Assembly (NCBI GenBank): GCA_900169235.1
Contig: FWCC01000399.1
Location: forward strand, 1-64,000
Direction of reading: 5' to 3'
DNA from: Zarea fungicola
Lineage: Eukaryota > Ascomycota > Sordariomycetes > Hypocreales > Cordycipitaceae
Length of the DNA stretch: 64,000 nt
The notes under the pieces were generated by a model. That model did not search any database and was not told where the DNA came from. It saw only the letters and a list, made by a program, of their open reading frames with translations. This document shows positions 1-64,000 of this stretch, piece after piece. The first letter of the stretch is position 1. Every line of letters begins with the position of its first letter. Position numbers and translations under genes: made by a program.

Positions 1-66
1 CCCCCCCACCCGACTGTCAGCCATGTTGCCTCCCACTAATATTCTCCTTCTTCATCATCACATTAG

Positions 67-264
67 ATGACGGCCCTATCCTTTTGGGACCGCGAGGTCC
101 GCGTTGTACAAGGTTTGGTCAATTTCAAAACCAATGCCATTGAGCTCCGCGTATCGCCTGTGCAGAGTTTCGACGCCGGCATCCGGTCCAGCCCTGAGCA
201 GTATAAAAAGTTTTTAACCCTACTGGCCTACTTTGGCCAGGCGGGTGAACTATCAGGGCTGTAA
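67..264 (+). CDS. Possible terminal exon of a gene starting before the window
   Basis: This is an open frame of 65 codons ending in TAA at 262-264, with a codon choice (GCC, CTC, CGC, GTC) that looks coding. Immediately before it are a CACTAAT branch-like motif near 33, a pyrimidine-rich tract and an ATTAG acceptor ending at 66, so the frame may be the last exon of a gene whose 5' part lies outside the window. The exact phase cannot be fixed, and the ATG at 67 may be only an internal codon. The encoded end carries the residues SFDAGIRSSPEQYKKF. I recognise no family. It could also be a chance open frame. Confidence 0.35.
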   Translation: MTALSFWDREVRVVQGLVNFKTNAIELRVSPVQSFDAGIRSSPEQYKKFLTLLAYFGQAGELSGL

Positions 265-689
265 TGGACGTCTTGTTCCATGTAAGCTTGGGCCGCAGAT
301 ATAAACAGCCAGCCTTGTTTGTTGTCCTTGTGTTTTAATTGATGACCTTTTTGATGAATATTGGATGAAATCTTTGGGCTTTATTTCAAGCGTAGCCCGC
401 ACATGCGTTGAATATATATTTTTTGTTTTGCGACAGGAACAATCGGACACCAGTGAAAATTACTTGGCGCGACGGTGATGAATACAGCAATGCCTTCCAT
501 TGCAAATGTTGAACCTATCCGTTGTGGATGTTGTATTTACTATTATCAATTATAGCTGCATTAAGCTGCTTAGAAAAATTCTTATCTTTAGTCCACCGAC
601 CATTCTGCACGGCCCATGCTATCCTGCCCGACTAAGGCCACATCATAGCATATAAATGTATCCAGCTGCAACGTCTGGCTGGGACTCCC
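265..689. other. Intergenic, no gene seen
   Basis: AT-rich spacer. I see no coding frame or repeat. It would hold the 3' end of the gene on the right, which runs on the minus strand, and perhaps of the exon on the left. Confidence 0.5.
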
Positions 690-1115
690 TTACATCAGCG
701 CAACGGCAACGGCAATGGCAATAACGGCACCGTTACCAGCCACACGCCCGGCACTGCCCGCAACAGGGACAGTCGTGGGGTTGCTCCCGCTTCCGCCCGT
801 CTGTGTCGGCTTCGCGCTCCCACTAACGCTGGTGACGACGCCGGACTGGCTGCCGACCTTGATGGTGGTGAGGGCGGGCGAGTCGCACGATGTGCTGGGA
901 ATGGGGGAGCGAGTGACGACGTCGTTGGTCGAGCTGGGCGCCGCGCAGTCGGGGCAAGTCACGGTGGTGGTGACATCTGCGGCCAAGGCGACGGCTTCAT
1001 AGTGAAGCTTGTGTTAATACAGATGATTCTTGAAAGACGTTTGTTTCCCTTTGTGGAATTAATGGCGAGGATTCGACTTACACGCAAGACAAGCGGCGAG
1101 AGCAAGGACCTTCAT
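690..1115 (-). CDS. Small secreted, probably GPI-anchored Ser/Thr-rich protein
   Basis: Two exons, complement(690..994, 1082..1115), encode 112 residues. Exon 1 holds only the first 11 codons; the intron 995-1081 has a GTAAGT donor and an AAG acceptor. Joining restores a clean signal peptide, MKVLALAACLASVALA, with cleavage expected before ADVTTTVTCPDC. The mature part has three Cys, many Ser/Thr/Gly/Pro, and ends in a hydrophobic tail (AVIAIAVAVALM) preceded by small residues, as in fungal GPI-anchored wall proteins. An unspliced ATG downstream (986) would lose the signal peptide, which is why I chose the spliced start. No enzyme domain is visible. A role at the cell surface is inferred from the topology only. 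Confidence 0.7.
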
Positions 1116-2773
1116 TGTGATTGTGATTTTCTTCAACAGATCAAACTGGTTTGCAAAATATGATTAATGCCGACAGACTTTTTGCAAAAGGAGCAAAACG
1201 AAAAGAGCGAGTGAGACGTGTAAATGTTGAGAGATTACAATGGCGGTTGTCAAAGAAGGGGGAATGCACTGGGTATTTGGTATTATTGTAGCATGTACGG
1301 AGCACAACGGCTACAATGGTATTATTGATCTAGCCTAGCCTCGGCACTATTACATCAATAACAAAGAGGAGCATACTCGCGACAGACTCGCCGGCTGTGC
1401 CTTGGTCCGGGTCTGTCAGCTCGGCATCTCTCATCACGTACAGTAGCACGCAATTACGACTACCATTCTTGTCTGCACGAAAGAGCCGTGGGAAATTGGC
1501 AGACACGCCCTGGAAACGAAACGAAACGAACCGGCGCTCGATTAGTGCCGCAAGCTTAGTCTATGTCATCCCCATACATCAGAACAATTAATTTCCTTGG
1601 CGTTGTGGTGCATCCACCCGGATGTTGGCTGGGCCGGGCGGATGGGTCGGAGCTTATCAGATCTCTCTGCTGAGGCGACAGCATAGTTGGCCCACGCAGG
1701 CAGCCTTGTGGCTAAATGTGGATTGTCCATCCAATTTAAAATGTAGCTCCAACTAGTTTCTTTTTTCGGAGCAAATGGACCAACAATCGACGTGCGCTAG
1801 TTATACGCTACAGCAAGGGACCCGGTCAAGCTGCATATGGCAACTGCCATCCCGCGCCACCAACTGACTGGCGGTGCTATGCATCGACGATCGAGCTATT
1901 GCCATGGATTGGATTGTTTCCCAAATACCAAAACAAAACAAATTCTGCTTCAAAAGAATTCATGTCTTGCCGCGCAGAAGCAGAAACAGCCTCCTAGGAC
2001 AGACAGGCTTGAAATCGAACTGCCGCCGGAATTGAATTGAACAACTGCTTTTAACACCAAAAAGAACAGAATTCACATAATAACAATCGAGTAATAGTCA
2101 TAATCCCAAAAGAGTTGCATGTCATAGCTGGATCGACAGGATTGCCTCTTCGGGACTACCGTTGCCCGGCTCGTTGTCACTCCGAGATGATGCAACCACT
2201 ACGGTTCTTGGACATTCCACAATCTGATAAACAAGACTACGGAAATTCCCCTCTGCCCGGCATTGCTAACATCCGCTCAAAGTCGGGCCCAGGGTTTGTT
2301 TGCAATCCTTGAAACAATCCAGCGGGAAGGCGCCTTGGCATTTACCTTGTTTCTCCTGCCTCAGCTCCCAACTGCCGCAGAGCAGCCTAGGCGCACCCCA
2401 CGATGTCGATCTGGAACCTGTTCAATGAGCAGCTACACGAGCCTTTGGCGCTAGCAGTTTAATTTCTTTGAGCTCGTTCCTTGCCTTTTGTCTGTCTCGC
2501 TCTACGCCAGCTAGTGTGATGCATGTCAGCGGCTGTCTGAGCTGCCGAAACCATAATGCCGCAAAGCATAACGGAGAGTACCCTCCGGTATATTCAAAAA
2601 AGCACTGCGCAAAGAAAACAATGGGACATTGACCAGTCTGGCTAAGCAAACCCTCTTAATACCCTCCCTCGCTCACCTTGTCCTCTCTCCTTGTACATTT
2701 ACATCATCCTGTTTTACAAACCACTCTTTTTGTCCCTTGTACACCTTACAATAATCAACATAATTACATCAGA
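1116..2773. other. Divergent intergenic region, no gene seen
   Basis: This 1.66-kb spacer separates two divergently transcribed secreted-protein genes and so holds both promoters. The 100 bases before 2774 are pyrimidine-rich, as is usual for fungal transcription starts. Short open frames here (for example at 1397 and 2115) have no coding character and I did not call them. Confidence 0.5.
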
Positions 2774-3796
2774 ATGCATTTCTCTCAGGCCACCATTGCC
2801 GCAGTCGTCGCTGCTGGCTTCGTCTCTGCCGCTCCTGCCATTGAGAAGCGCGCCGGTGTCACTGATGGTGAGTAGTATTGAATTGAAAGCAAAAGATGGC
2901 AAAACTAACGAGATATAAGCCGACATTCTTCAGTATGCCCTGACTCTGGAGCATCTCGAGGACACCTTTTACCGTGACGGTCTCGCCAAGTACAGCGAGG
3001 CCGACTTTAAGAATGCCGGCTTCGACTCTACCGTGTACAACAACATCAAGTCCATTGCCAGCGACGAAGCCGCGCATGTTGACTTTTTGACCAAGGGTCT
3101 CACAGGTACTGCTCTCCATCAAGCAAATCTTGCATCTCTCTGCTCTTTTCCGTGCTCGCTAACACGATCCCTCCAGCCGCCGGCGTCACCCCCACCGCCG
3201 CCTGCACCTACAACTTTGGCTACACCGACGTCAAGAGCTTCCTCGCCACCGCCTCCATCCTCGAGGGCGTCGGCGTCTCCGCCTACCTCGGCGCCGCCGC
3301 CGACATCATGTCCAAGACGTACCTCACCGCCGCGGGCTCCATCCTGACCGTCGAGTCGCGCCACTCGTCCTACATCCGCGCCAACCTCGCCCAGAAGCCC
3401 TTCCCCCAGCCCTTTGACACCCCCCTGTCCCTCAACGAGGTCTACTCGCTCGCCTCGGCCTTCATCACCTCGTGCCCGTCCACCAACCCGGCCCTCCCCG
3501 TCAAGGCGTTCCCCGCCGTGGCCGTGGCCGCAGACACCAAGATGCCCATCCACGCGGGCGATGAGATTGTTCTGCAGACGCCCGGCTACCTCCTCAAGGG
3601 TGCCCAGGTCTACGCGGCGTTTATTGCCGTGACGGGGCCCACGTTTGCGGAGGCGACCCCCGTGGATGGCGGGTTCAAGGTTACGATCCCCCAGGGCTTT
3701 GCGGGGCAGACTTATGCGGTTCTGACGAGCTGCAAGGATTCTGTTAATGACGATACTATTGCGGCTGGCCCTGCTATTATTGAGATTTCTTCTTAA
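2774..3796 (+). CDS. Secreted ferritin-like domain protein (Rds1-like)
   Basis: Three exons (2774..2867, 2920..3105, 3177..3796) encode 299 residues. The 52-nt first intron has a GTGAGT donor, an ACTAAC branch site and an AAG acceptor; the second (71 nt) runs from GTACT to CCAG. Residues 1-20 form a signal peptide ([20 protein letters not shown]), followed by an IEKR Kex2-like site. The body matches the fungal ferritin-like family (Ferritin_2/DUF4243-type, Rds1): a helix with [13 protein letters not shown], then [14 protein letters not shown], and later the [10 protein letters not shown] helix. The Glu and His residues at ExxxxxF, DEAAH and ESRH are the usual metal-site positions of ferritin-like four-helix bundles. 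Rds1-type proteins are linked to stress and nutrient response in yeasts; the function here is not shown. Frame and splice phases agree throughout. Confidence 0.85.
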
Positions 3797-4000
3797 ATTG
3801 TCCGTCTGTCTGGATGTTTTAAAAGGGTAGTTTAAAGCTTCGTATATTGGGTGCGGAAGTTGGCACGTAATCTCATAATTTATTAATACGAGTAGTTGAT
3901 GATTCATATTTCATAATGACTATTTTTGAACTTTGAAACGTCGCTGATGCTCCATGGTTTGTCTTTCAATTAGATTGTTTATTCTCGGTGTAAGTCAACT

Positions 4001-4307
4001 TGTTGTGACTGCTGAGTCAGGTCAAGCAGCGCTTCTAATGAAGACTGACTCCTGCCGCAGCAGGCTTCCGTCGGTCAACCGGCCTGATCGACGGCAGACT
4101 GCCGTCAATACGAAGCTATCACAGCAGCTAAGGAAAGAGGAATCTTTATTGTTTGTTGTTTGCTTTTCCTGTTCCTGAATTCACGTATATAAAAGAGGAA
4201 TTCCTCCTCTATCCATAGCTAGTTTTCTTTTTCACTCACAATTCAGTTACAATGCGCATACCCACTAAGAGACGCCTCTCTCAGTACCGTGCTGTGATAT
4301 ACCAACA
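4001..4307 (+). mobile_element. Solo LTR, copy A, TSD CAACT
   Basis: This is a 307-bp element starting TGTTGTGACTGC and ending ACCAACA, so its ends form a short TGTTG/CAACA inverted repeat. It is bounded by CAACT at 3996-4000 and CAACT at 4308-4312, a perfect 5-bp target duplication. A TATATAAAAG box at 4186-4195 sits where the U3/R promoter of an LTR is expected. There is no internal retrotransposon sequence on either side. The rest of the 3797-4796 spacer shows no gene. The same element recurs seven more times in the window. Confidence 0.85.
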
Positions 4308-4796
4308 CAACTAGTTTATCAGATTTGTGCCTGTCTGTCCGTGCAAACAGGCAATGAGTGTGTGAAGAATGACCTGTCTAGCGCTGATTTACCATTTATT
4401 AAAACTTTCTCAAGTTTCAAAATCAGCCATGTTTTTTGCGGTTCCTATGATTGATATGTAATCCCATCGCCAATAAAGATTTGTGCCCATACTTGGCTGA
4501 TAAATGTCCCAGTGCGGTATCAACCTACACATTGGCAGCCGCAAGTAATACCCTCAAAAGCCAGCGCAGATCATCTACAGTATAACAGTAACTATTTCTG
4601 AATGATAAAAAGGTTTTATTCTCTAAGCTCAGCTCTCCAAAATTAAAAGAGTTCCTGTATAGGGTAGACGGAAAAGACATGACTAAGCCGTCATGTGACC
4701 TGGCGCCAAATTGCTGCTTGCGCCGCTTCACCAAGAAGCCTTACCAAATCTGGTGGTGAGAGCTCAGCGCGTTAATGCAACATCATACAACGCATC

Positions 4797-6765
4797 ATGG
4801 CTTACGAGCCTCGTGGAGACCAAAACGATAGAGGAGGTGGTGGCCAGGGACAAGATGGAGGCTTCGTCAAAGTTAGGGGTCGAAGTATGTTTCCTCACTT
4901 TTGCTCATGGCATCGTTGCGCTCATGGCAAAGGCAGCGGATGAGCAGCAGCTGACATTGAGCAGGACCCGTGACCGACTACAGCTCAACCATAATTCACT
5001 GGCAGCGTAATAGAGTGCCCAATTACAAAGGCGCATACATTGGCGAGGCTGAAAGACCCAGTGCAAGCTACATTATTGATGTTTGTCTCCATCTCGACGC
5101 TCTGTTCTGTCCGCGCTAACCACCAAGCAGATGCTTCCACCCGTCGCAAGGCGGACCAACCCAGCAGATACCATTCCAGCAAAGCATCTGCACTCATCAC
5201 TAAACAAGATCAAGCACCCCGTCAACGTGGTGCGATGGACGCCAGAAGGGCGCCGTCTTCTCACAGCCTCTACCAGTGGCGAGTTTACGCTATGGAACGG
5301 CACGGGATTCAACTTTGAGACCATTATGCAGGCGCACGACTCGGCGATTCGCGCGCTCGAGTACTCGCACAGCGATGACTGGCTCGTATCTGGTGACCAC
5401 GACGGTCTCATCAAGTACTGGCAGCCCAATTTCAACAATGTACAGAGCATCAATGCTCACACAGACCCCATTCGAGACTTGGCCTTTAGCCCCAACGACG
5501 CCAAGTTTGTCACGGCATCAGATGACTCTACGCTCAAAGTTTTCGACTTTGCCCTGGGAACCATGGAGGTGAAACTGGAAGGCCACGGCTGGGACGCAAA
5601 ATCGGTCGACTGGCATCCGACCAAGGGCTTGCTGGTGTCTGGCTCCAAGGACCATCTGGTCAAGCTGTGGGATCCGCGAACGGGTCGCTGCTTGACCACC
5701 CTTCACGGCCACAAGAGCACAATCACAAAAGTCGTCTTTGAGCGTGTGCGCGGCACCTGTCTCGCCACCTCGGCGCGCGACCAGACGGCGCGCGTCTTTG
5801 ACCTGCGCATGATGCGCGACATTTGCCTGCTCAAGGGCCACGAAAAGGACATTTCCACCGTCTCATGGCACCCCATCCACGCCAACCTGCTGTCCACGGG
5901 CGGCATGGACGGCTCCCTCTTCCACTACCTCCTCGACTCCCCCAACCCGCCGCCGGGCACGCAGCTCACCGTGGCGCCGTACGACAGCCCGGACCCGACG
6001 ACGACGCCCGCGCAGTCCATCTGGCCGACGCACAAGATTTCATTTGCGCACGACTACGCCATCTGGTCGCTCGACTGGCACCCTCTGGGCCACATCCTGG
6101 CGTCGGGCTCCAACGACCGCATCACGCGCTTCTGGACGCGCGCGCGGCCCGGCGACACGGACGTCTTCCAGGACCGCTACCACATTGGCGAGGCGGCGGC
6201 CGAGGCGCAGGGCACCTGGGACCGCCGCGGCAACCGCCGCCAGCGACAGGAGGAGGAGCAGCAGGAGATTGAGGACGAGATGGAGGCGCTCGTCGACCAG
6301 GACGCACAGAGGCCCGCCGGCCCAGGAGGCGCCCCCGGCCTATCCTCATTGCCGGGCATTCCTGGTCTGCCGCTCGGTGGCGGAAGCATGGTGCCTGGGC
6401 TGGGATCGGCCATACCACCACCACCGCCGCCTCTGATTCCAGGCGTAGGAGCCAACGGGGCCAACGGACACTTCCCACCGCCTCCGTTCCCGATGCCCGG
6501 ACTGGACCCAAATAACCCGCCGAACCCGATGCAGCTGCTCGAGATGATGAAAAAGGCAGGCGTGCCGCTGCCCCCGCCGGGACAGCTGCCGCCGGGACTC
6601 ATACCACCGCCGGGAGCGGGTGGTTTGCCGATTCCGCCGCCGCCCATGCCGATGGGGTTGGATGGCGGCAAGGGAGGTGATGTCCGACGACGAGCGCCGC
6701 TGCCAAGTCAGGAGGATAGCCTGCGAGAGGAGCAGCGACATGGCCATTACAAGAGAATTCGATAA
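4797..6765 (+). CDS. PFS2: Polyadenylation factor subunit 2 (WD40 protein)
   Basis: Three exons (4797..4884, 4965..5080, 5131..6765) encode 612 residues. Pfs2/WDR33 is the WD40 subunit of the cleavage and polyadenylation factor in the nucleus; it helps recognise the poly(A) signal. Exon 1 gives MAYEPRGDQ plus a Gly-rich stretch, and exon 2 gives the conserved [17 protein letters not shown] segment that precedes the propeller in this family. The propeller contains the typical blades: [73 protein letters not shown] and [16 protein letters not shown]. The C-terminal 150 residues are a Pro/Gly/Met-rich tail ending in basic residues, as in other filamentous fungi. Starting at the ORF ATG (5083) would lose the conserved N-terminus and include intron 2. 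The gene converges on NUC1. Confidence 0.93.
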
Positions 6766-7125
6766 TCAACAAAATTAGTATCGGATGGAAACAGGAGCAT
6801 GCGTTGCAGCTGGTGTTTTGATGTATCATTTTTCGGCGTAAAACGGCTGGTGCTTGGGACATGCGGCGGGATTGTAAGATAGGTAAAATGCTCATACAAA
6901 CATTTTTTTCTTTTTAGGATTGTTCACAAATGCATAAAACCCTATTTCAGAAATTAAATCCCCCCATGTACTGTCATTGTAATCTAAGCTAGTATACATA
7001 ATGTGTAAATTCCCCCTTTCCTGCCCGTTTGTGGCTTGCGCGCACTGGGTTTCTAGTAGATGTATGTCCGAAGAAGTAAAATGCCCTTAAAAAACAATAA
7101 AATTAAAGAAAACCCCCAATGTTGA
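6766..7125. other. Convergent 3' intergenic region
   Basis: 360 bp between two convergent genes. It is AT-rich and contains AATAAA-like strings on both strands (for example near 7098), fitting two overlapping 3' ends. No gene is seen. Confidence 0.5.
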
Positions 7126-8199
7126 TTATTTCGGAGCAGGAAGGGCAGGCTTGTCGCCCCCCTTGGCAAACGCCTTTTGCCGATCCGCATACTCCTTGAT
7201 GACGAGCGCGCACGTCGTATCCGCGCACAGCCTCCTCCTCCTCTGCAGCGGCAGCTTGGACGCAAACTCGAGTCCGCTCGCCCTCTCTACCGCCTCGAGG
7301 GGCACCTCAAAGTCGGTAATGGGTTTCCGGTTATCAATCGGCGCGTTGGGCAGCACAAACGCCCCCAGCGCCACATTCCCCCCTTGTTTCCCGTCCTCGG
7401 CAAAGATGACCTTGTAAAAGTGCGTGGGGACGGCGACGGACGGCGGCGTGCCAATCATTTCGTACTTTACATACCACTTGTTATCCGTGGGATCCTTGCG
7501 GGGCAGATACAGGGGCCCCGTGACGATGCGCACCGAGGGGTAGCGCCCCGTGAGGCGGCGGCAGAAATCTTCAAAGTGCGCCCAGTAGTCGCGGTTGAAG
7601 CCCTCGCCGACCTGGGGGCACATGTTGGACAGGTAAAAGGTCTCGTCCATGGCCTGCTGGGACCACTTGGCGTCGGCGGCGGGGACCTGGTGGCCCCGGT
7701 CGTAGCCGCTGCGGTAGTAGTCCTTGAGGCCGGCGCGGAACTTGGGCGGCACGGAGTCGTCCTCGAGAAAGGTCGAGTGCTTGCGGTCGGCGTCGCGGCG
7801 GGCGAGAGAGGCGGGCGTGATGTGCTCGACCACCCAGTGCGGGTTGCGCGTGCGGCGGTCGTAGCTGGAGACGAGGGCGGAGCGGCTGGCGACGTCGGCG
7901 ACGGGGCCTGGGAAGCCGTATTCGAAGAGACCGGATGGGTCGACGGGGTTGTTGTTGTTGGCTGGGACGCCGCTGGGGAGAGGGCCGCCAACGGCGTACG
8001 GCGGTGGTTGTGTGGTGGGATAGGCACCGGGGAGGCCTGCGAGTGTGGTGGTGGGTTGTTGGAATTGTTGTTGTTGCTGTGCTTGTTGCTGTTGGAGCTG
8101 GTTTTGCGGTTTGGATCGGAACGAGTAGATGGCGGCTGTCAGGGCAGCACCACCTCCAGCACTGATGGCGGCAATCATGGCAACGGATTGTTTTGACAT
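7126..8199 (-). CDS. NUC1: Mitochondrial DNA/RNA non-specific endonuclease (EndoG type)
   Basis: A single exon of 357 codons. The N-terminal 28 residues combine a short basic start with a hydrophobic segment (MIAAISAGGGAALTAAIYSF), the usual mitochondrial targeting or membrane anchor of Nuc1/EndoG. A Gln-rich and Pro-rich linker follows (residues about 30-80). The catalytic domain holds the DRGHQVPAAD motif, with the His general base in DRGH, and the NMCPQVGEGFNRDYW segment that supplies the Mg-binding Asn; both are diagnostic of the betabetaalpha-metal DNA/RNA non-specific endonuclease family. The family acts in mitochondria and is released in programmed cell death. All visible key residues are intact. 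Confidence 0.93.
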   Translation of the reverse strand: MSKQSVAMIAAISAGGGAALTAAIYSFRSKPQNQLQQQQAQQQQQFQQPTTTLAGLPGAYPTTQPPPYAVGGPLPSGVPANNNNPVDPSGLFEYGFPGPVADVASRSALVSSYDRRTRNPHWVVEHITPASLARRDADRKHSTFLEDDSVPPKFRAGLKDYYRSGYDRGHQVPAADAKWSQQAMDETFYLSNMCPQVGEGFNRDYWAHFEDFCRRLTGRYPSVRIVTGPLYLPRKDPTDNKWYVKYEMIGTPPSVAVPTHFYKVIFAEDGKQGGNVALGAFVLPNAPIDNRKPITDFEVPLEAVERASGLEFASKLPLQRRRRLCADTTCALVIKEYADRQKAFAKGGDKPALPAPK

Positions 8200-9221
8200 G
8201 GTGAGTAGCGGGATTAAGCACCGGGTGCTCTAGATGGTGGGCGTAGGGGTTTTATATGAAAAGATGGAAACAAGCGAGGTTTCGGTCAAGGGGCTGGTGG
8301 AATGACTGAGTCGGTCTGTGTAGCTCTGCCTGGAGGGGACAAGTCAGCCGGTATGGGCGAGAGACGACGAGACTGCGCTGTGCTGCGATGATGTGTGCAC
8401 TAATGCTCACGAGGAAGCGTGGTGCATGTGGTTGTGCGTGGTGTGAGGAGGGAAGTGAAGCTCTATTAGGAGGAAAAAGGCCAACGAAGCTTATGTGGAG
8501 ACGCGTGGGCGGTGCAGCTGGAGCTGTCCGTGCCCAGCGACACCAAACATCACCCAAAATCCTCCTGATTTATTCATAAATTCTCTAAATTTTCAGTTGA
8601 AACGTACCAAACTCTTGGTATTTTTTTTTTTAAATAATGTATCGCGTAATCAGATGCGAAATCGATGCACAGAGGGCAAACGCAGCCACACTACCTGGAC
8701 ACCGCGCCGTCCATGCTGCCACAACCCGTGACCCTCCCCGGCGTCACTCGACTACCACGTTGGGACTCACAGCCCACGCGCGTGTAAACGGCACCCGCCG
8801 GATGAGGCTCTTCTGACTCTTTGAAATCATGCATGGTTCTAAATATGTCTCGTTCCTGGCAGTATACATGCAGGAACCTCCCGACCGTTGAACAGATGGG
8901 TTGCGCTCGGCATGATCCGCTGCCAAACGTGCGATGCGAAGCAACTGCCTCGTGTACGTTACATCACGGCCATTCATACAAGTGACTCTTTTTTCTTCTG
9001 GTAAGGTTTGTATTAATCTACCTAAATCCCTGCCCACGTTCTATTTATACACTTTTCTTTCAAAAATAAGGATTCCCTCTTTGTCATGTAACGACTGTCT
9101 TTTACATATCTGTACAGCCTCGGGGGACGGTGTGGCAATAAGATCGGTACGTTTTACTCTCATATTTGACAGGCAGCAGTCAACAGGCCGTCAATACCTG
9201 CTATGCAGTCCACCGCATGTC
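8200..9221. other. Intergenic, no gene seen
   Basis: 1-kb spacer holding the NUC1 promoter on its left and the 3' region of the His-rich wall protein on its right. Short open frames overlap on both strands without coding character. Confidence 0.5.
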
Positions 9222-9758
9222 TTACAGGAGGAGAGCTCCGATGAGAAGACTGCCGCCCACGACGACGGCCAGTCCAAGAGGACCAGCCTGCGCACCAGCG
9301 TTGGAAACCGGCGCAGAAGAGGACGGCTTGGCGGTGGACGAGCCAGAAGCGGACGAGCCAGAAGCGGCCGACCCAGTCGCCGTGGCCTTGGTAGACACAG
9401 ACGTCGTCACGGACGCAGTCGGCGTGTAGCCCGGAGGAGGCGTGGTGGGCTTGGGGACGCCCGAGGGACAGTGCCAGTGGTCATTGTGCGGCGTGCAAGT
9501 GGCGGCGGGAGCAGTCGTCGTGGCGGCAGCGGAGGAGCTGGGAGCACTGCTGGACACATCATGATCATGGTCATGGTCGTGGTCATGATCGTGGTCCGGA
9601 GCAGAGCCACCAGGCGGCGATGTAGGCTCCGGCACGCCAGGTGGGCAATGCCAGTGATCCTCGTGAGGCTGGCATTCCGTGGCCTTGGTGGTCGTCGACT
9701 GGGCGGCCACGAGGGCGGACTGGCCCAGAAGAATGTAAGCCAACGATTTCACCTGCAT
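9222..9758 (-). CDS. His-rich, duplicated-motif GPI-anchored surface protein
   Basis: A single exon of 178 codons. Residues 1-19 are a signal peptide (MQVKSLAYILLGQSALVAA). Two copies of a motif follow, ECQPHEDHWHCPPGVPEPT (about residues 28-46) and TCTPHNDHWHCPSGVPKPT (about 87-105). Each has two Cys and two to three His and could bind a metal. Between them lies an uninterrupted run of about six Asp-His pairs (about residues 55-67). A Ser/Thr/Ala-rich stalk and a hydrophobic tail (LAVVVGGSLLIGALLL) after small residues indicate GPI anchoring. Proteins with this CxPHxDHWHCPxG motif are common in fungi but uncharacterised as far as I know. Metal binding is my inference from the His/Asp content. 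Confidence 0.82.
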   Translation of the reverse strand: MQVKSLAYILLGQSALVAAQSTTTKATECQPHEDHWHCPPGVPEPTSPPGGSAPDHDHDHDHDHDHDVSSSAPSSSAAATTTAPAATCTPHNDHWHCPSGVPKPTTPPPGYTPTASVTTSVSTKATATGSAASGSSASGSSTAKPSSSAPVSNAGAQAGPLGLAVVVGGSLLIGALLL

Positions 9759-10947
9759 TTCTTATTGCAACGACCGAGGGGAGTAGAAGGAAAATGTGTT
9801 TGTGCGTGGAGAGAACTCGAGGAGAGACGTGCACCAAGCCCAGCCTTTATAGCCCTACGTGACGCCGTTGCAGCTACACAGCTTAGAGTTGGAAATGCTT
9901 TAACCCCTGTCATGTCATAACATCAACTCTGTTTCCCTCTGTCCAGTTTGTCTTCAATCCACAGTATCCATTTTAAGTCGTGATTGTCTCGTTTAATGGA
10001 TGTCTTGGAGCGTTTAGCTGCATTGCCAAGACCGCCTCGTGAGAACCTTGTTGGTGTTGATGCAAACATGGTGCGAGACAAGTCACGTCCGAATTAAGCT
10101 CGTCGCCCCGAGGATTAAGCTTAACCTGTGCCAAACCTTGCTTCTACTGCAACGGCAACCTTGATGGTCGACGCTAATGCACATAAATCTCCGCCCATAT
10201 ACAGCTGCCAAGAGAATCCGTCGAGAAAGATTATGCACCTTTATGGATTATTGTCTTTGTTTATTTTTCGGATTTATTTCAAGTTTGATGGCTCATATTC
10301 TTGGGCATTGCAGCAGCTTTAACATCATAGACTTGGATCCGGATCACGTTGCCTACTGATAACCTATGCACAACATGCACAAAATGTAAAAAGCTAGTGT
10401 GGGGTGGAATTCTTACCGGGTTGATCAAATGCATTCTGATATCTAGTAAATTGAGCCGTTGTGGCTCTCCATCTTCAACGGCCCTTTTGAGCTGCAATCC
10501 AATGCCAAGAACACAACACGCCAAAAGACCCGTCTTGAGTTGCTAATTGAGCCTAATTAGAAATTTACCGATCAAGTGTAAGTATTCTATTTCTTTTTCC
10601 AATTTTTCTCATTTATCCTGTTCTCTAATTTTCTAGTTTTCTCGGTTTTCTCGGGGGGGGGGCGGTTTTCCCTTGGCGAGTCGGCCATTTTGGACAACGG
10701 GACAGTCGAGAGCGGACGGGCATTTACCATAGCACTTCTACGCAATATTGCACGCTCCGTCACACTTGAAAAAAGAAGTGTAGTATGCTAGGCTATGAGG
10801 CTTATGAATATAAAAAAAAACAGGAATTATGCCTTGAAATATGTATATAAGGCTTCACTCATCCCCAAGAAACCATACCGGTGACGTTGTGGAGAAGTGT
10901 GGCCATGTTAACAATGACGTTAGTATGGCTGCAGCTTCTTTGTAGCC
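9759..10947. other. Intergenic, no gene seen
   Basis: 1.2-kb AT-rich spacer between the wall-protein promoter and the 3' end of the ankyrin gene. It includes a run of nine G followed by CGG near 10653. I see no coding frame or known repeat. Confidence 0.5.
9845..9851 (-). promoter_or_regulatory. TATA box of the His-rich wall protein gene
   Basis: On the minus strand the sequence reads TATAAAG about 90 bases upstream of the ATG at 9758, a suitable distance for a short 5' leader. Confidence 0.5.
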
Positions 10948-13606
10948 TTATTTATTGTCAGTTGCATTGGCATTAACCATGGCAGCTGACAGTGTTTTCA
11001 TTATTTGAAAACGATCATAGATGGGCTGCTTATCAAGGTCAAGAACAGCAGTATAGGCATCTGCCCCAGCTTCCAAGAGCCATTGAACGACTTCCAGATA
11101 ACCACCTGCAGCAGCTCTGTGGAGCGCGGTAACTCCTGCATTAGAAGTAGCAGCAGCGTTAACGTCGGATCCAGCAATTAGTAGCTTCTCAACTACTTTA
11201 AGATGTCCGGCTCCAGCCGCGGCTCCGAGCGCAGTCACTCCTCCCACGACAAAAGTAGAAGCAGCAGCGTTGACATCGGCTCCAGCGGCTATTAGCTTCT
11301 CAACAACTTCGAAGTAACCGCCCTCGGCTGCTGCTTGGAGGGCGGTTCGTCCATGAAACATACTGGCATCGGCGTTAACATTAGCCCCAGCAGCCAGTAG
11401 CTTCTCAACGACTTTGATATGCCCATGTTTAGCTGCTCTTTGAAGCGCATTCCATTCTGTAGCATCAGCATTGGCGTCGGCTCCGGCTGCTAGCAATTTA
11501 TCGACCACGTTGAGAAAGCCACCTTCCGCTGCAATTTGAAGCACAGTATCAAATTCGTTCTTATAAGAAAAAGTAGTGGCAGCATTAATGTCAGCCCCTG
11601 CAGCTAGTAGCTTCTCAACTACTTCAAGATGGCCGCCACTAGCAGCTACGTGGAGCGCAGTCTGGCTCTTGTAGGGATTAGACGCAGCATGCACACCAGC
11701 TCCTAGCATTAGCAGCTTCCAAACAGGGTTGACAGAGTCCTCTATAGAGTAGTCGTCCTCTATAGAGTCCTCGTCCTCTATTAACACCTGGTAGTTTCCA
11801 TCAGACGTGCGATCAGCGTCAACGTCGGCCCCTGCCGCCAGCAGCACCTCGACTACGGCTACATGGCCAGCTTGGGCAGCATACCACAGAGACGTTCTGC
11901 CGGCAGTATCACGCTGATCTGGAACTTGTCCACGACTAAGTAGGCTACTAGTAGCCTCAACCAGTCCAAAGTAGGCTGCAAGATGTAGCCCTTGCAGTAT
12001 TGTAATATCTTGGATAGCGCCTTTGTAGCGATCCGTGGCCATGAGCACCTGAGTCGATGCTTCGACCTTTTCTTGACACTCTAGGAACCCCAAGTCCAGC
12101 TGTTGCCGTCTCACAGCGCTGTGAGCGTGATATCCCCAGTTGCGCGCAGCATACACATAAAGGGGATGCGATCCAATCCGCTCCTCAAAGTCCTGGTCCT
12201 CTGTGCACACTCCGCTCTCAAAGGCGCTGAATGAGAGGAATGCGATGCAAGTTGTCGCAATGGCATACTCCGCATCTGGAAACCATTTAACCTGTGTTTT
12301 CTCAAAGTATTCTTGCGTTGTATAGTGAGCCAACCGGATGAGATCACTTTCTTTATCCACAGTTACAAGGCCAGCACATACAGAGACCATGTCTTCTACT
12401 TGTGGCAGGTCGCCATGGTCCAGCTCAGATTTGCCGCTCTTCGTTCCAATTGCGTGCTGGAGTTCTACGGTGCTAAGTTGTCTCCTTGCGCAGGTTAACC
12501 ATAAAAGAACGTTCATTGCAAGTTTCCTGAAACCTGGCATCTGCCCGTTGATTCTTTCAAGGGTTTGATCGTAGGCGTCATGCAATGCTTCGGATGTTTT
12601 ATCGTCATTCAAGCCTTTCTGTTTGCTCTGGAGGGCATTCATTGCACTTTTGATATCGTTTCGTGTCATCTTATCGCTGAGAAAATTCATATAGATTTGT
12701 GCCAAGAGAAACCTATAAATGTTAGGGTCTGAACTACTGTTTCATTCTTCCAGGTGCATACATTCCATCGACGGCTTTTGATATTCCTACCGTAATCTCT
12801 TCTTGTAGCTGTGTGTCGTGTTGGACAAAAGATGGTAACTGTGATATATGGGCATCTAAATACCGTTCTACATCGGCAGCACTGGCCCGAATCTCCAGTG
12901 ATACACCTTTCGAGAAGCAATCCATAATATCTGAGATGGGCCTAGATGTCGCAAGAATGCTTGTTCTATGCTCTTTCTGAAGGCTGAAGAGCTCGGAAAG
13001 AAGTCTCGTCCGGCAGTCCTTCGACGCTTGGCATTCATCAAGCGCATCAACCACAATGAAGATCCTTGAGTACAAGGAGGCTGTAGACCCAAGGACTCTT
13101 GCGACTTCGTCGAGTGATGGACGCGTGCGCGTAGCCTTGTGCTTTTGGTAGAGCTCTCTGACGCTCTCTGGCACTGAGTTCTGGTTCTCGGCCAGTTGCT
13201 TCAACAGACTCGCCAGCAAGTCGTCGATGCGTTGCTCGTTTTGCCGCTGGAAGTTGCAGTAGATATATGCGAGACCAACCTTAGAGTCATTAAAAAATTT
13301 AGAACTGAGGTAGTCAATCACAATGGACGCCAAAATCGTCTTTCCAGCTCCTGGGATTCCTGCGCAAAAGAGCGTCTGCTTGTCCGTGGCCAGCCAAGTC
13401 TTGAATTCTTCGGAATCAAGAAGCCACTGCCCAGTTCCTTGTTGTCGTCTTGCGAGATAGTCGCTTTGCTGCAAACCGTAGTTAACTGGCGTAAGCCAGT
13501 CAAGACCTTCGAGGTCTCTATCGCTATCAGATTTTGCCTTTACATGTGTAACATCTCTTCTTATCAAGTCTACTTCGTTAAGGACTATATTTTCTGTTAG
13601 ATTCAT
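10948..13606 (-). CDS. NACHT-ankyrin part of a STAND/NLR-like protein
   Basis: Two exons, complement(10948..12712, 12762..13606), give 869 residues from the ATG at 13606. The intron (49 nt) has GTATGC, CCTAAC and ATAG signals. The N-terminal part contains the fungal linker [16 protein letters not shown], then a NACHT NTPase with Walker A (GIPGAGKT) and Walker B ([12 protein letters not shown]), followed by a winged-helix-like segment ([16 protein letters not shown]). About eight ankyrin repeats follow, several sharing [11 protein letters not shown] almost unchanged. Such proteins are thought to act as fungal receptors in heterokaryon incompatibility or defence. The frame continues upstream without shift into a nucleoside-phosphorylase-like domain, separated by one TGA (13625-13627) and six codons, so this is probably the C-terminal part of one larger protein. 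Confidence 0.85.
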
Positions 13607-13624
13607 GATGAGATTCTCGACAGT

Positions 13625-14740
13625 TCATCGCTGACCTTCGTTCAGAATGTCCCCTGCCGGGCGCTCCGCGTTAAGATCAGTTGCCTGTACATATTGGAGT
13701 AGCTCCTTTGCGAATGCAGCAGCTACAGCAGCCGCGTATGGTTGCCAGTATTTGTTTTTGTGCGAATCAGCGTAGTCGCAGATGCCTCGAATGACGATAC
13801 ATGGAAAGTTGTTCATCAGCCCCGCCGCTTCCATCTCGACGCAGAGAACGCCGCCGCCGAGATCATCGTTGAGCCTATCACGGAAAGCAGAGTCCTTGAT
13901 AATCTGGTTGCCTGATGCAATCACTCCATAGTGAACACGCATCTCTCGGGGCTTTCTAGTCACTTCTTTGGTCCTATCGCAAAATCGGCAGGTAGGTTCG
14001 TCTTCGCCTTCATCCTCATCGTCATCCTCAGTAACCTTGAAATCAGAGGGCCTCTGAGTAACACGCGCATAGTCTCGCTTAAATAGTACATCCGTAAGAG
14101 AGGAGGATTTTAGATATCTGGACGCGAGTTTTGGGTAGTTCTTGCCCAGATCATCCAGATACTCCTGCACCCTTGGCCCATACATTTCATGGGCTGTCTT
14201 CAATTTCGCCAGAGCCGTCCGGAGCGAGGCAGGCGGGTTGTTAAGCGCCCCCGTCCGCTCGAATTTCCCACCATCCTTTGCCTTACCGGAGTCCCATTGA
14301 ACGACGCCAGGATACTGGCCGGCTGGAGTGCTGACAACAATATCCCCAAGGCGGACCTTTGGTGGAATTCCTCCACCGATACCAACCATCAGAGCAAACC
14401 TTATAGACGGAAAGGTAGAGATCATCCAAGGTACAGTGCTTGCTGCGACGTCGGTGCCAGTTTCGCCTTCAGGCAGACAAGCTATGACAACTTTGTGTTT
14501 TCCGATAGACCCTAACGTATAGCAATTCGGGTCATTTGGTGGCTTCGGGAGATCGTCGTATTGATGATCGAGCATCGCTGTTGCAGCGGTTTGCTCAGTG
14601 GATAGCGCGCAGACCCATCCGACGGAGAAGTCGCTGTGCGCTGGGACTGTTGGGCCAACCTTGTGCTGTTTATCCGCCCTCGCTGTGTCGCCGTGTGCGC
14701 GATCTTCGTCGTTATCTGCTGCGCGAGATCGCTTCGACAT
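13625..14740 (-). CDS. PNP/UDP-phosphorylase-like N-terminal domain, ends at in-frame TGA
   Basis: This frame of 371 codons starts at MSKRSRAADNDED. An ATG seven codons upstream is also possible. It matches the phosphorylase-superfamily domain used as an effector or sensing module at the N-terminus of fungal NLRs: VGWVCALSTEQTAA, VGIGGGIPP, LGDIVVSTPAGQYPGVVQWD and the C-terminal CVEMEAAGLMNNFPCIVIRGICDYADSHKN. A short acidic insert (DDDEDEGEDE) with a Cys-rich CRFCDRTK lies in the middle. The domain ends in AGDILNE, the usual join to the NACHT linker, then GQR and TGA. The next 18 bases are open and lead straight into the NACHT part in the same frame. A 42-nt intron (GTCAGC...AACAG) would remove the stop in frame, but its donor is weak and its branch site too close to the acceptor. 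A nonsense mutation is the simpler reading. Confidence 0.82.
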   Translation of the reverse strand: MSKRSRAADNDEDRAHGDTARADKQHKVGPTVPAHSDFSVGWVCALSTEQTAATAMLDHQYDDLPKPPNDPNCYTLGSIGKHKVVIACLPEGETGTDVAASTVPWMISTFPSIRFALMVGIGGGIPPKVRLGDIVVSTPAGQYPGVVQWDSGKAKDGGKFERTGALNNPPASLRTALAKLKTAHEMYGPRVQEYLDDLGKNYPKLASRYLKSSSLTDVLFKRDYARVTQRPSDFKVTEDDDEDEGEDEPTCRFCDRTKEVTRKPREMRVHYGVIASGNQIIKDSAFRDRLNDDLGGGVLCVEMEAAGLMNNFPCIVIRGICDYADSHKNKYWQPYAAAVAAAFAKELLQYVQATDLNAERPAGDILNEGQR

Positions 14741-15271
14741 TATTGCATAGTTATACCTCAAACGCGGTTTTTATTGGTAGAGCAGAGCTTTTTTGATACG
14801 TGCGGTACGTAACAGGATGGAAGTTGGCCGAGAGAGGGTTTTACCTAGAGTGTAGCTGCTCAAGGAAGCGGACTACTAAGATTCAGCTGATATGCAGGCC
14901 TATGCTTGTCCAGCCAATCCTGAAACGTGTAGGTCAAAACGATGTCAATTGTGGCCAACCAGCACCATGCAATTACCGCCGGTTTGAGATACCATTTCAA
15001 TACCACTTTGTCGCCCGGTAAGCCAGTGAGAAAAGGCCGGGCAGCAAGACGACTGCAACTAAATTCTACTAAATTTCTTCAACGCGTGATGTCCACAACT
15101 AGACATCAGCCATGATATCTTGACTTAAAGTGAAATTCACAAGCTTTGGAGGCTCTAAAGATAATACTACAATGTCCAAGTATCTGTGCGATAGCCTTTT
15201 AAATCTAAGTTACTACCAAATGCGACGACAGGGAGTTGAAATGGTCGGAGCAAGGCAGTGCTTAAACTAGT

Positions 15272-15534
15272 TGTTGTGACTGCTGACTCAGGTCAATCAG
15301 CGTATCCAGCGATTCCTGACTTCTGCTGCAGGCTTCCGTCGGTCAACACCGTGACCGACGGCAGCCTGCCCTGGATACGAGGTCNNTTGTTTGCTACTGC
15401 TGTTCCGTACATAGGGGAGGGCTTCCTCCCACATCCGCAGATAGCCTCAATTACCACGAAGTTACTTCAGCATTACTACTGGGAGACGCCCCTCTTAGTA
15501 CTGTGCCCAGTAACCCTCCGTGAGCGTACCAACA
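15272..15534 (+). mobile_element. Solo LTR, copy B, TSD CTAGT, contains two N
   Basis: Starts TGTTGTGACTGCTGACTCAG and ends GTACCAACA, flanked on both sides by CTAGT (15267-15271 and 15535-15539). It is 263 bp, about 45 bp shorter than copies A and C. The shortfall falls at the ambiguous bases 15385-15386, where the other copies carry the purine-rich stretch after CGAGGCCATCACGGCAGC. The rest of the 14762-15738 spacer has no visible gene. Confidence 0.85.
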
Positions 15535-15738
15535 CTAGTGAACGAGTACCCGCAAGATGAAGTTCTGAATCCAGAGACCGATGAAGGATTAGGGAGCGTA
15601 ACTGGCGCAACTATATCCTGGGCTGTAGTGTTAGAAAGTTCTAGATGGGGGAAATCCAAGATAGAAGCCCTTACGATGATTGATTCAGCTCCGATCTTAG
15701 ACCTGTAGTCTTTAACGAGCAGAGCAACCTCCGGAGGG

Positions 15739-17620
15739 TTAACCGGTTTCTTCCGAGTGAGGGGGTTGCCTCTTGGGCTCAATGCCATGCTCTGTCTCAA
15801 ACTCTCGATCGAGGCTCTTTTCCCTTACTCCAATGATCGAAATAGTCAGCGCAACACAGGCAAGTATCATCATGACCATCCAGAGCATTCTCAGAGCATC
15901 CATGTAGGCTCTCACAATATTTTTCTTCGTTTCCACCATATTGTCTGGCATATGCCTTAATATCTCCACAAGAGCTGAAGCATCCTGTGCCCATTTGTAC
16001 GCCTCAGGACTGGAGGCAACCTTTTCCAAAAGTGAAATGCGGAATTGGTTTTGAAAAATGGCACTGCTCAGTGCGACTCCTAAACACTGCCCAATGGAGC
16101 GGCAGAATGCATAGAAGCTAGCTGCAAAGGGTAGGTCAATGTTTGAGACTCCAGCTTGTGCGGCAAACGATTGCGAGGAGAACAAGATTCCGAGAGCGAG
16201 CCCTGCAGCGAGATATATCAAAACCCATTTGTAAGTTTCGGTATTCTCATCCAATAGCATGAGTAGACCCAATCCGACCGCGGTAATTATCCAACCGATC
16301 CATATTAGTAGTCTGTAACTGCCAAACTTTGTAATGAAAAGTCCGACTGCTGTCGCTGCGGGAGCGATGGTTGCTGTAAATGGCGTTATACTGACGGCGG
16401 CACCTAGTGCAGAGGATCCCCTCACCTCATGATAGAGAGGGACATAATATAGCAGACACCAGATTATAATGCCGTGTAAAACAGTTGCGACAAATGCGCT
16501 GACCGTTGTTGCAGATGAGAAGAGGCTCAGTCGCACCAGCGGATCGACTGAGAGGTATCGGTACCCAATCCCGATGTAACAGCCAAGTGCAAGCAGCCCC
16601 AAACTACCAGTTAATAGTGGTACAAGGGTTTGGTAGCTAGTCCACGGATACATAATACCTCCTGTCGTTTGAAGATTAGTCCAGCTCTTGTGAGTCCAGC
16701 AGCGGTTGTAGTGACTTACCCCAAGTGATGGGAACTAATATACTCGTAAGTGAGCAAATGAATAGAATAGCACCAGCCCAATCTACACGTTTTACGTTTT
16801 CTCTGATGCCTTCTCTAGTACGTAATCGCAGAACATAGAGTATGAAGACGTACGCCACTCCACACAACGGTAGATTGACCCAGAAAATCCAACGCCAGGA
16901 AACACGCACAAACACTCCTCCAAGTAGAGGACCAAGCAGAGTGCCCAGAGCCCAGCTCAGTGATACGAGTCCGAACCACTTACCACGCTCTCTGAGACTG
17001 ACCAAGTCGGTTGTAATGATATATGTCAAAGAGAGAATGCTTCCTGAACCCAATCCTTGCAGCGTTCTGCTGACATACATGATTTTGATATCATGCGCCA
17101 GGGCACCCATGATAGATCCCATAGTGAACAATGTCAAGGCCAGAAGTAAGGCTGGCTTTCGTCCGAAGACATGTGACAGCGAAGCCGTCGGGGGCTGAAT
17201 GACGGCAGAAGCCAGCAGAAAGCTCGTGCCACACCAAAAGGCCTGAACAAATGTGGCCGACAAGTCCTCCGCTATGGACTAGTTGTATATTAGCCAAAGA
17301 AAATCTCGGTCCTCAGAAACAAAGGTGCTTACTGGTAATGCTACACTCAAAATGGTAGAGTCGAGCGCAATAATCAATGTGAGAATACATAATGTGCCGA
17401 AAGCTCCGTAGAATCGCCAGTCTCTCTTAATCTCATGCTTTTCGGAAGGAACATTAGATGTATCAGGTGCTTGGATACCTTCTTCGGCTGTTGTTGATGT
17501 AGCGCAAGATTCCGTTAAAGACTCCAGGCTGTTCGTCGGGGTACTCATGGGGCGTTCCCAGGGCATAGAACTGAGTACTGGGCAGTCCCTCTCCGTGATA
17601 ACTTCTGTTATTTCCTTCAT
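15739..17620 (-). CDS. MFS transporter, 14-TM drug/H+ antiporter (DHA2) type
   Basis: Three exons, complement(15739..16661, 16720..17278, 17333..17620), give 589 residues with matching phases. Introns are 54 and 58 nt, both with GTAAG donors. After a 60-residue hydrophilic start, the first TM contains ALDSTILSVALP, the motif of multidrug MFS exporters, followed across the splice by SIAEDLSATFVQAFWCGTSF. Motif A-like SHVFGRKPALLLAL, motif B-like LQGLGSGSILSLTYI and WRWIFWVNLPLCG are intact. About 14 hydrophobic segments are present. Family members export toxins, secondary metabolites or drugs from the plasma membrane; the substrate is unknown and there is no biosynthetic cluster beside it. Solo LTRs lie both downstream (copy B) and upstream (copy C). 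Confidence 0.88.
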
Positions 17621-18065
17621 TTGAATATGCGATTCAATTTTATGAAGAAAAAAGAGTTAAAAAGAAGGAAAGAAGCCAGCACTGGACAATAACACTGTTG
17701 CGGTGATCGCCTGCTTGGAGGGTTGGATCCGCCCTTGACGTGGGAACTCTTTTTAGATGTCCTCTGTAAACGTCGAGTAGCGAAAAAGCAGATTAAATAT
17801 ATCCCTAATCTATTTGAAACACTTAGGCATTGAAGGCGCACACACTGGTGAGCAAGCTGATATGCGAGCATCGTGTCGAGGAAAATGGCTAAAGCTGTGT
17901 CCTCCTTCACACACCCTGACTCACCAGCTAATGTTTTAAATTCCTCTCTAAGTATTGATAATTGTGTTGATATTCATTTTTTTATTGCTCCAAAGCAACA
18001 CAACATGGCCAGCTATGTCCGAGAATTCTCGGGAGCTCCCTTGATCGATCGAGGATCAGTTGGAG

Positions 18066-18374
18066 TGTTGTGACTGCTGACTCAGGTCAAGCAGCGCTTC
18101 CAGCGAGGCATGACTCCTGCCACAGCAGGCTTGCGTCGGGCAAACGCCCTGACCAACGGAAGCTTGACGTGGATACGAGGCCATCACGGCAGCTGAGGGG
18201 AGAAGAGAGATTTTCTGTTTGCTGTTTGCTTTTCCTGAAATCCTGTGTATAGAGAAGGAATTACTCCCCTAGCTGTAGCTAGATTTTGAATATCATCAAT
18301 TTACAATAAGCATACCTACTGGGCGACGCCTCTCTCAGTACCGTGCCTAGTAACTGCTTCTGCTCGTACCAACA
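18066..18374 (+). mobile_element. Solo LTR, copy C, imperfect TSD TGGAG/TGGGG
   Basis: 309 bp from TGTTGTGACTGC to GTACCAACA. Flanks are TGGAG (18061-18065) and TGGGG (18375-18379), a duplication differing at one base. It lies about 450 bp upstream of the MFS gene start, on the opposite strand to that gene. Confidence 0.82.
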
Positions 18375-19425
18375 TGGGGAAATCATGAGGCTGATCGAGA
18401 CTTGATACTAGAACACTTGTAACGCACATACAAATCTTGTATATGGGTTTGCATTCAAAAGTAGTCTCAGATCGGTCCACGGGCCCACGGATTATGCATG
18501 CCAATCTTCCGCTCCCAGGCACCTATGAGGCCCTCGGTGCATGAGCGTGAACGAAGCGTGAAGATAATTCTAATTTTTAACTCTCATGGCAAATAGAAGT
18601 CTGAAAGATGGGTTCCATAAAAGAAATGCTGCCAAATCGTCTATGCAGTTGGGAAAAAAAAGCTACAAGTAAGTAAGTCTCTTTGACGCAGTATTCGCTG
18701 CCATAATCAATTTGTTCGAAGATTTCGGAGGTAAAACCCGTCTCCACACAACTGGTCGGCCAACAAAACAGGTTTTTAGAGTGAAGAGAATTTTACTTGG
18801 AAAATATTCAAGTTTCTAACAAGTTTTCGTCATGATTGTCTCGTGATCCCAGCCTTAATGTCTTACAACTTCTCTCGAGTCATCAAGATCGTGACTCAGA
18901 TCTTATGGTAGCCCATCATTGGATACAGTCCCCAAGTGGCATGCTCATTACATTCCTCTAGACTTCTTTCTTAGAGCTTGACACTTTTTTCCACATACTT
19001 GGGCGAAACAATAGGCTTTGTCCTGGAGTATTCGGAATGCATAATGGCCAACACTCATGTTTCATAGTTTGTAAACCACTTGCTTAGCATGATGGAGCAA
19101 TCGAGGTTCTTCTCCAACGTCGATTGCCATACAAGTCTCGATCATTGGTAAATATACCGAAGTTCATTACATCGAATGACCTATGATTACATCGACGGCC
19201 AAAGAAAACGCGACTGGCCTGGGTTAAATGCATGCCAGCTGCAGGCATGCAGGTAATGCCTAACTACGGGCACTCAACAGATGCACACAAATCAAATGAT
19301 TTGTGGTTTCAGCCTTGGGACGGAAGCACATATACTGAGTCAGTTGCAGCGATATAAATGTCGGCATTTAAAATCTGTTTATTGGATGATAATAACTCGT
19401 CGATTCCTTGTCAGAGACTGTCATG
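18375..19425. other. Intergenic, no gene seen
   Basis: AT-rich spacer holding the promoter of the esterase gene to the right. No convincing coding frame. GCATGCCAGCTGCAGGCATGC near 19231-19251 is a short palindrome-like cluster. Confidence 0.45.
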
Positions 19426-21077
19426 ATGGCCACTCTCATCAGTGTAAACCTCTCTCCGCAACTGTTCTCATATACAGGGCCGTATAAGGTGGGAACAATA
19501 GATGTGGAAATACCGGTTTCGGACATCGTTTCTTCCTGCAAAAGGCCTAAGGAAGCATCTGGTATCAGCACAATCCTATTCCGGATCTTTTACCCCGCGA
19601 CTGCCGGATGCAATCAACAGCCGGCAAAATGGATGCCAAACCACCAGACATCAGCCTATGTGACGTATGGACAAAGAAATCGACCTAGCCTCGCAAAACT
19701 TTTCTCGTATGAGCTTCTTTCTCTTGAGATACAAACTCCCGCTGACCAATATGCAGTTTCTTTGCCCCATATCTCTCTTCTATGAAGCTACAGGCTTACA
19801 AAGACGCCAAGATCGAGAACGCGTACGCGATCAACAATAGATGGCCAACCGTTATTTTCTCGCATGGTCTTTCTGGCAATCGTAATTGTCACTCTATTTT
19901 GGCTGGCTCATTAGCCTCCCACGGGGCCGTAGTATTCTGCCCTGAGCACCGAGATGGCAGCGCCATTAGCACTGTGATCAGAGATGGCAAAAAGCACAGC
20001 ACTAGGGTCGTTCCATTTAAGAATATTGCCTTGCAAGGGGGGACTGACGTTCACGAGGCTCGTGAAGCTCAACTTCGAATACGATTTTGGGAGCTCAATT
20101 TACTGTATGAGGTCATTATGGTGATTGATGTGGGAAAAGCCGCGCAGATTTTGAGTTACTTCCCACCAGAAGTTATTCAGGGTTTCTGTGGAAAACTCCA
20201 TATACAGGACCCAGGTAGTCTCATTTTCGCCGGGCATAGCTTTGGCGCAGCAACGGTCTTTCAGTTCGTCAAGAGCATTTTCTATGCCAACCGCCAAGAA
20301 GTCAAGGAAATGAAGCGACTGATTCGGCCCATGAAAAGGAGCATGATTCGGAGGCAAGTTTCAGAGAGTACGCTTCTCATCTTGTTGGATATGTGGTGCT
20401 TCCCTCTGCTGGCACCCAACTCCGTTCCACTGTTTAATCTGCCACTCCCCGTATACACAAATTCCCCGAAAGCCAGAGGTGGCAATGGAATTCTGGCCAT
20501 CGAATCAGAATCATTCTTTCAGTGGCAGGAGAATCAAAAAAAAACGTCGTTACTACTCAGCCCAAAGCTAGACGGCGGAAGCCCTTTACAAGTTTTTGAA
20601 AGGCTCAATTGGGCAGCCTTTACGAAAGCAAACTTATTTTATGTGGAAGGTTCAGCTCATACTAGCTTTACTGATTTTGCTATGGTGCTTCCTTCAATCA
20701 CAAAGCCAATACTCGGCGACTACCATCCGCAGAGAACCTTACGCCTAAGTCTAAGGGCGCAGTTGCAGTTCCTGAGGCAGAGTGGCTTCTGTGTCAGTGC
20801 AACCAATAAAGCTGATATGGTTGATGGCCCAGGAAAAACAATGCAAAGCAAAGTCAATGATGCTCGTTTTGACGTTTCTGCATCCGGCGATAAAACAAAC
20901 AGAATTGACGATGATGTAACGATCCTTGACTGCACAAGCCATGGTGTTATTACGAGCTGGAGATGGATTAATGTGGATAAAATCCTGAACCGTAAAGCTG
21001 CAGAATCCTCTACAAAAGGAATAGCAGTAAAAGATAGCAGCAAATACTGGAGCTATCGCAGGCCTCATAACATATAA
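19426..21077 (+). CDS. PAF-acetylhydrolase-like alpha/beta hydrolase
   Basis: Two exons (19426..19706, 19757..21077) give 533 residues. The 50-nt intron has GTATGA, GCTGAC and GCAG signals and repairs an apparent frame change. The N-terminal YTGPYKVGTIDVEIPVSD is the standard opening of fungal platelet-activating-factor acetylhydrolase family members. The hydrolase core shows WPTVIFSHGLSGNRN (oxyanion region), the nucleophile elbow GHSFG and, late in the protein, EGSAHTSFTDF with the probable catalytic His. The enzyme would cleave short or oxidised acyl chains from phospholipids or similar esters. The C-terminal 100 residues are not conserved-looking. ATGs at 19408 and 19423 are alternative starts; I chose 19426 because MATLISVNL fits the family start. 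Confidence 0.85.
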
Positions 21078-21878
21078 ATCGCTCCTCAACAGATCAGAAC
21101 TTATTTCCCAAGCAACCTCAATACTCTAGCTAGTTAGTCAAACTTTTATAATTAAATTATATCACGCTTCTTTTGTTCATGGATCTTGCGCTAACTAAGA
21201 CTATGCTGACCCGTCATTAATTGGGCGACAGAGAATTGTAATATTTTTGGTTACAATTGCCATTTCTGTGTATTCAATGGAGATTGTTTGCCTGATGAAG
21301 AGAGAAAGGCCAAGCTCTCGTATTAGTGTAAGTTAGTCACCCTATATCAAACCTATATAGCAGGCTATCAGCAAGTAGGCACGCCCATTCAGAACGCAGC
21401 TCCCGACCTCCACTGTTATCATATGAAGTAGAAGCCCTATAACCTGGTGCAATGGATCACTTTTATCGCGTCAAAATGCTACATCGCCCCTCACATAGCG
21501 GAGTGTTGGTGTAGTGGATCATGTTAGCCGAGGCCCAAAGTCCACGGCGAAGCCCATACCGGCAGTAGCCAAGTTAGACTTTGAATCAAGCCGAGTTCTG
21601 CAGTTCTTGCAAGTCGCTAAAATCGCGCGGGAATTTGGCTTTGACTGTTTATCATTCCACACGCCTCCAGGTCAGTACAACATGGCGCGTGCTCAATACC
21701 GAAATACTGAGCAAAGCGCGGCCGAGGAAGAATAATACTTTGGTATTTAATATTTTACGACTAACAACTGGTGTTTGTGACAATCACGCACTTTCTTAGT
21801 TAATCTATTTAGTGTATTTTGAGCCAATCACGTAGTTGACGTTTTCTTTACAGGCCACGTCACCAAGTGATGAGCGCC
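21078..21878. other. Convergent 3' intergenic region with tRNA-like scrap
   Basis: 800 bp between convergent genes. A stretch at 21501-21525 resembles a tRNA A-box half (TGGTGTAGTGGATCA), but no acceptor stem, anticodon arm or clear T-arm follows. No gene is called. Confidence 0.4.
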
Positions 21879-23310
21879 TCAGCCATTCCGTCGCGTAGCC
21901 CCTGGAAGTTGAGACATCGGCCGATTCCGTACTGTACAGCTTTCGCATAACCCATCTACCACCATCGGCTTTGAAGTCAAATTTTCGGACACCATTTCCT
22001 CCTCTATCCAGTTCGTTTGGTGTCTGAAACTGACGATAACTGAAGGATCTTGAAGAGAGCTTGGGCAGCTGGGTAAATGGTAGCAAGATTCACACCACCA
22101 CTTGTTGCAACAGTTGCAATGTCTTTCTTTGATGCATTCTGCACAGCGAGCAATAATGGTCCCCGCAGTTGATCTCGGAGCGGTCGCAGCGTGAAGTGAA
22201 GATGCCATTATCGGGGGCGGTGCCAGCAACGGTAGACAGGATGCTGAGTGCGACATCGGCCGAATTTCTCCTTCAGGCGCTGTCCCGCAAATATGACACC
22301 CTTTAAGGGAATATATTGCAATGGCCGGCTCATGGTTCGATGGAATGTTTGATTTCCCAGCGACATGACTATTCTTGTGCCGTGGGCCACAGCAAAGCAG
22401 TGCATCGAAGGCGACGAAACCGGCGCAGGCCAGTAGGCAGCTTGCCCATTCGTCAGGCACGCGCCTCAATTGTCGACCTTTGATGTCCCACCACGCATCG
22501 CCGCTGCTCTGTTCAGCCACAAGCATAGTGTCCGAGTCTCTGGCAAACTCGTCAACGACCGCAGTTGATGAGTCGCCATTATATGTGACTGACCTCGTGT
22601 GGATGGTGTTATCACTAGGTCCAAAGAAGTAGAGCCCTTTTAGGCGCAAGCTAACATCTCGGCTTGGACTGCAAGCGTACTGAAGTGCATCGCGAAGCTG
22701 CTTCTGATTAAGGTTCTTAACGTCACGGATGGAAAGAAGTCTCACGCTGAGGCTAGAATCGCTGATGAGATCGGAACATAGACCCGACGTCACTGATAGT
22801 CCATCAAGAACCAGAGTTTGCACATATTGCAAAATATTCCGCCGTTTCAGTATCGTGAACAGACCACATAGTGGCCCTTCATAAAAGCTGTAAGATTGAG
22901 GCAGAGGTATCAGAATTAGAAATGAACGACGGCTATGCAATCCCCATTAAGCAAGTGTCTTCTCCATTGTCAAATACTTACTCATCTTCTGTCAAACTTT
23001 GGTCAAGGTCTCTGTGACTCCAAGCCTCTGCATCAGGTTCAATAGTCCCAAGGTCAAATTGAACTGCTTTGATAGTTTTCAGCTCCAAGTGACGGAACAC
23101 TCCACGGGTACGTATGATTATTTCTCGGATACCCTGGCTTGTAGTAGAGAGCTTTGTTATCCCAGCAGGTGACAGATAAGCAACAACACCGGCTAGAATA
23201 AGAGTGTTGGAAAGGAGATCAGCAAGACATGTCGTGGAGCGCTCCAGGCTAGTGCCGGTCATTTCGTTTATGCCAGGCTGGTTATTGCCTAGCACGGTCG
23301 GTATTATCAT
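21879..23310 (-). CDS. F-box-like protein with Cys-rich C-terminal domain
   Basis: Two exons, complement(21879..22887, 22982..23310), give 445 residues. The 94-nt intron uses GTAAGT and TTACAG and its phase is consistent (GA|C). The N-terminal part (LADLLSNTLILAGVVAYLSPAGITKLSTTSQGI) looks like an F-box, and the region to residue about 170 could be leucine-rich. The C-terminal half has many paired Cys: CHICGTAPEG, CAECIKERHCNCCNKWWCESC and CESC, suggesting one or two zinc-binding modules. Similar F-box plus Cys-rich proteins are widespread in Pezizomycotina and may be substrate adaptors of SCF ubiquitin ligases; the substrate is unknown. Confidence 0.72.
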
Positions 23311-24149
23311 CTCAGTCAGGCGAGTCCCATTATATTAAAAAAATCAAAACGGACACATAACCAGTATATAGATATCTGTCTATTGGCTTTCTCTGGCACT
23401 CCACCTTTATGCAGCAGCAACCAACCCGCCTTGCATTTATTGTACTGTATCTTGTCGCGCTGTGTCTTATTTTGCCCTGTATTACTCTGCACTGTCTTAC
23501 TGTGCCGATCGGAGTAAGATCTGGCAGATCGTGCCATCTTGTTGGATAGCCAAGGCCGGACGAGATGACACCCATAACGCTAGGGGAAATGTGTCTTATC
23601 TCACTAGCGGGCTGTGGGCTACTACCGATGGCATGGTGCGAGAATTGAAAAGCACTGTACGTAACCTCTGTTATTGAAATATATGAGCTCGACTCTTCTG
23701 ACAAAAGAAACAGAATCTAGAACAGGAACAATCATCATCATAGCCTTCATTTTTACCAATAGTGTCATCTCTTCTGACAGGTAACCTCCTCTACTGAGGG
23801 TCGTGTAAATAGGAGGCAAAAACTTTACTACTTCGGTACGAGTTTCTTCCATCGTTCCACAGTTGGTTAATTCGACCACTACGAAGCGGGGGCGCCGGAA
23901 ATGGCTAATAACCGGAGCGGGCCGGGCCTAGTTTTGTTGAATTTTCAAGAATGTTCCTCTCTTAGTGAAAGCAAGGCTGATCCGACACTTTTCGGGCAGT
24001 TTGTCTTAGGTTTCAGTCACGCCAACTCCTTGAACAAGCAAACAGTTATAAATATAGGCATTTATAAATTACCATATGCATCAAAGTCTAATAAACTCAG
24101 TCGCTTGGAGTTATTGGCAGAGAGTTATGACTTATGCGAGAGCCCGTTA

Positions 24150-24458
24150 GCGGCCGCCCTCCATAGGTCTCATTGTTTCCTGCTTTTTTGCTAATGCCAA
24201 TTTTATACTCGCAGCGTCTTCAGAGCGTGCATTCGCTTCTACTCGCTCCGCGGTCATGACGTCAATGACTAAGAATTGTATTCGTGTAGTTTACTAAGAT
24301 GTAAGATAGATTACTAGGATTGACTAGGAAGCTAGTGAGAATTTTCTTAATGGGGTAGCAGTTCGATTCGATTCGATTCGAATTATACCACTAGTTCATT
24401 CAATAGATTCGATTCAATATGGGTCGCATTCGATATAGTCAATTGATGACTAACCCTG
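24150..24458 (+). mobile_element. hAT transposon 3' remnant
   Basis: From about 24185 one frame reads AANANFILAASSERAFASTRSAV with further codons to a TAA. AASSERAF..TRS is the signature of the C-terminal dimerisation domain of hAT transposases. About 150 bp downstream are TTCGATTCG repeats and then ACTAACCCTG ending at 24458, which on the other strand reads CAGGGTTAGT, like a hAT terminal inverted repeat. The 5' part of the transposase and the other terminus are not recognisable, so the copy is a truncated relic. Confidence 0.45.
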
Positions 24459-24746
24459 GCTTACAACCTTGACCTAAAGGGAAACTTGCTTCTTATTATA
24501 AAGCAACAAAAGCGCAACGCCTTGAAGAAAGACACAAGCAGAACGCCCAGAACGCCACTGAAAGCTAACCAGGCCCATGTAAGCAGGGAGCAGGCCAGTA
24601 GGTATTGAGGAGACTCGGCGAATGTTCGTATATACTACCATGCCTCCCGCGACGTACGGAAAGTCCTCCGACGGCGGACGTCGGTTCGCTAGCCCTAAAA
24701 TTCCGTCGTTTACGAAGAAAAAATCGTCAGAACGTGCTGGCACTAT

Positions 24747-25047
24747 TTAGACCCTCCCATTGAATGACCGCGGGTTGAGCTGGAAATTGTCTGGACAGGC
24801 TGAGGCGGGGGTACGGTAGATCCGCCACCGCCGGCCTGCTTTACATTCCCCCCATTGTTATGGTCCTTCTATCTATGAGGTTAGGAATTTGGCTGTGACT
24901 GTGTCTAATTTGGCATTTTGCACATACTGGCTCGCGTGATTCACCGTTTGTGGTGCCCATTTTCTGGGTTGCGAAATTTCCAAGGAGTAAGGTTTTACGG
25001 ATGTGGTTTGGGCAGAAGACACCACAAATGTGTAAGAGGGGGATAGT
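24747..25047 (+). repeat. Diverged direct repeat, left copy
   Basis: Shares an ordered series of matches with 25250-25560: TAGACCCT.CCCAT near the start, GGTTGAGCTGGAAAT, CAGGC.GAGGCGGGGG, TATGAGGTTA, and a closing GTAAGAGGGGGA. Similarity is obvious by eye but interrupted by substitutions and small gaps. Confidence 0.5.
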
Positions 25048-25249
25048 CGAGGGCTTTTATATTTAGACCAGGCCTAAGAACCATGTCAGCGAACTAAGTC
25101 CTGCACGCAACAAGCCTGACATATAGTTTGTAATACATGTCGGTTATTTTTAGAATGTAACATCACATTTGCTCTACCTTGCCAAATTCTCCTGACTATG
25201 AACAATAGTTTAATATTCCTAGTACTTCATCGGCCGTATTATTGCCCTT

Positions 25250-25560
25250 TATCTAGACCCTTCCCATGACTTTCCACGGCTTGAGCTGGAAATGGTTGGG
25301 TCGGGTTCAGGCGGGGGCACCGTGCCTCCTCCACCCGATCCTACTGCTACAGAGCCACCGTTTTGATGCAAGCCCTGATGATGAGGTTAAAAAGCGTATA
25401 GAGAATGTGTTTAAATTGGAAAATTTGCACTCACTGTCTCGCGGTCATCGCTGTTTGACACGCCCATTTCTGGTCTGTGGGCTTTATGTAAAGTCTTTCC
25501 TTTGTGGCGGAGAAGGGGAGATGTGCCATGGGCAGAATAAGCCGACGGCTTGTAGAGGGG
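25250..25560 (+). repeat. Diverged direct repeat, right copy
   Basis: Partner of 24747-25047. It lies immediately upstream of the DUF6594-like gene, so it may be the original promoter-proximal sequence and the left copy a duplication of it. Confidence 0.5.
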
Positions 25561-25781
25561 GACTGTTGGGCTTTTGTATGTTCCAACCCCAGGCTCCTAA
25601 CCTTGCCAGCAAAGCAACCAAACACGCGCGCGCACCGCCCTACATTTCAGCCTTGCACCCCTCATTTCAGCTCAGCTCCCTTCCGTTTCAGCCCCAGCTC
25701 TTGTCCATTTTCCTCCTCTATACTGAGGTCAAGTTTCTCTCTGAAGACCTGTAAAGTTGTTATTTAAGCGTAGAACAAAAG

Positions 25782-26690
25782 ATGGCACAGCCGAAAGCTG
25801 CAGTACCGGTGGTGACCCGGGAAATGGCCTATGAGCGAGCTTGGAAATACATGGGGTACCGACAGTTTTCCAAGTTCCTCGGCAGCCACGAGGACTTTAT
25901 GATGGTTCGCCAGTACCGCACCTTGAATGCTCGCGTCATCCTGGCCATGCAGGACCACCTCGCGGAATTGGAGACTGAACTGGACGAGCTAGAGGCCGGC
26001 CTGCATCACCTGCCGGCGGGCAGTGAAATAAATAACGGGACCTACCGGCTAGAGTCATCAACAGAAAGGCACGATTTGATATGGAAGATACACAAAAGAC
26101 TAAAAGAGTACAGTATGCGATCCACTTGGCTTAATCCCCCCGGCCAGATGGTGCCGGAATCACCCAGCTAAAGGCAGGCAGACGACTATTTGGCAAGCTA
26201 TTCTCAATTATCATCACAGAGAGGAGCCGACCGGCGGGATGTGCAGAGCGTAAAGAACTGGTTAATCAACTGGCCCAACGCGATCCGAGACGAGGAAGCC
26301 GCATATCTTGAGCATCCAGACGATCTCGTCTATATCTCGCAGCAGTCGGGAAGCTATCTAAACCCATCCTTCAAAAATCGCGTCAAAAAGGCTCTCAACG
26401 TATTCCGGCGACTACCAAAGGATGACATGCCGTTTGTCATGGACCAAGTCTATGTCTATGACGACGTACTCGCCGAAAAGGTGTTTACATGGCTGGCCAT
26501 GGTCTTTGGCTTTGCCATGACGATTATCCCACTGTGGATACTTCTCTTTGTGACCCGGGCTACCTACCGCCTGGCAATCATGACGGGGTTCGTCTTCTTG
26601 TTCTTGACGTTTATAGCCGTGGTGACAACGGCACGCCCATTTGAAAGCCTTGCGGCGGCAGCGGCGTACGTATTCACCAATTCCCACTAA
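25782..26690 (+). CDS. DUF6594-like membrane protein
   Basis: Two exons (25782..26112, 26182..26690) give 279 residues. The intron (69 nt) starts GTATGC and ends at the second of two tandem CAG triplets; the first acceptor would break the frame. The N-terminal part contains FSKFLGSHEDFMMVRQYRTLNARVILAMQDHLAELETELDELE, a helix that fits the family pattern of a short conserved block followed by a coiled coil. The C-terminal third holds two to three hydrophobic segments (WLAMVFGFAMTIIPLWILLFV and the MTGFVFLFLTFIAVV region) before an Ala-rich end. Members of this family are fungal-specific and of unknown function. Confidence 0.75.
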
Positions 26691-28012
26691 CATCAGCGTG
26701 CAGCAATTATTGACTTTTATCCATGCAGGTATACAGCCGTTCTAGTGGTCTTTCTACAAATAAATACATGAAGCATGTGATGGGCGGCATTGCTAGAAAT
26801 GGCGCCTTGGCCGAAGCTGGCCGCGGTATCTTGGCAGAGTTTTAGGAATGCGACTTGGAGCAACACGTCAGGCATATTGTGTAACCTTTTTTCAAGTGTA
26901 GCCACGATCAGGACGAATTACGTGCCAATTTACCAAAGCCGCGCTCTACGGCAACAGTTGCCTTGTGTTTTGTCGGGTTGGTGTTCTAGGCGTGCGTGTT
27001 TTAGAATCGTCAGTTAATTGTGAGTGCATTTACAGACTCATTCCAGCCATGGCGCGGTCTCACATGCCAGGTGATTTGTGTCTAGGGCTGTGTGGCACTC
27101 TTGGAATGTTTCTGTGCAACGGCGTACACAAGATGACATTTGTGTTATTTAGTTACAAAGGTTATATTTGTCCCCTTCGTTGCTTTGCATAAGCTCATCT
27201 TTGTCCGGCGTCTGACTACCATAACAGCCTTATCATGTTAACATTGCATTCCCTGTCAGTCCTGGGAAACATTCCCGAACGCAGTCATGTGTCTTTCTAG
27301 TGGTCACGGGTGATAAACTGTACTCATGCTGCTCTAGATTTTCTTTCCATCTAATTGCAGCTCTTGAGGTCAGCTCAGCTAGCATTCCTAAGAACGCCAG
27401 GCATGAACTTTTAACATGTGCAGGAACTACGCTGTCGCACGTCCGCCAAGGCGAAAACTGTTTTGTTGCTCCGAGAGACGCTGCATATAAGATTCCTTAC
27501 TAATTGAGTTATCAATTTCACCATTACTTTGCAAAGAACCCTTCTCATTCTCTAATTGGGTAAAATTACTGTGCATGGCAGTACTCTACAGCCTCAAAAC
27601 CTGACATGCATTTCCAACGGGCGGCCCGCAACGATTCCACCAACGATCCCACCGGCCCGTGTTCATCGGCCTCCCCAGGCTAGATTTAAATGGAGCAGGA
27701 ATTCAAATTTGTATAATTGAAGAAATCAGCCCGAGTTTCAAAAGTATCATATGCAGCGGGATAGTGTCAGTGAGGAATGCCAATGTCGTACATGGTTGTG
27801 ACAGGATTCGGCCATTTCCGCTACGTGTAGCTACTCAATGTGCAGATGCGCAAGGCGAAAAGTAGCCGTATAGAGCTCGTGATACTTAAACCTCACCACA
27901 ACCCCAGTCCAAGGAGCTTCCTGTGCTACCAATACATCTCTCAAGCCCATACATCTACTATTTTCTCTTTCTAAAACCAACACTTAACAGCCAACGGCAA
28001 CCATTCATCATA
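26691..28012. other. Intergenic, contains a dispersed repeat
   Basis: 1.3-kb spacer. Apart from the repeat copy at 27300-27640, I see no gene. The last 100 bases are AC/CT-rich and should hold the transcription start of the small secreted protein gene. Confidence 0.5.
27300..27640 (+). repeat. Dispersed repeat, copy 1
   Basis: Homologous to 30222-30570 in the same orientation. Shared strings include AGATTTTCTTTC, AGCATTCCT, GCGAAAACTGTTTTG, GAGAGACG and TCTCATTCTCTA. It has no coding capacity, and no termini are recognisable. Confidence 0.6.
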
Positions 28013-28231
28013 ATGAGAATCGCCACTCTCTCCGTCGTTGCATTCATCACCATGGCCATGGCAGCCCCTCAGCCTGCAATACCTGCAACACCTGCGACAA
28101 CCAAGGCGTGCTTGGATTGCCGCAAGAGATGCGGAAGCGATGTTCATTGTCTCATAATCAACTGCCTCAGAGTTGTAGGTTTGGTTCCGGCCCAACAACT
28201 CCCTGCAATTACGCAGCGCTATGTGGACTAA
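28013..28231 (+). CDS. Small secreted cysteine-rich protein, 72 aa
   Basis: A single exon of 72 codons. Residues 1-17 form a signal peptide (MRIATLSVVAFITMAMA), followed by a Pro/Ala/Thr-rich stretch (APQPAIPATPATT) and a compact Cys region, ACLDCRKRCGSDVHCLIINC (C-x2-C-x3-C-x5-C-x4-C). The upstream in-frame ATG at 27923 would bury the signal peptide, so I chose 28013. No known domain. It is effector-like by size and composition, and an odd Cys count suggests either a free Cys or a dimer. Confidence 0.7.
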   Translation: MRIATLSVVAFITMAMAAPQPAIPATPATTKACLDCRKRCGSDVHCLIINCLRVVGLVPAQQLPAITQRYVD

Positions 28232-29547
28232 TTATAACGTGACGTATAGTGTATCCACTAGGGATGTCTCTCCTAAATGCTTCATTACGCCTTCTTGGCA
28301 TAAATGCTCTGTGTATCCTCCTCGCGCTGAGAGCCTGTTATAAGGATTTAGAGGGTTTTATTTTAGGTCAATTAGTTCATTCTTGAAATGTTTGCCTGGA
28401 AATAATACTTACTCTCAACAATCTCGAATTTGAAATCAGTGTGTCTTTGTGTCTGCCAAGCTTGCTGTCTATCTAGGTTCTGCCAGTAATCTTGTTTTGT
28501 TCAAGAGTCAGTAGAGATGGTTGTTATTTTGGCTCGCCACCATAGAAAATATTTATTCTAGTTTCTATTAGGGGTTGGCTGTAAGGACGAAGGTGCTAGG
28601 TGACCACTCGGCCACAGAGACCATCAAAAGATCAAGTAATAACCAGCCGTGGCCAGATATCCCTAGCATCCAATATATACCTTCTAGGTCCCTGACATTG
28701 GCATATATGATTAACTGTTGTTTAACGCTTTGTGATAATGTAAATGTATCCTTGCACTTGTTAAGGGCCACTACAACGTATTGCTTATTCTCGTTGTCTT
28801 TGCTTTCATTGTTTATAGCTGGTGAGCTTCTTATCCACTATTTACTGTATATAGTTGGGCAAACTATGTTGTGATGCTTTCCCTCTTACAACTAAGCCGT
28901 GTATGCCGTGAATCTAACGGCGCTACTAGGTCTGCTCAAGAAACAACCAACTGCGACTTTTTTCATTGCAGTCTGATACTGAGAGTCGAATATTCTTTTA
29001 TAGTAGTATCTTAAGGTAGGTAAAACTGCTTAATTAGGCCTGTTATTGGCTCGCCATTGCATGTTATCAATGAAGGAATTATAGATAGTTGAACACTTGC
29101 ATAGAAAGAAAAACCACTCATTAGAGGTCTGAATATTCTGTTTCACTGAACACGGGGAGCTGGAGAGACATCCCTATCCTTCTTCTAGCCTCTGGCGTGG
29201 CGTCCTGTTCATGTTTTCAAACACCCACTCTCTGCATTGGTAATGTTCAGTCTAGCTTGCCTTCCTCTGAAGCAGCATAACTGTGACTTGAGGATGAACC
29301 ACTATTTCAGGCTCCTCTGCGTGAACTACATGGGAAAACATTGAACTGAGGATGATAAAGTAGTTCCCTAAATATCCCTTTGTTGGCATTTGTCGACAGA
29401 GCTTAGGCTCCGCCTGTGCGGCGAATCAAGAGTGGTTCGAGGGCGTCCCGGTCGGGGCACAGACGGGTGCAAAAGCAAAGGGAGGAACCTGGTACGTATT
29501 GTGACGATGATCAAGGCGGTCGAATCTTCGGTTGCGGGTTGCAGCAA
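28232..29547. other. Intergenic, no gene seen
   Basis: 1.3-kb AT-rich spacer between the 3' ends of two small secreted protein genes (convergent). I see no coding frame. Confidence 0.5.
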
Positions 29548-29796
29548 TCAAACCCGAGGGCCATGGTGACTCTGTGCTACATCGTCTAGCAGCTCTTCGA
29601 ACTCGCTGGGCCCCATACAGCGGTATCCCTTATCCGACGATTTAGGACGTTGGTCATCAACGCAGTGGTACCCGTTACGACAATCGCCATTCCCTTGGCA
29701 TGGCGTTCCAGATTCTCCAGATCCGAGTGGAGCCATTCCGGGTGCTGTGGCTCCAATTCCAATCAAGGGTGTTAAGAGTATAAAGTAGAGTCGCAT
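29548..29796 (-). CDS. Small secreted cysteine-rich protein, 82 aa
   Basis: A single exon of 82 codons. A signal peptide (MRLYFILLTPLIGIGATA) is followed by a short linker and a four-Cys module, PCQGNGDCRNGYHCVDD...KGYRC, whose spacing resembles small disulfide-rich folds of the EGF/knottin sort. The acidic end (EFEELLDD) is followed by a polar tail. Family unknown to me. It could be an effector or surface protein; function is not inferable. Confidence 0.68.
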   Translation of the reverse strand: MRLYFILLTPLIGIGATAPGMAPLGSGESGTPCQGNGDCRNGYHCVDDQRPKSSDKGYRCMGPSEFEELLDDVAQSHHGPRV

Positions 29797-30948
29797 CGTG
29801 GAAAAGCAGACTGACTGTTTTGTTTCGAAGAGCGAAAATGCTTAAAGGAAAAGGCTTTTCATTCAGCAGGGGACAAAGATTTCTTTAAATATTTTTTTTT
29901 TGAAAAGAATTTGGTGAAATACCAGTCTTTGAAATACCAGTCTATGAAACACCAGCCTCCTATTGCCAAAAGTAGCACTAGCTCAGTCAGGTTTTGCAGT
30001 GTTAATACATAGATCTTTACGGAGAGTCAACGTGGGACGGACGCTAGTTATGCTTGCCATCTATGAAGCCATATTTCTCCCTTGCTACACTAGTCGTACC
30101 TCATTGGGCTGCATGGTATGTGGTTGCTCCCTTCCCTCACAGGGTTCAAGACACGGGTCCAATTGCGGTAAATCCAGCGACAAACAAGGGGAAAATTATC
30201 CTGCATAGTGTCAGGTTTGTTCCTGGTGGAGGGGTGACATACTCTACTCAAGCTCCTCCAGATTTTCTTTCGTTGACTACGGCACAGCATTTGTCGCTTT
30301 TGAGGTCGGCTCAACCAGCATTCCTCAGCAGTCCAGGCGAGGAATTCTAATGAGTACGTACAGCAGGACTTATTACACTGTCACGCCGGCCAAAACGAAA
30401 ACTGTTTTGCTGCTCTGAGAGACGTTCTGTACAGGTTTCCATACTATTGCGCCATGAATTTAATTACTACTTTTTAAGGTACCTATCTCATTCTCTACTC
30501 GGGTAAATTTTTGGTAGTGCTCTGCAGCATTAAAACCTAGCATGCGCTTCCAAGGGGCCTGCAGCTATACTCCCAAAAAGTTGAGTGAAACTTTGTTGGA
30601 AACCAACATCGATGGAGCCACGTTTCAACGCGGTATTAATATACACATGGCATTGCTAAAATACAAATATAAACTCAAGAGATGCAAACCATCTGGCTTG
30701 GGTGGGACCGCCGGTAGATCGGAACTTGAAATCATGCCGCCACACCGTCTGACGGTCTGACAAGCAACTGCCGGCACAGGCCGCGTAACTCATCCGGGGC
30801 TTAGAGCTCATTGCCAAATTTAGACATCGGTGAAACTAGCTCACCTCTCTTCAAACTTTTCTATAAAAATATCCCGCATCTTGTAAATATACCCAAATCT
30901 TGACTCAACCTTTGTGGTTTGGCTGTCGTCCCACTCGACTGCCGCTCC
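29797..30948. other. Intergenic, contains a dispersed repeat
   Basis: Divergent spacer between a small secreted protein gene and a Zn2Cys6 regulator. It holds repeat copy 2 (30222-30570). No other feature is recognised. Confidence 0.5.
30222..30570 (+). repeat. Dispersed repeat, copy 2
   Basis: Partner of 27300-27640, same orientation, about 2.9 kb away. Between the copies lie both small secreted protein genes. Confidence 0.6.
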
Positions 30949-32802
30949 ATGGGGTTCTGCGAGAAGCCCAGCAGGGGCTGCGCCGCCTGTCGCGCCAAAA
31001 AGAAGAGGGTAAGCACAATTACCTGCCAGAGAGCCGGACAGTCTGTGGGCTCACATCCGTCGAATAATCTAACAAGGAGATTGGCAAAAAGTGTGATGAA
31101 GCGCGACCGTCCTGCTCCCTCTGTCTCCGGACGAACCGAAAATGCACCGGGTACAGGGATAGACTCGACCTTGGTTTCCGCGATGAGAAGAGCCAGATCC
31201 TCCATAAGATCCGTCGCCAAAAAGGCACCGACGACGGAGCCAAGGAGCCCTCCAAAGGATCAGATACGACCAATACTGCCACCTCAGGGCAACCACCAAG
31301 GAACCAGCCCGTGCCTCGGGTTAATACAGTCGTGTGCATCCCGACACCTTCAATGGGCCTAGCATATCCGTCCGCCCGGGACCAGGCGCGGTCCTTTTTC
31401 TTTCATCACTACGTATTTACAGACCTCGCCGCTCCATACAGCCTCTTTGCGTCGCTGCCCACGATATACGGCCGCCTGGACATGAACAGCGGCGGGGACG
31501 ATGGTATCAAGGCCATTGCGGCCGTCATCGAGGCCATTGGCGCCGCAGGGATCGCCAACACACGACAAGATGCGCGGTTTCTGCGAGCGGCGCAGGAGAC
31601 GCACTCGAAAGCGATACGCCATACACGATGCGTATTAGAAAATAGTCAGCACGAGAAGCAGGACGAGGTTGGACTGGCCGTGATGCTGCTTGCTTTATAC
31701 GAGGTATTACCAAAGCGGGGAGACACTTGGAATATCAGAGAAGGCTGACAAGGATAGAACATGACCTGTTCAATGCCAGAGTCTATGCGCTCTTGGAGTA
31801 AGCACGTTCAAGGGGCGACTGCTCTCCTATCACTCCGTGGCGACAATCCTGCTGTCGCCGTGCACGACAAGACGTCTTTGCAGCTATTTCTCTATCTGCG
31901 TCAGCAAATTGTATGTTTCCTCCCAACCCTTTCACACACTTTGACTTGTTAGATAAAGGGATATCTGGAGAAATACCAACTGATGGATGTAGATTACAGA
32001 CTGCCTCCAGCGCAAAGTCCCCGTCCCGCCCATCATCCTCCAAATCGCCACGACCCTCGACACGCAAACCGCCTGGTCGCCGCACGCCCTCGAAGCCCTC
32101 TCCACCAAGCTATGCGCCCTACGCAGCGCCGTGCGTCTCTGCTCCCTCCCGCCGTCCCAAATCATCGACGAGGCGCTCGACCTCGACGCCCGCCTCGAGG
32201 CATGGGTGTCCGCCATGCCGGCGGACGAATACGCCTACACGATCCTCCACGACTTTGAACACCCGGATGATGTATTCTTTGGGAGATGTCACGTCTACAA
32301 GAGCGCCAATGCCGTCGTGCTGTGGAACCACTACCGCTGCGTGCGGCTCCTCACGCGCGAGGTCCTCCTGAAGCAGCTCACGACCATGACGGCAGACTCC
32401 TGCCCCATTGATGTGGGAGCACATGCCCGCTCCTCGAAAGAGACCATCGACAACATGGTCGCGGATATATGCAGCAGCATTCCCCTATATCTGGGCTCCT
32501 ACAGGCAGAGTCATCACTGTCCTCCTGCCGCTGGGAATGGCGGCTGGCCACACGGCATGATGGGCATGCTCCTCCTCTGGCCGCTGTATACGTGCGCCAC
32601 GCATACCTTTTCGTCGCCTAGCGTGCGGTCGTGGGTGATTCGCCAGCTGCAGAGGATTGGGCGGGACATGGGGATTCAATTGGCAATGTCGCTGGCGGGG
32701 TTGCTGAGTGCCATGGACGAAGTCACGGTATGGGACAGGATGCAGCCGGAGTGTACAGGTAGAGAAGGGCTTGCCAGTTTGAGCGAGAACGAGGACTGGT
32801 AG
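30949..32802 (+). CDS. Zn2Cys6 transcription factor
   Basis: Four exons (30949..31008, 31092..31703, 31758..31910, 31993..32802) give 544 residues. The first intron splits the zinc cluster. After joining it reads GCAACRAKKKRCDEARPSC then SLCLRTNRKC, an exact C-x2-C-x6-C-x6-C-x2-C-x6-C binuclear cluster, which fixes both splice sites. The remainder, from FFFHHYVFTDLAAPYSLF on, is the fungal-specific regulatory domain (Fungal_trans_2/DUF3468 type), with MTCSMPESMRSWSKHVQGATALLSLRG as its conserved block. It should be a nuclear DNA-binding regulator; target genes are unknown. Introns 2 and 3 (54 and 82 nt) have GTATTA and GTATGT donors. The exon-4 acceptor (TGTAG) is chosen because it keeps the frame. 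Confidence 0.85.
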
Positions 32803-35800
32803 AATGCAACAATATACAAGACACAAGATGAGTCCATGATTTCAAAAGTTGCGTAAAATCAACATGCATGTAAAAGCTATTGATTCGCATTCTCAGCGTT
32901 TGTTCTGTTGCAGCCGCAGCGGCAGCTTCTGCATCGTCCAGTATGGCCTGGACACGTTGGTTCCAAGTTGCAGGATAGGGCAACTTCTTCAAAGGCGTTA
33001 AGCGCTTTGGTTACACACATCATCATCTCGTACATCTTTATCTCATTGCTACGTCTGGCTTTGCCAGTCTCTACGTTGGTGACAAGGTCAGAGACATGCT
33101 CGCACGGATTGGAATTCCAGACCACTTTCTCCTGCGAGTGTCCGAGGGTCCTGAAGAAGCCACCCGCCACGGTTCCATCCAGCCATTCCCATGGCCTTGC
33201 CGATCACAGGCATAATAGAATTGAGTTGGGAAAACCTCCTGGTACCCCAGCTCGGCGGCCATCCGTGCTCAAGCCACGGCCGAAGTGGCCGTCACCACTA
33301 CTTTGAGCCCAGTTTGTCTGTCCGTCCACACGATCGACTTGATATATCCACAGCGGCTGACAGGGACATGGACAGGGACAGGGCCTACCATGACAAAAAT
33401 CCCGAAATTAATTTTTTTCTTTGGGGTAAATTGGTTTGCGGGTCAGTCACCGGAAATGCAATTTCCGGACTGCTGATTGCTGCAGCCCCAAAAAAGAAGA
33501 AGAAACCGCTGGGACGGCCCTCTGGTTGACGACAGGAAACTAGTGCAAGAACTATTTTGGCGCGTTGTGCCGATCTCCTACCGTCTTGAGCAGGCCAACG
33601 GTTGGGTTAGTCGAAAAAAAAAAAAGTAAGTAGCTAGTTGGTGGTTAGGTTCCCGCAATTTGGAGTAGGCTAGCGCATGCACGATGACGTCGGGGCAAGA
33701 GTCTAGAACGCACCCCGGAATGGATGTTTGATGCAGGCGTGAGGCTGCTGTGCAACGACCGGTCAGCGAAAGGATGCGAGTGAGGGAATACAGGGTATGT
33801 CGGCAGATTCGGTGGTTAAAAGGGCAACAAAGGCAGAATCAGTTGCCGAATGGCATCGTGGCCGAATAGGCCAGTTGCGGCACTTATCAGGCGGTAGGGA
33901 GGAACAATGTTGGGAGCGTTTCCATTTGACGAGGCGATTCTGTGGCTCTCCTGGATGTCGGTTTGGAACCACATTGATCCTTTAGAGGAGTATTTGCCGG
34001 ATCCCTGTTGCGAGTGGTCAATCTGCGAGGCAGTCATGTACTCAGTACTGGTAGTCCGTAGTCCGCACTCCGTTTGAGTCTAGCCACGGCGCCGAGCCGG
34101 CGGGCGTTGAAGACGGTTTTGAGTAACTAGTTAGCGTTATCCAACACGACCATGAGTCTAGCCAGCAGATGGCTGGTGGTGCAGGGGAGCCACAAGACTG
34201 TTGGGCTGAGATGGCGGAAGCTTGGACCTGAGCCCGGTGGACAAGCAATCGTCCAGAGGCCCTAGCTCACTCGGCAGCGGACTATCTTGTGTAGGGTCCG
34301 TGGATTGTTGACTGAACCCAACAGTGGTATGGCTGACGCTGGTGGGCTGTCTCCGCTTCTGCGAATTGCTCCTTGTGTTGCATGGATATGGCTGGTAGCG
34401 GGCAAGCGGGTAAGAAGCACGGTTGGTGAATTGCTGCGTCGGACGGGATTGTCTGATTTTATCACTCTTTCCCACAAAAACGTGCTGTGCGTGTTGATGA
34501 GCGCAAGTGATAGATGCCGGAGACAATGCGGCTAGTGGCCGAATGGCGCTGCCAATTGGGCTTGGTGTTGGTGGAGAGAAGGCGGCATGCCAAGCACGCA
34601 GAAGCAGCATGGGTGGGCCATCTATTACGTCGTTGTGCACCTGAACTGTTTGAGTTTTCCAAAATAGAAAAAAAAAAAAAAAAGAAAGGAAAAATGGGTG
34701 AATAAAATGGCTGGCATAATTAATTGGAATTCGGGTTGGGGGACATGTGGAAGCGGCTGCGACGGAGTCCAGACACACGGACTTTGTGGTATTGGTGTGG
34801 GAGGGTCGTGGCGGCAGAAGCAAAAACGGGCAAACATGAATCGAGGACTTTGGCTGGCGAGTCGTGAGCGATTCGAGACGATGAGGACTAGAAGATGCCA
34901 TGCGCTCGCCGGAGGCACCAAAAGAGGCTCGGAATAAGTGCTCCTAAGCAGTACGTAGCTGTGACTGGACTCTGAACTGGACAGCTGGTACGGAGTTGGG
35001 CAATGCGCATGGTACAGTGTATGGGTGAGGGCCACAATGACGCAGCTGGATGCCCCTCTTCCACCACCGACCGCCGAATGAGGGGTCGATCTGTGTGACT
35101 GGTGGTCGCATGTGTAATGTGTGGGTGATGTCGACTCGGAGCAGGCAAGCTGGGGAGCAAGTTCCGAGGTTGACATGGCGATGGCAAAGGTAACATGTCG
35201 TTGGAGTTGGACGTTACATGCGGTATTGGCTGGTATGACCTGGCGGTGGAAGCATTGGGCTTATCATGATAAATTGCGAAGAGCCTGGGCTCTGTGGTGG
35301 TGTGTGCGGTGCGGTTGCGGGTGAAGAGGACGATGGTGGCCTACTAATAAAAGATGGACAGCAGCCAGTGACGTCGTGTGGCCTGTGTATATGGAGATTA
35401 GCTTTGGCGCTAGAAACGAGGTGCTACTTGTGCCTGAATCGGTGCTTTTAGACGGGAGGGTGTGGTGGTGGTGGTGGCAAGGACAGGGATAGTGACGGGA
35501 GTAGCGGGAGTAGCGGGAGCAGAAGAATGCGAATGATAAGGGCCAGTGTCATGATGAAGATGTGATGGTGATTGTTGATGGACGTGTGGGCGTGGTAGAG
35601 TGCTGATTTGTGTTGATTCATGTATATCCTGCTGATCCGTGATGGCTCATTTGTTTGTTTGTCGTGGTGATGGAGTTGTTGCATCGTGGGCTGGCTGGCA
35701 GTGGACCGGTAGTGGTACGTACCTGTGGCTGCCACTGCTTCAGGCCATGCTTAGAGGCGGCCGGCCCAGGAGTTCCATACCGTTACGGCGTGCACTGTCT

Positions 35801-37680
35801 GCTGATGTGGGAGACATGATATATCTGTATTGATATTTTTGGCATCATCTGTATCGGGCTGATTTTCGATTCGTATTCATCAGTTGTCAAGTCAAGCAAG
35901 GTGTTGGCTCAGCTATCAGTACAAGGACTGTGCGTGCAGTGTGCAGCGCAGGGACAATTGGAGCGACCAGTCCCACTACCTCCACTGAAGCGCTCACTAA
36001 AGCCCACCGGAGCACCCACAGAGCGCCACCAGTGCGTGCTGGTCCAGTGACGGCAGACAATGCGTGGAGGCCAGGCTTGTCGTCCACTAAAGATGTCCTC
36101 TGTCTGCCCTCTGTCCACTGTATTTTGGCTGCTTTGGTGGGGTTGGTCGTGGCTGATCCACATTGAAGGTCCTGTTGCCCCTCATTCTGCATCATTCTGC
36201 CATTCTCATTCTGGCAGGCAAACCACATGTTGGAACGGAGCCCATCCTCGTCGACCTGCATCTCTCGCATCTTTTCCTCCACCGAACCACTCGACAGGCT
36301 TGACCCTTGACCCTTTCACAAGTCCATCGATTCCCTAGCGTCGCACCTCGGCGGCTGCCTGTCCTTCTTTCCTCCTTTCTCCAACCTGCCGCCACAGTAC
36401 CATTTGGCTGCTGTCTACTGGCTTGTACCCCGCCACTCCACCCGCCTCCCACTGCTCTGCTTGCTTGCCAAACATCACACACAAACGATTGCCACGACAT
36501 CGCAGACACGCATCGCACCAGCGCACCGCGCACCCACGCACCCAACCACGCACGACACACGCACCGCTGCCTCCTACCAGTTCCTGCTCTTCCATCTCCA
36601 ATTCTTCTGCACCTGCCCTGCGCCTGCTTCTGTCATCGCCGCTCCTCCTTATAGCCGGCTAGTGTCCTAGTGCCGCTGCACCACCACCACCACGCGTGTC
36701 CGTCCCATTGCTCCTCAGCCGCACCGTCGCCGGCCCGCACAAGACAGAAGCCCAGAAAGACAGCACCGACAGGCAAACGACAGCTCCAGCAGCAACACGG
36801 ACAAGCGAGCACCTCCTCCGTCACACAACCCATAGACCGGCTTTACCGGAAGACATCCGTCCATACAACTATTGTACATATTGACATTGTAAAGGTACGC
36901 AACAAAAAGACAAGATTCAACAGCTACTCCGTACTCCGTCCGCTCTTCATGCATCTGTCGTCAACCCCTGCCGCCGACCCCTCGCGACCCATTTCCAGTT
37001 CTTCTTGAGTCTGTCCGTCTTTGCAGTCGGCGTCACCTGTCTCGGTCCGCGATGCCTTGGCCATTGGGCGCTCTTGGCCGTCGTGAGCGGCATCTTTTGA
37101 AGCTGCATTGCAAGCCTACCCTTAACTTGTCCTCACTTGTCCTCACTTGTCCTCATTGTCCTCACTTGTCCGTCCTCCGTCACCCGGCGTCATGTCTTGA
37201 TGTGGCTGTGATGTGAGGCGCGGCCCAACTCATCGGCTCTCGACCCGACCATTGGGCCTGCAGAATCATACTCCTCTTTATGGAGAGACGGACGGATGGG
37301 GTTGCAGGGCTGTCTGCCACACAAGACTCCAACCAAAATCCTCTTGCCCTTGCCTATACATTGGATTGTAACTCGCCTCGCATCACTCCGCGCGGCGTTG
37401 ATCCCCAGCGGTGCCACACCCTTACTCTTCTTATACATGCACCTTTTCATTCCCCTGTCACTCCTCGACTCCCACACCTCTCTCTGGACCACTCTCTACA
37501 TACATGCTTCCCCCCCTCTCTCTTGGTGGTGGTGCTCCTTGTCCCGTTTCCTGGTCATCTTGGCCATCCCTGCCGTCCATGATTTCTCTTGCCCACCCAG
37601 CTGCCCCATCAGCCGCCTCGCTTCCAACCATTTCCAACCCACGCCTCTATTCCTGTCCCAAATACTGCACCTGCCGAGCC
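32803..37680. other. Long gene-free region upstream of YPD1
   Basis: 4.9 kb without a gene I can support. It contains poly-A/poly-T runs (33615-33627, 34665-34683), GT/GGT-rich stretches around 35450-35480, and from about 36200 a long C/T-rich tract with CCACCACCACCACC and TTGTCCTCAC repeats. Many overlapping open frames exist on both strands, as expected for pyrimidine-rich DNA, but none has a family match or plausible structure. It is best read as an extended promoter and long 5' leader of the phosphorelay gene. Confidence 0.45.
37125..37180 (+). repeat. Short tandem repeat ACTTGTCCTC
   Basis: Three perfect 10-bp units at 37125, 37135 and 37145, then a 9-bp variant (ATTGTCCTC) and a partial unit. 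It is located in the presumed leader or promoter of YPD1. Confidence 0.75.
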
Positions 37681-38341
37681 ATGCCCGTTTCAGATGCAGA
37701 AGATGATGTTGGTTTTTTTTTTTTTTTTAACAAGCCCCGCAACGGCTGTTGTTTTTCTCTTTCGAGCAAGCAACGTAACTAACTCTGGCTTGCCTCTAGA
37801 TATCATTCGACGACGAAATGGACATCAACCTCGGAGACTCGGTGGACATGAACACGTTTAATCAGATTCTAGAAATGGACGAGCCTGGCGACCGTGACTT
37901 TTCTTCTTCCATTGTCTTTGGCTTTTTCGACCAAGTAGAGGAGACGTTTGCTTCCATGGACAATGCGGTGTTAGTACAAACCTATCATGTCCCGCACGGC
38001 GCGGATTCCGTGTCGCGCAGAATAGCAAATACACAATGACAAGTACGCAATGAATAACTAACAAAAACTACAGAGAAGAAAAAAACTTGGAGGAGCTCTC
38101 CTCCCTTGGCCACTTTCTCAAGGGTTCCTCGGCAACGCTTGGCCTCATCCGAGTACGCGACGGCTGCGAAAAGATTCAGCGCTTCGGCAAGCTTGAAAAT
38201 GAGGATGGCTCATCGGAACCCAACGCTGAACTGTGCCTGAATCGCATCAAGGAGGCGCTTGCTGTCGTCAAGACGGATTACGCGGATGTCGAGAAGCGAC
38301 TTCGGGAGTTTTTCAAGGCCGAGGGTGGGATGGACGCCTAG
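37681..38341 (+). CDS. YPD1: Histidine phosphotransfer protein of the HOG phosphorelay
   Basis: Three exons (37681..37707, 37800..37969, 38074..38341) give 154 residues. The protein relays phosphate from hybrid histidine kinases (Sln1-type) to the response regulators Ssk1 and Skn7. The HPt core is complete: NTFNQILEMDEPGDRDFSSS, VFGFFDQVEETF, and the active-site helix LSSLGHFLKGSSATLGL with the phospho-accepting His, followed by VRDGCEKIQRFGK. Exon 1 codes for only MPVSDAEDD; its intron has an unusual GTTGGT donor followed by a run of T, but a good GTAACTAAC branch and CTCTAG acceptor. If that splice is wrong, the start would be the ATG at 37818. Intron 2 (GTTAGT, ACTAAC, ACAG) is firm. Confidence 0.9.
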
Positions 38342-39219
38342 CCGACGACGACGACCCGAATCGCCTCACCCACACCTCCCGACACGGAGCTGCAGGCCAG
38401 TTGCCGGCCCAATGTATAATTATCGGCGAAGCAGCAGAAGAAGGAAGCATTGGAGGCTCACCGCATAATAGGTGGGCATAATAGGTGGGAGCGGAAGAGC
38501 AGCCATTGGCGCATTGTCAATGTCCAAAACGAGATGTAGCATGCGGTACATGACGTGCCAAGTGCCAAGATGCTCGCGTAACGTAGATAGAAAGTCAACT
38601 GGAAGGTGGCATGAGATGCTAGTGATGAGATGGCCATGAGATGCTGGATGAGATGGACCATGAGAAGCTTGGCGATGACTAGGGATAGACTGAGCTTTTC
38701 CACGACGATACCAGCGTTAGATTCGCTGCATGACATATGGGGGCGCTTCTTTTTGAATACCATGGCTTTTGCATCAGCCAGTGATTCCCCATAAGAAAAG
38801 GAGGAACACTGGCTACTTATTGAATCAATACTATTCAGCATTTGTTATTCGGTGGCATGTCGTTTTTCATCATCAGCAGAGGTCTGAATGAGTAATAATG
38901 GCGGGGATTCTGCATGAAGCTACGCACGGCTTGTCAATACGCGACAAGTGCGTGCCCATGCCACATTTATCTTGAGCTGTGACGAGGCTGCAACAACTCC
39001 TGCCACAATACTTTATCCAACTTGTAATGCTTGTCACGCGAGATGGTAGTTGTATTGATCTACAGTGGCACTCGGGTATGATGGATGTGGCTGGCACGGC
39101 CACAATGTCCCTCGACAAGGCCAGCCAGCCCACTCCATCTTTTTTTTTCTCATGCATCAGAGCATGACTCGTCAGATGCCCCTTTTCATCGCCACATATT
39201 TACCAAAAAGAGAGTGATA
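38342..39219. other. Intergenic, no gene seen
   Basis: Spacer between YPD1 and the 2H phosphoesterase gene, with scattered GATG repeats near 38607-38660 (ATGAGATG units). A minus-strand frame at 38458-38841 lacks coding character. Confidence 0.5.
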
Positions 39220-39975
39220 ATGGCAGCACGGAACGCGGCTCCAACCCCGCGCCGGCCATCATCCGGCCCCACGCATTTCCTCTGCATCCCGCTTCAGCGC
39301 CGCCAGCTCGCCCGCAGCATCACCGCCTTTCGCGCCGCCGTGACCGACATCAACTCGTTTGCCCTGCCCGCGGACGCCATCCGCCCGCCGGGCACGATGC
39401 ACCTGACCCTGGGCGTCATGAGCCTCCCGCAGCAGGCGCAGATTGACCGGGCCGTGTCCTTACTGAGGCATCTGAAGCTGCGGGATGTGCTAGCCGAGGC
39501 GAGGGCATCGTTGTTGGAGCGGCGGGCGACGACGACGGCGGCGGCGGCTCACCACCAGCACCAACCAATGGTGATTTCGCTCCAGGGCCTGCACGCGATG
39601 CAGGACCCCGCCAAGTCATCTGTATTATACGCGCCCCCGCTGGACGTCGGCGTGGATAGCTCGGGCGTGCTGTATACCTTTTGCAAGGCGGTGAAAGCGG
39701 CGTTTGTCGAGGCGGGCATCATGGAGGCGGAGGGGAGCAGGCCGCTGCTGCTGCATGCCACGGTGGTCAACACGATCTACGTCAAGGGGAGGAATGGGCA
39801 GAGGAGGAGGGAGAGGCTGATGCTGGATGCGAGGGATTTGCTGGGCGCGTATGAGGATCATGTGTGGCTGGACCAGCATGAGGTGAGAAGCGTGGCGCTG
39901 TGTCGGATGGGTGCGCAACCAGTGGGCAGGGATGGGGACCAGGCGTATGAAGTTGTGGCAGAGGTAAGGATATAG
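39220..39975 (+). CDS. AKAP7-like 2H phosphoesterase
   Basis: A single exon of 251 codons. The protein carries the two His motifs of the 2H phosphodiesterase/RNA-ligase-like superfamily: GTMHLTLGVM (about residues 64-73) and LLHATVVNT (about 185-193). It opens with PTHFLCIPL, as in the AKAP7/2',5' RNA-ligase-like domain, and contains the LQGLHAMQDP segment between the motifs. Family members process or ligate cyclic or 2',5'-linked nucleotides; ASCC1 and AKAP7 are animal relatives. The Ala/Thr/His-rich loop around residues 105-118 (TTTAAAAHHQHQ) is an insertion. The ATG at 39220 precedes the conserved start; the frame is open further upstream but lacks conservation. Confidence 0.85.
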   Translation: MAARNAAPTPRRPSSGPTHFLCIPLQRRQLARSITAFRAAVTDINSFALPADAIRPPGTMHLTLGVMSLPQQAQIDRAVSLLRHLKLRDVLAEARASLLERRATTTAAAAHHQHQPMVISLQGLHAMQDPAKSSVLYAPPLDVGVDSSGVLYTFCKAVKAAFVEAGIMEAEGSRPLLLHATVVNTIYVKGRNGQRRRERLMLDARDLLGAYEDHVWLDQHEVRSVALCRMGAQPVGRDGDQAYEVVAEVRI

Positions 39976-40522
39976 CTTGGTCTTCTTTGGTGAAGTATTT
40001 TGTTTATTTATTTTGGGAGTTGAACTGGCAATACAGAACTGCCCTGTGATGGAGCTTCTGTACCGCGACAAAGGTACACTGCCTCTGAGGAATACTCAGG
40101 ACATTCACCGCAGAATTTGGACTATCATGCATATAAAATGAAGAGAAGAGTAATAATGACTTTATAACGTTTTTAGAAAAAAGAATATAATTATAGACCA
40201 CCATTGTAGCCAAGACTGGACTACAAAGGCTGTCCGTTTGCCCCTCCAGTACGCCCACCAGGCACCTCATTAACCCCACTTCACTCTAACCTCATCATGC
40301 CACCTCGCACCTCGACACGCTGACCGTTTCTAACCCGCCAGGCAGCCAAATTGGCACGTCGAGGGCACTGCTGCTGCATCAACAATAGGATAGACTCCAC
40401 GCAGAGAATTTTTATTCCTACCGATTCTACGGTGCGACGATGCGTGACGACACCTGACACCCTACACCCCGCACTCCAGGAAACGCAAGACACACACATC
40501 CGACACTCTACACTGCCTTGCC
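39976..40522. other. Promoter region of the coiled-coil gene
   Basis: About 550 bp between two tandem genes. The last 100 bases are C/A-rich (ACACCTGACACCC, AGACACACAC), typical of a fungal transcription-start region. No gene is seen. Confidence 0.5.
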
Positions 40523-42226
40523 ATGAGCTCGTCTGAGAAACGCCGCGCTCATGGCGTGAGCGGCAACCACGTCCTCCGAACGACGACTTCCTCCAGCCGA
40601 CACAGCCATCACGGCCCCAGCAGCAGCAGCAGCAGCGGCGGCAACAATAACAATGCAACGGGTGGGACCTCTACAGCAGCCAGCGTAGGCAGCGGCGCAG
40701 GCAGCCATCATCTGCCCGCCGTGCCCCAGCGCGTCGCCATGGTCAATGCCGCCGCCGTCTCCCTCCCCGATGACAAGCACGATGCGGTAAGCGACAAGGA
40801 AAAGGAGGGCATTAAAGACAAGGACACCTCCAGCACGACGTCTTCCACGACGACGACGACAACGACGGCTACCGGCGCAACGATAGCCAGTAGTAGTGGT
40901 GGCGGTGGCAGCACAGTCTCCCGGACCTCATCGTCCCGCGCCGCCTCCATCAAGCAGCGCGACCGCGAGCGCGACCGTGAGCGCGAAGCGGCCAGCCTCG
41001 CGGCGCAGGTCCGCCAAAAGGACGAGCGCATCGCGTACCTCGAGCGCGAGATGGACACGATGGAGCGCGAGTTCCAGCACCAGCTCGACAAGCTCAGCGC
41101 CGCCGAGAGCGAGACGGCCACGTTCTGGCAGGCCAAGCACAGCGCCCTGCACCAGCTCTACCTACGCACCGACGCGGAGCTGCGCCTCCTCCGCGCCGAG
41201 GTCGAGGTGCGCGAGGCCGAAAAGGGGGAGCTCCGCCACGGGTGGGAGGTGCTGCGGCGGGAGGTCGCCGACAAGGGCGAGGAGATTCGGGCCTTGAGGG
41301 CGCAGGTTAGGGGGCTCAAGGAATTTGTAAGCACGAGCACGAGGGCGGATGGGCAGACGAGCGACGAGGTTTTTGGAGATGGCATGGCGAGGCTGGGGAA
41401 TGGGCTGCAGAACTGGGTCATTTCGCACTTTCGACGGGCGAAACTCGATTTGGGTAGGTTGGATGAGGAGGGCAGAGAGGAAGTTGGGCGGCTTGTGCCC
41501 ATGTTTGAGGAGCTGGCCAAGACGGCCAAGGTGCATTTTTTACAATCGCTCGTTTCAAGGATCCTGGTGGAGATGATTTTTGATTCGTACTTTGTGGGCT
41601 TGTCGACGCAGCAGACGGGCTTGTTTCGGCAGATGGAGGAACTTCTTTCATCTTTTTGTGGTATGACGATAAACTCAATTTCATTATATAGGAATTGGTG
41701 GTGGCTAACAAGAACAGGCAACGAGCATGAACCAGTCAATCAATGGCGTGCGTCTACACTCACGCTCCTCCGACGCGAGGCACCGCAGCTTTTACAAGAC
41801 GACACGCAGACGTTTGTGGAGAGTGTCGTGGCGCGTATCAATCGTGTGCTCAACAGCCTTACGGCTGACGCGCCGACAACCACATCTATCTCAGCTGCGA
41901 ATAACGGCTCCGCCACAGAACCCCCCCGCGACGCTGCCCTTCGCGTTCTCGTCAACAACTCCATTGAGCTCGCCCGGCTCCTCGTCGTACAAAAGGCCGT
42001 GCTGCGCGTGTACATGCCCGTCATCCACCCCCACCAGCGCATTCTCTTTGAACCAACCATGATGGAGGACATTGGCGGCGTGGAGGATGATGAGGATGAG
42101 TTAACGGAGCGCGAGATTCTGTGTGTAGTTTTCCCCGGCGTGGTCAAGAGGGGCGATGAGCATGGTGCGCAGATGCAGTTTCGGAATGTCATTTCCAAGG
42201 CCAAGGTGCTGTGTAGACAGGAGTAG
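40523..42226 (+). CDS. Coiled-coil protein, function unknown
   Basis: Two exons (40523..41660, 41718..42226) give 548 residues. The 57-nt intron (GTATGA, GCTAAC, ACAG) is a multiple of three and contains no stop, so an unspliced reading would add 19 residues; the splice signals are strong enough to prefer removal. Residues 1-140 are low complexity (Ser, His, Asn, poly-Thr). Residues about 150-270 form a long heptad-rich coiled coil (RQKDERIAYLEREMDTMERE...). The C-terminal 270 residues look globular and conserved (LSTQQTGLFRQMEELLSSF, VNQWRASTLTLLRREAP, VVQKAVLRVYMPVIHP). I recognise no named family. Confidence 0.75.
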   Translation: MSSSEKRRAHGVSGNHVLRTTTSSSRHSHHGPSSSSSSGGNNNNATGGTSTAASVGSGAGSHHLPAVPQRVAMVNAAAVSLPDDKHDAVSDKEKEGIKDKDTSSTTSSTTTTTTTATGATIASSSGGGGSTVSRTSSSRAASIKQRDRERDREREAASLAAQVRQKDERIAYLEREMDTMEREFQHQLDKLSAAESETATFWQAKHSALHQLYLRTDAELRLLRAEVEVREAEKGELRHGWEVLRREVADKGEEIRALRAQVRGLKEFVSTSTRADGQTSDEVFGDGMARLGNGLQNWVISHFRRAKLDLGRLDEEGREEVGRLVPMFEELAKTAKVHFLQSLVSRILVEMIFDSYFVGLSTQQTGLFRQMEELLSSFCGMTINSISLYRNWWWLTRTGNEHEPVNQWRASTLTLLRREAPQLLQDDTQTFVESVVARINRVLNSLTADAPTTTSISAANNGSATEPPRDAALRVLVNNSIELARLLVVQKAVLRVYMPVIHPHQRILFEPTMMEDIGGVEDDEDELTEREILCVVFPGVVKRGDEHGAQMQFRNVISKAKVLCRQE

Positions 42227-42868
42227 ACGAGCAGACGAGCATACGTTTGAGCGTATTTTTAAGCATTGGGTGGAGTTTTGCATTGATTAGCTTGCAGGTA
42301 GATTCTGGTAACTGAACCAGCGTTGCAAGTTGACATGTCTTTGTTGGTCAATGCCGCTTGAAGATTATAACTTTTTTTTGTAAATACCATGCGATTACCG
42401 ATGAAGGAAGTAACTGAGCAGTTGCGTTTTTTCTCGGGATATTATCTGAAAATAAATGTCCCTTCCATCTTTCACATGCTCAGTTAAACAAGAGATTCTG
42501 GCCGCTGGTGCTAAATTATCTGTGTACGAAAGTACTCAATTCTTATCAAATGATAAGTCGTTCACCCAATAGCTGGTTCAAGAATATACCAGCATCGTGG
42601 TCTGTAAGCGCCTCGGGTCAATTCAGCCAGGACGTGGCAGGAGAAGAATGCAAATGCGTACTACAGCAGCACGTATAAACTATAATTGCGTGGGAGCGGT
42701 AGAGAATTCGGATTGTCAATGTAGCCAGTGAGGATTAACTATCTACAGCCGTCTGAACCATAATTTGTATCAGCACGTAAACATTTGCACAAAAAAAAGA
42801 ACTGGAAATTCAGAGCGGAGCATCAAATGATCCGTTCGGCAGGGAACGCTGGAGGCATCATGCATTTG
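42227..42868. other. Convergent 3' intergenic region
   Basis: 640-bp AT-rich spacer with no visible gene. Two genes end here from opposite sides. Confidence 0.5.
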
Positions 42869-45367
42869 TCAATACCCTGGCACGTGGGCGCTCATTCTTT
42901 TCCAGTAGCGAAGTGAAGCTTGTCCAACATTCCGGCGATATCCATATCCTTGAGCATTGCGGTTAGCAGCAGAATTCCTTTCATCACAATGCACAGAGCA
43001 GCAAAAGAAATCTCGATACTCAAAGTACCTGGGGATACTTACATCTTCTGCTGCATTGCCAGCTGTCGTGCAGCGATTTGGGGACATTCCTTGTCTTTGA
43101 TTGGCAGCATTGCGGTCCCAGTTCATCAGCGCAGCAGGAAGAATAGGTACCTTGTTAACCACTGTGTGCGCTGAATCTTGGCTGTTCTCTGGATTTCCTG
43201 CGCCGGCCAATCCAAAAAAGTCACCAGTCGGAAGCCGTAGACTCGAGTCGAGAGGATTATCTGGGTCAAGGTGTAGCCTCATATCGGCCACGGCAGTCCG
43301 TCGTAGCGAACCGTCGGCGGACGCTGGTCGCCGTGGCGTGCGTGTAGGGGTATGGGGTAACAGGTGCCTGACTGATAGAGGCGACCAATCCACAGTCAGA
43401 CTGTGATTTGTAGATGGCGTCGGCCTAGAAGCAATGCCTATACTGGATACGCTCCTGGGTCGTCTGTGTGGCAGTATGACTCTGTTCTTGGCACTCGGTG
43501 ACGTGGACGCGGCTCTGTCCCTGGGCTTTCTGGTCTCCGATCGTGTCGACGAACCTGGCGAATTTATAACCGGAATTGTGGAAAAACGAAACCCAGGGGA
43601 CCTAGCGCCGCCAGAACCACCTGTCGGTGGTGCACTGTGTTGCTCTGATTCGGCAAGGCAATCATTCACAGCGCTGTCGACTGTGGTAGCTCGCTCAGCT
43701 TTTGGTTTATAATCCGTCTCCATTTTTTCATTGCCATGATAAATTGAATCAGAAGCCTTGCTTGCAGAATCAGTGACTCTTGCTTTGACAGTGTCCGCAG
43801 ATGCGGCTGATGGAGTGAGGCCGAAATCATGGATCAACTTTTGAATCCTTCGTTCTACCATGCTGTCAATATCCTCCAGCGACTTCTCCAGGTTCAACTC
43901 AGAAAGTTTGCCCTTGGAGGCGGGTGGTGGAGAGTTAGTATCAACCGTAACAGGACTGCCCGCACTTGGGAGAGAGTTGCGGCGCGGCTGTGGCTCGTGG
44001 AGATTGTCAGCGCCGATTTCTGTTGGGGCCGAACCCTCTGTCATCTCTTCTTCCGGATGATGAGATGTCCATTGATGAAGGCATGTCGCAACATATGGTT
44101 TGAATACACGCACAGCCCACGTGTAGATGTTTTCTAGTAGCATTTCTAGCTCAATAATATCTCTCAGGTTTGTCATGTCTCCCTTCCAAATTGCTTGCAT
44201 AATCTGGAAAGCAGCAGTATCAGCATGGTAAGTAGAAGATGTGAGTCTAAACAGCTTACATATGCGTTGGGATACATGCCGCCTTTCGTCCAATGGCATG
44301 ATTGAAAGCGCTCCTCGAAGACGAAGTTCTTGGCATAGTACGCAACCCATATTGTGACGTTTGGGCCGACCGCCGTCATAACCGTCAAGGGTGGCACATG
44401 AGACTGCTCTCTAAGACTGTTAGAGTATTGCGTCAGGCGCCGTTGCATTTTTAGTGCGAACGCAGCTGCAGATGTGGTACCCTGAGCCCGAGCCACGGCC
44501 ATTTGTACCGACTCAGACGGATCACCTACGTCGACCACAAGCCATGGATAGCAGCCTAGTGTGTGACCTGGAATATCAGCCTTATACACATTTGTAGTTT
44601 GTGGAAATGGGCGCAATCCTTTCAGGCTCAGTCTGGATAAGATGCTCCATGTAAAGGGCTCGGCACTGGATGAGTTAGATGTCCATCGATCGCCATTGAG
44701 TGAGTTTGAGATGTTGTCTTCTGTAGTGCTGTATACAGGCAGGAAAAGAGCAAAGCTAGAAGATGAGGTGATTGGGTGCTTAAGGTCGCTGTCGCTTTCG
44801 AAAATGTCACCCCAAGAAAAGAAGCGTTGTCTATATAATTCCGTTAGTGACTATGGTACGCACCCCCGCTCCAGGCACGAACCTACACTACTACGGCATC
44901 ATAATAGAAATGAGCTCGAGATGACCTTTGAAGTGATATCATATTAGTAGGGCGAAACATGGAAGGAAGCAGAGGCTATACATTCTTGCATCCGTCGTGC
45001 CATGTAGTGCCGATGAAGCTAGTTTCTTGACAAAATGTTCTTCATAAAACGACCTCCAATGTGGAGGCTGTTCTGATGCTTTCCCAATTGCCTCTTGCTG
45101 GATCACATAGGAGGGAACAAGTCTAAGGTCGATTGCATTTTTGCCTTCAATGTCAGCCAGTGCCGAATCCAGCTCGGCCCAATCTTTGAAGAACACGCCT
45201 CTGGGCTGAGGGCATGAAAAATCCAGGAGAGATTTGCGTAAGCGCTCCACATGCAGTGGACAATACCCATCCTTGGCAGGACTTTGGTCATATAAAAACT
45301 CTTTAGCAAGGTCAAAATTGATCGCCGCTGTAGTCATGTTTGTAGATAAAATCGAGCGCGAGGTCAT
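42869..45367 (-). CDS. Large fungal protein, possibly PD-(D/E)XK nuclease-like
   Basis: Three exons, complement(42869..44203, 44260..44830, 44982..45367), give 763 residues in consistent phase. Introns are 56 nt (GTAAGC...CCAG) and 151 nt (GTATAG...ATATAG, with a CACTAAC branch). The middle part has a layout seen in fungal restriction-endonuclease-like proteins: HTLGCYPWLVVDVGDP, then an Ala/Gln-rich helix, then VMTAVGPNVTIWVAYY and a helix with DIIELEMLLENIYTWAV. The expected acidic-x-Lys pair after the first strand is not seen (VDVGD), so catalysis is doubtful. The C-terminal 430 residues are Ser/Pro-rich and disordered-looking apart from an LEDIDSMVERRIQKLIHDFGL helix. Family assignment is tentative. 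Confidence 0.6.
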
Positions 45368-46272
45368 GTAGTAGCGATAGCAGCAGCCGGTACCAAGTGA
45401 AGGGGAGGGGCGAGAATGATTACAGGAGAATGGCGTGCGCTGTAGCCGTCATGACCGTGGAAATTTATGGCTCACACAGGTCTGTGGAAAACAGGGGGGA
45501 TGCATGCAGTCAGCAACTGAATACCCAATCATGCAATGGTCTTTGCCGCCAGGATCCCGGCTGCATACAGACAGGGCAAGAAGAGGAGGCACGCAATTGC
45601 GAGACGCCCATGCAAAAGAAGCCTGTCCGAATTGAATAATTCTTTCTTTTTTTTTTGGAAAAAAAAAGAACGAATAAAATAAAGGCTGATAGGCTACCAG
45701 AACCATTTTCTCATTCACGTTTCAAATCCTGGGCGATAGGATTCGCTGCTAGACATCAGTCTGAGCCGAGGCTACTGAATTTACAGCATTGCGACGGCTT
45801 CCGACGGCGGCAGACTTGACAGCGCCGCGTTACCCACCGCCACTACACAGCCTTGTTCTGGCCCTTGAATTGAAATAGTGTTGGTGGTGTGGCAGTCCTT
45901 GACATTGTGGGATTGCCGCCAAGCCTGGACTGAGGTTGACAAGACGAGGGCATTTGTCAACGGTGATACTCAAGACTTGGGCAATTACGTTCATTGCGAT
46001 TATCTTGCTTCCATTCTTGCTTCCATTCTTGCTCGTGAATTTCCTGCTCGATCGCTTAATATCGGGAAGTTTAACCTTTATGCTCAAGCAATAGTCATGA
46101 GTCAGTGTTGGAAGCGCGCGTATCGGTCGCTAGTTTTCAAAATTACGCGAGATCTGATCAAAAAAATTGCATTTTGCATGGGGAAACCGGCAGACTGGCT
46201 TTTACTGTTTGAGAGCTTACTGCGGCAAGATTTATTGACTTCAAGGCCGAATTTCCAATTAAATCTGCAGAG
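45368..46272. other. Intergenic, no gene seen
   Basis: 900 bp spacer. It contains a T/A homopolymer stretch (45643-45668) and a duplicated CTTGCTTCCATT (46006-46030). An open frame at 45878-46276 overlaps nothing recognisable. Confidence 0.45.
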
Positions 46273-47664
46273 CTAGACCGAATTGAGCAGAGCGATCAAG
46301 CCCTCACTCAAAGTCGGATGCGCAATAACTAGTGTAGAAATTTCCTTGTACGATATACCGAGCTTCATCGCCAATTGAATAACTGGAAGCAAATCTCCAG
46401 TGGAGAGACCAAGCGCTGTGAAGCCAAGAATTCGCTCCCCGTCTGCTTCAACCAGCACCTTGGCAAAGCCCCGAGTGTCTCCCTGGGTTCGGGTCCGCAG
46501 AAATGCCTTCATCGGCAATTTCCCAAGGCGATACTTGATCCCTTGCGCCTGCGCCTCGTGTTCCCGAAGGCCCACGTGCGCAAGCTCATGCGACGTGAAC
46601 AGGACAGACGGAACTTGACGATTTGTCACTCCTCCTTGTCTTGGCGAGCCAGTAAGGCTGGCTAATACAATACGAAAGTCATCAAAGCCGATGTGTGTAA
46701 AGTAAGGGCTCCCTGCGCAATCACCTACAGCATAAACGCCATTAACCGTAGTCTTGAGCTGTTCGTCGACCTTGACATGGCCAGCTTGAGTGAGCTCGAT
46801 ACCTGCCTCCTCTAGGCCAATGTTTTGCGTGTTTGGAATGCGGCCGGCAGCAGCCAGTAGATGGGATCCGGTAACAGTGAAACTCTTTTCGCCCGTTGTT
46901 ACAGACAGCTCAACGCCAGCGCCAGAAATGCCCGTCACGGAGCCTATTTTTGCAGAGGTAATGATTTCAACGCCTTCACCTGCAACAATGTCGACAAGTG
47001 CATCAACAATGTCACGATCTTCCTTTGCCAGGATTTGGTCGTGCTTCTCAATTACGGTTACCTTTGAGCCGAGTCTTTGATAGGCCTGGGCAAACTCCAT
47101 GCCGATATACCCGCCCCCAAGAATAACAAGATGCTCTGGTAGCTCCTTTAGATCGAGGAGTTCAACGTGGGTGAGTGGCTTTGACTCCAGCAATCCTGGG
47201 ATTCTAGAGTCCACAAATGCCCTTGATCCAGTGTTGATGACAATCGTATCCGCTGTGAGCCGACGCCCAGCCACTTCAATCACCTTGGGCCCGACAAATG
47301 TTCCCTCGCCAAAGATGACCTCTGACTTTGCGTTTTCAAAGTTTGTGATGTGCGTCTGCCTCAGTCCTTCGACCATGTCCGACTTGCGGCTCTCAACGGC
47401 GGACATGTTGGCTCGTACATCGGCCGCATTGGTCTGGAGGTTGACCCCAAAGGACGCTGCCTGGCGAATGTCATGTACCACGCTGGCCGAATGAATCACA
47501 TTCTTGGACGGCAAGCAGGCAATGTTGGGGCATGAGCCGCCGAGATACTTGCGCTCGATAACGGCGCACTTTTTGCCAAGCTTTCCGCCAAGCGTCCAGG
47601 CAATGTACTTCCCTGGCTCTCCACTGCCAAGAACAACACAGTCGTAATGCTCCGCTGTCGACAT
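46273..47664 (-). CDS. FAD-dependent pyridine nucleotide-disulfide oxidoreductase (mercuric-reductase/lipoamide-dehydrogenase-like)
   Basis: 463 residues from MSTAEHYDCVVLGSG. The same frame is open to an ATG at 47793, which would add 43 residues that could be a mitochondrial presequence. FAD-binding GSGEPGKYIAW is followed by the redox disulfide GGSCPNIACLPSK (C-x4-C). Next come the NAD(P)H-binding LVILGGGYIGMEFAQ, the second FAD motif GVYAVGDCAG, and the dimer-interface HPTLSEGL containing the His that completes the active site. All catalytic features are intact. It lacks the N-terminal heavy-metal domain and C-terminal Cys pair of true mercuric reductases, so the substrate is open. No neighbouring genes suggest a pathway. 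Confidence 0.9.
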   Translation of the reverse strand: MSTAEHYDCVVLGSGEPGKYIAWTLGGKLGKKCAVIERKYLGGSCPNIACLPSKNVIHSASVVHDIRQAASFGVNLQTNAADVRANMSAVESRKSDMVEGLRQTHITNFENAKSEVIFGEGTFVGPKVIEVAGRRLTADTIVINTGSRAFVDSRIPGLLESKPLTHVELLDLKELPEHLVILGGGYIGMEFAQAYQRLGSKVTVIEKHDQILAKEDRDIVDALVDIVAGEGVEIITSAKIGSVTGISGAGVELSVTTGEKSFTVTGSHLLAAAGRIPNTQNIGLEEAGIELTQAGHVKVDEQLKTTVNGVYAVGDCAGSPYFTHIGFDDFRIVLASLTGSPRQGGVTNRQVPSVLFTSHELAHVGLREHEAQAQGIKYRLGKLPMKAFLRTRTQGDTRGFAKVLVEADGERILGFTALGLSTGDLLPVIQLAMKLGISYKEISTLVIAHPTLSEGLIALLNSV

Positions 47665-49569
47665 GTTGAACTCGTAGACTCTGACCGTCGGATTTAATAG
47701 GCTCTTGTAGACCCTTGAAACAGTTCTCACTGGGGATATACAAGGCTTCGAAATTTCGTAGTTCTGTATGAGTCGGTACCAGGAAAGGTTCAAAAAGAGG
47801 CAGCCTACATCCGGTAATTCCTTTCATTAATGACCCCTCACGGTCTCATATAACGGCGTGTCACTCTTGCAGTTCAGCTTGGGAACCCTGAGAAGCCAAA
47901 GCCCCACCCGGACATTCAGCCCTGCCAAGACTCCGACGGTCCCGGGTATTCCTCCAACTCGTTTATTGGAGTCAGACTTTAGTGCGAGGCTAGCAAAGTT
48001 GGTCATCTTTCGTTACTAAATGCTCCTACGATTTGGGAAGCTAGGCTTTCCAACTGACATGTCACTTGTACTGCATCACCCCACATGCCGGCTCATGGGT
48101 GTTGAGGATTCTCGGACAATTCATCGTCTCCGATGTTGCCATGATGTTAGGATGATCGTAGTTTGGCTGTACTAGACAATGAGATGAGCACAACGTTGCA
48201 TTTTCAATGCAGCAGTTTGTCACTACAACCGCCACTAGGGAATCAACGGCTCCTGCAAATGCCTACTAATAGCCGAGAAGCGCAGCCCTTGTACGAGACA
48301 GCCAACAGCTTAGATAAAATTGCCGACCGAAGATATTTAAAACAAGAACTATAGTAAAAACATTGATTTCGCGTTCTAGGCCCATATTGAGTTGCAAGGT
48401 GGCCTATCAATCTTTAAGATACAGGCCGTCAAGGCCGACATCTTAAATATGACGGTACAATAAGCCGTGGCTTACTTTTCTACAGATGAAATATTTACGC
48501 TTGATGCATGGACACAATAAGTATCTCCTGGTCAAAACTAGCCCATAAAGTATAGCGAGCCCATGCATTCTAATCAGCCTCCATTTCAGGGCTAGATGAG
48601 GTTTGGCAAGTAATAAACACACACTCCCAGGAGAGCTCCAGAGGAGACTAGCCAACATCGGAGTCCACTTGCCTACTGATTACCTTCTTTAGGTTGGTCA
48701 GCGGAAAATTCCGTGAGGATGTGGTCTTGAAAAGTCTCACGACCAATGATCAGCCAAGGTTTGGGATCCCAGCTCATTCCAGCCGTTGGCAAAGACTCCA
48801 CCCCGGCTGCCCGAGTCATAAATAGCCGGTACTCCGTAAAACAAATGGGCCTCAAGCCACGTCCGTTTTGGAAATGAAATTGTTACGGTCCTGTATATTG
48901 AATTGCTAGTTTCGGCGCTTGTGTGTTTGAATAGCGTAAATCCGGCTTGGGGCCACCCTCAACGGAGCAACTCCGTTCCGTCGAATGTTGGTTCAGATGT
49001 AATACTTTTTCAGATTTAGGGAAAAAAAATTGTCATACCCTAAAATTAACCTTAAGGCTGAACTTAAACTGTAGTACCAGGATAGTATCCCTGTAGTGTT
49101 GTACAAGCCCCTTTAACTTCCACATATGCTTGGCGTTTCGTTCGACTGACACAGTTATTCCAGAGAGAGAGTCAATATTCTATTAGGAGCTTCTTTCTGT
49201 CAGCATGGGATCCATCTCCTTTGGCGGACCGTTGTTACAAGCTGAGAAACTAGCAAGCTTCAATGCAAGTATATCGTTGTCATGAACCGCTTGAGGCTGA
49301 GTACTTGCAGGCCAAGTCGAGCTCATTCTTACACGGAGTAAAAATAGAAGCCTGCGATTACAAAGCTAGAATAAGCTTACAGGTTGAGTTTGCCAGTCAA
49401 TGGCCTATGCGTTGAGAAAATAAGAACAGCGTCTTGAGAATTCTCCCAGCAGATTAGAATCTCACATAAATATCGTTCAAGATAACCTTATTTCTTCCAC
49501 TTTTTCCATCTTCAAATTCCCAACAATATTATTTGCATCATTAATAAAGAACTTTCTACCAATTTCACT
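47665..49569. other. Intergenic, no gene seen
   Basis: 1.9 kb. It begins with the possible presequence region of the oxidoreductase and ends with the promoter of a small secreted protein. I see no gene or known repeat between. Confidence 0.45.
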
Positions 49570-50057
49570 ATGCGCTTTTACATGCTCCTCGCGACTGCCT
49601 TGACGGCTGCTGCCCTTCCCAGCAGCCAGCTAGAGGACTCTAACAACCTCGAGGCGCGTGCTGCGTCGTGTACCTCTAGCAAAGGCGACCCGAACCGAGC
49701 AGATATTGAGGCTATAGTAAATGACCTGCAAAAAACCAACCCCGATGAGCAGGTAGCCTTGAACCGCCGCAAGCAGCTCACCTTTACGCTCGGCAGCTCG
49801 CGCATCTGTGTCGCCAACGACTTCATCTTTGAGAATACTCATGTGAAGCGCTCCGACATTGGTCGCGGCGCCCTCAAGGCGTTGAACCGCTGCTGCCGTG
49901 CAGGCTCTTGGTAAGCCGAAACCGTGTTTCGCTTTTCCGCTACCCTATTTGCTGACTGAGTACCTCTAGCCAAGGCACTGCCGAGACTATTTTTGGCGAC
50001 AGTGGGCTTAGCCTACGTCTGTTTATCGCTGATAGTGACTGGCCTTGCGACAAATAA
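49570..50057 (+). CDS. Small secreted protein, Ecp2/Hce2-like in layout
   Basis: Two exons (49570..49910, 49970..50057) give 142 residues. The 59-nt intron (GTAAGC, GCTGAC, CTAG) splits a Cys codon (TG|C). A signal peptide MRFYMLLATALTAAALPSS is followed by a mature chain with six Cys: ASCTSS, SRICVAND, NRCC, GSCQG and WPCDK. The order of helix, strand with central Cys, helix with paired Cys, and a terminal strand resembles Ecp2/Hce2-type fungal effectors, but the resemblance is weak. Without splicing the ORF ends right after GSW and loses three of the conserved-looking strands. It is probably an extracellular host- or competitor-directed protein; that role is inferred. Confidence 0.75.
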
Positions 50058-50409
50058 GCACCTGCCGGTCCGGCTTTAGATGTACATGTACCACATACAC
50101 ACCACTTTGCGTTCCAAGTCTGGAGAGTTTTGGTATCAAGGACACGGAATGAATTGGTTAAAAATTTAGTTTATGACCACTATGGGCGATAAATTATTCC
50201 TAGACGAGGGGTAGATTCAAATAGACTAGACTATCATCAAATGAGATCAAGCTCGCATGTTGAATGCAAGCGGTCGTTCAAACTTTACGCAGTTGTGCTC
50301 CAACGTATCACCCTCTTGTAAAAGTTTCTCTCAGCTCCTGTTTTATCCTGGTTAGGGAAGTGCCATTATAGATTCTGCGCTGGAAAAGACAAAGCCCAAC
50401 AGGCTATAT
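50058..50409. other. Convergent 3' intergenic region
   Basis: 350 bp AT-rich spacer between two secreted-protein genes. Nothing else is seen. Confidence 0.5.
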
Positions 50410-50907
50410 TCATTGACAGGATCTCTGGTAACGACAGCGTCCTCCGACATAGTAGCAATTGGGGCACTGGACAAAAGGGCCCCCGCAGTCCGCAACCCTG
50501 CCGCAGAACTGCCAGCAGCGGGACAGTCGTGCCTCAAGTCCACCCAAAACGGGCGTGGGAGCAGGTGAAATAGACGTGGAGCACAGCAAGGCTGAGGAAG
50601 ACGCCGACTCATCTCGGCTCAATAGTTCGACCGCATGCTGAGCTGCCCGTTCAAAGTATTCTTCGGCGTGCTCACTCGAGCCGAACAGGCCAGAGGCGGC
50701 CAGGACATCAGACGGGTCCTCGTAGACGTCAACCCTGACTTGGCCATTTTCGGGAAACATGTGGAGATACTGCGAACTTTGCACATCGGCCATGAAGGCG
50801 TCATACCGCTCAAGGTCATTGGCATGAATTGCAGAGCGTGGTGACAGTGCCATGACAAAAGTGGCCAAGAACACCACCGAGGCAATTAATGCGGTGAGAC
50901 GAGTCAT
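50410..50907 (-). CDS. Secreted protein with Cys-rich C-terminal module, 165 aa
   Basis: A single exon of 165 codons. A signal peptide (MTRLTALIASVVFLATFVMA) is followed by a Cys-free region of about 85 residues (DLERYDAFMADVQSSQYLHM and an EHAEEYFERAAQHAVELL helix), then a 40-residue end with seven Cys: RCWQFCGRVADCGGPFVQC, PNCYYVGGRC and SC. An eighth Cys lies just before it (ALLCST). The module could be a small disulfide-rich domain released by processing. A TATA-like CTATAAAAGG lies about 75 bases upstream of the ATG on the minus strand (near 50980-50990). I know no family. Confidence 0.72.
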   Translation of the reverse strand: MTRLTALIASVVFLATFVMALSPRSAIHANDLERYDAFMADVQSSQYLHMFPENGQVRVDVYEDPSDVLAASGLFGSSEHAEEYFERAAQHAVELLSRDESASSSALLCSTSISPAPTPVLGGLEARLSRCWQFCGRVADCGGPFVQCPNCYYVGGRCRYQRSCQ

Positions 50908-50980
50908 TATGAAGCTGTGTTGTTTAATTTAGAAGTTTTTTGATGTTGCAAAAGTTCTGTTCAACGACGGGTTTGTAGGC

Positions 50981-50990
50981 CCTTTTATAG
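50981..50990 (-). promoter_or_regulatory. TATA box of the 165-aa secreted protein gene
   Basis: Minus-strand CTATAAAAGG about 75 bases upstream of the start codon at 50907. Confidence 0.5.
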
Positions 50991-51771
50991 ATCCAACTCT
51001 ACCTTGGCTTCATCACCGGGTTGCAACCACAAGGAGCTGATTGATGGACGAGGAGGCCTTGATGCCCAGTACCGGGAGAATCGGCAAAATATTTCATGGA
51101 AAGTTCGCATAAACGAAGGGGCCATGAAGTTCTTGAGGCAAATCTTAATAGATGTTCTAGTTCTAGACCTGCAAATTACTGTACGCCTGCGTAGCACGCA
51201 GCAGGTGGTCAGTCACGGCAGACAGTTGACACCCAAAAGGGTCGGAAAGCGCGAGGCTAGAGTCAAAGCAGCAGTATAATATACTTCAGCTATGCAGAGC
51301 TGGCTGTTTGGGTGTGGCTGAATCTCACCCGTCGCGCTTGTTCTAATTGGCTTATTCGGACATTTTCCATTCCCTAAGGAGCTGATCGGTGTTTACCCTT
51401 CGATTTTGTCGATTGGACCCTTGCTCCACACTCTACCAAACAGTTTGGAGCCGATGTAACCGTAATGTGGCTGGCTGGATTTCAAGTAGCGCAGATATTT
51501 GAGGCTGCAGAGATAGTAGACGTCCAACACCGACAGTTTAGGGTTTAGTATAAGAGAGTACGAGCCTTCTACAGGTGTAAGTTTGTTGCGGTGCGATCGC
51601 AGAAATTATCGCAGGCAGCTAAAATGCATCTTACCATTGGCCGGCTTTCCTCCATCTTTTGATTTGTTTTCTAGTCTGTCGTCACCCTCTAAATTCAGTC
51701 CCCTGCTCCATAGCTGAGAAATATGGGCATCGCTCTTACATCTGCCGGGTAAGTACATCGCGGATCCTGGA

Positions 51772-51845
51772 TGTTGTGACGGCTGACTCGGGTCAAGCAG
51801 CATATCCAGCATATCTAGCGATTCCTGACTTCTACTACCAGAGAC
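51772..51845 (+). mobile_element. LTR fragment, copy D
   Basis: Starts TGTTGTGACGGCTGACTCGG and follows the LTR consensus for about 70 bases, then diverges. It lies 140 bp from copy E, in the opposite orientation. It is a truncated copy with no detectable 3' end. Confidence 0.65.
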
Positions 51846-51986
51846 AGTTTCTTAGGATTTTATATGTTTAAGTAGGACTTTAAAGATAATACTATAAATA
51901 ATAGCAGTTTATAATGGCCCTTAGGCGCTCTAGTTCTAGGTGTACTTCCCATCTCTATCAAAATTATCCATTAATAAGTCTCATCC

Positions 51987-52270
51987 TGTTGGTATATCAC
52001 AGGTAGCACGCGGCACAGTAATAACAGAGGCGTCTCTCAGTAGGTATGCTGATTGTAACAAGTTGTGATTGATCTAAAAGTCTAGATACGGATAAAGGAG
52101 GAATTCCTCTTCTATATACCGGCAGTCAGGAACAGGAAAAGCAAACACAAACAACCAAGATTCCTCTTTCCTCCCCAGCTGCCGTGATGCTTCGTATTGA
52201 CGGAAGCCTGCTGCGGCAGGAGTCAGGCTTTATCAGAAGAGCTGCTTGACCTGACTCCGCAGTCACAATA
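51987..52270 (-). mobile_element. Solo LTR, copy E, TSD CATCC, abuts a peptide precursor gene
   Basis: 284 bp on the minus strand. The second base of the LTR is changed (TATTGTGACT instead of TGTTGTGACT). CATCC flanks it exactly (51982-51986 and 52271-52275). The right-hand CATCC is two bases beyond the stop codon of the tandem-repeat peptide gene at 52278. Removing the LTR leaves the native 3' end, so the stop codon was not created by the insertion. Confidence 0.82.
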
Positions 52271-52277
52271 CATCCCT

Positions 52278-52526
52278 CTACTTCCAGCTCTGAGCGTTCT
52301 CAATAGGGCGGTCAGTTTCACGCTTCCAGCTCTGAGCGTTCTCAATATGGCGGTCAGTTTCGCGCTTCCAGCTCTGAGCGTTCTCAATAGGCCGTTCAGT
52401 CTCGCGCTTCCAGCTCTGAGCGTTCTCAATGGGTCTAGCCTCTGGTTCAGATATCATGGCGACAGGCACAGGCGTAGCGGAGCATGCTCCCATAAGCAAT
52501 AAAAGAGCAGCACTAGAAAGCTTCAT
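52278..52526 (-). CDS. Kex2-type tandem-repeat secreted peptide precursor
   Basis: A single exon of 82 codons. Residues 1-18 are a signal peptide (MKLSSAALLLLMGACSAT), followed by a short leader (PVPVAMISEPEA). Four copies of R[P/H]IENAQSWK follow, joined by R-E-T-[D/E], so each unit ends in a Lys-Arg site and the period is 14 residues. The last copy ends at WK and a TAG, lacking the final Arg. Kex2 cleavage plus carboxypeptidase trimming would release several near-identical peptides of about 12 residues. This is the layout of fungal alpha-type pheromone precursors, Kex2-processed repeat proteins and dikaritin RiPP precursors. The peptide has none of the Trp-Cys features of Sordariomycete alpha pheromones. 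No UstYa-like gene is visible in the window. The in-frame extension to 52814 is leader sequence upstream of the TATA box. Confidence 0.82.
   Translation of the reverse strand: MKLSSAALLLLMGACSATPVPVAMISEPEARPIENAQSWKRETERPIENAQSWKRETDRHIENAQSWKRETDRPIENAQSWK
52281..52436 (-). repeat. 42-bp coding tandem repeat
   Basis: About 3.7 units of 42 bp within the peptide precursor gene. Units differ by only a few bases; one change turns Pro into His in the third copy. The near-identity indicates recent expansion or gene conversion. Confidence 0.85.
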
Positions 52527-52642
52527 CTTCAGGATAAGGTAAGAATAATGGTGGAATGTTGGTTTGGTAGGTGATGCAATATCGATCTGTAAAGTGTTTG
52601 TTGCCCAGAGCAAGAGTATATTCGCCTGGGTGGGTTGAGGGC

Positions 52643-52652
52643 TATTTATATA
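52643..52652 (-). promoter_or_regulatory. TATA box of the repeat-peptide gene
   Basis: Minus-strand TATATAAATA about 120 bases upstream of the ATG at 52526, supporting that ATG over the one at 52814. Confidence 0.55.
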
Positions 52653-53761
52653 ACAAAGTCTCCTCTGTTCAGTTTCAGCGTTGTCGACAGTCGAAGGTAA
52701 ATCTTCACATCCTAGCTCGTATGTCAGACGACTCCAGCTCGTTGAAGCCGTCCGTGCACTACGCACAAGAAGCCCGTGGTTCTCATTTCGGTCCCCATAT
52801 TGACAGGTTAGCAATGTTCACCCACTACGGAGTTAATCCGAACAATGTGCATTAATGTTCCGCATCAGGTTCTTCGTAAAAGGTCGACGATGCTACTTAA
52901 TTGCCCTGACACTCTAAAGTCGGCGGGGTCTTCTAGATACCTCAGTGGCGCTCTGTTTTAGGTTCTTATAAGCACCTAGCTATAATACACATCATTTAAA
53001 CCGTTCTCTAGTGTTAACCATAACATCACATTAGCCATGGAACTATTCTCTTGTTGCGATCAAATACACGATTTTCTACTTTTAGACTTGAGTGCGTCAA
53101 GGTTCTCAAGACCCATCTAAACCACAGAATAAGCTGTCAAATAGGTCTTGGCTTGACCTACTGTCAGCAACCTGAGCGGGAACATTGGTCGGAAAAGCCG
53201 ACTTTGGCCTATATGATTCCGGGTGCATAGACCCTCCAGCTCCATCTCCGAGCATATTTTAACCATGCATAATCCGCAACTATCTTGTTACAGCTACATT
53301 ATATAGTGGGTATCACATATAGTGCTTATTTTTGCAATTTAACACGTCAAGTTACATATACTAGTTCATCAAATGCTAATATTATAGCAAACAGTTCAAT
53401 GACGAAAGGACTAGACACATATATGAGCCATCAGTTCACTTAATATGGGATTACTTTCTATAATTTAGAATATATTTCTTGTCAAGACAAGTGACGTCTT
53501 AGTGCTTATTGCCAAGATGTCGTGTCTTAATCGCAATACATCCGTCGCAGCTTGAAAGCGTAATTGTCCCTGATATTACTATACCAGGTGCTTACAACGA
53601 GGCTTTGAAGTGAGTTACACACACTAGGTCTCCTTCGGGCCGCCTCAGCCCCCTCCCTGCATCGTAGTGCTACGTTTGTAACAATTAATATCCAAGTTAG
53701 CTATTTCCGAGTGCTTTTTCCCTATGGACTGAAGTAAGAGATTAGCTAATACTGTCCCTGC
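52653..53761. other. Intergenic, no gene seen
   Basis: AT-rich stretch between the repeat-peptide promoter and LTR copy F. No gene or known element is recognised. Confidence 0.45.
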
Positions 53762-54054
53762 TGTTGTGACTAGTGGAATCAATTGCCAAGCAACGTATCC
53801 AAGGAAGCCTGACGACTGGCGCAGACTTCCGTAGGTTAACATCGGATACGAGGAAAATTAGGTCATGACGGCAGCTGTAGATAGTTTTCCAGTCTGCTGT
53901 TTCTTTTTTTCGCCCGATTTGGAATTATTGCATGTAGAGCATGAATTCCTCCCTGGGGTGTAGGTTCCTTTCGAAGATCAATGCCCAACAGCGTACCTTC
54001 TGAGAGACGCCCTCTTAGGGCCACACCTTATAACTACTTATAATCATACCAATA
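53762..54054 (+). mobile_element. Solo LTR, copy F, diverged
   Basis: Starts TGTTGTGACTAG and ends CATACCAATA. It keeps the CTGAGAGACGCCCTCT block near its 3' end. Flanks (CCTGC and CCTTT) no longer form a clear duplication. It is the most diverged full-length copy. Confidence 0.65.
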
Positions 54055-54593
54055 CCTTTGGATGTCTTATTAATAGCATGCTGTTCGTATAGGAATTGCT
54101 AGAGAATTTCTATACAGTACTCGCTTCTTTTCAACTTATTTTGATAGTCTACCTCTTCGGAAGTAATAGAGCAAGCAAGGGAGCGACTGTCAGACCTCTT
54201 ATATGGTTTACCTGCAAAGGTGTAGGCTCCGCCCAGGCTGACCCTTGTTGAGTCGATAACCACACCCCGCGCAACAATCAAAGAGTAAAATCCGCACATG
54301 GATACTAGAGCGCTGTGTGTTGTCAGACATATGCGCGCCACAAAAATGGTGCTGCGGCAACGTCCGATGTCACACTCAGTCCTATCTTATACTTGTAAAC
54401 TCTGAGAGACAATGGAGAATGGCACAGGAAACGCCAATTAAACCAAACTCATGCTGGTAGCCAGGCGGTGCGTCTATCACTTCAGTACTGGTAAAATAAC
54501 GAAATTAATAGAGCTCACACTATATTTCGTCAATGTACTAGTCCAGTCATCCCTATTCCATAGTAATGATAATTTCAACTATACCACTGCTAC

Positions 54594-54904
54594 TGTTGGT
54601 ACAATCACAAGTATTTACGAGGCACAGTACTGAAAGGAGCGTCTCTCAGTAGGTATGCTGTTGTAACTTGATGATGTATTCAAAACCTAGCTATAGCTGG
54701 GGGAGTAATTCCTCCCCATATATAGGAATAAGAACATACAAAGCAAACAATAAATAGGCACGATATCTCTTTCCTCCTTAGCTGCCGTGATGATCCCGCA
54801 TCCAGGGCAGGCTGCCGTCAATCAACGCCTTGACTGACGGAAGCCTGCAGCAGAAGTAAGGCTTCGCTGGATATTCTGTTTGACCTGAGTCAGCAGCCAC
54901 AACA
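54594..54904 (-). mobile_element. Solo LTR, copy G, TSD GCTAC, abuts the KP4-like gene
   Basis: 311 bp on the minus strand, TGTTGTGGCTGC...CCAACA in its own orientation, flanked by GCTAC on both sides (54589-54593 and 54905-54909). It lies 24 bases downstream of the KP4-like stop codon, in the same orientation as that gene. Confidence 0.85.
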
Positions 54905-54928
54905 GCTACATCCCAATTCAGTTGCCAC

Positions 54929-55315
54929 TTAGACTTGACAGACGGAAACATAGTTAACAGTAAGCTCGCCATTGTTGACGTTGTTTCCAGAATCCGTCGG
55001 GATGCTACCGCATTTGCGGCATCCATGGTCATACAGGGCATTAAGATACCACCAAGTGTTCCATTGCGAGAATGAACGGCCGCCAGTCTTTTGATAGAAT
55101 GCCGCCAAGCAGCTTCCATCACCAACATTAACAGCAGCAATTTGCTGACCCTCAATAAAGGTCGCTGTGGCGGGGAGGTTCTTGACCCTCTCGCGAATGA
55201 TGGCGAGGGCATTGCCAGGACCAAACCCACACCCGCTGCTGCCTTGGCAGTTTATGCCAAGTGCGGCTACTCCCATGGGGGAACTGGCAATGAGTGATAC
55301 ATTTGCAGCCTTCAT
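54929..55315 (-). CDS. KP4-like secreted protein (killer-toxin family)
   Basis: 128 codons from the ATG at 55315. The frame is open to 55396, but the upstream part lacks a signal sequence. The start, MKAANVSLIASSPMGVAALG, is a weak signal peptide; a missed upstream exon is possible. The mature part begins GINCQGSSGC and continues with GQQIAAV, CLAAFYQKTGG, HGCRKCGSIP and GELTVNYVSVC, the conserved blocks of the fungal KP4-like family, with six Cys at positions 23, 29, 69, 99, 102 and 126. KP4 was first known from a virus of a smut fungus; cellular homologues are scattered among ascomycetes and inhibit growth of fungi or plants by affecting calcium channels. No frameshift or stop interrupts this copy. 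Confidence 0.82.
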   Translation of the reverse strand: MKAANVSLIASSPMGVAALGINCQGSSGCGFGPGNALAIIRERVKNLPATATFIEGQQIAAVNVGDGSCLAAFYQKTGGRSFSQWNTWWYLNALYDHGCRKCGSIPTDSGNNVNNGELTVNYVSVCQV

Positions 55316-56089
55316 CTTGATGACGCTGTGTTTGCTGGGATCGTCTGTATTAGACTTTCTATTAGTGCACATGGATAGGTTCATAGAGAAATGCATTATT
55401 CAGTTCAAGGTACTTACAGGATTCTTCAAATGCGTATATTATTTAAATGCCCTTCAACTTGGATAAATATAGAATAAATTGTGGTGGTTTCTATCATTTC
55501 AACTTACATAGTTATCAAGCAGCTTCTTATAGTCTCTTTGATACCACAACGTGAACACGTTTCTTGGCAGGAATTCCTGATAGCCGGGGATGCTTGTACG
55601 CCAAGCATCTGAGATAGCGGTGAAATACTCTACGAGAAACATTCTGTGAGTTTGCCAAGACTTGGGCACATTGAGAAATCTTTCGCAAGTCCTTTAATGA
55701 GAGCCCCGATTTCGTGTTAGATGTCATAGCTGCAAGAACCGGCCGGGGTAGTGCAGTATTTAGCAATATTGCGGGTATTTCCATACAAATAACTATTACC
55801 AGAAACTAAAATATTATTTGAGTATACTTTACTTGTACATCTACCATGTAATGAGGCCATTGCTCTGTATTTGTCGATGAATTGGTCAACTGAAGTACAT
55901 TACCTTCCTTACGTTAACTAGATTAATGCTAACGGATCCATCATGACAGCGTTATGGAAAGCCAGCGTGCATAATCTGTTGAACCAATCTGCAAAACTCG
56001 CCGCAAAATAGAAGAAATAGACCAGCGATGAGGGTCCATACAAGAGTTAAGTTTATGCACTAACCAGGGTGTCAGTCGGGCCGCTACAC
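55316..56089. other. Intergenic, no gene seen
   Basis: AT-rich spacer upstream of the KP4-like gene. A minus-strand frame at 55527-55784 (85 codons) has no recognised family and is not called. Confidence 0.45.
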
Positions 56090-56131
56090 TTGAGCCAGGA
56101 TTTTTGAGCCAGGATATTTGAGCCAGGATAT
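56090..56131 (+). repeat. 14-bp tandem repeat, three units
   Basis: Unit TTGAGCCAGGATAT at 56090, 56104 and 56118; the first unit has one mismatch near its end. Confidence 0.85.
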
Positions 56132-57109
56132 TAGACCAAGTCTCCCCTTTGGCCCCAACTGATAACAATCAGCTGAGGAAAAATGGCATCCAGCCATTAT
56201 CTTTGCATATGCCATATCTGCCCCACCATTGTTCGATTTCAAGTTAATGTCGGCTTACGAGCTATAGCGTTACGATTTATGAAGTGACTGTTCCAGATAT
56301 GCCGCCTTGATGGAGATTGTCAGCAGCTCGAGTGGATATTGGCACTAGCGGGATGCAGCTAGAGTCACTTAAGCCCTCATACAGGTAGTTATTAGTCAAT
56401 TAAACACGTGTTGCTATTGCAATGGATGCCAGCAGGTTTCATAAGAGTTCTTCTAGAACTTAGGTCGCCAGCAATCACCCGACGGTTTAAGTCAGGCCGC
56501 ATATTGTTGGCCTAGTGGTAAATTTCTAGAATGCGCCAAGAACATTAGTTGGTTAAGCTACGTCATTACTGGTCAAAACCTACGCCTTTCGATCTGAGGT
56601 AAAGCTAAAGTTTATCTTAGCAGGTGTAGAGGAAATTAGCCAGGCGGCAGAGCGGGGAGAAAGCTTGGGCGCATAAGCACCGATACTCGAAGAGCCGGAT
56701 TGGGTAGCTATGCTAAATATAAGGAGAGTGCTGTGGTCGATTGAGTAAACAACCAGTATGAATGAAGGTCACTTTAAAATTTCTGCCTCGACAGGGGCTG
56801 GATCTCTGCGCAGGCTGCAGGGCCAAGACATACCCAGCAAACCAGAGCGTCCACCACACCCTCAATTGCAGCCGTACGCCTCGAGCGGCGAGGGACCAGG
56901 GGTCGAACCCGATAAGCAACTCCGGGCCGTAGCCAGCGCTCCTACTAGTGCAGACGGTTTGACAGACTATTAGTGCGAACCGCGCTTTGCACTATTAGTC
57001 TGTGGAGTGATAGTCCCGTTCAGGGGTTTTCGGCTTAACCGGCGGTTCGGTTTACCCGTTGCAAACCGCACCTACGTTCCGGTTCCAAGATCTTAAACAG
57101 CCATTACAC
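56132..57109. other. Intergenic, contains an inverted repeat
   Basis: No supported gene. An open frame at 56758-56973 (71 codons, MNEGHFKISASTGAGSLRR) ends at the inverted repeat 56963-57002, just before a CAGGGGTTTTCGG.TTAACC string resembling a hAT terminus; together these suggest a small transposon relic. Confidence 0.35.
56963..57002. repeat. Imperfect palindrome, 14-bp arms
   Basis: CAGACTATTAGTGC at 56963-56976 and GCACTATTAGTCTG at 56989-57002 are reverse complements at 13 of 14 positions, separated by 12 bases. It could form a hairpin or mark a transposon junction. Confidence 0.75.
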
Positions 57110-57399
57110 TGTTAGTGCGCACCCTGACCTGGGTTGCCGTCAGCCCCCACCACGCTCAACCTGCTGCAGAGCCCATAAATACATTTGACCCCGTGATAGC
57201 CCTCTCGAGGAATCTTCTTGTGTTTGATGTTTGCTATGTTTGCTGTGTTTGCTTTTGACCGCCTGACTTCCTGTATATAGGGGAGGAATTCATCCTACAT
57301 CTGTAGACAGCTTCAATCCAACCAAGTTACTATTGCGTTCCTACCGAGAGACGCCCCTCTCAGTACTGTGCATAGTAACTCCTTGTGCTCGTACCAACA
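57110..57399 (+). mobile_element. Solo LTR, copy H, divergent subfamily
   Basis: Ends in the family's CCGAGAGACGCCCCTCTCAG block and CTCGTACCAACA, and has the TGTATATAGG TATA region near 57273-57282. Its 5' 150 bases (TGTTAGTGCGCACCCTGACC) differ from the other copies, so the left boundary is approximate and no duplication was found. Confidence 0.55.
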
Positions 57400-57531
57400 C
57401 ATGAACCTACGGCTTGACTAAACACGATTGAACAGTGTAGGAACTGGAAATCGGTTTACCATTAATCTGACTATTTCTATTATTTAAGCATAAGAGCCAT
57501 GAACTACACACTCTTAATCTGATGGCAACAT

Positions 57532-58525
57532 TTACGCTGCTGCCACTTTGGCTTCAGAATCCTCTCCAGTGGCTGAATGTACCCGATCGGAGAGCAAAAG
57601 ACCAGGATGGCCGACACACAGAGCACATACAGCCAGCACAACAAGTCTAACGCACGGATTAGCAAGACAGTTTGAAATTGTTGTCCGGTTAGTTACATAC
57701 ACTCCTTCCAGTCCAATGAAAAGACCTTGATTTGTGATTACTGTCGAATTTTTATAACCCTGGCTCAGCTCGTAGCATCGGTATGCGCAGCGGCCCAGGA
57801 TAAAAACAGTCGCAATAGTTACGCAGCTGAAAAACAAGCGTAGCTTTCCGTTTGAGCCATCGTTTGGGCTCGTTGCCAGGTATCGAATGAGAAAGTCGAC
57901 AAACAATGTGAAGAAAACCAACAGAGCCAGGACTTGCAAGCCAAGCCCTACTAGAGCTACAATGACACCATTGCTGCTTGATCCGGAACTTGAAGCCGAT
58001 AGTGCACCACCAACAGCCTGGAAGATGAGGCAAATTATATCGGTCGGCAGAAATACCCAATAGAAGAGCTTCGGTGGGAAACGTGACAGGCTGGGGGCAG
58101 AGTGATTGATCCTGCTACGAATTAGCGATCAAAGACATTCAGAATTGGCCGTCTCCAACATACACCCCGGACAGAGTAAAGTATATGGCGGCAGTAAAGA
58201 ACACAGGCGCCGTCGTGATGAGCACGATCTGAATCATGAACCCGGTAAATGACCAAGGGTTGTTATGCAGCACAAGGCGACCTGCATAGCCAGCTATTTC
58301 AACAAAACAACCGACAATGACAGAGGCAGCGAACCCGACCGTCTTCCAGCGTACGCCCAGATACGCATGAATTAGCGCTAGAAGCCCAAAAATGGCAATA
58401 AATACGGAGTTGGCAGGTATTGATGGCTGATATTGATACACGCTCCACTCGATAGGGCACAGCTCCAGGGTACAGTTTGCTTTCTTTCCAAACGTGATGA
58501 AATCCGCTCTGTTTGGATGCGACAT
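57532..58525 (-). CDS. RTA1-like seven-TM membrane protein
   Basis: Three exons, complement(57532..57646, 57701..58111, 58164..58525), give 295 residues with consistent phase. Introns are 54 and 52 nt, with GTATGT donors. About seven hydrophobic segments are visible. The family pattern is present: FVEIAGYAGRLVLHNNPW, FMIQIVLITTAPVFFTAAIYFTLSGV, LPTDIICLIFQAVGGAL, ILGRCAYRCYELSQGY and CVGHPG near the end. RTA1/RTM1/Lsb6-type proteins of yeast relate to lipid translocation and toxin or drug tolerance. The C-terminal tail is short and polar. Skipping the 54-nt intron removal would give an in-frame insert lacking hydrophobicity, so the splice is preferred. Confidence 0.87.
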
Positions 58526-60383
58526 GGTGGGCGATGGAGTGGCAGAAGAAAATATTGGAATGTGATGACGAACTTTAATTGCGGTTAGAAGTGGTCTACA
58601 TTTGCATTCATTTCAAGGTTGGGCTCTCTGACTCTTTTATCCCGAATTGCATACAAGCTTTTTATTGATTATCAAGCTGAGCGCATCTTATTTGGGCTGA
58701 GTACGTCGTTGTCTCTGCCTGCCAGTGTGGAGAATAAATAAGGCATTTTGGTGGTGGCTGCTGTCCTCGTCACTCCATCCATCCATCTTTTGCTTTGGAA
58801 TTAAAAGCCAAATTATCCCATGTGCCACACGATGCGACGGCTTGACTCGGGACACGGTATTGCCGGTGTCAGGGCGAAGATCTAAAATCCCTGTCATGTA
58901 CTCCGTATCGTCTGCGGCATTACAAGTTCCCAGGCTCTATTAATTAGACACACTTTTCGCAGAGTATTATCACTGTCCCCAATTTCAAGTACAGATAAGA
59001 TTTGAAATTTTAAGAAATAAAACAATAAAATTGTTGAACATTCATAGGTAAGATTATTTAGGATTTCTTGCAGGTCTCCATCTATTTTGATTAGTATTCA
59101 TACACTGTCGACAAATGAAGTCCAGGGACAGACCAAGTTGCCGCTTCGAGTCGTTGACGTTGGTTATCATTTAGTCAATGTCCGCCAATAAGTGTGCACA
59201 GCCCTGCAGAGCGGAAGCGGCTTACCTAGACCCCGCAAGCGGACAATTTAGCCATCGGGGCGGAAATAAACTTGGCTGCTCCTCAAAGACCGACTGAATC
59301 GCCGTCCATTTTTCCGACCCTGGCGCAGCACGGGGCTAAGAAGATGACCTAATCAATACATTATGATGGTAAATGTAGTTAGGGTTAGCATCTACTGAAT
59401 TCCAACAACTTATTGCTGGTGGTGCGTTACGTGGACGACTACCCCAGCATGTCAGCGTCACGCCGATCGCTTTATCGCATCCGAAGCCTGGATTGAGAGG
59501 ATAGACATTTAAATGGGAGCATCCAGCACGGGATATCCGCCTACGCCTAGTCTATCGGAAGCGTATTCCCGCAACTACTATGATAGTATTCCTAGCCTCT
59601 CCCAATGCAGATTACCAGTCTGAGAGGGCACTGTCAATAGCTACCCTGCATCGCTACCTCGATCATGTTCCAAGCAGAAGTAGGGAGAATAATCATGGAC
59701 TGGGCAGCTTACTTGCTACAATTTCTATTTTGAGATCCATGCCATTCAGCACGTATTTCTCTAGACATAGAGAAACGAAACTGACCATACTAAGACCTTT
59801 AACTCTCTCGGAAATATCCCCGTCGCAACTAGAGCCGAAAATCCGCTCACATCGTCATCTACAACTGAAGAAAACGCCTGACAGGTGTTAAAATTTTCAA
59901 AACTGAAGCAACTATTACAAATGGGGAGACTGGGTTACTAACACCGCCCTAAACTACATCGCGTAAGTGGATGCATGTAGCATCAGCTGGAGAGCCTTGA
60001 TTACTTACTACCTAACTGCATGCAATCTGAATCTAGCTACCAAGTAATTTTGGTTCGAGAGAACAATCTCGCACTACGTTGCACGTATTGAAGGGTCTTT
60101 TCTCATTGATGGTCCGGGTGTATCTTGGTTCAAATTACTATCAAATGATAGAGAGGACTGCCTCCTCATATTCTATGGAACAGGCAGTAAAAAGGAAACG
60201 CAGCAACTGTCGCGACCGCTAGATTCACATCCACGCCAGGCTGCCGCGGCAGTAACGGCATGGGTGGCACTGGAACTAAACATCAGCAGCACATGGCATT
60301 TCTTCCTTCTTTTAAAATAAAACTCAATGAAGAGAATTAAATGTTTATAAACTAACTAAAGCACGTGATGATGATCGTAAAAT
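58526..60383. other. Intergenic, no gene seen
   Basis: 1.86-kb AT-rich spacer. An open frame at 59580-59891 (103 codons) has mixed codon use and no recognised family. Confidence 0.45.
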
Positions 60384-60882
60384 CTAAGACACGTTGCATT
60401 TGCAGTGGTTTATTGCCTCGCAAATGAGTTCCAGGTCCCACGAGGATATATCAGTACAACCACGGTCAGTAGATGGACAAGTAATGATACCAAAGGTGCT
60501 ACATCTACAGCAATGGCTGCACACAGAGTTGGTAATATCGGTAGCGGTGTCTTTGAATGGAAAGCACGCCAGGTGATACTGGGGCCGACGTGACCGGAAA
60601 GGCGCGCAATCGCCATTCATATCTGTAGGCGTTGGAAGACCTCCAAACTGCGAATTCCAGGTCAATACTAGTTGAGAAACAAAATGTAGCACATGTATGC
60701 TGGGCCATAAAACAGGCAGCGGGACCTACATAGATTGTTCCAGCGCTTTGCCGCTTGTAAAGGGGGTTTGGGGACGTATCACGTCCAGCAATATCACCTT
60801 GCGCACCATTGCTGGTTGCTGGTGCAGCGGAAACGATAGCAGGCATGCTAAAGCATGAGGCAGCCAAAGAGGAAAGACGCAT
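60384..60882 (-). CDS. Secreted cysteine-rich protein, spliced model
   Basis: Proposed exons complement(60384..60647, 60730..60882) give 138 residues. A signal peptide (MRLSSLAASCFSMPAIVSAAP) precedes a pro-region ending in PLYKRQ, a likely Kex2 site. The Cys-rich part is in the other frame and reads NGDCAP, LACFPF, SVCSHCCRCS, ITCPSTDRGC, ICEAINHCKC (11 Cys). The two frames are joined by an 82-nt intron with GTAGGT donor, TTGACC branch-like site and CGCAG acceptor, phase 0. Shorter introns are possible. Without splicing the first ORF runs on to an unrelated end. A TTATATAA box lies about 110 bases upstream. The alternative is a frameshifted pseudogene. Confidence 0.58.
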
Positions 60883-61767
60883 AGTTCAAGCAATGAGAAT
60901 AATAGGAGCTGGAAGAAGGCTGAGGATAACTATCACAATATCATATGTGAATGGAAGTCAGGTGGTACATGTCTTTGGATTTGGCGCATGAGTTATATAA
61001 AGGTGTAAAGGAGGATTCTAGACCTTGAATTTGAAACTATGCGGAGCTTGGAATTTTCCAGCCCGCTGGCGAAGCTGCCGTGCTAACCGAAGCAAAGTTC
61101 ATCCCAAAAGGTCGCGTATGGATGTCTTTGAAGGTTTCAACATGATGTGGAGTCGAACGGCAGCCAATGATTCCCAATAATACGCCATTGGGCTGACAAG
61201 CCACTTGAATAAGCTTAGAAAGCCATCCTGAGCTATTGTGTATTGCACGACTCAACTGCGGTCAACTTGTTCGGTTGAGTAAACTGGTGTAGTGGTCGCA
61301 TTTTACGATATGGGAAAGGTAATAGATTAATAATCAGCAGGTCCATTTGTCCGGCATCTGAGCCGACGTGATTCAACTGGCAAGTCAGATAGACTTAGCT
61401 ACTACGGTAACAGCATAGCCGCCGTCGTGGCTTTCGCTTACTGTCAGATCATTCCTAGAGCAGTGGGGCATAAAAATGCTTCATTTAGTTAGTTCCACAA
61501 ACTTACAAGTTGTGCAACTGCGGCGAAAGATTTCTTTGCGTCCGCCAGCACTGAATTTGTCCGCACAGAGTAATCCAAAATTCCGTATTGAGTCCACAAA
61601 TTGCACAAAGATCTATGAATACATATATATACTAGATGCGTTCTCTGTGCCAAAGAAGAGTTGGCCCCCTAACCTCCACTCCGAGTCAACTTTCAAGGTG
61701 CTCCAGTCCAACGACACCTTCCGTCCCGTTATAGGATTTTTTTTCCTCCAACTTTTCTTTCTTTAAA
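60883..61767. other. Divergent intergenic region
   Basis: 885 bp between two divergently transcribed secreted-protein genes, holding both promoters. No other feature is seen. Confidence 0.5.
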
Positions 61768-62385
61768 ATGTATTTTCTCCGTCTTCTTACAATCTTGCCC
61801 CTGGTCAACGCTGCTCTGGTTGGTGGCCTCACCTTGCCTGCTGAAGCACAGGAAGGCCTCGGTATCCATCTATGGAATGACGATGGCAACGAGATGTACA
61901 TCCACGAGTCCCAATTTGAGCAGTACAACATCACTGTGCAGCCGGGTATTGCTGATCCTCCCCCAACGGCGACAATCACAGCACCCGCGGCCACAGGCAC
62001 TGCTGGGTCCCTCGCGCAGCGTGGCCTTCCTGGCGGAGACTCCATTACATGCCTGCGCAATACGCCGGTTTTTGTACCCGAGCTTCACGATGGGGTGATT
62101 TACTTTGCGGACAACCTTGGTTGCGGCACCACCTACCTTACAAACCACTATGCTGACTTCAAGTATGTTGCATTGATTCGATGGCAAGGCTCCACTGTCC
62201 TGTATACCTGCAACTACAGTGGCGCGGAGAGGATTTGGTCTGGTCCGGGTTTGGTTGGCTACATCAATCAGGTCTTTAACTGGTGTAATCAGCAGGGCGT
62301 TGCTGCTTGGTACTTTGATGACTATCGAAAGGTTTCTTGGGGCTATACTAACAGGAATAATGGCTATTGTGGACCAGCGCAGTGA
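61768..62385 (+). CDS. Secreted protein of unknown family, 205 aa
   Basis: A single exon of 205 codons. Signal peptide MYFLRLLTILPLVNAALVGG; a linker rich in Pro/Thr/Ala (about residues 60-82, PGIADPPPTATITAPAATG) follows a short acidic region; the C-terminal 115 residues look like a compact domain with five Cys (SITCLRN, NLGCGTTY, LYTCNYSG, FNWCNQ, NGYCGPAQ) and many aromatic residues (WYFDDYRKVSWGYTN). I do not recognise the fold. The GLAQRG-like AQRGLPGG site before the domain may be a processing point. It lies at the end of the run of secreted proteins that begins at 49.5 kb. Confidence 0.75.
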   Translation: MYFLRLLTILPLVNAALVGGLTLPAEAQEGLGIHLWNDDGNEMYIHESQFEQYNITVQPGIADPPPTATITAPAATGTAGSLAQRGLPGGDSITCLRNTPVFVPELHDGVIYFADNLGCGTTYLTNHYADFKYVALIRWQGSTVLYTCNYSGAERIWSGPGLVGYINQVFNWCNQQGVAAWYFDDYRKVSWGYTNRNNGYCGPAQ

Positions 62386-62974
62386 AGCTTACGCGACGAA
62401 TAACGGGATTAGAAATTGGGTCAGAACTATTTGATGCGCGAGGTTCTTTGGTGCTAGCATCATCGCCACAAGCACGATCGTGTGTCTAGTATCGAATACA
62501 TCTAATACTATTCTTTTTAGCTAAAAGACCAAAGGCTATATGAAAACAGACAGTCTGTTAATCTCTTCTTGACGTTCTGAGTAACCTCGCGTTTCTTGAT
62601 GGTAATGTAGCTAGTTTGAGCTCGCCGTTCACCAGTGATTCCAGCAAATCTGTAGCCGCAAAAAGGCAGCCCCAGCGCGGCAAAACGCAAGAGAAAGCAC
62701 CGGGGCCCTAGAGCTTGTACGAGCATAAAGCATGAATTGAACGCCTTGGAGAGCATACACCTCTCTTCATGCCAGGAGCTTGTGTCATTCTGTTGGCCTT
62801 GCTCTTATTGCTACTCCTTGATAAATGATGGTGCTTTGCAGCTCAAAACAACTCATTGTCACGTGGGAAGAAACTAGAAGGAGGGGAAATTATCTTGTCG
62901 ATACTAGACTACGTATCGAAAAGCAAGTTATGATACGAGATCTTATCAAACGGGAGAAGATACCACTACTTTGA
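62386..62974. other. Convergent 3' intergenic region
   Basis: 590-bp spacer with no visible gene. Confidence 0.5.
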
Positions 62975-64000
62975 TCAGAGGCTTCCTTGCTTCCTTAGAA
63001 CCTCTTCAAACTCCTCCCGAAAGGCCTTCTGCCAGTCCTGCTCCGTCTTCACTGGTTTCCAGCCCAACTCCAGTCCTATCTCCGCCTTAGTGCGGGCGTT
63101 GCTGGCTGAACCCAACTCACACATCAGTTCAGAAACCCCCATTGCAACAGCGATAGGACCCAACCTTTCATCTTCTTCGATCCAACTCTTGGCGGCTTCT
63201 GACAGGCTCACACTTTTCGTATTAGAATTCTTCAGCTTGCCTAGCTCAAAACCAGCTTGCGCAATGCCTTCTGCAACGGCCTTCCACGTAAAGAATCCAG
63301 TGCCACTAAAGATAATGCCCTTCTCGCCAACTGGGGCTTTCTTCGCGCCTTGCAGCCGGTCTCTCAATATGACCTCGTAGAGGGAGGCAAGATCAGAGAT
63401 GTGCACCATGTCCCACGCTCCCTTGCCATCCCCTACATACTCTGCAATTCCACTCTTCAGAGCTCCCCGGACCTGTGGGGGGTACTGAATCGTCAAACGG
63501 TTGAACTGTCCAGAGCCTAGGCCATATACCGTAGGGCTCATAATGATTGTCGTAGGTACATTCTCCCTCTTACCCGTCTCCACAACAATAATGTCAGTAG
63601 CACGCTGTGGGTACTGCTCAATTGCCTGGCGCTCCTTCAAGTAGTTGTAGATGTCTTGATCTTTGTCACTGAAAACCCGATTCTCGATGAAGGTTTTGGT
63701 AATCGGGTGATCGGCGAGGTTCGAAGTTCCCGATGTGTGGATGTAGTACACATCGGCATCTGGCATCTGTCGCTTGCGCAGGCCGAGGCCCTCAATGAGA
63801 GCCTGTGCACTTCCTGCGTGAAATCCATTTGCTGCATGAATCACAATGTCATTTTCGGAGGAGGCCGCTGTGATTGCCGCGGAATCATCAAGACTCTTGA
63901 TTGTATACACTTTGAGATTGATGCTGGCAAAGTATTTGGCTCTGTCATCGTCGCGCGTGAGGACAGATATATCCAGATTCTGGACATCGGCGTATCGAGA
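62975..64000 (-). CDS. NAD(P)-binding epimerase/NmrA-like protein, 5' end outside window
   Basis: The frame is open from the stop at 62975-62977 to the window end, at least 341 codons. The visible part shows the extended/atypical SDR layout: DIVIHAANGFHAGSAQALIEGL, VYYIHTSGTSNLADHP, TTIIMSPTVYGLGSGQFNRL, then WDMVHISDLASLYEVIL and a C-terminal substrate-binding region. The classical Tyr-x-x-x-Lys is not evident, as is common in NmrA-like and fungal epimerase-like members. The N-terminal glycine-rich NAD(P) loop should lie beyond 64000. Substrate unknown; it may act on a small metabolite or as a redox sensor. Confidence 0.85.
   Translation of the reverse strand, partial: SRYADVQNLDISVLTRDDDRAKYFASINLKVYTIKSLDDSAAITAASSENDIVIHAANGFHAGSAQALIEGLGLRKRQMPDADVYYIHTSGTSNLADHPITKTFIENRVFSDKDQDIYNYLKERQAIEQYPQRATDIIVVETGKRENVPTTIIMSPTVYGLGSGQFNRLTIQYPPQVRGALKSGIAEYVGDGKGAWDMVHISDLASLYEVILRDRLQGAKKAPVGEKGIIFSGTGFFTWKAVAEGIAQAGFELGKLKNSNTKSVSLSEAAKSWIEEDERLGPIAVAMGVSELMCELGSASNARTKAEIGLELGWKPVKTEQDWQKAFREEFEEVLRKQGSL

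Follow-up and report, generated by a model that had tools for sequence, protein, structure and literature searches.

Does the small open reading frame at 52278..52526 of the window (the whole stretch of DNA analysed here, 64,000 nucleotides in length) encode a precursor from which repeated peptides would be excised and secreted and, if so, would these peptides be linear products, cyclised ones or pheromones? Such a layout is common among fungal genes and, judged from its sequence, the precursor is best read as a genuine Kex2-processed repeat protein (KEP) with a new core; we put the probability that it is a KEP releasing linear peptides at roughly 80%. The gene and its parts are the following:

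52278..52526, minus strand: gene for a KEP-like precursor of 82 aa in a single exon, with a homolog match over all 82 residues
52526-52524 and 52280-52278, minus strand: precursor ATG and TAG stop, respectively
52476..52526, minus strand: predicted signal peptide, residues 1-17, from hydropathy, with presumed cleavage after Ala17
52437..52475, minus strand: N-terminal propiece TPVPVAMISEPEA, residues 18-30
52281..52436, minus strand: four units, residues 31-82, RPIENAQSWKR / ETERPIENAQSWKR / ETDRHIENAQSWKR / ETDRPIENAQSWK
52642-52652, minus strand: TATA box TATATAAATAG, 116 bases upstream of the ATG, position and distance counted by eye

The coordinates agree exactly with those proposed in the preliminary description (82 aa plus the TAG), to which the minus strand can now be added, and the frame is indeed single and clean, being open from the ATG through the TAG; the TATA box that had been claimed is likewise present. 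Hydropathy, the sole measure applied to the signal peptide, peaks at 2.5 at the precursor N-terminus (window of 9). The propiece opens with three X-Pro/X-Ala dipeptides both here (TP-VP-VA) and in a homolog from Zarea (VP-AP-FA, that is, VPAPFA), and a Ste13-type dipeptidyl aminopeptidase might trim it.

Blocks of IENAQSWK occupy residues 33-40, 47-54, 61-68 and 75-82, in agreement with the earlier claim of four near-identical units, and Lys-Arg (KR) pairs at residues 40-41, 54-55 and 68-69 mark the three unit junctions. The last unit ends in W-K-stop and the first has no KR on its N-terminal side; the accompanying claim that each unit is bounded by Lys-Arg holds on both sides for units 2 and 3 and fails for units 1 and 4. 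Cysteine is absent from residues 18-82 and tyrosine from the whole precursor. At the DNA level, Tandem Repeats Finder reports the array at 52281-52430, with a period of 42 bases, 3.6 copies and 94% matches. All four copies have the same 24-base core encoding IENAQSWK, down to the silent sites, whereas the spacer codons differ among copies through silent as well as amino-acid changes, and units with a variable spacer but a core that does not differ by a single base are evidence in favour of a KEP. In a home-made Kex2-repeat screen, which demands at least three similar fragments of at least 10 residues after cutting at dibasic sites, just one of the 627 stop-to-stop frames of at least 50 aa in the window passed, namely this ORF, the fragments counted being units 2, 3 and 4, the last of them C-terminal. 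No frame passed in 30 third-order Markov windows; since this null ignores tandem duplication, the conservation of the frame in the homolog is the stronger argument for a gene.

That homolog, Zarea fungicola NQ176_g2726 (P0002), a database prediction annotated without a name, was the only protein besides the precursor itself to be returned at E values up to 1 when about 5.8 billion proteins were searched. The search, in which 383 candidates were scored, finds annotated proteins of similar length that have 5-residue words in common with the query, and distant or unannotated relatives could escape it. With a two-sequence profile, nothing was added at E values up to 10 (1,489 candidates), Pfam gave no family at E ≤ 0.01 for either protein, and a protein search of the whole genome for the IENAQSWK-type core yielded a single match, the gene itself. 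Six words from the IENAQSW- and IEDAQTW-type cores had no match in the searchable paper texts, and none of the paper titles listed in further literature searches concerns this protein; supplementary tables of the KEP surveys may include the Zarea protein or close kin. The statement that the core resembles none known stands in the protein, profile, Pfam and literature searches, with the exception of this one annotated, unnamed homolog.

NQ176_g2726 aligns with the precursor without gaps over its full length, with 58 of 82 residues identical (71%; 13/17 in the signal-like region, 8/13 in the propiece and 37/52 in the units). It keeps the 82 aa, the four units, the three KR, the W before each KR and the W-K-stop, but its core reads IEDAQ[S/T]W in place of IENAQSW and its spacer DTG in place of ET[E/D]. 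Loss of the frame in close relatives, which the preliminary description had suggested looking for, was not seen in NQ176_g2726: the frame is kept, including the start, the signal-like region and the stop. One neighbouring gene serves as a yardstick of divergence:

46276-47661, minus strand: pyridine nucleotide-disulphide oxidoreductase gene, about 5 kb from the KEP, with the Zarea homolog NQ176_g1501 (96%)

Measured against this one gene, the precursor has diverged far more (71% vs 96% identity to Zarea). Taken together, these two genes place the host near Zarea fungicola (Hypocreales, Cordycipitaceae). NQ176_g1501 and NQ176_g2726 reside on different Zarea contigs (41,703 vs 28,664 bases), and synteny with Zarea is therefore not shown.

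How does the precursor compare with the published definitions of KEPs? Umemura and colleagues ask for at least three tandem repeats of at least 8 residues between KR, KK, RK or RR (PMC7329392); by our home-made screen, cutting at KR leaves four repeat-bearing fragments, with units 2 and 3 alone carrying KR on both sides. Le Marquer and colleagues ask that the repeats make up at least 15% of the protein (PMC6339444), and here the units span residues 31-82 of 82. The precursor shares with KEPs a compact length of 82 aa and four nearly identical units, each at least 8 residues long and set off from the next by KR, and its N-terminus is signal-like by hydropathy; what sets it apart is the core R[P/H]IENAQSW, which does not figure among the motifs given in the section of PMC6339444 on conserved peptides. 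The same genome also holds the protease that a KEP needs: there is one P-domain match, and its locus also encodes, in frame with it, an S8 peptidase domain, a predicted domain pair that marks a Kex2-type protease. Layout, a homolog with the same layout and this protease together lend good support to the Kex2-processed repeat reading put forward in the preliminary description. Against it may be set the single homolog, the presence of KR on both sides in units 2 and 3 only, and a helix model that is also compatible with an uncut helical protein.

If the precursor is a KEP, it would enter the secretory pathway via its signal peptide and be cleaved by Kex2 after each Lys-Arg in the Golgi, whereupon a Kex1-type carboxypeptidase would trim the C-terminal Lys and Arg, which on the last unit would amount to just a single Lys. 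The predicted secreted products are three linear 12-residue peptides, ETERPIENAQSW, ETDRHIENAQSW and ETDRPIENAQSW, all sharing R[P/H]IENAQSW, and, as a fourth product, a longer N-terminal form that would end in RPIENAQSW. The likeliest use of these peptides, albeit a weakly supported one, would be to act outside the cell, on other cells or on the environment, unmodified or little modified.

KEP-derived peptides are widespread in fungi, mostly without known function, and linear, minimally modified ones have been detected in other fungi (PMC9769878); KEPs have been set apart from ribosomally synthesized, modified peptides (RiPPs) as unmodified peptides (PMC7099791). An unmatched core is ordinary for a KEP, given that 2,560 of the 7,878 KEPs in the Umemura survey had no homolog (PMC7329392). 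Coprinopsis KEPs have been secreted from Pichia pastoris, and kep knockouts in Coprinopsis cinerea had no detectable phenotype (PMC9769878), which counsels caution against strong functional claims. What the locus offers is a compact gene, its layout kept in one close homolog, from which a short list of exact predicted peptide masses follows; it adds one further core type to the KEPs and leaves the overall picture of the class unchanged.

The precursor might instead belong to a dikaritin-like cyclised RiPP whose UstYa modifying enzymes are encoded elsewhere, a reading that we regard as improbable. Dikaritin precursors (ustiloxin, phomopsin, asperipin) share with ours the repeats, the KR sites and, as predicted here, the signal; UstYa is matched many times in the genome (by 55 stretches at E ≤ 0.001), and DUF3328 genes go along, mostly or in part, with three KEP types in which Cordyceps and Beauveria are represented (PMC7329392). 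Nor is the Trp an argument against a RiPP, as W occurs in 20.5% of KEPs that have DUF3328 genes nearby vs 24.5% of those that do not (PMC7329392). However, none of the 55 matches lies on the precursor's contig (C317, 223,527 bases); in the Umemura survey, 22% of KEP genes have a DUF3328 gene among the 15 nearest genes, at a mean distance of 3.09 genes (PMC7329392). The precursor also differs from those of dikaritins in having no Tyr, and its units have no Cys; Tyr is usual, although not universal, in KEPs with DUF3328 neighbours, being found in 65.6% of their units (PMC7329392). The preliminary description had raised the RiPP possibility and proposed a genome search for UstYa/DUF3328 genes; that search, with no match at E ≤ 0.001 along the 223.5-kb contig, and the missing Tyr do not bear the suggestion out.

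Comparison of the units between the two species brings up another thought. Cores of units 2-4 are identical at 8/8 positions within the window species and at 8/8 within Zarea, but at 6/8 between the species, a likeness within species that would be expected under homogenisation by conversion or unequal exchange; with two species compared, this is an indication and no test of selection. Unit 1 is partly contrary, sharing 11/14 residues with unit 1 of Zarea and 9 or 10 of 14 with its own sister units, while unit 1 of Zarea shares 8/14 with Zarea units 2-4 and retains Ser where these carry Thr. That the gene encodes a fast-changing, clade-specific extracellular signal of the Zarea lineage, its units homogenised per species so that each species has its own core (IENAQSW vs mostly IEDAQTW), and that it possibly substitutes for the canonical alpha pheromone in self/non-self or mating-like recognition, seems to us quite improbable.

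That the precursor is outright a lineage-specific mating or mating-like pheromone that has replaced the canonical alpha pheromone we hold to be very improbable. The precursors of alpha pheromones in filamentous fungi have the same architecture, with repeats, KR, C-terminal Trp and a signal, which is predicted here, the genome encodes an STE2-family receptor (on contig C175), and three DNA patterns find no credible canonical alpha-pheromone core in it. The alpha-pheromone core of Hypocreales is of the type WCxxxGxPCW. The strict pattern had no match in the whole genome (reversed-pattern control, 0), and the two looser patterns had four (reversed control, 3) and seven (reversed control, 1), corresponding to 10 distinct places, L007 and L012 being one place. 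In eight of these 10 the core contains a stop, and the other two, L006 and L015, have frames of 44 and 30 aa in which the core is not repeated. A variant core or an assembly gap would escape these patterns, for which the reversed patterns were the sole controls. As for the precursor itself, an alpha pheromone is not supported: there is no cysteine pair, with residues 18-82 devoid of Cys, and the residues after each KR, ET here and DT in Zarea, lack the X-Ala/X-Pro signature of Ste13. Both the signature and a core with two Cys and a PCW end have been described for alpha pheromones (PMC6339444).

Very improbable, too, is the reading that the small repeat protein is secreted and functions without being cut, for instance in the cell wall, with the KR sites incidental. 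In its favour, AlphaFold, run on a two-row alignment, predicts one helix across the repeats (residues 32-81, mean pLDDT 68.4), but a helix modelled from two sequences is too thin for support; moreover, the homolog keeps all three KR while adjacent residues have changed. Finally, a non-coding 42-base tandem array that is open by accident is extremely improbable. In its favour, the period is divisible by three, which leaves other frames of the array open too, but the four others of at least 30 aa carry 0 or 1 dibasic sites each and the homolog conserves frame, start, signal-like region and stop.

Near the KEP gene lie a KP4-like gene and several small ORFs with signal-like starts:

54929-55399, minus strand: KP4-like protein adjoining the KEP (54932-55399 matching PF09044, E 6.4e-29)
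49570-49911, plus strand: small ORF, signal-like start (by eye), no Pfam match
50413-50907, minus strand: small ORF, signal-like start (by eye), no Pfam match
61765-62382, plus strand: small ORF, signal-like start (by eye), no Pfam match

The region around the KEP, 49486-62385, is possibly a stretch of secreted-protein genes, and the flanking KP4-like gene and small ORFs imply no shared function with the KEP. KP4 matches are found in 36 stretches of the genome, 35 of them over the family cut-off (stretches and not gene counts), and the family looks greatly expanded. Among the 120 matches listed, the oxidoreductase is closest to that of Zarea, at 96%, and the next best reaches 72%. Most of these matches are nameless; the nearest other named ones listed are from Coniochaeta and Pleurostoma, with no other Cordycipitaceae, and a patchy distribution or transfer of this gene is possible. 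Farther away, at 10948-14770 on the minus strand, ankyrin-repeat and NACHT-like frames follow a nucleosidase-like frame in an arrangement that, by eye, we take to resemble fungal NLR-type genes.

Two smaller observations concern the precursor gene itself. In the protein database, an identical protein is entered with 1,424 bases as its longest contig, against 223,527 for the contig of the window, and is perhaps a second record. Just 3' of the stop, at 52190-52280 on the minus strand, there is a strong inverted repeat, GGAGTCAGG ... CCTGACTCC; the RNA of this segment folds at -34.2 kcal/mol (z -2.68; 1/200 shuffles equally good), and the repeat is possibly a hairpin of the 3' UTR.
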